DNA of 33,067 nt. It comes from Halanaerobium congolense. Lineage in GTDB: Bacteria; Bacillota; Halanaerobiia; Halanaerobiales; Halanaerobiaceae. Every line of letters begins with the position of its first letter. Within the stretch, counting starts at the first letter, position 1. The stretch lies in assembly GCF_004366375.1 (NCBI RefSeq), contig NZ_SOEF01000032.1, positions 1 to 33,067 on the forward strand, written 5' to 3'. Positions 1 through 33,067 of this stretch are shown here, piece after piece. The position numbers and the translations under genes were made by a program. The notes under the pieces were generated by a model, which was not told the DNA's origin, did not search any database, and saw only the letters and a program-made list of their open reading frames with translations.

Positions 1-145
1 TATACCAGAAACGGGGGTTTCATGCTATTTTTTTGCTAAATAATATTGAAATTTCAAGGTGCAAAAGCACTTTTACAAGTGCGAAGTTTGAGTTATTAAT
101 AAATAAGCTATGGATATAATAAAGGTGCTTGTAGATTTTGAAGCA

Positions 146-170
146 AATAAATAATTTAGACCTATTTATT
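146..170. promoter_or_regulatory. Possible operator upstream of the persulfide reductase gene
   Basis: An 8-bp inverted repeat, AATAAATA (146-153) and TATTTATT (163-170), lies 43 bp before the first gene. A separate small hairpin, GCACTT/AAGTGC, lies at 67-82. Either could be a regulator site or an mRNA structure. In such AT-rich DNA chance is a real alternative, and I could not place a convincing -35/-10 pair next to them. Confidence 0.2.
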
Positions 171-212
171 AAAATTATTTAGAATAAAAATGAAACAATT
201 AGGGGGAAAATA

Positions 213-2720
213 ATGCAAAAAAAAGTAGTTATAGTCGGTGGAGTTGCAGGAGGAGCAAGTACTGCAGCTCGTTTGCGAAGAATGGATGAAGATATTGAAA
301 TAATAATGATGGAAAAAGGAAAACATATCTCTTTTGCCAACTGTGGTTTACCTTATCATATTGGGGAAGTAATAAAGGAAAGAGATAAGTTATTAGTTCA
401 GACTCCACAATCTATGGAAGAGAGATTTGATATTGATGTTAGAATTCAACATGAAGCTCTCAAAATTAATCGTGAGGCAAAGCTAGTTGAAGTTAAAGAC
501 TTAAAAAGTGGTGAAGTATATAAAGAAAGGTATGATAAACTAGTTTTATCTCCAGGTGCAGAACCAATTAAACCACCACTTCCAGGTCTTGATTTAGAGG
601 AAGTCTTTACCCTGAGAAATATTCCTGATACAGATAAAATTAAAAATTTTGTAGATAAAAATAAGCCGAACCGCGCTGTAGTAGTAGGTGGAGGTTTTAT
701 TGGTTTGGAAATGGCCGAGAACCTTCATGAAAGAGGAATAGAAGTTTCGGTTGTTGAAATGATGGATCAATTAATGGGTTCACTTGATTATGAAATGGCT
801 GCAATGCTTCATAATCATCTTAGAACTAAGGGGATTGATCTGCATTTAGGAGATGGTATAACTGGTATTGAAGAAGCTGCAGGCAGAAAGGTAGTTAAAT
901 TACAGAGTGGTAGAACAATTAAAACTGACCTTGTCATTTTATCTATTGGAGTTAATCCACGGACTGAGCTGGCAGAAGATGCTGGACTTGAAATTGGAAG
1001 TAGTAAGGGAATTAAAGTAAATGAATATTTACAGACTTCAGATCCCAGTATTTATGCTATTGGTGATGCTATTGAAGTTAAAGACTTAGTGACAGAAAAA
1101 CCTGTTAGAATTCCTCTTGCTGGTCCCGCCAATAAACAGGGGAGAATAGCTGCTGATAATATATGTGGGAGGAAAGAGACATATAAGGGAACTCAGGGAA
1201 CTTCAATTGCCAAAGCTTTTGATTTAACAACTGCTTCCACAGGTGCTTCGGAAAAAAGACTTAAAGACTTAAAATGGGATTATCAGGTTGTTCATACAAA
1301 TTCCAATAATCATGCAGGTTATTATCCGGGGGCAGTACCGATGATGATCAAATTAATTTTTGCTCCTGATGACGGTAAAGTACTGGGAGCTCAAATTGCA
1401 GGTTATGAGGGAGTTGATAAAAGAATTGATGTTCTGGCTACAGCTGTAAGACAGGAAATGAATATTTATGACCTTCAGGAATTAGAACTTGCTTATGCAC
1501 CACCCTTTGGTTCAGCTAAAGATCCTGTAAATATGGTTGGTTTTGCTGCAGGGAACCTCTTAAATGGAATAGTAGAAACAGCTTACTGGCAGGAATTAGA
1601 AAATATAGATCCAGATCAGACGGTGCTTCTGGATATTCGAGAAAAAGTAGAAACTCAGCTGGGAAGTATTGATAATTCAGTTAATATCCCTTTAAACAAT
1701 TTGCGAGATAATTTAGATCAACTTGATCCTGAAAAAGAATATATAGTTTACTGTGCTATCGGCTTAAGAGGTTATATAGCCGCCAGGATTTTAACTCAAA
1801 ATGGTTTTAATAAAGTCCGCAATTTAAGTGGTGGCTATAAACTTTATAAAGCTGTTAAAGATGATCAGGAACAGGTTATTGAAGATCCAGCTGAAGCAGG
1901 TTATAATTCTGCTGAGAGTCCAGAAGAAGCCAATCTGGCTGCTAAAGATATGCTAAAACACGTTAAAGGTACAGTTGTAGAACTTAATGCCTGTGGACTG
2001 CAGTGTCCAGGACCTATTATGCAGGTTTATAAAAAGATGGAGACAATGGAAAATGGGGATATGCTTGAGGTAACAGCAACTGATCCCGGTTTTATGCAGG
2101 ACATTAAAGCCTGGGCCAAAAATACTGGGAATACAGTTTTAAGGATAGAAGAACTTGCTGATAAGATTGAGGTTACTCTTTTAAAAGGACAGTCTGTTGA
2201 AGCTCAGCAGGAAAGAGAAACAGTTCGTAATAAAGTTTCTCAACCAGTTCAAAAAGGAAAAACAATGGTTGTCTTTAGTGGTGAACTTGATAAAGCAATA
2301 GCATCATTTATTATTGCTAATGGGGCAGCTGCTATGGGTAATCAGGTAACCTTATTCTTTACTTTCTGGGGTTTAAATATTTTAAGAAAAGATGGTCCTG
2401 TTAATGCTGATAAGAACATGATGGAAAAAATGTTTGAAAAAATGATGCCTCAGGGTAGCAAAAATCTCCCCCTTTCAAATATGAATATGATGGGAATTGG
2501 GCCTAAAATGATCAGAGGAATTATGGACAAAAAAGGTGTTGATTCTTTAGAAGAATTGATAGAAAATGCTGTGGAAAATGGAGTTAGACTTGTCGCCTGC
2601 CAGATGACAATGGATATGCTGGGAATTAAAAAGAAAGAATTAATTTCTGGAGTTGAAGTTGGGGGAGTTGCAACTTTCTTAGGTTCAGCAGATGAATCTA
2701 ATATGAGTTTATTTATCTAA
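213..2720 (+). CDS. CoA-disulfide/persulfide reductase fused to rhodanese, TusA and DsrE-like domains
   Basis: This 835-residue cytosolic flavoprotein has four joined sulfur-handling modules. Residues 1-450 are a pyridine-nucleotide disulfide reductase: FAD loop GGVAGG near residue 9, active-site Cys44 in SFANCGLPYH as in CoA-disulfide reductases, and NAD loop VVGGGFIGLEMAE near 155. About 465-555 is a rhodanese domain with Cys514 in YCAIGLRG. About 590-660 is TusA-like, with CGLQCPGP and Cys598 as the sulfur carrier. About 685-835 is DsrE/DsrF-like with a conserved-looking Cys796. By family knowledge it reduces CoA disulfides or persulfides with NAD(P)H and relays sulfane sulfur between domains. 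The start has AGGGGGAA upstream. It is monocistronic, with a hairpin after it. Its position next to copper genes fits repair of copper-oxidised thiols, which is inference. The exact substrate is not known. Confidence 0.9.
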   Translation: MQKKVVIVGGVAGGASTAARLRRMDEDIEIIMMEKGKHISFANCGLPYHIGEVIKERDKLLVQTPQSMEERFDIDVRIQHEALKINREAKLVEVKDLKSGEVYKERYDKLVLSPGAEPIKPPLPGLDLEEVFTLRNIPDTDKIKNFVDKNKPNRAVVVGGGFIGLEMAENLHERGIEVSVVEMMDQLMGSLDYEMAAMLHNHLRTKGIDLHLGDGITGIEEAAGRKVVKLQSGRTIKTDLVILSIGVNPRTELAEDAGLEIGSSKGIKVNEYLQTSDPSIYAIGDAIEVKDLVTEKPVRIPLAGPANKQGRIAADNICGRKETYKGTQGTSIAKAFDLTTASTGASEKRLKDLKWDYQVVHTNSNNHAGYYPGAVPMMIKLIFAPDDGKVLGAQIAGYEGVDKRIDVLATAVRQEMNIYDLQELELAYAPPFGSAKDPVNMVGFAAGNLLNGIVETAYWQELENIDPDQTVLLDIREKVETQLGSIDNSVNIPLNNLRDNLDQLDPEKEYIVYCAIGLRGYIAARILTQNGFNKVRNLSGGYKLYKAVKDDQEQVIEDPAEAGYNSAESPEEANLAAKDMLKHVKGTVVELNACGLQCPGPIMQVYKKMETMENGDMLEVTATDPGFMQDIKAWAKNTGNTVLRIEELADKIEVTLLKGQSVEAQQERETVRNKVSQPVQKGKTMVVFSGELDKAIASFIIANGAAAMGNQVTLFFTFWGLNILRKDGPVNADKNMMEKMFEKMMPQGSKNLPLSNMNMMGIGPKMIRGIMDKKGVDSLEELIENAVENGVRLVACQMTMDMLGIKKKELISGVEVGGVATFLGSADESNMSLFI

Positions 2721-2787
2721 AATATCTAGTAAAGTTAAATAATTAATTCAATGAGATAAGACAATTTGATTTGAATAAATCAAAAAC

Positions 2788-2819
2788 CCCGGATAAAGAT
2801 TTACTGACTTTTATCCGGG
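2788..2819 (+). terminator. Strong hairpin after the persulfide reductase gene
   Basis: A perfect 10-bp stem, CCCGGATAAA (2788-2797) with TTTATCCGGG (2810-2819), lies 68 bp after the stop codon. The following sequence is T-rich but not a clean U-tract, so it may be a weak terminator or an mRNA-stabilising end. Confidence 0.6.
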
Positions 2820-2891
2820 AGTGCTGTTTAGATTTTATAACATTTGTCAAAGGTACAATATTAAATTTAGAATAACTCAAGGAGGAATATT

Positions 2892-3215
2892 ATGATTAAT
2901 TTTGCTCATGGTAATGGCTGGGGCTCCAATGGCTTTGGTCATATGGATGGTTTTGGACACATGAACGGTTTTGGAGGCGGTATTTTTGGCTGGATAATGA
3001 TTCTCTTATTTGCTGCGCTTGTTATAACCGGAATAGTTTATTTAATTAAAAATATGAAAAATGATTCTGATAATAGCAGGAAAAATAATAATTATCGGCA
3101 AATAAAGAATAATTACCAAAAAGAAGATTCCGCTGTTAATATTGCCAGAGAACGTTATGCTAAAGGAGAAATTAGCAAAGAAGAATTGGATAAAATATTG
3201 AATGACTTGAAATAA
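2892..3215 (+). CDS. Small SHOCT-domain membrane protein with Gly/His/Met-rich N-terminus
   Basis: The protein has 107 residues. The N-terminus (1-30) repeats GFGHM and is rich in Gly, His, Asn and Met, a plausible soft-metal binding segment. One transmembrane helix spans about 33-53. A polar Asn/Lys linker follows. The last ~28 residues (ARERYAKGEISKEELDKIL) are a textbook SHOCT short C-terminal domain. AAGGAGGAAT gives a near-perfect ribosome site 5 bases before ATG. It is a single-gene unit between two hairpins, just before the CopB gene. SHOCT proteins are thought to mediate oligomerisation or membrane tethering, but their biochemical role is unknown. Related proteins in this window lie at 5710, 8231 and, decayed, at 28922. 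Confidence 0.8.
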   Translation: MINFAHGNGWGSNGFGHMDGFGHMNGFGGGIFGWIMILLFAALVITGIVYLIKNMKNDSDNSRKNNNYRQIKNNYQKEDSAVNIARERYAKGEISKEELDKILNDLK

Positions 3216-3235
3216 AAATAGCAGATATTTTTGAG

Positions 3236-3267
3236 ACTATCCCTGCCTCTATTTAGGGATAGTTTTT
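3236..3267 (+). terminator. Rho-independent terminator
   Basis: ACTATCCCT (3236-3244) pairs perfectly with AGGGATAGT (3255-3263) and is followed by TTTTT. It ends the SHOCT gene transcript 20 bp after the stop. Confidence 0.85.
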
Positions 3268-3357
3268 AGTTCTTGTTAAATAAAAACTGATATTTAATAA
3301 TGAAGTAAAATCAAAGCTGATAGAATTAATGTAATGCTCCGGCAGCAGGAAAAAAAG

Positions 3358-3386
3358 TTGAAAAAAAATTATCAAATTGATATAAT
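3358..3386 (+). promoter_or_regulatory. Promoter of the CopB-like ATPase gene
   Basis: TTGAAA (3358-3363), a 17-bp spacer, then a perfect TATAAT (3381-3386). Transcription would start near 3393, only ~34 bp before the ATG at 3427. Unlike the other copper-type promoters here, no TACC-N7-GGTA palindrome lies at its start site. Confidence 0.7.
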
Positions 3387-3426
3387 TTTACAAAGAGAAC
3401 ATAATAAGATAATAGGAGTGATAATA

Positions 3427-5373
3427 ATGGAACATCATGATGGTCATCAAAAAATGTTAAACGACTTTAAAAAGCGCTTTAAAATTTCACTGGTTCTAAC
3501 TATACCCATTTTGATTCTTTCTCCAATGCTCCAGGGGTTTTTTAACTACAGTTTTGATTTTCCTGGAAGTATATATGTTTTATTTTTGCTTTCTACAATT
3601 ATATTTTTCTACGGAGGCTGGCCTTTTTTAAGTGGTTTAAAAGACGAACTTTCAGATAAAAATCCGGGTATGATGACTTTAATTGCTCTTGCTATCTCTG
3701 TTGCCTATTTTTATAGTACTGCTGTTGTATTTGGACTTGAGGGTAGATTCTTTTTCTGGGAACTGGCAACTTTAATTGTGATTATGTTACTCGGACACTG
3801 GATAGAAATGAGATCGGTTATGGGTGCTTCCCGGGCTTTAGAAGAACTGGCCAAATTGATGCCCGATACAGCTCATAAGCTGGTTGATGGTGAGGTTAAG
3901 GACACTCCAATTAAAGAACTTCAAAAAGAAGATAAAGTGCTAATTAAACCCGGTGAAAAAATTCCGGCAGATGGAATTATCTTCGAAGGTAATAGTTATA
4001 TTAACGAGTCAATGCTGACCGGAGAATCTGAACCGGTAAAAAAAGAAATTGATGATGAGGTTATTGGTGGTTCAGTAAATGGTGATAGTTCAATTAAAAT
4101 AAAGATTGAAAAGGCCGGTGAAGATAGTTATCTATCACAGGTTATTAATATGGTTAAAGAATCACAGGCAGCCAAATCAAAAACCCAGGGCTTTGCCGAC
4201 AGAGCTGCTTTCTGGCTGACACTAATCGCAATTACTGCCGGAGTAACTACTTTTGGGGTCTGGTATGGGATTAGCGGTGACCTTGCTTTTGCTATTGAAA
4301 GAATGGCGACTGTAATGGTTATTACCTGTCCCCATGCTCTTGGTCTTGCCATTCCACTGGTAGTTGCGGTTTCTACAACTTTATCTGCCAAAAATGGTCT
4401 TTTGATTAGAAATAGAACAGCTTTTGAGAATGCACGCAAAATAGATACAGTTTTATTTGATAAAACAGGAACCCTGACTAAAGGAGAATTTGGGGTGCAG
4501 GATATAGAGATTTTTGCGGCTGATTATGATAGAGAAAAAGTCCTGAAAATAGCTTCAGCACTGGAGCAGGAATCAGAACATCCAATAGCGGCCGGAATTG
4601 TGGCTAAGGCAGAAGAGGAAAATCTAAAGATAGATAGTGTTCAGGATTTTGAGATAATGAAAGGAAAAGGAGTTAAAGCGAGACTTGATGGTCAGGAAAT
4701 GTTTGTAGTTTCACCCGGTTATCTTGAAGAAAATAATTTAGAAATACCGGATTCTGCTTTAAAAGAAGGTCCATTTACAGAGGTCTTTTTAGTAATTAAA
4801 GATCAGGTTATTGGTATGCTTAGACTGGCCGATAAGATTAGAGAAAGTTCCTATGAGGCAGTTCAAGAACTTAAAGATAAAGGTATTAAAGTTAAAATGC
4901 TGACCGGTGATAATCAAAAAACAGCTGCCTATGTCAGCAAAGAATTGGGCTTAACTGACTACTTTGCCGAAATTCTACCTGACGAGAAAGAAAAGAAGGT
5001 TAGAGAACTGCAGAATGAGGGAGCTTTTGTAGCAATGACAGGTGATGGAGTCAATGATGCTCCAGCTCTTGCCAGAGCAGATATCGGAATTGCAATCGGT
5101 TCCGGTACAGATGTAGCAGCCGAAACTGCTGATATTATTCTGGTAGAAAGTGATCCCAAAGATGTTGTCCAGCTTGTTAACTTCGGGAGTTTAACCTTTA
5201 AAAAGATGATCCAGAATCTTTTCTGGGCTACAGGTTATAATGCCTTTGCTATTCCTCTGGCTGCCGGAGTTCTCGCAGGTTATGGAATTATGATTTCCCC
5301 TGCTGTAGGTGCAGTACTAATGTCGATGAGTACAGTAATTGTAGCAATCAATGCTAAGATGTTAAAGTTTTAA
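3427..5373 (+). CDS. copB: P1B-type heavy-metal ATPase, CopB-like (CPH class)
   Basis: An integral-membrane ATPase of 648 residues that likely exports copper or silver ions. The start at 3427 is chosen because AGGAGTG precedes it and the promoter TATAAT lies inside the longer upstream reading frame, which begins at 3334. Family signatures are TGES at 198, CPH at 301-303 in the ion-conducting helix, the phosphorylation motif DKTGT with Asp345, ESEHP in the nucleotide domain, and GDGVND in the hinge. YN (604-605, GYNAFAIP) and MSMST near the C-terminus are the other two membrane signatures of the CPH class (P1B-3). The N-terminus is short, with only an HH/H cluster and no HMA domain. It complements the CPC-type ATPase at 15149. 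Whether Cu+, Cu2+ or Ag+ is the substrate cannot be read from sequence. Confidence 0.92.
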   Translation: MEHHDGHQKMLNDFKKRFKISLVLTIPILILSPMLQGFFNYSFDFPGSIYVLFLLSTIIFFYGGWPFLSGLKDELSDKNPGMMTLIALAISVAYFYSTAVVFGLEGRFFFWELATLIVIMLLGHWIEMRSVMGASRALEELAKLMPDTAHKLVDGEVKDTPIKELQKEDKVLIKPGEKIPADGIIFEGNSYINESMLTGESEPVKKEIDDEVIGGSVNGDSSIKIKIEKAGEDSYLSQVINMVKESQAAKSKTQGFADRAAFWLTLIAITAGVTTFGVWYGISGDLAFAIERMATVMVITCPHALGLAIPLVVAVSTTLSAKNGLLIRNRTAFENARKIDTVLFDKTGTLTKGEFGVQDIEIFAADYDREKVLKIASALEQESEHPIAAGIVAKAEEENLKIDSVQDFEIMKGKGVKARLDGQEMFVVSPGYLEENNLEIPDSALKEGPFTEVFLVIKDQVIGMLRLADKIRESSYEAVQELKDKGIKVKMLTGDNQKTAAYVSKELGLTDYFAEILPDEKEKKVRELQNEGAFVAMTGDGVNDAPALARADIGIAIGSGTDVAAETADIILVESDPKDVVQLVNFGSLTFKKMIQNLFWATGYNAFAIPLAAGVLAGYGIMISPAVGAVLMSMSTVIVAINAKMLKF

Positions 5374-5473
5374 GATAATAAGCAAAGTAAAACAATGATT
5401 ATGGTTTATAAAATTTAATAAAGTCATAAAGCAAAATTAAATAATAAATGATACTGAATAGTTTTTTTCTAGG

Positions 5474-5509
5474 GGGCTTTCTATTTCAAAGTAGAAAGCT
5501 CTTTTTTTT
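5474..5509 (+). terminator. Terminator of the CopB unit
   Basis: GCTTTCTA (5476-5483) pairs with TAGAAAGC (5492-5499), extended by a G-T and a G-C pair and followed by eight T residues. The T-tract runs directly into the next -35 box. Confidence 0.85.
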
Positions 5510-5561
5510 GACAAAATTAATCCTGAGTGTTATACTTTACTTATGGTACCCGATAGGGGTA
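5508..5561 (+). promoter_or_regulatory. Consensus promoter with CsoR-type operator for the SHOCT/PspA operon
   Basis: TTGACA (5508-5513), a 17-bp spacer and TATACT (5531-5536), followed at 5547-5561 by the palindrome TACCCGATAGGGGTA. The operator would cover the first transcribed bases, a repressing position. The stretch AATCCTGAGTGTTATACT across the spacer and -10 box recurs at 28730-28747, so the two promoters are duplicates. Confidence 0.8.
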
Positions 5562-5709
5562 TAATGTATTTATAAAATCTAGTTGTGCTAAGATTAATAA
5601 TGATGGTAACTCATAGTTTAAAGCTAAAATTCATAATCTCTTCACATTTAATTGTTATTATATAATTACGGGTTGAGGGTATAAAGCATTTAAAAAAGGA
5701 GTGAAAACT

Positions 5710-5949
5710 ATGATGAGATTTGGTTTAGGAATGATGGGAGGAGGGTTTTCCTTGATTTTTTGGATAATAATCATTATTGCTGTAATATATTATTTTAACA
5801 ATGGAAATATCAACAGTTCTGGTTCAGGGTATAACAGAAATAACTCTAATTATCAGGTAAATCAGGCTGAAGCAATTGCTAAAGAGCGTTATGCTAAAGG
5901 CGAAATAACTAAAAAAGAATTAGATGATATTAGAAATGATTTAAGATAG
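5710..5949 (+). CDS. Small SHOCT-domain membrane protein
   Basis: The protein has 79 residues. ATG 5710 is preferred to the in-frame GTG at 5701 because AGGAG (5698-5702) is correctly spaced only for the later codon. The layout is a Met/Gly start (MMRFGLGMMGGG), one hydrophobic helix at about 13-32, a Gly/Ser/Asn linker, and a SHOCT domain (IAKERYAKGEITKKELDDI) at about 54-79. It is the first gene of a five-gene run to 8458 behind a CsoR-type operator. Its molecular role is unknown. The SHOCT end could recruit the PspA-like or coiled-coil partners encoded next door, which is inference. Confidence 0.8.
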   Translation: MMRFGLGMMGGGFSLIFWIIIIIAVIYYFNNGNINSSGSGYNRNNSNYQVNQAEAIAKERYAKGEITKKELDDIRNDLR

Positions 5950-6029
5950 ATCTTGAAACATTAAAATAACAAATTAGTAAAAAGTATGACTTTATTATAA
6001 CTGATCTTTAATCTGGGAGGAGTTATTAA

Positions 6030-6734
6030 ATGAAAATATTTAAAAGAATGAAGAAAGTATTTGAGGCAAAGATGAGTAAATTTGTGGATGAGGTTGAGGA
6101 TCCAGAAGAACTCTTGGATATATCTCTGCAGGAGATGAAAGAACATTTACAACAGGTACAGAAGTCATTATTGGAGCTAACTACAATCAAAAAGGGTCTG
6201 GAAAAAGACTTAGATGATGTTAAAGATAAGGTAGAACTTGCCCAGGAGCAGGCGCAGACAGCTATGGATATAGAAAAAGAAGAACTGGCGCGTGCTGCTC
6301 TAGAGAAAAAGGCGGATTTAAATGATAAAAAAACTATTTTGAAAACTAAAATAGAGAAAATAGAGAATAAAATTGAAGTTATTAAATCCAATAAAAAAAC
6401 ATTAGCTGAACAAATTAAAAAGCTGGAAACAAAAAGAGAAGAGTTAACTTTTATAAATAAATCTGCCGATGCTCAGCTGGAAGTAAAAGAGATTATTACC
6501 GGGGCCAGCAGTGATATTACTGATTTAAATGAACAGATCAAAAGAGCTGAAGAAAAGATACAGAAGAAGGAAGCTAAGCTTTCTGCTATAGATGAGTTAG
6601 TCGCTAATGGTGAGTTAATAAATGATTTTAATTCAGAGGATGATATTGAAAAGTCTCTTAATCAAATAGAACGTGATTCAAAAATTGAAGAAGAACTTGC
6701 CAATCTAAGATCTAAAAAGATGGGAGATGCATAA
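6030..6734 (+). CDS. pspA: PspA/IM30-family membrane-protection protein
   Basis: The 234-residue protein is almost entirely helical coiled coil. The start MKIFKRMKKVFEAKMSKFVDEVEDPEELL and the helix LLDISLQEMKEHLQQVQKSL match the PspA/IM30/LiaH pattern: an amphipathic N-terminal helix, then long heptad helices with the typical AQTAMDIEKEELARAAL segment near 75-95. Such proteins are cytosolic, form ESCRT-III-like rods or rings on the inner leaflet and protect a damaged membrane. GGGAGG precedes the ATG. The stop is 2 bases before the next start, implying translational coupling. The operator upstream of the run ties it to the metal regulon rather than to the classical PspF or LiaR controls. The name is given for family only. 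Confidence 0.82.
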   Translation: MKIFKRMKKVFEAKMSKFVDEVEDPEELLDISLQEMKEHLQQVQKSLLELTTIKKGLEKDLDDVKDKVELAQEQAQTAMDIEKEELARAALEKKADLNDKKTILKTKIEKIENKIEVIKSNKKTLAEQIKKLETKREELTFINKSADAQLEVKEIITGASSDITDLNEQIKRAEEKIQKKEAKLSAIDELVANGELINDFNSEDDIEKSLNQIERDSKIEEELANLRSKKMGDA

Positions 6735-6736
6735 TA

Positions 6737-7375
6737 ATGGGATGTGGTGGATTCCATGAACTTTTTCGGGTCTATGACAGCAGAAATACAGGATATAATG
6801 ACAGGCGGCCGGATGACACTCAGGAAAAGATTTCCCTAATAAAAAGATTATATGCTGAAGGCAGGATTGGTAAAGACAGATATTATTCCCTTAAAGATAG
6901 GGCTTATGATGGAAATCTTTCCTTTGAGCAGTTGATGGATATTAAAGAATCGAGTCGTGATAACAGAGAAAATAGTTCACAGGATAGTGGACTAAAAGAA
7001 GATAAGCCAAAAGATAAAAACAAAAATGTCAATAAATATAAAGAAAAAATTAAAGAATTAAAAAGCAGTAAAGAAAAAGTTGATAGTATAAGATCAAAGA
7101 TTGAGGAACGCCTGAGCGAATTATATCAGGAAAAAGAAAAAACAGAGTCAATGGCTGAATCCATGGTATCTTCCAGTGAGGAAGCTGCCAGAGAATATAT
7201 AGGAAAAAAGATAGACCTTGAAGAAAATATTCAGGTATTGAAAAAGAGAGAAAAAGAATTAGAAAAACAGATTGATGAGATTGACAAAACAATGAAGATA
7301 ATAGATACAAAAATGCTTGATTATGAAGCTGTAAAATTACAGGAAGAATTAGAAAATATTAAAAAAGATATTTAG
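6737..7375 (+). CDS. SHOCT-like coiled-coil protein partnered with PspA
   Basis: This is a 212-residue soluble, charged protein with no signal peptide or membrane helix. Residues 27-70 (EKISLIKRLYAEGRIGKDRYYSLKDRAYDG) resemble one or two tandem SHOCT-type helical pairs. Residues 85-212 are a Lys/Glu-rich coiled coil. Within it, SSSEEAAREYIGKKIDLEEN resembles the matching part of PspA-like proteins, so it may be a divergent PspA relative or adaptor. Its start is 2 bases after the PspA stop (TAATAATG overlap region), so the two are very likely made together. I do not recognise a named family for the whole protein. A role linking SHOCT membrane peptides to the PspA scaffold is a hypothesis. Confidence 0.65.
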   Translation: MGCGGFHELFRVYDSRNTGYNDRRPDDTQEKISLIKRLYAEGRIGKDRYYSLKDRAYDGNLSFEQLMDIKESSRDNRENSSQDSGLKEDKPKDKNKNVNKYKEKIKELKSSKEKVDSIRSKIEERLSELYQEKEKTESMAESMVSSSEEAAREYIGKKIDLEENIQVLKKREKELEKQIDEIDKTMKIIDTKMLDYEAVKLQEELENIKKDI

Positions 7376-7388
7376 GGAGGAATTTATT

Positions 7389-8183
7389 ATGTTTAAAAAT
7401 AAAATATTTATTGTCTTAATAGCATTATTGTTGGTGGCTGGTATTTACTCAGCCGTGGGAGCACATTCAGGTTCGTCTAATAATAACATGATGGGTAATG
7501 GTTATAATGGTCAGATGAATGGTTTCAATAATTATCCAGACAACAACCAGGGTAATTATGGCATGATGGGTCCTAATGGCATGATGGGAATGATGGGCAG
7601 AGGTATGGGTTATGGTGGAATGATGAGAGGTTATGGACAAGGAATTAATAGAAATATTGATTACAGTCTTTCAGCATTAGGAATGACAGAAGAAGAAGTT
7701 AAAGATTTAGCTGTTGAACTTGTTGATAGACAGTTTGGCTCAGATTATCAGATTAGTGATATTTTCATTTTTAACGATTCACCATATTATATTTCAGTTG
7801 TAGAAAAAGATAGTGATCAGGGAGTCTTCGAATTATTGTTTGATCCTTATAGAAAGGTGATTTACCCAGAATATGGACCAAATATGATGTGGAATACAGA
7901 AAATGGAATGTCTTATATGATGGGCTGGAGTGCACCAGTAGAAGAGAATATGATGCCACGTCAAGAAGTTCTGGAAAACGCAGAGAAATTTGCTCAGGCA
8001 AATGATTTTATGATAGAAGATGAAGGACATCAGTTCCCGGGTTATTATACATTCCATACAGCAGACACTAATGATAATACAACCGGTATGCTGAGTGTTA
8101 ATTCTTATACAGGTCAGGTTTGGTATCATAACTGGCATGGAGATTTAGCTGAAGTTATTAGTGTCAAAGAACATCAAGAATAA
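7389..8183 (+). CDS. Exported Met/Gly/Asn-rich protein with PepSY-like C-terminal region
   Basis: The protein has 264 residues. Residues 1-25 are a signal peptide (VLIALLLVAGIYSAVGA). About 30-85 is a low-complexity stretch with many MMG, GMM and NG repeats; clustered methionines like these bind Cu(I) in known copper proteins. The rest (about 92-264) has two alpha/beta units. The end, SVNSYTGQVWYHNWHGD, resembles the PepSY strand motif (V-x-x-x-TG-x-V). Additional MM pairs occur near 160-200. GGGAGGAATT precedes the ATG and the gap to the upstream gene is 13 bp. It likely works outside the membrane as a metal buffer or envelope sensor. The fold assignment is tentative. Confidence 0.65.
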   Translation: MFKNKIFIVLIALLLVAGIYSAVGAHSGSSNNNMMGNGYNGQMNGFNNYPDNNQGNYGMMGPNGMMGMMGRGMGYGGMMRGYGQGINRNIDYSLSALGMTEEEVKDLAVELVDRQFGSDYQISDIFIFNDSPYYISVVEKDSDQGVFELLFDPYRKVIYPEYGPNMMWNTENGMSYMMGWSAPVEENMMPRQEVLENAEKFAQANDFMIEDEGHQFPGYYTFHTADTNDNTTGMLSVNSYTGQVWYHNWHGDLAEVISVKEHQE

Positions 8184-8230
8184 AAAAACATTTAATAATT
8201 AAGGATAAATATAGAAAGGGGTTTTAATAA

Positions 8231-8458
8231 ATGGGATATTGTTTTGGTTTGAATGGATATGGTTCTGGTTTATTAGGTAGTTATTGGTGGATAATGCCTT
8301 TATTATTCTGGGGCCTTATTATAACAGGTGTTGTGTTCTTTATAAGATCACAAAAAAACCGTAGTAGCCGAGAAGCTTTAAGTATTTTAGAGCACGAGTA
8401 TGCTTTAGGAAATATTACAAGAGAAGAGTTTAAAACTCGCAAAAAAGACTTACAATGA
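8231..8458 (+). CDS. Small SHOCT-domain membrane protein
   Basis: A 75-residue protein that ends the five-gene run. A Gly/Tyr-rich start (MGYCFGLNGYGSGLLG) with one Cys precedes a helix at about 20-41 rich in Trp and Phe. An Arg/Ser linker follows, then a SHOCT domain (LEHEYALGNITREEFKTRKKDL) at about 50-75. AAAGGGG is the ribosome site. It ends with TGA, which shows that TGA is an ordinary stop in this genome. It is more divergent in the helix than the copies at 2892 and 5710. Confidence 0.78.
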   Translation: MGYCFGLNGYGSGLLGSYWWIMPLLFWGLIITGVVFFIRSQKNRSSREALSILEHEYALGNITREEFKTRKKDLQ

Positions 8459-8490
8459 TCTTAAATAAATATTTGATACAGATATTATCT

Positions 8491-8528
8491 GAAAAGACCT
8501 TTTCTAGTAATGATATGGTCTTTTCTTT
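8491..8528 (+). terminator. Rho-independent terminator of the SHOCT/PspA operon
   Basis: GAAAAGACC (8491-8499) pairs with GGTCTTTTC (8517-8525) and is followed by TTT. It lies 32 bp after the last gene. Confidence 0.75.
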
Positions 8529-8594
8529 GATTTATTTTGGAAGCTATTCTGTATTATAAAGAAAAGTGGATAAATAAAATATAAGTTAAAAAAC

Positions 8595-8644
8595 TTGACT
8601 CAAATTTAAAATAATGCTAATATATACATACCCACTACACGTAT
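8595..8644 (+). promoter_or_regulatory. Promoter with degenerate CsoR-type operator for the beta-propeller gene
   Basis: TTGACT (8595-8600), a 17-bp spacer and TAATAT (8618-8623). Six bases on, TACCCACTACACGTA (8630-8644) matches TACC-N7-GGTA at 7 of 8 arm positions. A further GGTA at 8648-8651 could serve as an alternative right arm. The leader to the ATG is about 120 nt. The rest of the 290-bp gap shows only the upstream terminator. Confidence 0.6.
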
Positions 8645-8749
8645 AAGGTAATATATAAAAACTAAGTTGTTTACAATTTAAATTAATAGGTCAGGTTACA
8701 TGTTTGTAAGGTTAAAGAATAATACATTTCTAAAAAGAAGGGTGAAAAA

Positions 8750-10102
8750 ATGAAAAATTTAAAATTTACACAAATAATGACTTTTGGTTTTATTTTACTG
8801 GTTCTATTTATTTCTTCAATAAGCGTTTCTGCAAATTCTGATGACTGGACAAGAACCTCCAGTGCAGAAGGGGTGAGTTTAGAAATTAAATTTGCTAATT
8901 TCGGTGAAATGAATTCTGAAGAACTGTTGTTTGAAGTTTATTTGTCTACTCACAGTGGTAATTTATTAGATAATAATTTTGAAGAATTAATTACTGTTAG
9001 AAATGGTCAGGATTATTTAAATAACGAAAATATAGATTGGGAGTGGGAAAGAGAGTCCAGCCACCATCCAATTGGATTAATTAAAATCAAGAATACTACA
9101 ATAGATGGACAGAAATTTTTTTCTGATAAAACAAAGTATCTTGAACTAGAGATTAGTGGCATTCGAGAAGCGAGTCATAGATTTAGATGGAATATTAACC
9201 AGAACAAAAAATTGCTTGGTTATATACCTAATGCAGCCAGTGGTACGGTTTCAGTTATAGATATTGGTGCTGAAAAGGTTATAAATACAATTAAGGTAGG
9301 AGAAGAGGCCTCTCACGGTATTGAAATTACTCCAGATGGAAGATTTTTATATACTGGGGATTTTCAAAATGGATTAATTAAGATATTTGATCTAAGTTCA
9401 AATAAATTGGTCAAGACATTAGAAGTTAAAAGTACAGCTCACGGAATAGATATGAGTCCAGATGGTAAATATATTCTTGTTGCTTCTGGTTCGGAGAGTG
9501 AAGTGGCAGTGATAGATACTGCTAAACAGGAAATAATTAAAGTGATTGAAGAAGGCATAGGTGACAGCCCCAGTCATATAGACTTTGATCCTGCAGGGAA
9601 ATATGCTATCTTAACAAACCTGGAATCCGATGATGTGTCTGTTATTTCAATACCTAATTTTGAAGTAACAGTAAAAATTCCGGTGGGAGATGGTCCAAAT
9701 GAAGGTAGAGTGGCTCCTGATGGTAGATATGCCTACACTGCAAACTGGGAATCAAACAGTGTTTCGGTAATTGACTTAAATAAGTTTGTTGTTGTGGATG
9801 AAATAAAAGTTGGTGAAGGAACCCATGGTGTAATTGTTTCTCCTGACAGTAAAAAGATTTGGACTGCAAACAGAAAGACAAATAATGTTGCAATTATTGA
9901 TGCAGAAACACGTCAGATTGAACGTTATATAGCTGCAGGTCAATATGCAAATCATCTGGAGTTTACTCCTGATGGAAAAAAAGTAGTGGTTACTAATGCC
10001 CGAGATAACGAGGCAATACTTATTGACACAGAAACATATGAGGTAATCAGTCGAATTCAGCTTGGAGAAGAACCACATGAGATTAGTTTTCTAATAAAAT
10101 AA
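8750..10102 (+). CDS. Exported YVTN-type seven-bladed beta-propeller protein
   Basis: The protein has 450 residues. Residues 1-28 are a signal peptide (cleavage likely after VSA). Residues 31-150 form a beta-rich domain with a THS...W...HH..G...RFRW pattern (His68, His105, His106), a pattern I have seen in other secreted proteins but cannot name. Residues 155-450 are about seven YVTN repeats, each with VSVIDxxxxxV, an I-x-V-G turn and a THG/SHG-x-x-x-PDG loop. Six of the seven loops keep a His. AAGAAGGG precedes the ATG. Such propellers are usually binding platforms. Behind a copper-type operator, metal binding or envelope sensing is plausible but unproven. It is transcribed alone or with the small gene at 10200. 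Confidence 0.78.
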   Translation: MKNLKFTQIMTFGFILLVLFISSISVSANSDDWTRTSSAEGVSLEIKFANFGEMNSEELLFEVYLSTHSGNLLDNNFEELITVRNGQDYLNNENIDWEWERESSHHPIGLIKIKNTTIDGQKFFSDKTKYLELEISGIREASHRFRWNINQNKKLLGYIPNAASGTVSVIDIGAEKVINTIKVGEEASHGIEITPDGRFLYTGDFQNGLIKIFDLSSNKLVKTLEVKSTAHGIDMSPDGKYILVASGSESEVAVIDTAKQEIIKVIEEGIGDSPSHIDFDPAGKYAILTNLESDDVSVISIPNFEVTVKIPVGDGPNEGRVAPDGRYAYTANWESNSVSVIDLNKFVVVDEIKVGEGTHGVIVSPDSKKIWTANRKTNNVAIIDAETRQIERYIAAGQYANHLEFTPDGKKVVVTNARDNEAILIDTETYEVISRIQLGEEPHEISFLIK

Positions 10103-10137
10103 TGATTTGTTTTTTATAATTTTTTATATTAATTAAT

Positions 10138-10171
10138 GAACAGCTTTTCTTTAATATAAGGGGAGCTGTTC
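10138..10171 (+). terminator. Hairpin after the beta-propeller gene
   Basis: GAACAGCT (10138-10145) pairs with AGCTGTTC (10164-10171), followed by ATAATATTTT. The U-tract is poor, so readthrough into the gene at 10200 is likely. Confidence 0.5.
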
Positions 10172-10199
10172 ATAATATTTTATACTGGAGAGGATTATG

Positions 10200-10418
10200 A
10201 TGCCGAAAAACAGGAATGGTCATAAGGGACATTTTTGGATGATGTTAATATGTTTTGCAGTTATGATTGGTGGTGTTTACTTTATTGGAAGAGGTGGAAT
10301 AGGAAACTGGGGAATTTTATTCTTTTTATTATGTCCTTTGATGCATGTTTTTATGATGAAAGGGATGGGGCATGGAGATCATAAAAAAGAAGATGATGAT
10401 GAACAACGTGATCATTAA
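10200..10418 (+). CDS. DUF2933-like small membrane protein, His/Met-rich
   Basis: A protein of 72 residues with two hydrophobic helices (about 11-28 and 36-52), the family-like LLCPLMHVFMMKGMGHGDHK segment and a His/Asp-rich tail. There are two adjacent ATG codons (10197 and 10200); GGAGAGG at 10187-10193 favours the second. The pattern CPLMHxFMM followed by HGxH is typical of DUF2933 peptides, which are often found beside copper genes. Its function is unknown. Met and His residues on the C-terminal side suggest copper contact. Confidence 0.7.
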   Translation: MPKNRNGHKGHFWMMLICFAVMIGGVYFIGRGGIGNWGILFFLLCPLMHVFMMKGMGHGDHKKEDDDEQRDH

Positions 10419-10482
10419 GAATATATTATAAGATAATAGTGCCTGCTGAAAAAGAGAGCAGAAAAATTTTCATTCTTAAATA

Positions 10483-10497
10483 TACCTGATAGGGGTA
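10483..10497. promoter_or_regulatory. Upstream CsoR-type operator
   Basis: TACCTGATAGGGGTA fits TACC-N7-GGTA exactly, and a third half-site GGGTA follows at 10500-10504. It lies 115 bp upstream of the promoter-proximal site. I find no good promoter for which this copy alone would overlap the start site. Confidence 0.7.
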
Positions 10498-10552
10498 ATG
10501 GGTAAAAAATATTAAAAACTGACAAAGGAAGTTTCATATTCGCGAAAATTTC

Positions 10553-10612
10553 TTGACAAAAAATAAAGCAAATGATATGTTTAATATAAATACTATATAC
10601 CCGTACAGGGTA
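10553..10612 (+). promoter_or_regulatory. Promoter and CsoR-type operator of the Mrp-type ATPase gene
   Basis: TTGACA (10553-10558), a 17-bp spacer and TATGTT (10576-10581). The palindrome TACCCGTACAGGGTA (10598-10612) has perfect 5-bp arms and lies just after the expected start site. Confidence 0.72.
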
Positions 10613-10638
10613 AAGTAAAATAACTTTAATTTTACTTT
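10612..10638 (+). other. Leader hairpin next to the operator
   Basis: AAAGTAAAAT (10612-10621) pairs with ATTTTACTTT (10629-10638) around a 7-nt loop, directly after the operator. It has no U-tract. It could shape the mRNA 5' end, or it may be an AT-rich coincidence. Confidence 0.35.
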
Positions 10639-10749
10639 TGAAAATGCAGATATAGTGATTGCTTGGAAATAAAATAGATATTCTAAATAATAAGTTTGAT
10701 TCAATAGAATAAAAGTTAATAATTTCAAAAAGAAGGGTGGTAAAATTAT

Positions 10750-11598
10750 ATGTATAAGGTAGAAGATGGAATAATTAAATTAGAAAATGGTAGTATAAAT
10801 GAAGGTTTAATTGCAATTGCCAGTGGCAAGGGTGGTGTTGGCAAATCAACAGTTACTGTCAACCTGGCAATTTCTCTGGCTAAGGCTGGCAAAAAAGTTG
10901 GTATTCTGGATGCAGATATTCATGGGTTTAGCATTCCTAGAATTATTGGATTGAAAGATGAAGCTAAAACTAAAGATAATAAGACAATAATTCCTCCAAA
11001 ATCATTTAATATTAAGGTTATTTCAATGGGTTCATTTGTAGATGAGAGAAATCCCGTAGTCTGGAGAGCACCACTTCTTTCAGGTGCATTACAACAGTTT
11101 ATGCAGGATGTAGAATGGGGAGAGTTAGATTATTTACTGCTTGACCTTCCTCCGGGTACTGGAGATATGGCTTTAGATATAATGCAAAATCTTCCTCATG
11201 CTGAAGTACTGGTAGTAACCACTCCCCAGCCAACAGCTGTCCACGTTGCTGGAAGAATTGGAAAAGCAGCAGAAAAGTTAGATGTTGATGTACTGGGTGT
11301 TATAGAGAATATGTCATATTTCCGCTGTGATGACTGTGGACATAAGGAATATATATTTGGACAGGGTGGTGGAAAAGATTTAGCTAAAGAACTGAATACG
11401 GATTTATTAGGCCAACTTCCTCTTGATCCAATTGCCAGACAGGCCAGTGATGATGGATTACCCATTGTCGAAGCTAAAAAGGAATTAGAAATTAGTAAGG
11501 TTTATAAAAAAATCTCAGAAACAATTACTTCTAAAAAACCTGAATTTGACCCCAATAAAAAACCAATTTCCCTACAAAATGGTCCTGCCTGTCACTAA
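10750..11598 (+). CDS. mrp: Mrp/ApbC-type P-loop ATPase, Fe-S cluster carrier
   Basis: A 282-residue cytosolic ATPase. The deviant Walker A motif GKGGVGKST is at residues 26-34, the LDADIHGFSIPR signature follows near 53-64, LLLDLPPGTGD is at about 130-139, and the C-terminal FRCDDCGHK carries the CxxC pair (Cys193, Cys196) that binds a [4Fe-4S] cluster between subunits. These proteins bind and hand over Fe-S clusters to apo-targets. The gene has its own promoter with a CsoR-type operator, which is unusual for mrp and fits replacement of clusters damaged by Cu(I). AAGAAGGGTGG precedes the ATG. It ends in NGPACH, a free Cys-His tail of unknown meaning. Confidence 0.9.
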   Translation: MYKVEDGIIKLENGSINEGLIAIASGKGGVGKSTVTVNLAISLAKAGKKVGILDADIHGFSIPRIIGLKDEAKTKDNKTIIPPKSFNIKVISMGSFVDERNPVVWRAPLLSGALQQFMQDVEWGELDYLLLDLPPGTGDMALDIMQNLPHAEVLVVTTPQPTAVHVAGRIGKAAEKLDVDVLGVIENMSYFRCDDCGHKEYIFGQGGGKDLAKELNTDLLGQLPLDPIARQASDDGLPIVEAKKELEISKVYKKISETITSKKPEFDPNKKPISLQNGPACH

Positions 11599-11794
11599 AT
11601 ATAACAAAATGTAATTATAAATGGGTTATTTAGCGTCTTTGGCATTGTTCCTGAAAGTAATAGGGTTATGCTGGTGAATTTCTTAATCTAAAAAGGATTT
11701 AATAGTTGAGTTAAGCAGGAATTATTTAATTTTAAAATTAATCAAATGTTATGTTTGGCTCTATTTGTAAATTAATAATTGGGGGTTACTAAAA

Positions 11795-12610
11795 ATGAAA
11801 AATATAGAGAATAAAAGTTTAAAATTAAAAAAAATACTAAGAGAACTGAAATCGGTTGCTATTGCATTTTCTGGAGGAGTGGACAGCACTTTTTTATTAA
11901 AGGTAGCTATAGATGTTCTGGGAGATGATAATGTACTTGCGGTAACATCCTGTGCAGAAACCTATCCTTCGGAAGAAGAAAAGGAAGCAGAAAAACTTGC
12001 GCGTAATATGGGTGCTAAACATCATCTAATCCACACAACAGAATTAGATAATGAAAACTTTGTAAAAAATGATCAAAAAAGATGTTATTACTGTAAAAAA
12101 GAACTTTTTTCAGAAGTTATAAAGATTGCTGAGGAAAAGGGATATAATTGTGTTCTGGATGGCTCAAATTATGATGACTATCTTCATGATTATCGTCCCG
12201 GCATGCAGGCAGCCAGAGAAATGGAAGTAAAAAGCCCACTCAAAGAAGCGGAAATGACAAAAGATGATATCAGAGCTTTATCTAAAGAATATGATTTACC
12301 GACCTGGAATAAGCCGGCTTTTGCCTGTCTGTCTTCTCGTTTCCCTTATGGTGATGAAATAACTGTTGATAAATTAGAAATGGTAGATCAGGCAGAAAGA
12401 TATATGCGGAACCTGGAAATTAGTCAATTTAGAGTCAGACATCACGATCAAAACACAGCTAGGATTGAAGTAATGCCTGAGAAACTTCCCCTGCTGATAG
12501 AAAAAAGAGAAAAAATAGTTAATAAATTTAAAGATATTGGTTATACTTATATCACCATTGATTTAGAAGGCTACAGAAGCGGTAGCATGAATGAGGTTTT
12601 GAATAAATAA
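11795..12610 (+). CDS. larE: LarE-type ATP-dependent sacrificial sulfur transferase
   Basis: A protein of 271 residues from the PP-loop ATP pyrophosphatase superfamily. The ATP loop SGGVDST is at 26-32. LarE signatures DGSNYDDYLHDYRPG (122-136), SPLKEAEMTKDDIR and ACLSSRFPYG (177-186, with Cys178) are clear. A CYYC pair (Cys97, Cys100) accompanies Cys178. In family terms three such cysteines mark the [4Fe-4S]-binding LarE type rather than the one-cysteine type that sacrifices its own sulfur. The usual product is the sulfur-bearing nickel-pincer cofactor precursor of lactate racemase, but larB, larC and larA are not in this window. It follows mrp at 196 bp without a clear terminator between them, so it may be co-transcribed in response to metal. 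Substrate here is uncertain. Confidence 0.85.
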   Translation: MKNIENKSLKLKKILRELKSVAIAFSGGVDSTFLLKVAIDVLGDDNVLAVTSCAETYPSEEEKEAEKLARNMGAKHHLIHTTELDNENFVKNDQKRCYYCKKELFSEVIKIAEEKGYNCVLDGSNYDDYLHDYRPGMQAAREMEVKSPLKEAEMTKDDIRALSKEYDLPTWNKPAFACLSSRFPYGDEITVDKLEMVDQAERYMRNLEISQFRVRHHDQNTARIEVMPEKLPLLIEKREKIVNKFKDIGYTYITIDLEGYRSGSMNEVLNK

Positions 12611-12659
12611 TATTTACACATGACATTTTATTTCTGGTCATTTTTGATGGAGGTTTTCA

Positions 12660-13676
12660 GTGATTAAAAAAATTAATATTACATTCATATTTATTATAAT
12701 TATACTTTTATTTACAATGAATATTTTTGCCAGTGTAGAATTTGGTGATAAGAGTACTCAGGTTAAAGAGATTCAGCAGATGCTGAATAATTTGGGATAC
12801 GATGTTTCAATTGACGGTATATACGGTTATCGTACAAAAGAGAACATTAAAGATTTTCAAAGAAGTAATGGATTGACAGCTGACGGGATTGTTGGAGATA
12901 AAACATTTAACTTTCTGATTGAAAGAACTAAAGATATTGAATATGTGGTAAAAAAAGGAGATTCATTATCTGAATTAGCTGTAAAATTCAATTCTACTTT
13001 AGCTATTATTAGAGAGAAAAATCAATTAAGCTCAAATAAAATTATTGCAGGCAGGACTATTTTGATACCCAAATCGGGTATGGGTGATGGTCGTATAGAA
13101 AATGTATATAAAAAAATTGATCATAAAATTCAGGCAGGAGATGCTTTATCTATTCTGGCTAAAAAATATGGCAGCAGTGTTCAGGCCATAAAAAGGGCTA
13201 ATAATTTACGTGATAATCAAATTCTTGTCGGACAGACATTAACTGTGCCACATTTAAGTAAAGGAGTGGATCGGGTATTTGCATTAAATATCAATTCTTT
13301 AATTTGGCCGGTTAAGGGCAGAATTTCCTCTCCGTATGGCAATCGGATTCATCCAATAACAGGTAAGAGACAATTTCACGGTGGAATAGATATAGCAGTT
13401 CCCACTGGTACTCAGATCAGAGCGGCAGCTGATGGTAAAGTGATAAAGAGTGGCTGGGTAAATGGATTTGGTTATACCATAGTAATTGATCATGGGAAAA
13501 GAGTTAGAACATTATACGGACATAATACTCGTTTATTAGTGAAATCAGGATCTGTAGTAAAAAAAGAAGATAGAATAGCTTTATCTGGGAGTACTGGTGA
13601 AAGTACAGGACCACATCTTGATTTTAGAATATATTTAAATGGTGAAACAGTTAGTCCACTTAATTATCTACCATAA
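12660..13676 (+). CDS. Exported peptidoglycan-binding, LysM and M23-family protein
   Basis: The protein has 338 residues and a GTG start chosen from GATGGAGG at 12646-12653. A signal peptide covers about 1-25. Next come a PG_binding_1 domain at 26-88, LysM 1 at 93-138, LysM 2 at 154-198 and an M23 (lysostaphin-like) domain at 213-338. Zinc motif HxxxD is present (His240, Asp244) and His288 (YGHN) is in place. The usual HxH near the end, however, reads H-L-D (His319, Asp321), replacing a zinc-ligand His by Asp. It may be a slower enzyme, or a non-catalytic activator like EnvC. It likely acts on the cell wall. It lies 49 bp after larE with only a weak hairpin between. Confidence 0.88.
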   Translation: MIKKINITFIFIIIILLFTMNIFASVEFGDKSTQVKEIQQMLNNLGYDVSIDGIYGYRTKENIKDFQRSNGLTADGIVGDKTFNFLIERTKDIEYVVKKGDSLSELAVKFNSTLAIIREKNQLSSNKIIAGRTILIPKSGMGDGRIENVYKKIDHKIQAGDALSILAKKYGSSVQAIKRANNLRDNQILVGQTLTVPHLSKGVDRVFALNINSLIWPVKGRISSPYGNRIHPITGKRQFHGGIDIAVPTGTQIRAAADGKVIKSGWVNGFGYTIVIDHGKRVRTLYGHNTRLLVKSGSVVKKEDRIALSGSTGESTGPHLDFRIYLNGETVSPLNYLP

Positions 13677-13755
13677 GTTAAATAATTAAAGTGTATATAA
13701 TTTTAGCGATCTGTAGGTAGAAAAAGAATAAAACAAATTTTTTTACTTTCAAATA

Positions 13756-13770
13756 TACCTAATAGGGGTA
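13756..13770. promoter_or_regulatory. Upstream CsoR-type operator
   Basis: TACCTAATAGGGGTA, with an extra half-site GGGTA at 13773-13777. It lies 104 bp upstream of the promoter-proximal site at 13860 and resembles the isolated site at 10483 beyond the palindrome itself (AAATATACCT...GGGGTAA..GGGTAA). Confidence 0.7.
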
Positions 13771-13818
13771 AAGGGTAATATAATATTATTTTCTGCAGAG
13801 AATTAATTTTTGAAAAAG

Positions 13819-13874
13819 TTGACAAAAACACACGGGTATGATATATTTTAATCAAGAGATACCAAATAGGGGTA
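13819..13874 (+). promoter_or_regulatory. Promoter and CsoR-type operator for the YHS mini-protein (and probably csoR)
   Basis: TTGACA (13819-13824), a 17-bp spacer and TATATT (13842-13847), then TACCAAATAGGGGTA at 13860-13874 with a third half-site GGGTA at 13877-13881. The ribosome site AAAGGAGGTG follows closely, so bound repressor would block both initiation and the short leader. Confidence 0.8.
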
Positions 13875-13903
13875 TAGGGTACCATTAAAAGGAGGTGAAT
13901 ATT

Positions 13904-14047
13904 ATGGCTAAAGATCCTGTATGTGGAATGGATATCGAAGCTGATCAGGCAGCTGCATCATATGAATATAAAGGAAAAACATATTATTTTTGTGCTGAAG
14001 GATGCAAAAATAAATTCGCTGAAGATCCCGAGAAGTTTCTAAATTAA
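13904..14047 (+). CDS. YHS-domain metal-binding mini-protein
   Basis: A protein of 47 residues that is nothing but a YHS domain: DPVCGMDIEADQAAASYEYKGK at 4-25, then the YYFCAEGCKNKF cysteine cluster (Cys30, Cys34) and DPEKFL at the end. Cys7, Cys30 and Cys34 are likely soft-metal ligands; free-standing YHS proteins or the YHS domain of some CopA proteins handle copper in the cytosol. AAAGGAGGTGAA gives a near-perfect ribosome site. It sits directly behind one of the best operators in the window, so it is probably among the most strongly induced products. An intracellular copper-buffer role is inferred. Confidence 0.88.
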   Translation: MAKDPVCGMDIEADQAAASYEYKGKTYYFCAEGCKNKFAEDPEKFLN

Positions 14048-14080
14048 TCTAAACATTTAAATTTTAGTTATCAATGCAAC

Positions 14081-14124
14081 GGATGTATCATCTCTGTACA
14101 AATAAAGACAGGAATGATACATCC
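14081..14124 (+). terminator. Long hairpin after the YHS gene
   Basis: GGATGTATCAT (14081-14091) pairs perfectly with ATGATACATCC (14114-14124), with a further inner CTGT/ACAG stem. There is no U-tract. It may be a 3' mRNA-stabilising structure or a partial attenuator that keeps the mini-protein mRNA in excess over csoR downstream. Confidence 0.6.
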
Positions 14125-14242
14125 AAATTCCTACAAATTATTAATTGTTTACAAATAAATTGTTAAACCCATTTACTATGATAGTTTTTGATAGAATCCC
14201 ATAAAATAGCTAATATATCTAATCAAAAGGGAGGAAAAATAA

Positions 14243-14527
14243 TTGAGTTCACTTTGTCAGGATGAAAAAAAAGATTTAATAGTTAGATTGCGAAGAATAG
14301 AAGGACAGGTTAGAGGTTTACAGAGAATGATAGAGGAAGATCAATATTGTGTTGATGTTTTAACACAAGTTGTAGCTGTTAGAGGTGCTTTAAAAAAAGT
14401 AGGACTTAATGTTTTAGATAATCACACTCATGGTTGTGTTCAAAAAGTGATAAAGTGTGAAAATGAAGAAGATAACCAGATTGTAATAGATGAATTAATG
14501 GGTGTTTTGGCAAAATTTGCTGATTAA
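14243..14527 (+). CDS. csoR: CsoR-family copper-sensing repressor 1
   Basis: A 94-residue all-helical DUF156 repressor. The TTG start is chosen because AAGGGAGG (14227-14234) is 8 bases ahead and the paralogue at 28104 begins at the same residue. The Cu(I) ligand set C-H-C is complete: Cys36 (QYCVDV), His61 and Cys65 (HTHGC), with the characteristic RRIEGQVRGLQRMIEED helix. His61 argues against the persulfide sensor CstR, which lacks it. Apo-protein would bind TACC-N7-GGTA sites and let go when Cu(I) binds. It lies between the YHS gene and the RseC and CopA genes. An additional Cys72 is not part of the core site. Confidence 0.93.
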   Translation: MSSLCQDEKKDLIVRLRRIEGQVRGLQRMIEEDQYCVDVLTQVVAVRGALKKVGLNVLDNHTHGCVQKVIKCENEEDNQIVIDELMGVLAKFAD

Positions 14528-14625
14528 TATAATAACAAATCTTAATACTTTTAGTTTCTAAAATAAATTAATTTTTAGATTTTTATTTCTTAAAGGAAAA
14601 ACCTTTCAAAGGTAGGGTGAGATAA

Positions 14626-15078
14626 ATGGAAGAACAGGGTAAAGTAGTTGAAAATAGTGGGAGAATAGCCAGAGTTCTGATTACTCGTCATTCTGCCTGT
14701 AGTAAATGTGATAAAACATGTCCATTATCTGAGCAGGATAGTCATGATCAGGATCAAATAATTATGGAAGTTGAAAATGAAATTGGAGCTGTTAAAGGAG
14801 AACAAGTAAAGCTTGAAATGGAAAAGAAAAATCTTGTATTTGCCTCACTAATTATATATATTATACCAATTATTAATATGATTGCTGGCTATTTTTTAGG
14901 TGACTGGATGGCAACTAAAGCTAATATTTTATCTGGAGAAGGTTTTGGAATATTAAGTTCAATATTATTTTTAGAATTTTCATTTATCATAATCAGATTG
15001 ATAGATACAAAATTTAAAAATAATAAAAATTTTGAACCGGTTATTACTCAGATAATAAGAAACAATAAATATATTTGA
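14626..15078 (+). CDS. rseC: RseC/MucC-like positive regulator or redox membrane protein
   Basis: A 150-residue protein. An N-terminal soluble region (1-66) contains the cysteine cluster SACSKCDKTCPL (four-cysteine CxxC...C type), then two membrane helices at about 69-90 and 100-122. This is the RseC family layout; RseC works with Rsx/Rnf proteins in reducing SoxR in enterobacteria. An Rnf operon does lie 7.4 kb downstream. Between csoR and copA it may help control redox or copper state at the membrane, which is inference. AAAGGTAGGGTGAG precedes the ATG. A CsoR-type site sits between this gene and copA. Confidence 0.8.
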   Translation: MEEQGKVVENSGRIARVLITRHSACSKCDKTCPLSEQDSHDQDQIIMEVENEIGAVKGEQVKLEMEKKNLVFASLIIYIIPIINMIAGYFLGDWMATKANILSGEGFGILSSILFLEFSFIIIRLIDTKFKNNKNFEPVITQIIRNNKYI

Positions 15079-15105
15079 GGAAATGAGTTATTAGAGTAAC
15101 GTTAA

Positions 15106-15124
15106 TATACCATATACAGGTATA
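15106..15124. promoter_or_regulatory. CsoR-type operator in front of copA
   Basis: TATACCATATACAGGTATA is a palindrome with perfect 6-bp arms; its core is TACC-N7-GGTA at 15108-15122. The copA ribosome site begins only 10 bp later. I could not find a convincing -35/-10 pair here, so the site may act as a roadblock or serve an atypical promoter. Confidence 0.72.
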
Positions 15125-15148
15125 TAAAAAATATGGAGGTGCAATAAA

Positions 15149-17629
15149 ATGAATAGTAAAACAACATTAAAATTAGAAGGAATGACATGTTCCAGCTGTG
15201 CTCAAACTATTGAGAAAGCTTTAAATAAAACAGATGGTGTCGATCAGGCACAGGTTAATTTTGCGGCAGAAAAAGCATATGTTGATTATGATTCTTCTAA
15301 AGTCGACGAGAATAAGTTAGTTGAGGTTGTAAAAGGAACTGGTTATGATGTGAAACAGGAGAGAGAGAAAGTAACACTTAAAATTGGTGGTATGACCTGT
15401 GCCAGCTGTGCAACAACAGTGGAAAAAGCATTAAATAAAGCAGATGGAGTATATGAAGCGAGTGTAAATATTGCTACTGAAAAAGGGACGGTTGAATATG
15501 ATCCAGGTGTGTTATCAAAAAACGATTTTAAGGAAATAGTAGCTAAAACGGGATATGATGTTACAGGTTTTGAAGGTGACGAACAAAATGTAGATGAGGA
15601 AGCAGAAGATTTAAAGAAAGTTAAAAAAGCTAAAAGAAACATGTGGGGAGCCTGGGCATTTACAATTCCCATAATTATCTGGATGATTCCAGAGATGGTT
15701 TTAGGAGTAGCCTGGCCAAGTGAGACAATATTTGATTTAGGTATGATGTTGTTGGCACTTCCACCATTATTTATCTTTGGACGTAAAACATTTGTAACTG
15801 CATATAAATCAGTTAGCCATGGTGGAGCCAATATGGATGTATTAATTGCTATCGGAACCGGAGCAGCCTTTGCTACAGGTCCTGCGGTATTCTTTACACC
15901 AATAGCAAACTATGCCGGTGTGGCAGCAATGATTATGGCCTTTCACTTAACAGGTAGATATATTGAAGAAACAGCTAAAGGTCGAGCTTCACAGGCGATA
16001 AAAAAACTGTTGGAGTTAGGGGCTAAAACTGCAACTGTTATAGTTGACGGCGAAGAAAAAGAAGTCCCAGTTGATGAAGTCCAACCAGGAGATATAATGC
16101 TGATAAAACCCGGTGAGAAAATTCCGACAGATGGTGAGATAATTGAAGGGAAATCAACGGTGGATGAATCAATGGCAACTGGAGAATCGATGCCCGTAGA
16201 AAGAACTGTTGGTGATGAAGTAATTGGAGCAACAGTCAATCAGAATGGTTTAATTAAAGTGAAAGCAACTAAGGTGGGAAAGGATACATTCTTATCTCAG
16301 GTTATCAAAATGGTAGAAGAAGCGCAGGGAACAAAAGTTCCTATTCAGGAATTTGCTGATAAAATAACAAGTATTTTTGTTCCTGCTGTCTTAGTTATTG
16401 CTACAGCAACATTTATTCTATGGCTGGCTTTTCCTGAAACTTTTCGTAGTGTTGGATTCTGGGCCCAGTCATTTTTACCCTGGGTAGACCCTACACTTGG
16501 GACAATTACACTTGCCTTTTTCGCAACAATAGCAGTTTTAGTAATTGCCTGCCCCTGTGCTCTTGGTCTAGCAACACCAACAGCTTTAATGGTAGGAAGC
16601 GGAATTGGAGCAGAAAATGGAGTTTTAATCCGTAAAGGTGAAGCCATTCAGACAATGAAGGATGTTCATACAATTGTTTTCGACAAGACGGGTACAATAA
16701 CCAAAGGAAAACCAGAAGTAACGGATCTGGTGACTACCAATGGTACAAGTGAAAACGAACTATTAAAGTATGCAGCCAGTGTGGAATCAGGATCTGAACA
16801 CCCACTGGGAGTATCTATAGTGAATGATGCAAAAGATAGAGGTATTGAAGTAAAAGAAATAGAAGACTTTGGTTCTGTGACAGGAAAAGGTGTAAAAGCC
16901 ACTATAAATGGAAAAGAAGTTCTGGTAGGTAGTCGTCGATTAATGGAAGAAGCCGGATTAGATGCAAGTGACTTAGAAGATGAAATGATCAGACTTGAAA
17001 AAGAAGCAAAAACTGCAATGCTGGTAGCTACAGAGGATAAACTGCTTGGTATAGTTGCAGTAGCAGATGCTTTAAAAGAAGATTCAATTAAGGCGATAAA
17101 AGAATTGCATAAATTAGGACTTCAATCAGCAATGATAACAGGAGATAACCAGAGAACAGCAGAAGCTATAGCAAATGAAGTCGGTATTGATCATGTGGTA
17201 GCTGAGGTATTACCGGATGGTAAAGTAGATGAGATTATGAAGCTGCAGGATAAATTTGGTACTATTGCAATGGTAGGAGATGGAATTAATGATGCACCAG
17301 CTCTGACTCAGGCTAATGTAGGTATTGCAATAGGAACTGGGACAGATATAGCAATCGAATCATCTGACATAACACTTGTTAGAGGGGATTTATCAGCAGT
17401 AATAACAGCAATTAAACTATCGAGAGCAACTTTCAGAAAGATTAAGCAAAATCTATTCTGGGCCTTTTTCTATAACACAGTTGCTATTCCAGTAGCTGTT
17501 GTTGGATTACTGCACCCAGTTATTGCAGAAATAGCAATGGCAACCAGTTCAATCAGTGTTGTAACAAATGCTAATATGTTACGTAGAGTTGATGTACAGC
17601 CCAGTTATGCTCCAAAGAAAAAAGCATAA
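15149..17629 (+). CDS. copA: Cu(I)-exporting P1B-1 ATPase
   Basis: A membrane ATPase of 826 residues. Two N-terminal HMA domains carry GMTCSSC (Cys14, Cys17) and GMTCASC (Cys84, Cys87). The membrane ion site is CPC at 468-470, the mark of Cu(I)/Ag(I) P1B-1 pumps. TGES, DKTGT with Asp512, GSEHPLG and [10 protein letters not shown] complete the catalytic set, and the late helices contain YN and MxxSS ([18 protein letters not shown]). Length and order are those of Bacillus/Enterococcus CopA. TATGGAGGTG is the ribosome site. It ends in a Lys-rich tail and a hairpin terminator. With copB at 3427 the cell has two distinct copper-type pumps. Regulation by CsoR through the 15106 site is likely. Confidence 0.96.
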
Positions 17630-17647
17630 ATTAAAGTAATTTGATAA

Positions 17648-17676
17648 ATAAGGAAGAGAACAGTTCTCTTCCTTAT
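17648..17676 (+). terminator. Terminator after copA
   Basis: ATAAGGAAGAGAAC (17648-17661) is the exact reverse complement of GTTCTCTTCCTTAT (17663-17676). The stem is strong but the tail (CTCATTATT) is only weakly T-rich. Confidence 0.75.
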
Positions 17677-17746
17677 CTCATTATTCCAATATGAAATATT
17701 TTATAAATTGAAAATAATTTCTGAGAAGTTTTGGAGGCATTGAGAT

Positions 17747-18793
17747 ATGAAAAAAAGAAAAGTTGGTATCCCCAGAGCTCTGCTGTATTATTATTATTTT
17801 CCTTTCTGGCTTAAGCTTTTTTCGGAACTTAATTTAGAGCCTGTTATTTCTGACAGCACCTCCAGGGATCTGCTGAATAAAGGAGTAAAAAAGTCCTTAT
17901 CAGAAATTTGTGTTCCCATAAAAGTGATGATCGGACATGTTTTAAACCTGGATCAAAAAGATGTGGACTATATTTTTATGCCGCGCTTTCGCTCACTTAA
18001 AAAAGATGTAGTTTTGTGTCCAAAATTTTTAGGTCTGCCGGATATGATTAGACATTCTCTACCCGGTTTAAAAACTGAGGTAATTGCTGATCAGATTGAT
18101 TCAAAAAGTGATGATATAGCCCAATTTTCCAATCATCAAAAACTGGCAGAAACTTTTTCAATTACGAAAAGAGAAATGAAATCTGCTTTAAAAAAAGCAA
18201 CTGATTTCTGGCAGAGGTATAGAGACTTACTTTTTAAGGGTTATTTGATCGATGACTTTGCCGGAATAGAAGAACTAGAGATTTTAGAAAAGGTAATTAC
18301 TAAATTTGAAAATGATCCAAAACCACCTCAGAGCAGAGATCAGAATTTAGAAGCTCCCGTAAATGAAGAAGTTGTTGATATTGCCGTGATCGGCTATGTC
18401 TACAATATTTTTGACCAGTATATAAATATGGATATAATAAATAAGCTAAAGGAAATGGGAGTAAGAGTCCACAGCTTTTCGATGGTGGCAGAAGAAACTA
18501 TAGAAAAAGAATTATCTAATCTGAGAAAGCCCATGTTTTGGGAGTTTACAAATAAACTTTATGGAGCAGCAGAACATTATTTAAAAAATGATGGGATAGA
18601 TGGGGTTATTCATCTGACTGCTTTTGGCTGTGGACCTGATTCAATGCTGGGGCAGATTTTAGAAGTTGATGCTAAAGAATATGAAAAAACATTTATGACA
18701 TTAAGGATTGATGAACAGACAGGTGAAAGCCATATTATCACTAGAATTGAAGCTTTTATCGATCTGATGCGGCTAAAAAAGGAGAATAATTAA
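17747..18793 (+). CDS. DUF2229/HgdB-like Fe-S protein (activase-associated subunit 1)
   Basis: A 348-residue cytosolic protein of the 2-hydroxyacyl-CoA dehydratase-related family. The start KVGIPRALLYYYYFPFW matches the DUF2229 opening. Three cysteines sit in the conserved spots: Cys55 (SEICVPIKV), Cys91 (LCPKFLG) and Cys295 (AFGCGPDSM). A repeated Rossmann-like lobe begins near 211 (DIAVIGYVYN) and the end carries RIDEQTGESHIITRIEAF. Relatives hold Fe-S clusters, in some cases a double-cubane cluster, and are reduced by the ATP-dependent activase encoded two genes on. It is linked head to tail with the next gene (1 bp apart). The reduced substrate is unknown. Confidence 0.8.
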   Translation: MKKRKVGIPRALLYYYYFPFWLKLFSELNLEPVISDSTSRDLLNKGVKKSLSEICVPIKVMIGHVLNLDQKDVDYIFMPRFRSLKKDVVLCPKFLGLPDMIRHSLPGLKTEVIADQIDSKSDDIAQFSNHQKLAETFSITKREMKSALKKATDFWQRYRDLLFKGYLIDDFAGIEELEILEKVITKFENDPKPPQSRDQNLEAPVNEEVVDIAVIGYVYNIFDQYINMDIINKLKEMGVRVHSFSMVAEETIEKELSNLRKPMFWEFTNKLYGAAEHYLKNDGIDGVIHLTAFGCGPDSMLGQILEVDAKEYEKTFMTLRIDEQTGESHIITRIEAFIDLMRLKKENN

Positions 18794-18794
18794 A

Positions 18795-19877
18795 ATGAGA
18801 CTATCTTTTCCTTATATGGGACCAACAATTGTATATGCCAAATTATTTGAACTGCTGGGACATGATGTGGTAATGCCGCCCAAACCAGATAAAGAAATTA
18901 TTGATCTGGGGGTAAAATACAGTCCTGAATTTGCCTGTTTTCCTTTTAAAGTGATTACTGGTATCTATTTAAAATTGATGGATAAGAATTTAGATGCTCT
19001 GGTTACCAGTGGTGGTCATGGACCCTGCCGGGCTGGATATTATGGTGAAGTGCACAAAAAAATCCTTCAGGATTTAGGTCATGAAGTGGAGATTATTGTT
19101 ATTGACTCTCCTCATGATGATTATAAATACTTTTATGAGGTTATTAAACGATTAAAAGGAGACAGCTCCTGGCTGCAGGTCGGTCGAGTGATAAAAATTG
19201 TTTATGAGCTGACAAAAGCTTTAGATGAAATAGAAAAAAAGATAGAAATCTTAAGAGCCTATAATGACAAAGGAACAATTAATAAGCTCTGGATGCAGGC
19301 TCAGGAAGATTTTTACCAGATTAAAAATACTGCAGAGATAAAGGAAATTAAAAATAAATATTTAAATAAACTGATTAAATTTGAGGATTCAATTCCAGTT
19401 GAAGCTGAGCGCTATAAAATTGGAATTATTGGCGAAATTTATGTTGTAATGGAAGAGTCAATTAACAACCAGATTGAAGAAAAAGTAAATCGCTTTGGTT
19501 TTGAGGTTGAACGTTCCCAGTATCTAACAAACTGGATTAGAGAAAATGCTTTTCCGTTTCTCGACAGAGACTTAGAAAAAATTGAGAAAAAGGGAGAAGA
19601 ATTTATTGAAATTGGAATTGGCGGTCATGCTCAGGGAAATATTGGTCATGCCATTAATTTTAAGGAAGAAGGCTTTGATGGGATTATTCATCTTAAACCC
19701 TTTGGCTGTCTGCCAGAACTGGTGTCTCAGAGTGTAATGGATGATCTATCAGAAAAATATGAGATACCTGTTTTAACAATTTCTATTGATGAACAGACTG
19801 CTGATGCAAATGTACTGACCAGAGTGGAAGCATTTTTGGATATGATCAGAGAAAAAAATTATAGGGAGGTTATGTAG
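18795..19877 (+). CDS. HgdB/YjiM-like Fe-S protein (activase-associated subunit 2)
   Basis: The protein has 360 residues and is related to the preceding gene product. The start MRLSFPYMGPTIVYAKLFELLG is typical of the partner family. Cysteines Cys48 (FACFPFKV), Cys78 (GHGPCRAGYYGE) and Cys305 (PFGCLPELV) are the likely cluster ligands, and ISIDEQTADANVLTRVEAF ends the second lobe. A ribosome site, AAGGAG, lies within the upstream gene end. The stop abuts the ATG of the activase. In many anaerobes these modules are fused in one very long protein with the activase; here they are three separate genes. The function is ATP-driven low-potential reduction of an unknown target. Confidence 0.8.
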   Translation: MRLSFPYMGPTIVYAKLFELLGHDVVMPPKPDKEIIDLGVKYSPEFACFPFKVITGIYLKLMDKNLDALVTSGGHGPCRAGYYGEVHKKILQDLGHEVEIIVIDSPHDDYKYFYEVIKRLKGDSSWLQVGRVIKIVYELTKALDEIEKKIEILRAYNDKGTINKLWMQAQEDFYQIKNTAEIKEIKNKYLNKLIKFEDSIPVEAERYKIGIIGEIYVVMEESINNQIEEKVNRFGFEVERSQYLTNWIRENAFPFLDRDLEKIEKKGEEFIEIGIGGHAQGNIGHAINFKEEGFDGIIHLKPFGCLPELVSQSVMDDLSEKYEIPVLTISIDEQTADANVLTRVEAFLDMIREKNYREVM

Positions 19878-21068
19878 ATGAATAATCTTTATCTGGGTGT
19901 AGATATAGGATCAGTTAGTATCAATATTGTTGCTATTGATGAAGAAAACGAACTTGTTTTTAAACTTTATACCCGTAACTCAGGTAACCCCATCGAACTG
20001 GTTAAAGAAGGTTTAGCAAAATTAAGGGAAGAAATTGAACTTGAAAATTATAAGATTAGTGGAGTTGGAGTTACAGGCAGTGGGAGACAGCTGATTGCCT
20101 ATGTGCTGGGTGCAGATACAGTTAAAAATGAGATTACAGCTCATGCCCGGGCTTCCACCTATTATCATCCTGAAGCCGGTACCATTTTTGAAATCGGGGG
20201 ACAGGATTCCAAACTAATTATTGTGGAAGATGGTATTGCAGTTGATTTTGCGATGAACACTGTCTGTGCAGCCGGTACTGGTTCTTTTTTGGACCATCAG
20301 GCAGAAAGACTGGGAGTGCCCATTGAAGAATTTGGAGGTCTGGCCTTAGAAGCTGACCGAGATGTCAGGATAGCAGGCCGCTGTACGGTTTTTGCGGAAT
20401 CTGACATGATTTCAAAGCAGCAGTATGGATTTACTAAACCTGAAATCATCAATGGTCTCTCAGAAGCTCTGGTCAGAAACTACATGAACAATTTGGTTCG
20501 TAATCGAGTTTTAGAAGGAGAATATATCTTCCAGGGTGGTGTGGCAGCCAATATCGGGATCAAAGCAGCTTTTGAAGAAGAGATTGGAGCTGAAGTGATT
20601 GTCCCTGAACATCACGATGTAATGGGGGCAATTGGAATTGCTATGCTGGCCAAAAGAGATGTCAAAAGAAGTGGTCAGGAAAGCAGTTTTAGAGGTTTTG
20701 ATTTAACAGAGCAGGAGTTTGAAACAACCAGTTTTGAATGTGAGGACTGTGCCAATAACTGTGAGGTAATCAAAGTCATAGCTGATAGTAAAGTGATTGC
20801 TGTTACAGGTGACCGGTGTGGTAAATGGACGGCATCTCTAATTGGTGATAGTGCTGCTAATGCTAATGTAGAGGGGAGTTCTGAGAAGGAAGAAAAAACA
20901 GCTGCTAAATCTTCAAAAAAACAGGATGAAGATCTAAATAAAAATTCTGAAGAGTTGGAAGCTAATCTCTATAAAGTAGATCTGGAAAAAGAAAAACAGG
21001 TTATGAAAGAATTAGAAGAGCTTGAAAAATCAGATGAAAATAAGAAAGAAGATAACAGTCTTGTTTAA
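19878..21068 (+). CDS. Acyl-CoA dehydratase-type activase (BadF/BcrAD ATPase)
   Basis: A protein of 396 residues with the ASKHA fold. LGVDIGSVSINIVAID (6-21) is the phosphate loop, GVTGSGR the second, and GGQDSK (107-112) the adenosine region. Cys130 (NTVCAAGTGSF) and Cys169 (GRCTVFAES) are the two cysteines that share a [4Fe-4S] cluster across the dimer. After the ATPase core (about 1-265) comes an extra four-cysteine patch, CEDC..NC....DRC (Cys288, Cys291, Cys295, Cys314), then a charged coiled tail. The activase drives electrons at low potential into the two upstream proteins at the cost of ATP. The start touches the upstream stop, so the three genes form one operon. Confidence 0.87.
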   Translation: MNNLYLGVDIGSVSINIVAIDEENELVFKLYTRNSGNPIELVKEGLAKLREEIELENYKISGVGVTGSGRQLIAYVLGADTVKNEITAHARASTYYHPEAGTIFEIGGQDSKLIIVEDGIAVDFAMNTVCAAGTGSFLDHQAERLGVPIEEFGGLALEADRDVRIAGRCTVFAESDMISKQQYGFTKPEIINGLSEALVRNYMNNLVRNRVLEGEYIFQGGVAANIGIKAAFEEEIGAEVIVPEHHDVMGAIGIAMLAKRDVKRSGQESSFRGFDLTEQEFETTSFECEDCANNCEVIKVIADSKVIAVTGDRCGKWTASLIGDSAANANVEGSSEKEEKTAAKSSKKQDEDLNKNSEELEANLYKVDLEKEKQVMKELEELEKSDENKKEDNSLV

Positions 21069-21140
21069 ATCTCTAGATAATTATTATCTTAACTGAATTT
21101 TAAGCTGTATAGATTTATTTTTTTTTTAGCTGATTGAGAG

Positions 21141-22211
21141 TTGAGGTGGATTAAAATTAAAAAACTTAAAAATTATAATTGGAGAATATTAACCGCCATA
21201 TTAACAGGTATCATCCTTATCTTATTTTATATTTTGCAAAGTTTTATTAACGTTCAACTACCTGAAAAAAATCTAGTTTTAAAAATTTTAATTGGATTGA
21301 GTGTGACAAGTATTATTTTACTTTTATATCCCAGTCTAAAGTTATTGACGAATAACATTAAGAAAAAAATAGATCAATTATCTATAAAAAAAATATTGTT
21401 AATTTTATTTAGTTTATTATTGGGAGTTTTATTATCTTACTCAATGTCCAAATTTATATTACTTCCGTTTTTTAGTGAAAAAACAATAGTTTTTATTAAT
21501 ATAATTATAATCATTATTACCGTGTATATAATACTTCTTAAAGAAGAAGAAATAGATTATATCTTATTTAAAGAATCTGATGTTAAAGGTAATGATAGGT
21601 ATTATTCTGAGTCATCCCCTAAAATAATTGATACAAGTGCTATTATTGATGGAAGAATATTTGAAGTTTATAAAAACAATTTTATAGATGGGATTTTAAT
21701 TGTTCCCCGCTTTGTATTAGAAGAATTACAAAATATTGCAGATTCGGATAGAGAGTTAAAAAGAAAAAAAGGTAGATTGGGATTGGAAATATTAAAAAAA
21801 TTACAAAATGATCTTGGAGATAATATTGTTATTCTAGATAAAGAAGTTAATAGTCAGGAAGTTGATCATAAGTTAGTTTATCTAGCTAAAGAATTAAATG
21901 CTGATTTAATATCCAGTGATTATAATTTGAATCAACTTGCTGAATTACAGGGGATTAAGGTTATTAATATAAACAGATTGGCTAATGCTCTTAAACCTGT
22001 TCTTTTACCAGGAGAAAAAAAGAAAGTGGAAATCATCAAAAAGGGAAAAGAACAGGGTCAGGGTATTGCATATCTTAAAGACGGGACAATGATAGTTGTT
22101 GAGGGCGGTCAAAATCATATAGGAGAAAAAATTAATGTAGTTATCTCAAGCTTTTTTCAGAAAAATTCGGGAAGAATGTATTTTGCAAATTTGTCATCTG
22201 AAAATATTTAA
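21141..22211 (+). CDS. Membrane PIN-TRAM domain protein (YacL-like)
   Basis: The protein has up to 356 residues. Four hydrophobic helices lie in about 14-140, followed by a PIN ribonuclease-like domain (IIDTSAIIDGRIFEVY with acidic residues, SSDYNLNQLA) at 160-275 and a TRAM domain (KKGKEQGQGIAYLKDGTMIVVEGG) at 285-350. This is the YacL architecture. The start is unclear: TTG 21141 lacks a clear ribosome site, while GAGGTGG at 21143-21149 would suit an ATT codon at 21156. YacL-type proteins are presumed membrane-bound nucleases. There is no evident link to the redox genes around it, beyond a shared direction. Confidence 0.8.
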   Translation: MRWIKIKKLKNYNWRILTAILTGIILILFYILQSFINVQLPEKNLVLKILIGLSVTSIILLLYPSLKLLTNNIKKKIDQLSIKKILLILFSLLLGVLLSYSMSKFILLPFFSEKTIVFINIIIIIITVYIILLKEEEIDYILFKESDVKGNDRYYSESSPKIIDTSAIIDGRIFEVYKNNFIDGILIVPRFVLEELQNIADSDRELKRKKGRLGLEILKKLQNDLGDNIVILDKEVNSQEVDHKLVYLAKELNADLISSDYNLNQLAELQGIKVININRLANALKPVLLPGEKKKVEIIKKGKEQGQGIAYLKDGTMIVVEGGQNHIGEKINVVISSFFQKNSGRMYFANLSSENI

Positions 22212-22239
22212 TAATAAATAGTTAATGGGGAGGGTTATA

Positions 22240-22476
22240 ATGACTGCAAAAATTAAAAATAATGCAGAACTAGTGATTAAAGTAGAAGGAATGAAATGTT
22301 TTTATTGCTTTACAGTAGTTGCTGATATTTTAAGAGAATTTGATGGTATTAAAGAAATTAGAGTTGGTTTAAATAAAGGAAATGCAATTGTAAGATATGA
22401 TAAAGAAAAAGTTAGTTCAGAAAAACTTCTTGAGAGCTTAAAAAAAGCAGGTTATAACGCTGTCCCCAAAAATTAA
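22240..22476 (+). CDS. HMA-domain copper-chaperone-like protein (CopZ-like)
   Basis: A protein of 78 residues and a single HMA fold. VEGMKCFYC (CxxC) is the metal loop and KKAGYNA the conserved end. ATG 22240 is chosen over 22225 because GGGGAGGG (22226-22233) overlaps the earlier start and is well spaced for the later one. Standard CopZ proteins have GMxCxxC with His or Ser inside; the bulky Phe-Tyr pair in CFYC is unusual and may tune the metal or partner. It lies 46 bp ahead of rnfC with no terminator, so metal trafficking to or near Rnf is an idea worth testing. It is not preceded by a clear CsoR-type site. Confidence 0.85.
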   Translation: MTAKIKNNAELVIKVEGMKCFYCFTVVADILREFDGIKEIRVGLNKGNAIVRYDKEKVSSEKLLESLKKAGYNAVPKN

Positions 22477-22522
22477 TATGATTTTTAAATCTAGAATAAC
22501 ACAATAGGGGTGAAATTATATA

Positions 22523-23848
22523 GTGAAAGCTTTGACTTTTAAACAGGGGATACATCCTGAGTATAATAAGGAATTAACAAAGGATAAACCCTTAAAAAAT
22601 GCTAAACGTCCTGAGGAAGTAATTATTCCTCTAAAACAGCATATAGGTGCACCACTCAAGGTGCTTGTTAAAAAAGGAGATCAGGTTGATCTTGGACAAA
22701 AAATTGCTGATAGTGATAGTTTTGTCTGTGCTCCTATTCATGCTTCGGTTTCAGGAACTGTTAAGGAAATCAGAAAAGTAACAGATCCTGGTGGAAATAT
22801 TGTTGATGCTGTAGTTATTGAGTCAGCGGAAGAAGATAGACTTAATTCTGGTTTAGAAAAACATGACAGTCTGGATAAACTTGATGCAGCTGAGATCAGA
22901 AATATTATTAGAGAAGCTGGTATTGTTGGTATGGGAGGGGCAATGTTCCCGACTCATGTAAAAGTTTCCATTCCTGATGACAAAAGTGTTGACTACGTAA
23001 TTTTAAATGGAGCCGAATGTGAGCCTTATCTAACAGTTGATTATCGGGTAATGGTGGAGAAACCAAAGAGTATTGTCTTTGGTTTAAAAGCTCTAATGAA
23101 AGCTGCAGGTGCATCTACAGGTTTTATTGGTATTGAAGAAAATAAACCTGAAGCAATCGAGAGTATGCAGGATGCGGTTAACGATGAAGCTAATATTGAA
23201 GTTAAGATTTTAGAGACAAAGTATCCACAGGGTGGAGAAAAAATGTTAATTGAAGCTATTCTTGGTCGAGAAGTTCCGGCTGGAGGGCTGCCGCTTGATG
23301 TAGGAGTTGTGGTTAATAATACATCTACAGCAGCTGCAGTTGCAGATGCAATTAGAGATGGAAAGCCACTTTACGAAAGATCTATATCGATTACAGGCCG
23401 TGGAATTAATTCTCCCCAGAACTTGATTTATCGGATAGGTATAAATATTGGTGACCTGGTAGAAGAAGCGGGTGGCTTAAAAGATAATGCGGCCAAAGTA
23501 ATTACAGGTGGACCTATGATGGGAGTGGCTCAAAAGAATTTAAATATTCCTGGAGTAAAGGGTACATCCGGCATCCTGGTTTTAGTTGAGGATGAAGTTG
23601 AAGAATATGAACCTTCTCCCTGTATCAACTGTGCTAAGTGTGTTGATGCCTGTCCTATGTTTTTAATGCCGACTCAACTGGCAAATTATGCAAAAAATGA
23701 TATGGTAGACGAATTAGAAGAATGGCAGGTATTAAGCTGTGTTGAATGTGGTTCCTGTTCCTTTGTCTGTCCGGCTAAAATACCTCTGGTTCATCATCTG
23801 CGTCTTGGTAAGTCACAGGTTATGGCCAAAAAAAGAGAAAAGAATTAA
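22523..23848 (+). CDS. rnfC: Rnf complex subunit C (Fe-S, NADH-binding)
   Basis: A 441-residue peripheral subunit with a GTG start behind AGGGGTGAA. An N-terminal barrel-sandwich/biotinyl-like region (LKQHIGAPLKVLVKKGDQVDLG) is followed by a Complex I 51-kDa-like FMN/NADH region with GMGGAMFPTHVK and GAECEPYLT. Two [4Fe-4S] motifs close the protein: Cys367, 370, 373, 377 (CINCAKC...CP) and Cys406, 409, 412, 416 (CVECGSC...CP). RnfC takes or delivers electrons at NAD. It opens the order C-D-G-E-A that is typical of Rnf in Clostridia and related anaerobes. Confidence 0.96.
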   Translation: MKALTFKQGIHPEYNKELTKDKPLKNAKRPEEVIIPLKQHIGAPLKVLVKKGDQVDLGQKIADSDSFVCAPIHASVSGTVKEIRKVTDPGGNIVDAVVIESAEEDRLNSGLEKHDSLDKLDAAEIRNIIREAGIVGMGGAMFPTHVKVSIPDDKSVDYVILNGAECEPYLTVDYRVMVEKPKSIVFGLKALMKAAGASTGFIGIEENKPEAIESMQDAVNDEANIEVKILETKYPQGGEKMLIEAILGREVPAGGLPLDVGVVVNNTSTAAAVADAIRDGKPLYERSISITGRGINSPQNLIYRIGINIGDLVEEAGGLKDNAAKVITGGPMMGVAQKNLNIPGVKGTSGILVLVEDEVEEYEPSPCINCAKCVDACPMFLMPTQLANYAKNDMVDELEEWQVLSCVECGSCSFVCPAKIPLVHHLRLGKSQVMAKKREKN

Positions 23849-23863
23849 GGAGGATAATCAATA

Positions 23864-24667
23864 ATGAATAACGAATTAATTGTAACATCCTCACCACATG
23901 TCAGATCACAGGATTCAGTAAAAAAAATAATGTGGTCAGTTGTTATTGCTCTTTTGCCTGCAGTTTTTGCTGCTGTATATTTCTTTAAAGCAAGAGCACT
24001 ATCTGTGATTCTGGCAGCTGTTGTTGGTGCAGTTTTAATAGAATACATATTTCAAAAAATAAGAAATAAAAAGAATACGATCAAAGATGGAAGTGCAGTA
24101 GTTACTGGATTACTTCTGGCACTAACTCTTCCACCATCCATACCTCTCTGGACTGCATTTTTTGGTTCAATAGTGGCAATTGGACTTGGTAAACAGGTTT
24201 TTGGTGGAATCGGACAAAATCCATTTAATCCAGCCTTAGTTGGGAGAGCATTTTTAACAGCTTCTTATCCAGTTTTAATGACTACCTGGACTGTAGATGG
24301 AGTTTCTTCTGCAACACCTTTAAGTCAGATGAAAATGGAAGGAATTGCAACTGATACCTGGAATCTTTTTGTTGGTCAGATTGGTGGTTCTCTGGGAGAA
24401 ACATCAGCCATTGCATTATTACTAGGTTTTTCGTATCTCTTATATAAAGGCTATGTCAACTGGAGAATACCTCTGGCAATGGTTGGAACAGTATTTTTAG
24501 GTACTTTTGCTTTTGGTTCTGATCCGATTTTTCATCTTTTTGCAGGTGGACTGATGTTAGGTGCTTTATTTATGGCGACTGACATGGTTTCAAGTCCAAC
24601 TACAAAATTAGGACGCTGGATTTTTGGTCTTGGAGCCGGATTGCTTGTAGTGATAATCCGCCTCTGA
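23864..24667 (+). CDS. rnfD: Rnf complex subunit D, reading frame broken by TGA
   Basis: 267 residues up to a TGA. Multiple membrane helices and the RnfD motifs GGIGQNPFNPALVGRAF and VSSATPLSQ (Thr151, the expected covalent-FMN site) are present. The reading stops at VVIIRL-TGA, but the same frame continues [15 protein letters not shown]..., the standard RnfD C-terminus, for 34 more codons. The final membrane helix and [13 protein letters not shown] tail are thus cut off if TGA is read as stop. A single TGG to TGA change (Trp to stop) explains it. AAGGAGGATAA precedes the ATG. See the neighbouring entry for the extension. It is either a real nonsense mutation, a base error, or translational readthrough. 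Confidence 0.93.
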   Translation: MNNELIVTSSPHVRSQDSVKKIMWSVVIALLPAVFAAVYFFKARALSVILAAVVGAVLIEYIFQKIRNKKNTIKDGSAVVTGLLLALTLPPSIPLWTAFFGSIVAIGLGKQVFGGIGQNPFNPALVGRAFLTASYPVLMTTWTVDGVSSATPLSQMKMEGIATDTWNLFVGQIGGSLGETSAIALLLGFSYLLYKGYVNWRIPLAMVGTVFLGTFAFGSDPIFHLFAGGLMLGALFMATDMVSSPTTKLGRWIFGLGAGLLVVIIRL

Positions 24668-24772
24668 GGTGGTTATCCAGAAGGTGTAATGTACAGTATT
24701 TTATTGATGAATACAGCAGTACCATTAATAAACAGATATACAAGACCCCGAAGTTTAGGAGAGGTGAGATAA
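24668..24772 (+). other. rnfD: In-frame continuation of rnfD beyond the TGA
   Basis: 34 sense codons then TAA at 24770-24772, in the same frame as rnfD. The translated sequence ([20 protein letters not shown] and the basic tail) matches what RnfD normally has after IRL. The TAA abuts the rnfG ATG at 24773, and the rnfG ribosome site GGAGAGGTGAG lies inside. No other defect is visible, so decay, if any, is very recent. Confidence 0.85.
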
Positions 24773-25333
24773 ATGGAAAAGAACAGTACAAAAGCCATGA
24801 TTATAACCTTAGCCACTATTGGTATAATTTCCGCTATATTATTGACCTTTGTTTACCAGTGGACAATTCCATATATTGAGGCCAATCAGGAAGAAACAAG
24901 AAGAATTGCAATTAATGAAGTTTTACCCACAGCGGAAGAAATCAATCAGGTAGAAAGAGAGAGTCAGATTTTTTACGAAGGTTATGACAGTAGTGGTAAT
25001 CGAGTAGGGATGGCATACCAGCACAGTGGTGGTGGCTACAATGGACCGATTGAATTAATGATCGGAGTTGATCTGGAAGCAGAAGAAATAATTCGGATTA
25101 GTATCCTAAATCATCAGGAAACTCCCGGACTGGGAGCACGAATTACAGAAGAAGAATACAAAAGTAATTTTGCTGGCAAACCTTTTGGTGATTATGAAGT
25201 TGTAAAAACTCCTCCCTCTAAAACTATGGAAGTCCAGGCGGTTGCAGGAGCGACTATATCTTCAGCCAACACCACCAGAATTGTGGAAGAAGCTGTCAGT
25301 ATGATCAATAATGCCTATGGAGGTGGAAGTTAA
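24773..25333 (+). CDS. rnfG: Rnf complex subunit G (covalent FMN)
   Basis: The protein has 186 residues. One N-terminal membrane helix at about 8-30 anchors an extracytoplasmic FMN-binding domain. HQETPGLGARITE (114-126) and VQAVAGATISSANTTRIV (154-170) are the family motifs; Thr161 in GAT is the expected attachment site of FMN via phosphoester. It overlaps rnfE by one base (TAATG). The start is adjacent to the in-frame TAA ending the extended rnfD. Confidence 0.95.
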   Translation: MEKNSTKAMIITLATIGIISAILLTFVYQWTIPYIEANQEETRRIAINEVLPTAEEINQVERESQIFYEGYDSSGNRVGMAYQHSGGGYNGPIELMIGVDLEAEEIIRISILNHQETPGLGARITEEEYKSNFAGKPFGDYEVVKTPPSKTMEVQAVAGATISSANTTRIVEEAVSMINNAYGGGS

Positions 25334-25959
25334 TGTCAGTTAACGCAAAACAGTTAATTTCTGATTTTAAAAATGGGCTCTGGCAGGAAAATCCTATTTT
25401 TCGTCTTGTTATTGGTATGTGTCCAACTCTTGCTGTAACTAATACTATGGTAAATGGGTTGGCGATGGGATTAGCAACTTCTTTTGTTCTCATTTCTTCA
25501 GAAATTGTGGTTTCCTTAATTAAAAAATTGATTCCTGGTGATGTTAGAATACCAAGTTACATATTAATTATTGCAACATTTGTTACTTTTGTTGACTATT
25601 TCTTAAAAGCTTTTTATCCTTCTATTGCTGCTTCATTAAGTTTATTTGTACCCTTAATAGTTGTTAACTGTCTAATATTAGGAAGACAGGAAACTTTTGC
25701 GTCTCAGAATCCTGTTCATCGGTCCTTTGCAGATGCCCTGGGAATGGGAATTGGTTTTACATGGGCCTTATTGTTATTGAGTGCAGTCAGAGAATTATTT
25801 GGTATGGGTTCAATGTTTGGACTACAAATACTGGGGGACTGGTATAGACCGATGGTTATTATGGTTTTACCTGCAGGAGCATTTATCACTCTGGGTATTT
25901 TAATAGCAATTATGAATGTGATTGGTAAAAATGCTACAAATGATACTACTTGTCACTAA
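25333..25959 (+). CDS. rnfE: Rnf complex subunit E
   Basis: A 208-residue integral membrane subunit with about six helices. FRLVIGMCPTLAVTN near the start carries the Cys that, with RnfA, forms part of the intramembrane [2Fe-2S] site in the Rnf/Nqr family, and LIVVNCLILGRQETFA holds the second Cys. The ATG overlaps the rnfG stop. The C-terminus ends in TTCH. Confidence 0.95.
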   Translation: MSVNAKQLISDFKNGLWQENPIFRLVIGMCPTLAVTNTMVNGLAMGLATSFVLISSEIVVSLIKKLIPGDVRIPSYILIIATFVTFVDYFLKAFYPSIAASLSLFVPLIVVNCLILGRQETFASQNPVHRSFADALGMGIGFTWALLLLSAVRELFGMGSMFGLQILGDWYRPMVIMVLPAGAFITLGILIAIMNVIGKNATNDTTCH

Positions 25960-25974
25960 CAGGAGGAATTAAAG

Positions 25975-26565
25975 ATGTCAGAATTCACTCAACTTGTTCT
26001 ACTCTTTTTTGGAACAGTTTTTGTTAATAACTTTATCTTAGTTAGATTTTTAGGGATTTGTCCTTTTTTAGGTGTATCAAAACAGGTAGAGACTGCCATG
26101 GGGATGGGTTTAGCAACAACATTTGTTATGACTTTAACTGGTGCTGCAACATGGCTGATTAACACCTATATTTTAGAAGCATTAAATTTACCATTTTTAC
26201 AGTATGTATCTTTCATTATAGTAATTGCATCTCTGGTCCAGTTTGTAGAGATGTTTATTAAGAAAACAAGTCCTGTACTTTATAAATCATTAGGAATCTT
26301 TCTGCCATTAATCACAACAAATTGTGCAATCTTAGGACTGGCGCTACTAATTCCACTTAATGGATACAGTTTTATCGGCAGTACAGTATTTGGATTTGGT
26401 GCCGGAATAGGTTTTACTCTGGCGATTGTATTGATGGCAGGACTGAGAGAAAAATTAGAATTTGGCGATGTACCGGGAGTATTAAAAGGTGTACCAGTAA
26501 CTTTGATTATTGCTGGTATTATGGCGATGGCTTTTATGGGTTTTTCCGGCTTAATAACTATATAA
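25975..26565 (+). CDS. rnfA: Rnf complex subunit A
   Basis: A 196-residue membrane subunit with six helices, homologous to RnfE and inverted in topology. [21 protein letters not shown] (Cys29 region) and [10 protein letters not shown] hold the conserved cysteines. AGGAGGAATTAAAG precedes the ATG. In most rnfCDGEAB operons rnfB follows at once, but here the next gene, 84 bp on, is a ZIP transporter. Confidence 0.95.
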
Positions 26566-26649
26566 TATCTAACAATTTAAAGAATAAAAATATTTTCAAA
26601 TGTAGAAAATTGAGTTTTGAAATGTTATAAGAAATTAAGGATGATAAAA

Positions 26650-27390
26650 ATGAATTATTTGTTATATGTATCCCTTATTGGTTTCTTTTCTGGTACATTA
26701 GGAACTGTGGGTGGTGGCTTAATTGTATTATTAGTTAGAGAAATCAAAACAAAATTTTTAAGTATAATTTTAGGGATTTCCGCAGGGATTATGACTGTTG
26801 TAATTTTTTTAGATCTGATTCCTGAAGCCCAGATAACCGGTTCAATCTGGAGCAGTCTAACTGGATTATTTTTAGGAGCTATGTTAATTAGTATTTTGGA
26901 TATGTTATTTCCGCATCAAAATTTTGTTTCAATAGATGATGATGAGAGTCATTATTTAAAGGCCGGTATTCTGCTGGCAGTTGGTATTGCTCTGCATAAT
27001 ATACCTGAGGGTTTAGCAATTGGAGCTGGTTATAGTTCTGCTGATAATTTAGGTCTGGGTTTAGCTGTGATTATGGCTGTACAAAATTTTCCAGAAGGAA
27101 TGGCAGTTGCTACCACTTTGAGTTTAGCAGGTTTAAAGAATGTAGAAGTTATTTTAATTACATTGTTGTCTGGTATTCCTATGGGTATAGGTTCTTTTCT
27201 GGGAGCTTATTTAGGAAATATTTCAAATCTGAGTTTATCTATTTCTTTAGGTCTGGCAGCTGGAGCAATGTTATATATTACATTTGATGGGCTTATTCCT
27301 GATGCACATAAAAAAGCTGAAGGATACACAGCAATTTTTGGTATTATAAACGGTGTTTTTTTGGGATTGATTTTAAGCAACTTTTTATAA
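26650..27390 (+). CDS. ZIP-family divalent metal transporter
   Basis: An inner-membrane transporter of 246 residues with about eight helices. ATG 26650 is chosen because TAAGGA lies 7 bases ahead; an upstream TTG (26617) has no ribosome site. The metal-site motifs HNIPEGLAIG and NFPEGMAVAT on helices 4 and 5 are those of the GufA/ZupT-like group; the second has Asn where many ZIPs also have His/Asn. It likely brings in Zn(II), Fe(II) or Mn(II). The central loop FVSIDDDESHY is short and acidic. It may be co-transcribed with the Rnf genes, whose clusters need iron; that link is inferred. Confidence 0.9.
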   Translation: MNYLLYVSLIGFFSGTLGTVGGGLIVLLVREIKTKFLSIILGISAGIMTVVIFLDLIPEAQITGSIWSSLTGLFLGAMLISILDMLFPHQNFVSIDDDESHYLKAGILLAVGIALHNIPEGLAIGAGYSSADNLGLGLAVIMAVQNFPEGMAVATTLSLAGLKNVEVILITLLSGIPMGIGSFLGAYLGNISNLSLSISLGLAAGAMLYITFDGLIPDAHKKAEGYTAIFGIINGVFLGLILSNFL

Positions 27391-27438
27391 TTTGACAGTC
27401 ACACATTATGGAAACGTAAATTTTTAAGGGAGATAAAA

Positions 27439-27861
27439 ATGAGCAAAGCATGGGAACTCATGACATTTTATGATAAGGTTTTAATTGTTATTATAGCTAT
27501 CATTTCATTATCATTTATATTATTTCCAAATAGTATTCTGAACCAGAATACTAAGGAAGATGAATATATTATTGTTATCCAAACAGCTAATGGAAGACAA
27601 AAACAAGTAAAAATAAATGAAACTTATCAAAGTGAGCCTTTAATTATAGAGGCAGATGGTCCAATTGGAACTACAATTATTGAGGCACATAATGGTAGAG
27701 TAAGAGTTAAAAAGGCACCACCAGCTGATCCATTGAGAATTGATGAAAAAATTGGGTGGATTAGTGAACCAGGACCTTCAATTATATGTGTCCCAAATAA
27801 ATTAGCTATCTGGATTGAAGAGAGTAAATCTGAACAGGCATTAGATGGTATGTCATGGTAA
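27439..27861 (+). CDS. NusG domain II-containing membrane-anchored protein
   Basis: A protein of 140 residues. One helix at about 14-30 is followed by a beta-rich NusG_II domain (about 45-128) with the signature GTTIIEAHNGRVRV, GWISEPGPSIICVPNKL. Such small anchored NusG-II proteins are often found beside Rnf, ApbE or FMN-transfer genes in Firmicutes, but their function is unknown. AAGGGAGAT precedes the ATG. Confidence 0.78.
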   Translation: MSKAWELMTFYDKVLIVIIAIISLSFILFPNSILNQNTKEDEYIIVIQTANGRQKQVKINETYQSEPLIIEADGPIGTTIIEAHNGRVRVKKAPPADPLRIDEKIGWISEPGPSIICVPNKLAIWIEESKSEQALDGMSW

Positions 27862-27973
27862 ATCTAAATATTTACATTTAATAATAAATTATGATGTAGA
27901 ATTTATAAGAAAGTTTTTGCCGAAAGAGGTAGTATAATGCTTAAATATTGGATATTTGGAAGAAAAGTATCTC

Positions 27974-28024
27974 TTGAAAATTAAATTAGAGTGTGGTATA
28001 TTATTGATATACGGTATTGGGGTA
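27974..28024 (+). promoter_or_regulatory. Promoter and CsoR-type operator of csoR2
   Basis: TTGAAA (27974-27979), a 17-bp spacer and TATATT (27997-28002). TACGGTATTGGGGTA (28010-28024) has one arm mismatch to TACC-N7-GGTA and is followed by a degenerate third half-site GTGTA (28027-28031). This implies autoregulation of csoR2. Confidence 0.72.
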
Positions 28025-28103
28025 TAGTGTATAGTCATTAAATAAATTTTTGTAGATTATAGGAGATTTTTTATTAAACAGAATATAAAAATGGGGTGGT
28101 TAT

Positions 28104-28379
28104 ATGAATTCATTATGTGATCTAGATAAAAAAGACTTAAAAGCCCGGTTAAAAAGGATAGAAGGCCAGGTTCGTGGGTTGCAGAGGATGATAGAAGAAG
28201 ATAAATATTGTGTTGATGTTTTATATCAGATCAATGCTGTACAAGGGGGACTTAAAAAAGTTGGTTTAAAAATTCTGGATGAACATGTTCATGGCTGTGT
28301 TCAAAGAGCAGTTAAAGATGAAGAGGGAGACAAAGTTATAGATGAATTAATGGGTGTGCTGTCCAAATTTACAGACTAA
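28104..28379 (+). CDS. csoR: CsoR-family copper-sensing repressor 2
   Basis: A 91-residue paralogue of the protein at 14243, with about two thirds identical residues by eye. Ligands Cys36 (KYCVDV), His61 and Cys65 (HVHGC) are all present, and RLKRIEGQVRGLQRMIEED is nearly identical to the first copy, so DNA recognition should be shared. GGGGTGG precedes the ATG. It has its own promoter with a CsoR-type operator. The two could form mixed tetramers or differ in affinity for Cu(I). Confidence 0.92.
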   Translation: MNSLCDLDKKDLKARLKRIEGQVRGLQRMIEEDKYCVDVLYQINAVQGGLKKVGLKILDEHVHGCVQRAVKDEEGDKVIDELMGVLSKFTD

Positions 28380-28508
28380 AGCATCTATTTCAAATAATAG
28401 TTTTAATAAAATTAAAACTTGAAATAGAAAGAAATAAAAAACCAATTTTTTTAAACTTATTTTTATATTATCAATCTTAATCTAACTATATCATTAATAA
28501 AGAAAATG

Positions 28509-28557
28509 AGCTGTCTGGATAATCTCTTAACTGAGGTTGTGCCGGCAGCTTTTTTTT
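28509..28557 (+). terminator. Terminator of csoR2
   Basis: AGCTG (28509-28513) and CAGCT (28546-28550), with nearby TGG/CCGG pairing, form an imperfect stem followed by eight T residues. Confidence 0.65.
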
Positions 28558-28718
28558 ATGCCTAAATTTAAGGTGATGAAAATTGGTCTTAATTTATTAG
28601 AATTAATAATATTTTTTTAATAAATTCACATTCTTTTCACATTAATATTTTAAAATAGTCTTAGATCAAAGTTGACAGGACAGTAACAAAGAAATATTCG
28701 ATTATCACGATATTGTTG

Positions 28719-28772
28719 TTGACAGGAGCAATCCTGAGTGTTATACTATGTTTAAGATACCTAGTGGAGGTA
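28719..28772 (+). promoter_or_regulatory. Duplicate copper-type promoter and operator
   Basis: TTGACA (28719-28724), a 17-bp spacer and TATACT (28742-28747). TACCTAGTGGAGGTA (28758-28772), with arms extendable to ATACCT/AGGTAT, lies 10 bases after the -10 box, the same distance as at 5547. The spacer and -10 copy the promoter at 5508, so this region arose by duplication. Confidence 0.8.
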
Positions 28773-28814
28773 TATTGGAAAGTTTGAACTTAAGTTTCAA
28801 AGGATGTCACTTAA

Positions 28815-29167
28815 ATGAAAAGAAATTTAATTATTACTTTAGTTATATAAACAGTCATTGTTGCAGGAGTTAATTTTTGCTTAACCTGGATTTGGCCTGG
28901 TAAGATGGAATGTGATCTGGAATGATGGGCGGAGGAGCTTCAATAATTTTCTGGAGAGTAATCATTGGAGTGGTTTATTATCCATTCAGAGAATATACTA
29001 GAAAAAATAACCACAGATATGATAATCATAAACATGTTGGCTCCGGCAATAAAGAGCGAAGTCGTTTTGATGAGAGTAGTCCAGAAGAATTAGCAAGACA
29101 GTGTTATGCAAAAGGTGAAATTTCTAAAGAAGATTTGAACGAAATACTGGACAACTTAAGCATTTAA
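28815..29167 (+). pseudogene. Decayed SHOCT-domain membrane protein gene
   Basis: Translation from ATG 28815 (AAAGGA upstream) gives MKRNLIITLVI and hits TAA at 28848; the same frame then continues as a plausible helix to TGA 28923. In a second frame an 81-residue stretch from 28922 holds MMGGGASIIFW, a shortened helix containing an Arg (FWRVIIGVVYY), a Pro, and a good SHOCT end (ARQCYAKGEISKEDLNEIL). It resembles the gene at 5710, which has the same promoter. One stop, one frame change and charged residues in the helix point to decay. The C-terminal 81 residues may still be expressed, but ATG 28922 has no good ribosome site. Confidence 0.65.
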
Positions 29168-29210
29168 TTACAATGGAAATTGATATTTAAGAATATAAAG
29201 GGGGAAAATT

Positions 29211-29600
29211 ATGAGCAATTATGGAATTAGAAAAACAGTTAAACTTTCTTATCAGGAAACAATTGACAAAGTAAAAGAAGAGCTAAAAGAAGAAGGATTT
29301 GGTGTGCTGGCAGAACTCGATATGAAAAAGATATTTAAAGAAAAGTTGGATAAAGAGATGAGCAATTATGTTATTCTTGAAGCCTGTAATCCTGCTTTTG
29401 CTTTTGAAGGAATAGGAGAAGAACCTGAACTTGGTCTTTTGCTTCCCTGTAATGTTATAATTTATGAAAATGATAATCAAGAGGTTAATTTGGCAGCAAT
29501 TGATCCTGAAAAAGCACTTGGAATGTCAGAGAATAAAAAAGTTAACGAAATAGCACAGGAAATCAAGGAAAGACTGGAGCGAGTTATAGAAAACGTTTAA
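29211..29600 (+). CDS. DUF302-family protein
   Basis: The protein has 129 residues. The family core is seen in SYQETIDKVKEELKEEGFGVLAELDMKKIFKEKL (15-48), YVILEACNPAFAFEGI with Cys59, and GLLLPCNVIIYE with Cys80. There is no signal peptide. AAGGGGGAAAA precedes the ATG. DUF302 proteins often accompany heavy-metal, copper and sulfur genes, and the two cysteines may bind metal or persulfide; the biochemical role is unknown. It is downstream of a copper-type operator with no terminator between. Confidence 0.85.
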   Translation: MSNYGIRKTVKLSYQETIDKVKEELKEEGFGVLAELDMKKIFKEKLDKEMSNYVILEACNPAFAFEGIGEEPELGLLLPCNVIIYENDNQEVNLAAIDPEKALGMSENKKVNEIAQEIKERLERVIENV

Positions 29601-29637
29601 ATGTTATTAAATTAATCAATAATAGGAGATGATGGTT

Positions 29638-29946
29638 TTGAGAAAATTATTTATCATAACTTTAACTGTGATTTTGGTTGTTGGTATGACAGGAATTGGG
29701 TATGCGGGTCTTGAAGATAGTAATGCAGAAAAAGGATTGTCGGCAAGTCCAGCTTTTGAGGAAGATACAGACCATGAATCCGATGGTCATTTCACCCATC
29801 AAAATGGAGCTCCCAGATTTAGTACTGAAAAGGGACATATTGCCATTGATGCGGAAGAACCAGGATTAAATTCAGATGAAAATTCTGCTGTTAGTGAACA
29901 TCATCATGATAATAAAGATGGTAGTGTCATAGATACAAGCAAATAA
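29638..29946 (+). CDS. Small exported His/Asp-rich protein
   Basis: Signal peptide (RKLFIITLTVILVVGMTGIGYA), then about 80 mature residues that are acidic and His-rich (DTDHESDGHFTHQ, EHHHDNKD). No domain is recognised. Start choice: AGGAG at 29624-29628 is too close to ATG 29629 or 29632 but is 9 bases before TTG 29638, so TTG may be real; starting at 29629 would add three residues. The histidine clusters suggest extracellular metal binding. It ends the unit behind the operator at 28758, followed by a clean terminator. Confidence 0.65.
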   Translation: MRKLFIITLTVILVVGMTGIGYAGLEDSNAEKGLSASPAFEEDTDHESDGHFTHQNGAPRFSTEKGHIAIDAEEPGLNSDENSAVSEHHHDNKDGSVIDTSK

Positions 29947-29970
29947 CAGAATATAAGCTCAATATTTTAC

Positions 29971-30000
29971 AGCCCAGTTAATAGCTGGGCTTTTTGTTTT
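29971..30000 (+). terminator. Rho-independent terminator
   Basis: AGCCCAG (29971-29977) pairs with CTGGGCT (29985-29991), followed by TTTTTGTTTT. It closes the DUF302/His-rich unit. Confidence 0.9.
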
Positions 30001-30064
30001 TATATCTATGCTTAATTATAAAATAAAAGAGAGGATTTCAAAATAAAATGGGAAGATGCTAGAG

Positions 30065-30283
30065 ATGAACATCCTAATAGAAGTAATAGAAGCTCATTCA
30101 GATCAGGGAAAAAGAGTTGTTGATAAAATAGCTGTTCTTGATAAATTTACTAATAGTGGTGAGGCTATGAGCTCCTATAAAGAGCTTCATAAGAAGAATC
30201 CTGAAAAAGAACTGTATGTTGCTCATACTAGGAAAAAGGAACTTGAAATAGAAGAACGAAAGCGGTTAGGTGTTAGGGTATGA
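30065..30283 (+). CDS. Small hypothetical protein
   Basis: A protein of 72 residues that I do not recognise. It is soluble and charged, with MNILIEVIEAHSDQGKRVVDKIAVLDKF, then AMSSYKELHKKNPEKELYVAHTRKKELEIEERKRLGV. GGAAG at 30051-30055 is 9 bases ahead of ATG 30065; ATG 30056 in the same frame would add three residues but overlaps the ribosome site. The sequence looks like two beta-strands, a helix and a third strand. It lies at the border between the metal genes and mobile DNA. It stops at TGA. Confidence 0.55.
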   Translation: MNILIEVIEAHSDQGKRVVDKIAVLDKFTNSGEAMSSYKELHKKNPEKELYVAHTRKKELEIEERKRLGVRV

Positions 30284-30362
30284 ATTTAAATCTTAAGATA
30301 ATAAACAATTTACCTTGTTGGTAAAAAGTGATAAACTTAAGTTTGAGAAAGTGTTAAAAACC

Positions 30363-30386
30363 TCCGCACATATTTATAAGTGCGGA
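30363..30386. promoter_or_regulatory. Inverted repeat just before the AbiEi-like gene
   Basis: TCCGCAC (30363-30369) and GTGCGGA (30380-30386) form a 7-bp GC-rich inverted repeat, 22 bp before the ATG. AbiEi antitoxins are known to bind inverted repeats in their own promoter, so this is a candidate autoregulatory site; a hairpin in RNA is the alternative. Confidence 0.4.
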
Positions 30387-30408
30387 TGATTATAATGGGG
30401 GTGTGGTT

Positions 30409-31023
30409 ATGGATCCTACTATATACAATAAGATAAAGAATATATTCGAGAGTAACAATGGGTACGCTCGGACTAAAGAAATACTAGAGGCAAATATTCA
30501 CTCTTCACATCTATATAAACTTCAAGATAAGGGAGAGATCACCAGGGTCAAAAGGGGGCTGTATCGCTGGAATAATGATGAGTTTAATACCAGTACAGAA
30601 ATAATCAAAGTAAGTAATATAGTTCCCAACGGTGTAATTTGTCTGCTTTCAGCTCTTTCATATTATGATCTCACCATAACCAACCCCTGGGAGTACTATA
30701 TTGCCATTCATCGAGATGATCACAGGCCTAAACTGCCTGATTATCCGCCGATATCCATTTTTTATTTTGCTGATAAACAGTTCAGTACTGGGGTTAAAGA
30801 GGTTGATATTGAGGGTAGTAAGGTTAAAATATATGATAAGGAGAAAACAATTTGTGACTGCATTAGACTGAGAAACAAAGTGGGTACTGATGTAGTAAAA
30901 GAAGCAATGCAGAACTATCTAAAGAGGAAAGATAAGAACATCTCAAAACTACTTAAGTATGCAGAAGTTACAGGGGTAAAGAATATCGTGAAAAGATATC
31001 TGGAGCCCTATATGTTAGACTAG
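30409..31023 (+). CDS. AbiEi-type antitoxin/transcriptional regulator, without its toxin
   Basis: A 204-residue protein. A winged-helix N-terminus (YARTKEILEANIHSSHLYKLQDKGEITRVKRGLYRW, about 17-53) is followed by the AbiEi antitoxin-like domain with GVICLLSALSYYDLT, KVKIYDKEKTICDCIRLRNKVG and VVKEAMQNYLKR. ATG 30409 is preferred over GTG 30403 because GGGGGTG lies immediately upstream. In type IV systems a nucleotidyltransferase toxin (AbiEii) follows; here it is absent and 65 bp on begins a broken transposase. It may be an orphan left after the toxin was lost, or a stand-alone regulator. Confidence 0.78.
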   Translation: MDPTIYNKIKNIFESNNGYARTKEILEANIHSSHLYKLQDKGEITRVKRGLYRWNNDEFNTSTEIIKVSNIVPNGVICLLSALSYYDLTITNPWEYYIAIHRDDHRPKLPDYPPISIFYFADKQFSTGVKEVDIEGSKVKIYDKEKTICDCIRLRNKVGTDVVKEAMQNYLKRKDKNISKLLKYAEVTGVKNIVKRYLEPYMLD

Positions 31024-31053
31024 TTGTCGTGAGGGACAAAATCTGTGTATAAT
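31024..31053 (+). promoter_or_regulatory. Promoter in the end of the transposase fragment
   Basis: TTGTCG (31024-31029), an 18-bp spacer and TATAAT (31048-31053). TTGTCGT is also inverted at 31060-31066 (ACGACAA), possibly part of an IS terminal structure. Confidence 0.45.
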
Positions 31054-31087
31054 AGAGTAACGACAATAAATCTTAAGGAGAATTACT

Positions 31088-31288
31088 ATGCCCAAAACTG
31101 TTTATTCTAAAGAATTGAAAGAATCCATGTTTAAAAGACTGGCTCCACCTAATGCTGAAAAAGCACCTGATATAGCTAGAGAAACTAATATACCCGTTAA
31201 TACACTTTACACCTGGAGAGCTAAGGTTATGAAAAATAATCCAACCAGCTGTTTTTGTCAAGTGAAATTTGACCCTTTTATTAATTGA
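31088..31288 (+). pseudogene. Truncated transposase OrfA-like HTH fragment
   Basis: About 54 residues of a transposase-type helix-turn-helix (SKELKESMFKRLAPPNAEKA...NIPVNTLYTWRAKVM), as in OrfA proteins of IS3-like elements. It has AAGGAGAATTACT before the ATG. The reading frame then runs into the IS21-type end at about 31250, so the last 12 residues (to 31288) are not its own. Catalytic domains are missing. Confidence 0.7.
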
Positions 31289-31749
31289 AAATTGACCCGG
31301 GTAAGCAAAAAATAATATTAATTTTATTGACCCAGCCACTCTTCAGTTTCTTTCATTCGGTAAGAATTACCATTCATATTAATTACATATGATTTGTGGG
31401 TCAATCTATCTACCATAGCTGCAGTTAATGCCGGATCATTAAACACTTCATTCCACCTCTCAAATGAGAGATTGGAAGTTATTATAGTAGATTTGCGTTC
31501 TGCTCTTAGTGAAAGAAAGGAGAATAAAAGCTCACTTCCTTTCTGGTCAAAAGAGATGTAACCTAATTCATCTAAAATTATTAAGTCATATTTTTGGAAT
31601 TTAGACTCAAAATTAGTTAATCTTCTTTCACTCTGCGTTTCTTTTAATTGATTGATAAACTGTGGTACTGTGGCAAAAAAGACTTTGTACCCCTCGTTAC
31701 AGGCCTTGATACCAAGGCCTATAGACAAATGACTTTTACCATTATGGAA
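31250..31749 (-). mobile_element. Partial IS21-family insertion sequence
   Basis: The terminal part begins TGTTTTTGTCAAG and carries the tandem terminal repeats GAAATTTGACCC (31264-31275) and GAAAATTGACCC (31287-31298), typical of IS21 ends. It contains the C-terminal two thirds of istB on the minus strand. It has been inserted into a transposase gene and later cut on its other side by the palindrome-rich segment at 31742. istA and the other end are not in the window. Confidence 0.75.
31324..31749 (-). pseudogene. istB: istB remnant (IS21 helper ATPase), N-terminus missing
   Basis: About 142 residues from the P-loop lysine region (NGKSHLSIGLG) through the Walker B motif (YDLIILDELGYISFD), ITSNLSFERW, and the end HKSYVINMNGNSYRMKETEEWL. 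These are clear IstB motifs. Normal IstB has about 90-100 more residues in front of the P-loop. The frame upstream (LWKAFH) is junction DNA from the palindrome, so the gene is split precisely at the Walker A coding segment. Confidence 0.85.
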
Positions 31750-31849
31750 AGCTTTCCATAAGGGCAATTATCGAAAGTTTTTGTTTATGGAAAGAAGTAA
31801 GGGTATATTATTGAAATAAGTTCAAATGTACTATTATTTCTTTCCATAA
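31742..31849. repeat. Cluster of TTATGGAAAG inverted repeats at an element edge
   Basis: A perfect 20-bp palindrome (31742-31761) joins TTATGGAAAG to CTTTCCATAA. A second pair, at 31785-31800 and 31834-31849, is inverted with 15 of 16 positions matching around a 33-bp spacer. The unit thus occurs four times in 108 bp, just ahead of a tyrosine recombinase gene and at the point where istB is cut. Confidence 0.7.
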
Positions 31850-31898
31850 TACCTCATAATTGATAATTATGTAAACTAAAAATTATGGGGGAATGAAA

Positions 31899-33011
31899 AT
31901 GGAAAAACTTCCTATTGAAGAACTGGTAATCAATGTCTTAACAGAACTAGAGAGATTAAATTATTCTTATAATACACTCTGTGGCTATAGAGCCTTTTAT
32001 AAGAAAGTAGTTGCTTTTGCAAAAGAAAAAGAGCAAATATATTTTACTGAAGAACTGGGTAGCACTTTTTTGAAAGAAAAATATAATTGCAAAGTTAATT
32101 ATTATATTGAAAATATGCCTAAAAGCGTAAAAAATTCAATAAGAAGAATCAGAGTTCTTGGTGATTATCAATTACATGGTGTTATTATCAGAAGGATAAT
32201 TAAAAAACCAGGGTACATTAAGCCAGACCAATTTGAAAAAGAATTAGTGGCCTATGAACAGGAATGTGTTAAAAATGAATATACTAAAAGAGGTCTTAGA
32301 ACCAGAATGCAGAGGTTATATTTTTTTATTGATTATCTGGATGCTAAAAACATTCAAAATGTTAATGAAATCTCTGGAGAGACGATATCAGATTATGTAA
32401 AAACAATTTATGGAAATCATGAAAAAAGCATGGCTGCAATTTTAACTACTCTAAGAGTATTTTTGAAATTTCTCTATCTAAACAGTTTTACAGAAAAAGA
32501 TCTATCAGAAAAAGTTCCCAGTCGAAACAAATACTATTATCCTGCAATTCCTTCAACCTGGGAGAAAGATAAAGTAATTAGATTATTAGATGTTATTGAT
32601 AAAGGAAATCCTACAGGCAAAAGAGATTATGCGATTTTATTATTAGTTGCCAGACTGGGCATGAGAGTTGGAGATATCATAAGTTTAAAACTAACCAGTC
32701 TGGATTGGAAAAATCACCAAATAGTTATTACTCAAAGTAAAACAAAAAATATTACAAACTATCCTATCTTAAATGATATTGGTTGGGCTTTAATAGATTA
32801 TTTAAAGAATGGAAGACCAATTAGTGATTCACCACATGTTTTTTTAAGACATCATGCTCCTTTTGAAAGATTTGGCAAAAACGCAAATCTTCATAATATT
32901 ATCAGTAAATATACAAGAAAAGCTGGTATTAAAGTTCCAAAAGGAAAAAAACATGGCCTCCATTCGTTAAGACATTATGTAGAGGAAAAGATTATGGTGA
33001 GTAGCTGTTAA
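31899..33011 (+). pseudogene. Tyrosine recombinase, C-terminally truncated
   Basis: A phage-integrase-family protein of 370 residues. The N-terminal DNA-binding part is at about 1-200. Catalytic-domain residues present are Arg in LVARLGMRVGDIISL, Lys in QSKTKNI, and HxxR in HSLRH near the end. After HSLRH the sequence turns into unrelated residues (YVEEKIMVSSC), so the expected LGH motif and the nucleophilic Tyr are missing. ATG 31899 suits the GGGGGA ribosome site better than 31893. It may be the first member of a recombinase pair or trio element; the truncation makes catalysis unlikely. Confidence 0.7.
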
Positions 33012-33056
33012 TTTCATTAAGATACTTGTATTTTTAATTAAAACACTCACCATAAT
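32991..33056. repeat. 12-bp inverted repeat at the broken end of the recombinase gene
   Basis: ATTATGGTGAGT (32991-33002) and ACTCACCATAAT (33045-33056) are exact inverses with 42 bp between them. They share TTATGG/CCATAA with the palindromes at 31742, suggesting a terminal or recombination site. The window ends 11 bp later. Confidence 0.55.
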
Positions 33057-33067
33057 TATCATTTAAC

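Follow-up and report, generated by a model that had tools for sequence, protein, structure and literature searches.

A candidate copper-controlled PspA operon with a SHOCT-headed coiled-coil protein in Halanaerobium

Introduction

The closest described systems are the PSP and Lia responses (PspA-PspBC-PspF; LiaFSR-LiaIH), which share with the operon considered here a PspA effector, small membrane partners and control of the two-component type. In contrast to these systems, the candidate partner is here a new SHOCT-headed coiled-coil protein with a helical hairpin, referred to as CC, and the operators are of the copper type. Copper toxicity is usually seen as a matter of export, chelation and Fe-S damage, and to our knowledge no function has been assigned to the very common SHOCT domain.

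SHOCT-like proteins and coiled-coil proteins reminiscent of PspA also occur near PspA in the neighbourhoods reported by Ravi et al. (2024; PMC11237479); the words copper, PepSY, P-type and Halanaerob are all absent from the main text of that paper, which also gives no description of the pair and regulon presented below. CsoR-copZA regulons resemble the present case in their type-2 operators, which follow the rule TAC-N9-GTA (PMC3902906), their C-H-C repressor and their CopA target, but here the target is a pspA operon. In Corynebacterium glutamicum, the response regulator of CopRS drives the gene of a copper P-type ATPase and an 11-bp direct repeat, TGAAGATTTnnTGAAGATTT, is described, the opposite strand of which resembles the 11-bp repeat of our host (PMC3140484). 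Unlike in C. glutamicum, the candidate repeat here also precedes PspA-CC, SHOCT and PepSY genes, and the assignment of its response regulator is a prediction.

Results and discussion

Composition of the operon

The window analysed, a stretch of 33,067 nucleotides from Halanaerobium congolense, carries a copper cluster in which SHOCT1, PspA, CC, an exported Met-rich PepSY-like protein and SHOCT2 are apparently encoded in one operon. The five open reading frames lie on the plus strand with spacings of 2-80 bp, and the unit is flanked by inverted repeats with T-rich tails (5471-5504 upstream, 8491-8525 downstream). Its features are:

5508..5536, + strand: promoter P1, TTGACA-N17-TATACT (extended -10), 11 of 12 consensus positions
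5547..5561, + strand: CsoR type-2 operator TACCCGATAGGGGTA (TAC-N9-GTA), by the operator rule from PMC3902906
5630..5649, + strand: 11-bp direct repeat TTCATAATCTCTTCACATTT, candidate site of an OmpR-family response regulator, preceding a second -10 (TATAAT)
5667..5681, + strand: second TAC-N9-GTA site TACGGGTTGAGGGTA; the paralogue and H. saccharolyticum have TACCCGGTAAGGGTA instead
5710..5949, + strand: SHOCT1, peptide of 79 aa with one TM segment and a SHOCT tail at its C-terminus (PF09851, 19.8 bits; 13 relatives aligned)
6030..6734, + strand: PspA/IM30, 234 aa (PF04012, E 2.4e-28)
6737..7375, + strand: CC, with MGCGG start, SHOCT-like helices and a long helical hairpin, candidate PspA partner
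7389..8183, + strand: exported Met-rich protein, PepSY-like domains in tandem
8231..8458, + strand: SHOCT2, SHOCT-tailed membrane peptide of 75 aa; the PspA-CC paralogue has a copy of it at 92% identity
8491..8525, + strand: likely terminator hairpin GAAAAGACC...GGTCTTTTC, recognised by eye from the sequence

The surroundings in the window contribute the following:

2892..3215, + strand: SHOCT0 membrane peptide ahead of the ATPase (PF09851, 22.4 bits)
3334..5373, + strand: CPH-type Cu P-type ATPase, upstream of the operon (TIGR01511, 621.6 bits, cut-off 397)
14243..14527, + strand: CsoR-family repressor adjoining copA (C36/H61/C65)
15149..17629, + strand: CopA Cu+ ATPase, two HMA CxxC motifs in the translation
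28625..28643, + strand: second copy of the 11-bp direct repeat, ahead of SHOCT3 (28922-29167) and a DUF302-like gene (29211-29600)

The PspA protein matches PF04012 over residues 3-231 with 99.7 bits (cut-off 33.9), and its nearest solved structures are PspA/Vipp1 (E 9e-30). Among the operon products, no match to PspB/C, PspF, LiaI/LiaF or Toastrack was obtained with Pfam and NCBIfam, which sets the unit apart from the classical Psp/Lia systems. The SHOCT-like N-terminus attributed to CC in the original prediction was recovered by hhalign (CC against SHOCT, E 4e-4), and the same method aligned CC with PspA (Prob 80.7). In an alignment of 12 CC homologues the MGC/MC-GG start is almost invariant, and several members carry additional GCGG/CC repeats. 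The best seven Foldseek matches of the AF2 model of CC are all Vipp1/PspA (prob 1.00), at E-values of 0.16 or weaker, which are not significant; by VIA the model reaches Z 11-12, tied with unrelated helical hairpins, and a sequence search of solved structures returned coiled coils of a generic kind, among them mitofusin and SMC. CC is predicted to combine a SHOCT head with a PspA/ESCRT-III-like helical hairpin.

The small SHOCT membrane peptides match PF09851 only below its gathering score of 27, SHOCT0 with 22.4, SHOCT1 with 19.8 and SHOCT2 with 13.2 bits; seven of the 13 aligned relatives match the family at E<=0.01, the best at E 8e-8. The fourth product is exported and Met-rich as proposed, with a signal/TM helix, 23 Met, of which 12 fall within residues 27-86, and two PepSY-like repeats. 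PF03413 (PepSY) is matched at E<=0.01 by 14 of 47 relatives, the window member being unmatched. The structural model of this product resembles CD1622 (Z 6.2), YpeB (Z 6.0) and YpmB (Z 5.2), and the family gave only chance matches against the sequences of solved structures. Taken together, the products are distributed inside, within and outside the membrane, in line with the layout first suggested.

Conservation and genomic contexts

The gene set is not confined to one strain, since seven Bacillota genera have the adjacent PspA-CC pair and a second species, H. saccharolyticum, carries the operon in full. A deletion remnant of the operon is present in another family of the same order. The loss in G019, whose CopA is 81-83% identical to that of the window, was by deletion. 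The pair is patchily distributed, with matches in 5 of 59 genomes at class level and in 9 of 398 across the phylum. In G470, PspA-CC lies directly 3' of copA and co-directional with it, forming an apparent CopA-PspA-CC operon, and in G426 and G388 it stands beside a two-component system and copA.

A second operon of the host genome, the C14 operon, comprises PspA, CC and SHOCT2 and lacks SHOCT1 and the Met-rich gene; moreover, PspA is absent from the DNA examined at 78 of the 80 Met-rich-family loci. The view of the five genes as a single conserved unit was rejected because members of the set are missing both from this paralogue and from the majority of Met-PepSY loci. The conserved core is PspA-CC, and Met-PepSY and SHOCT form a separate, widespread copper-linked module: a SHOCT gene is nearby in 42 and CopA-like genes in 25 of the 80 Met-PepSY loci. 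The paralogous operon, the second promoter element of the two-component type and the predicted PspA-like nature of CC extend beyond the original prediction.

Promoter elements and candidate regulators

A region of about 60 bp around P1 recurs upstream of the C14 pspA operon and a CopM-like operon on C14, in H. saccharolyticum and at window position 28719. Allowing at most one mismatch, TACCC-N4-GGGGTA occurs nine times in the window against 0.2 expected (both strands counted), also ahead of the copA and YHS genes. Three exact boxes exist in the 2.83 Mb genome, two of which precede the two PspA operons; the third (G000:C3:34986) is internal to a gyrB-like gene and is regarded as a chance occurrence. 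Both CsoR proteins of the genome retain the copper ligands C36/H61/C65 and have the copper sensor RicR as their best NCBIfam match, so that a type-2 operator and a C-H-C repressor occur together as in described CsoR regulons. The copper-type control proposed for pspA thus agrees with operator matches far above expectation, and CsoR control of the operon is predicted from the operators and the repressor residues.

The second element was searched as TTCA-N7-TTCA, widened from the strict TTCAY-N6-TTCAY, which missed the L188/L189 copies. It stands upstream of 13 of the 17 pspA genes linked to CC, against an expectation of 0.18, and of none of 18 other pspA genes used as controls. In G470 it is located at the head of the CopA-PspA-CC cluster; three further CC-linked loci lack a proximal repeat, one of which (G239) is a distant truncated relative. 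Downstream of the copy at 28625..28643 follow P1 and a degenerate CsoR box (28719-28773), and other host genes behind the repeat are CopM-like/DUF302/SHOCT, Met-rich and Spy-like/RND genes. The host encodes, away from the PspA operon, a two-component system with a Met/His-rich sensor loop in its kinase. The OmpR-type response regulator of this system is the best candidate to act at the repeat, sharing 51-52% identity with regulators beside Met-PepSY (Petroclostridium) and beside PspA-CC (G426). Against the NCBIfam heavy-metal (CusR/CopR) models TIGR01387/TIGR01386, regulator and kinase remain below the cut-offs (150.9 vs 279.2 and 191.8 vs 292.6 bits).

Proposed function and alternative explanations

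The operon is probably a copper-induced envelope-protection unit, which we consider the best explanation of the whole. Gene content, conservation, promoter elements and a copA in the same operon are direct observations; the identity of the metal, the regulator assignment, all protein contacts and membrane repair are what we infer. Rising cytosolic Cu(I) would relieve repression by CsoR and raise expression, and the OmpR-family regulator would activate the operon when its kinase senses envelope copper through the Met/His-rich loop. PspA would polymerise on the damaged inner membrane, while the PspA-like hairpin of CC may bind PspA and its SHOCT head the tails of the small SHOCT peptides in the membrane; given both contacts, CC is proposed to recruit or cap PspA at SHOCT-peptide sites. 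Outside the membrane, the Met-rich PepSY protein would buffer Cu(I). We put forward only tentatively, as a possibility, a copper-dedicated two-subunit ESCRT-III-like membrane machine, in which a SHOCT-capped hairpin subunit, devoid of the amphipathic N-terminal helix and the distal helices of PspA, would recruit PspA polymers to the SHOCT peptides of the membrane, or cap them there, once a copper-sensing regulon fires.

A pspA gene of Desulfovibrio alaskensis listed as strongly lowered under copper counts against a copper-induced pspA. It is also conceivable, if unlikely, that the operon serves general envelope stress, with a BaeR/CpxR-like regulator at the TTCA repeat that senses damage to the membrane or periplasm, copper being one trigger among several or sharing only the CsoR input. 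The higher scores of regulator and kinase against PhoB, BaeR and WalK-type models than against heavy-metal models, the repeat ahead of a Spy-like protein with TolC/RND genes, and the position of the paralogous operon near Trk, away from copper genes, are consistent with this. However, almost all remaining repeat targets are copper-associated (CopM-like DUF305, DUF302, SHOCT, Met-PepSY), the kinase loop is Met/His-rich, and CsoR boxes and CopA occur in the same promoters or operon.

Membrane repair could be replaced by metal handling, PspA-CC assemblies binding or shedding copper, for example by vesiculation; the near-invariant Cys-containing start of CC and its added repeats point in this direction, but PspA has no known metal-binding motif and the remainder of CC contains few Cys or His, making this improbable. 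There is an even slimmer chance that the signal is sulfur or persulfide (CstR-like) rather than copper, as a CoADR-rhodanese-TusA-DsrE fusion (window 213-2720) near the operon and a DsrE-like gene ahead of the C14 operon might suggest: a persulfide sensor is disfavoured by the C36/H61/C65 set with its copper-ligand His, and the RicR match and the shared boxes at copA and YHS genes also speak for copper. The patchy occurrence and the loss in G019 would fit a coincidental passage of pspA and CC on a copper-resistance island, without any role in copper defence; we regard this as very improbable, since across several families independent contexts retain the TTCA promoter repeat and neighbouring copper genes.

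Significance

A copper-induced envelope-protection unit of this kind would represent a copper-type PSP variant, apparently undescribed and with strong genomic support. In the literature on SHOCT and copper or PspA and copper, no description of the PspA-CC pair was found, most subscription papers being outside reach. PspA and its candidate partner CC appear to be switched on together with copper-defence genes in a salt-loving anaerobe and several unrelated relatives, suggesting that copper resistance has membrane repair built in as one of its arms. Coupling of copper export to an ESCRT-III-family protein in one conserved regulon would imply that membrane damage is a standing part of the copper stress of anaerobes, and that a dedicated branch for repairing it is maintained in bacteria. 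The function of SHOCT would also gain an experimental handle, with a defined set of partners (SHOCT peptides, CC and PspA) and a simple inducer.

Operon and genomic setting

The 33-kb window forms a complete contig (G000:C32) within a 2.83-Mb genome and carries a copper cluster, inside which five genes, flanked on each side by a terminator-like hairpin, follow one another on the + strand.

Genes of the five-gene run and members of the copper cluster
3334-5373, CPH-type Cu ATPase, copper cluster
5710-5949, +, SHOCT1, small membrane peptide with SHOCT tail
6030-6734, +, PspA
6737-7375, +, CC, coiled-coil protein with SHOCT-like head
7389-8183, +, Met-PepSY, exported Met-rich protein with tandem PepSY-like domains
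8231-8458, +, SHOCT2, small membrane peptide with SHOCT tail
14243, CsoR, copper cluster
15149, CopA, copper cluster
28104, second CsoR, copper cluster

The identity of the PspA gene is beyond doubt (PF04012, 99.7 bits; nearest solved structures PspA/Vipp1). The SHOCT peptides score under the Pfam gathering threshold, yet align well with 13 relatives, seven of which match PF09851. Besides its signal/TM helix, Met-PepSY has two alpha-beta-beta-beta repeats and a disordered stretch that contains 12 Met; PepSY is matched by 14 of its 47 relatives, and its model resembles CD1622, YpeB and YpmB. Close to the copper cluster, a CoA-disulfide reductase is fused to rhodanese, TusA and DsrE-like parts (213-2720), and a DsrE-like gene is also found 5' of the second pspA operon of this genome.

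Conservation of the gene set

The host encodes one further PspA, likewise in a PspA-CC-SHOCT2 operon (G000:C14; 90%, 80% and 92% identity to the window genes), which contains neither SHOCT1 nor Met-PepSY, while a Met-PepSY paralogue at G000:C58 occurs with SHOCT and a DUF302-like gene and without PspA. All five genes are present in identical order in H. saccharolyticum (L035/L088) and are scattered in pieces over short contigs in G003. In G019, from a different family of the same order, two copA genes are followed by SHOCT, Met-PepSY and SHOCT2, and between these lies a remnant in which the PspA N-terminus is fused out of frame to the CC C-terminus, which argues that the five-gene order is older than the family split and was later cut down by deletion. 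The five-gene set is complete in H. saccharolyticum and not in the G000:C14 operon; the conserved core is the PspA-CC pair. Of the CPH-type Cu ATPase that precedes SHOCT1, H. saccharolyticum retains a 123-aa remnant (L035 8179-8550), and G003 (L036) has the intact gene.

This pairing is conserved outside one strain and occurs in seven Bacillota genera. A wider search found adjacent pairs in Petroclostridium (L091), in G426 and G388, which belong to one genus, in G410, G280, G141, G473, G474 and G475 of one further genus and in G463, G470 and G209, and the pair of G239 is divergent and truncated. In a tree of 31 PspA proteins, to be read with caution owing to some long branches, the CC-linked ones require one label change, with support of 75/48 (95/93 without G209).

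The genomic contexts of the pair point to copper. In G470 (L209), CopA-PspA-CC and a Met-rich gene share one strand, with a YHS gene ahead of them; in G426 and G388, PspA-CC, an OmpR-type response regulator, a kinase and CopA adjoin; in G474, a CsoR box and a YHS gene lie 1 kb upstream; and in Petroclostridium, Met-PepSY-SHOCT lies about 2 kb away on the opposite strand.

Several stops break pspA and CC at L207 (G471), where the TTCA repeat is retained. In Petroclostridium, a two-component system with a Met-rich sensor is separated from Met-PepSY-SHOCT by LemA- and TPM-like genes and a small Met-rich gene (L089 3680-5675). Copper/PspA-CC loci of different genera are repeatedly accompanied by a UbiE-type SAM methyltransferase of about 200 aa, and Lgt-like (prolipoprotein diacylglyceryl transferase) genes lie within or adjoining copper clusters, often by a DUF2933-like small protein.

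Loci of the recurrent genes
L034 6235-6795, UbiE-type
L037 891-1559, UbiE-type
L089 700-1341, UbiE-type
L190 3663-4289, UbiE-type
L193 5460-6062, UbiE-type
L209 2954-3577, UbiE-type
L210 6689-7096, UbiE-type
L209 9341-9916, Lgt-like
L188 246-983, Lgt-like
L042 11192-12019, Lgt-like
L191 10688-11467, Lgt-like

The CC protein

The N-terminal Cys is invariant among 12 homologues, 11 of which start with MGC (MCGG in G209). The helical, SHOCT-like head (hhalign to SHOCT peptides, E 4e-4; helices 28-72 in the model) is followed by an antiparallel hairpin of 51 + 64 residues, modelled with pLDDT mostly >85. By hhalign (Prob 80.7), this hairpin matches PspA 41-128, and in Foldseek the seven top-ranking PDB entries are Vipp1 or PspA with a probability of 1.00; however, their E values are 0.16 or weaker, and the VIA scores tie with those of unrelated hairpins, so that a PspA-like ancestry is likely rather than demonstrated. 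CC does not have the helices that lie C-terminal to the hairpin in PspA.

Operators, direct repeat and candidate regulator

According to PMC3902906, a CsoR type-2 operator has the form TAC-N9-GTA. Near-matches to TACCC-N4-GGGGTA number nine in the window, both strands counted, versus 0.2 expected, and only three exact copies exist in the whole genome: at 5547, at the paralogous pspA promoter and inside a gyrB-like gene. A further TAC-N9-GTA site at 5667-5681 has a counterpart in the paralogue.

Between the sites at 5547 and 5667-5681 lies an 11-bp direct repeat, TTCATAATCTCTTCACATTT. With one mismatch allowed, the genome contains six copies of TTCANNNNNTCTTCACATTT and none of the reversed control; five of the six precede both pspA operons, a CopM-like/SHOCT/DUF302 operon, a SHOCT gene and a SHOCT/DUF302/Met-PepSY operon, and the sixth is on C5. 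Looser copies precede a Spy-like gene, behind which come TolC and RND genes, and, at 28625 in the window, a third SHOCT peptide gene (SHOCT3, 28922-29167). Between the latter promoter and SHOCT3, a DUF305 (CopM-like) gene start ends in an early stop (28820-28925); its intact counterpart is on G000:C14 (L063 5688-6254).

Of the 17 CC-linked pspA genes, 13 have TTCA-N7-TTCA in the 420 bp upstream (shuffled sequence would give 0.18), compared with none of the 18 that lack CC (Fisher p 1.6e-6, with many related genes among the 17; p 0.0025 with one pspA per genus and a stricter motif). For two of the four exceptions, the repeat lies farther upstream, before a DUF302-like gene (G280) or at the head of the copA cluster (G470). 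Ahead of Met-PepSY, the strict motif is present at 7 of 72 loci, Chloroflexota among them, versus 0.12 expected.

An 11-bp direct repeat ahead of a -10 box fits an OmpR-family activator, and the C. glutamicum CopR site TGAAGATTTnnTGAAGATTT (PMC3140484), read on the other strand, likewise has a TCTTCA core and an 11-bp period. From sequence comparison, we infer that the best host candidate is the response regulator/kinase pair at G000:C3 (L195), which is not adjacent to the window operon. This regulator shows 51% identity to the one beside Met-PepSY in Petroclostridium and 52% to the one beside PspA-CC in G426, and the extracytoplasmic segment of the kinase is rich in Met/His, that of the other kinases less so. 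The pair scores under the NCBIfam heavy-metal family cut-offs.

Proposed mechanism and relation to known systems

On entry of copper into envelope and cytosol, CsoR would leave its operator sites, a step established for its family, and the response regulator would presumably be phosphorylated, whereupon SHOCT1-PspA-CC-MetPepSY-SHOCT2 would be produced. PspA would polymerise on the damaged membrane, as established for the PspA family, and CC, given its domain make-up, may link PspA to the SHOCT peptides or cap PspA polymers. Outside, the Met-rich protein may buffer Cu(I), as suggested by its composition and by the Cu ATPases that accompany Met-PepSY in about a third of loci.

Ravi et al. (2024; PMC11237479) listed PspA neighbourhoods in which the partners are SHOCT-like and coiled-coil proteins. 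The words copper, PepSY and P-type are absent from their main text, and our literature searches found no account of the PspA-CC pair. In E. coli, pspA and pspD are up under a copper-boosting drug with copper present or absent (PMC11270900). In a copper study of Desulfovibrio, one pspA is listed as strongly lowered (PMC8836040). Copper thus does not generally induce the PSP response, and a dedicated copper-PspA regulon, if true, would be new.
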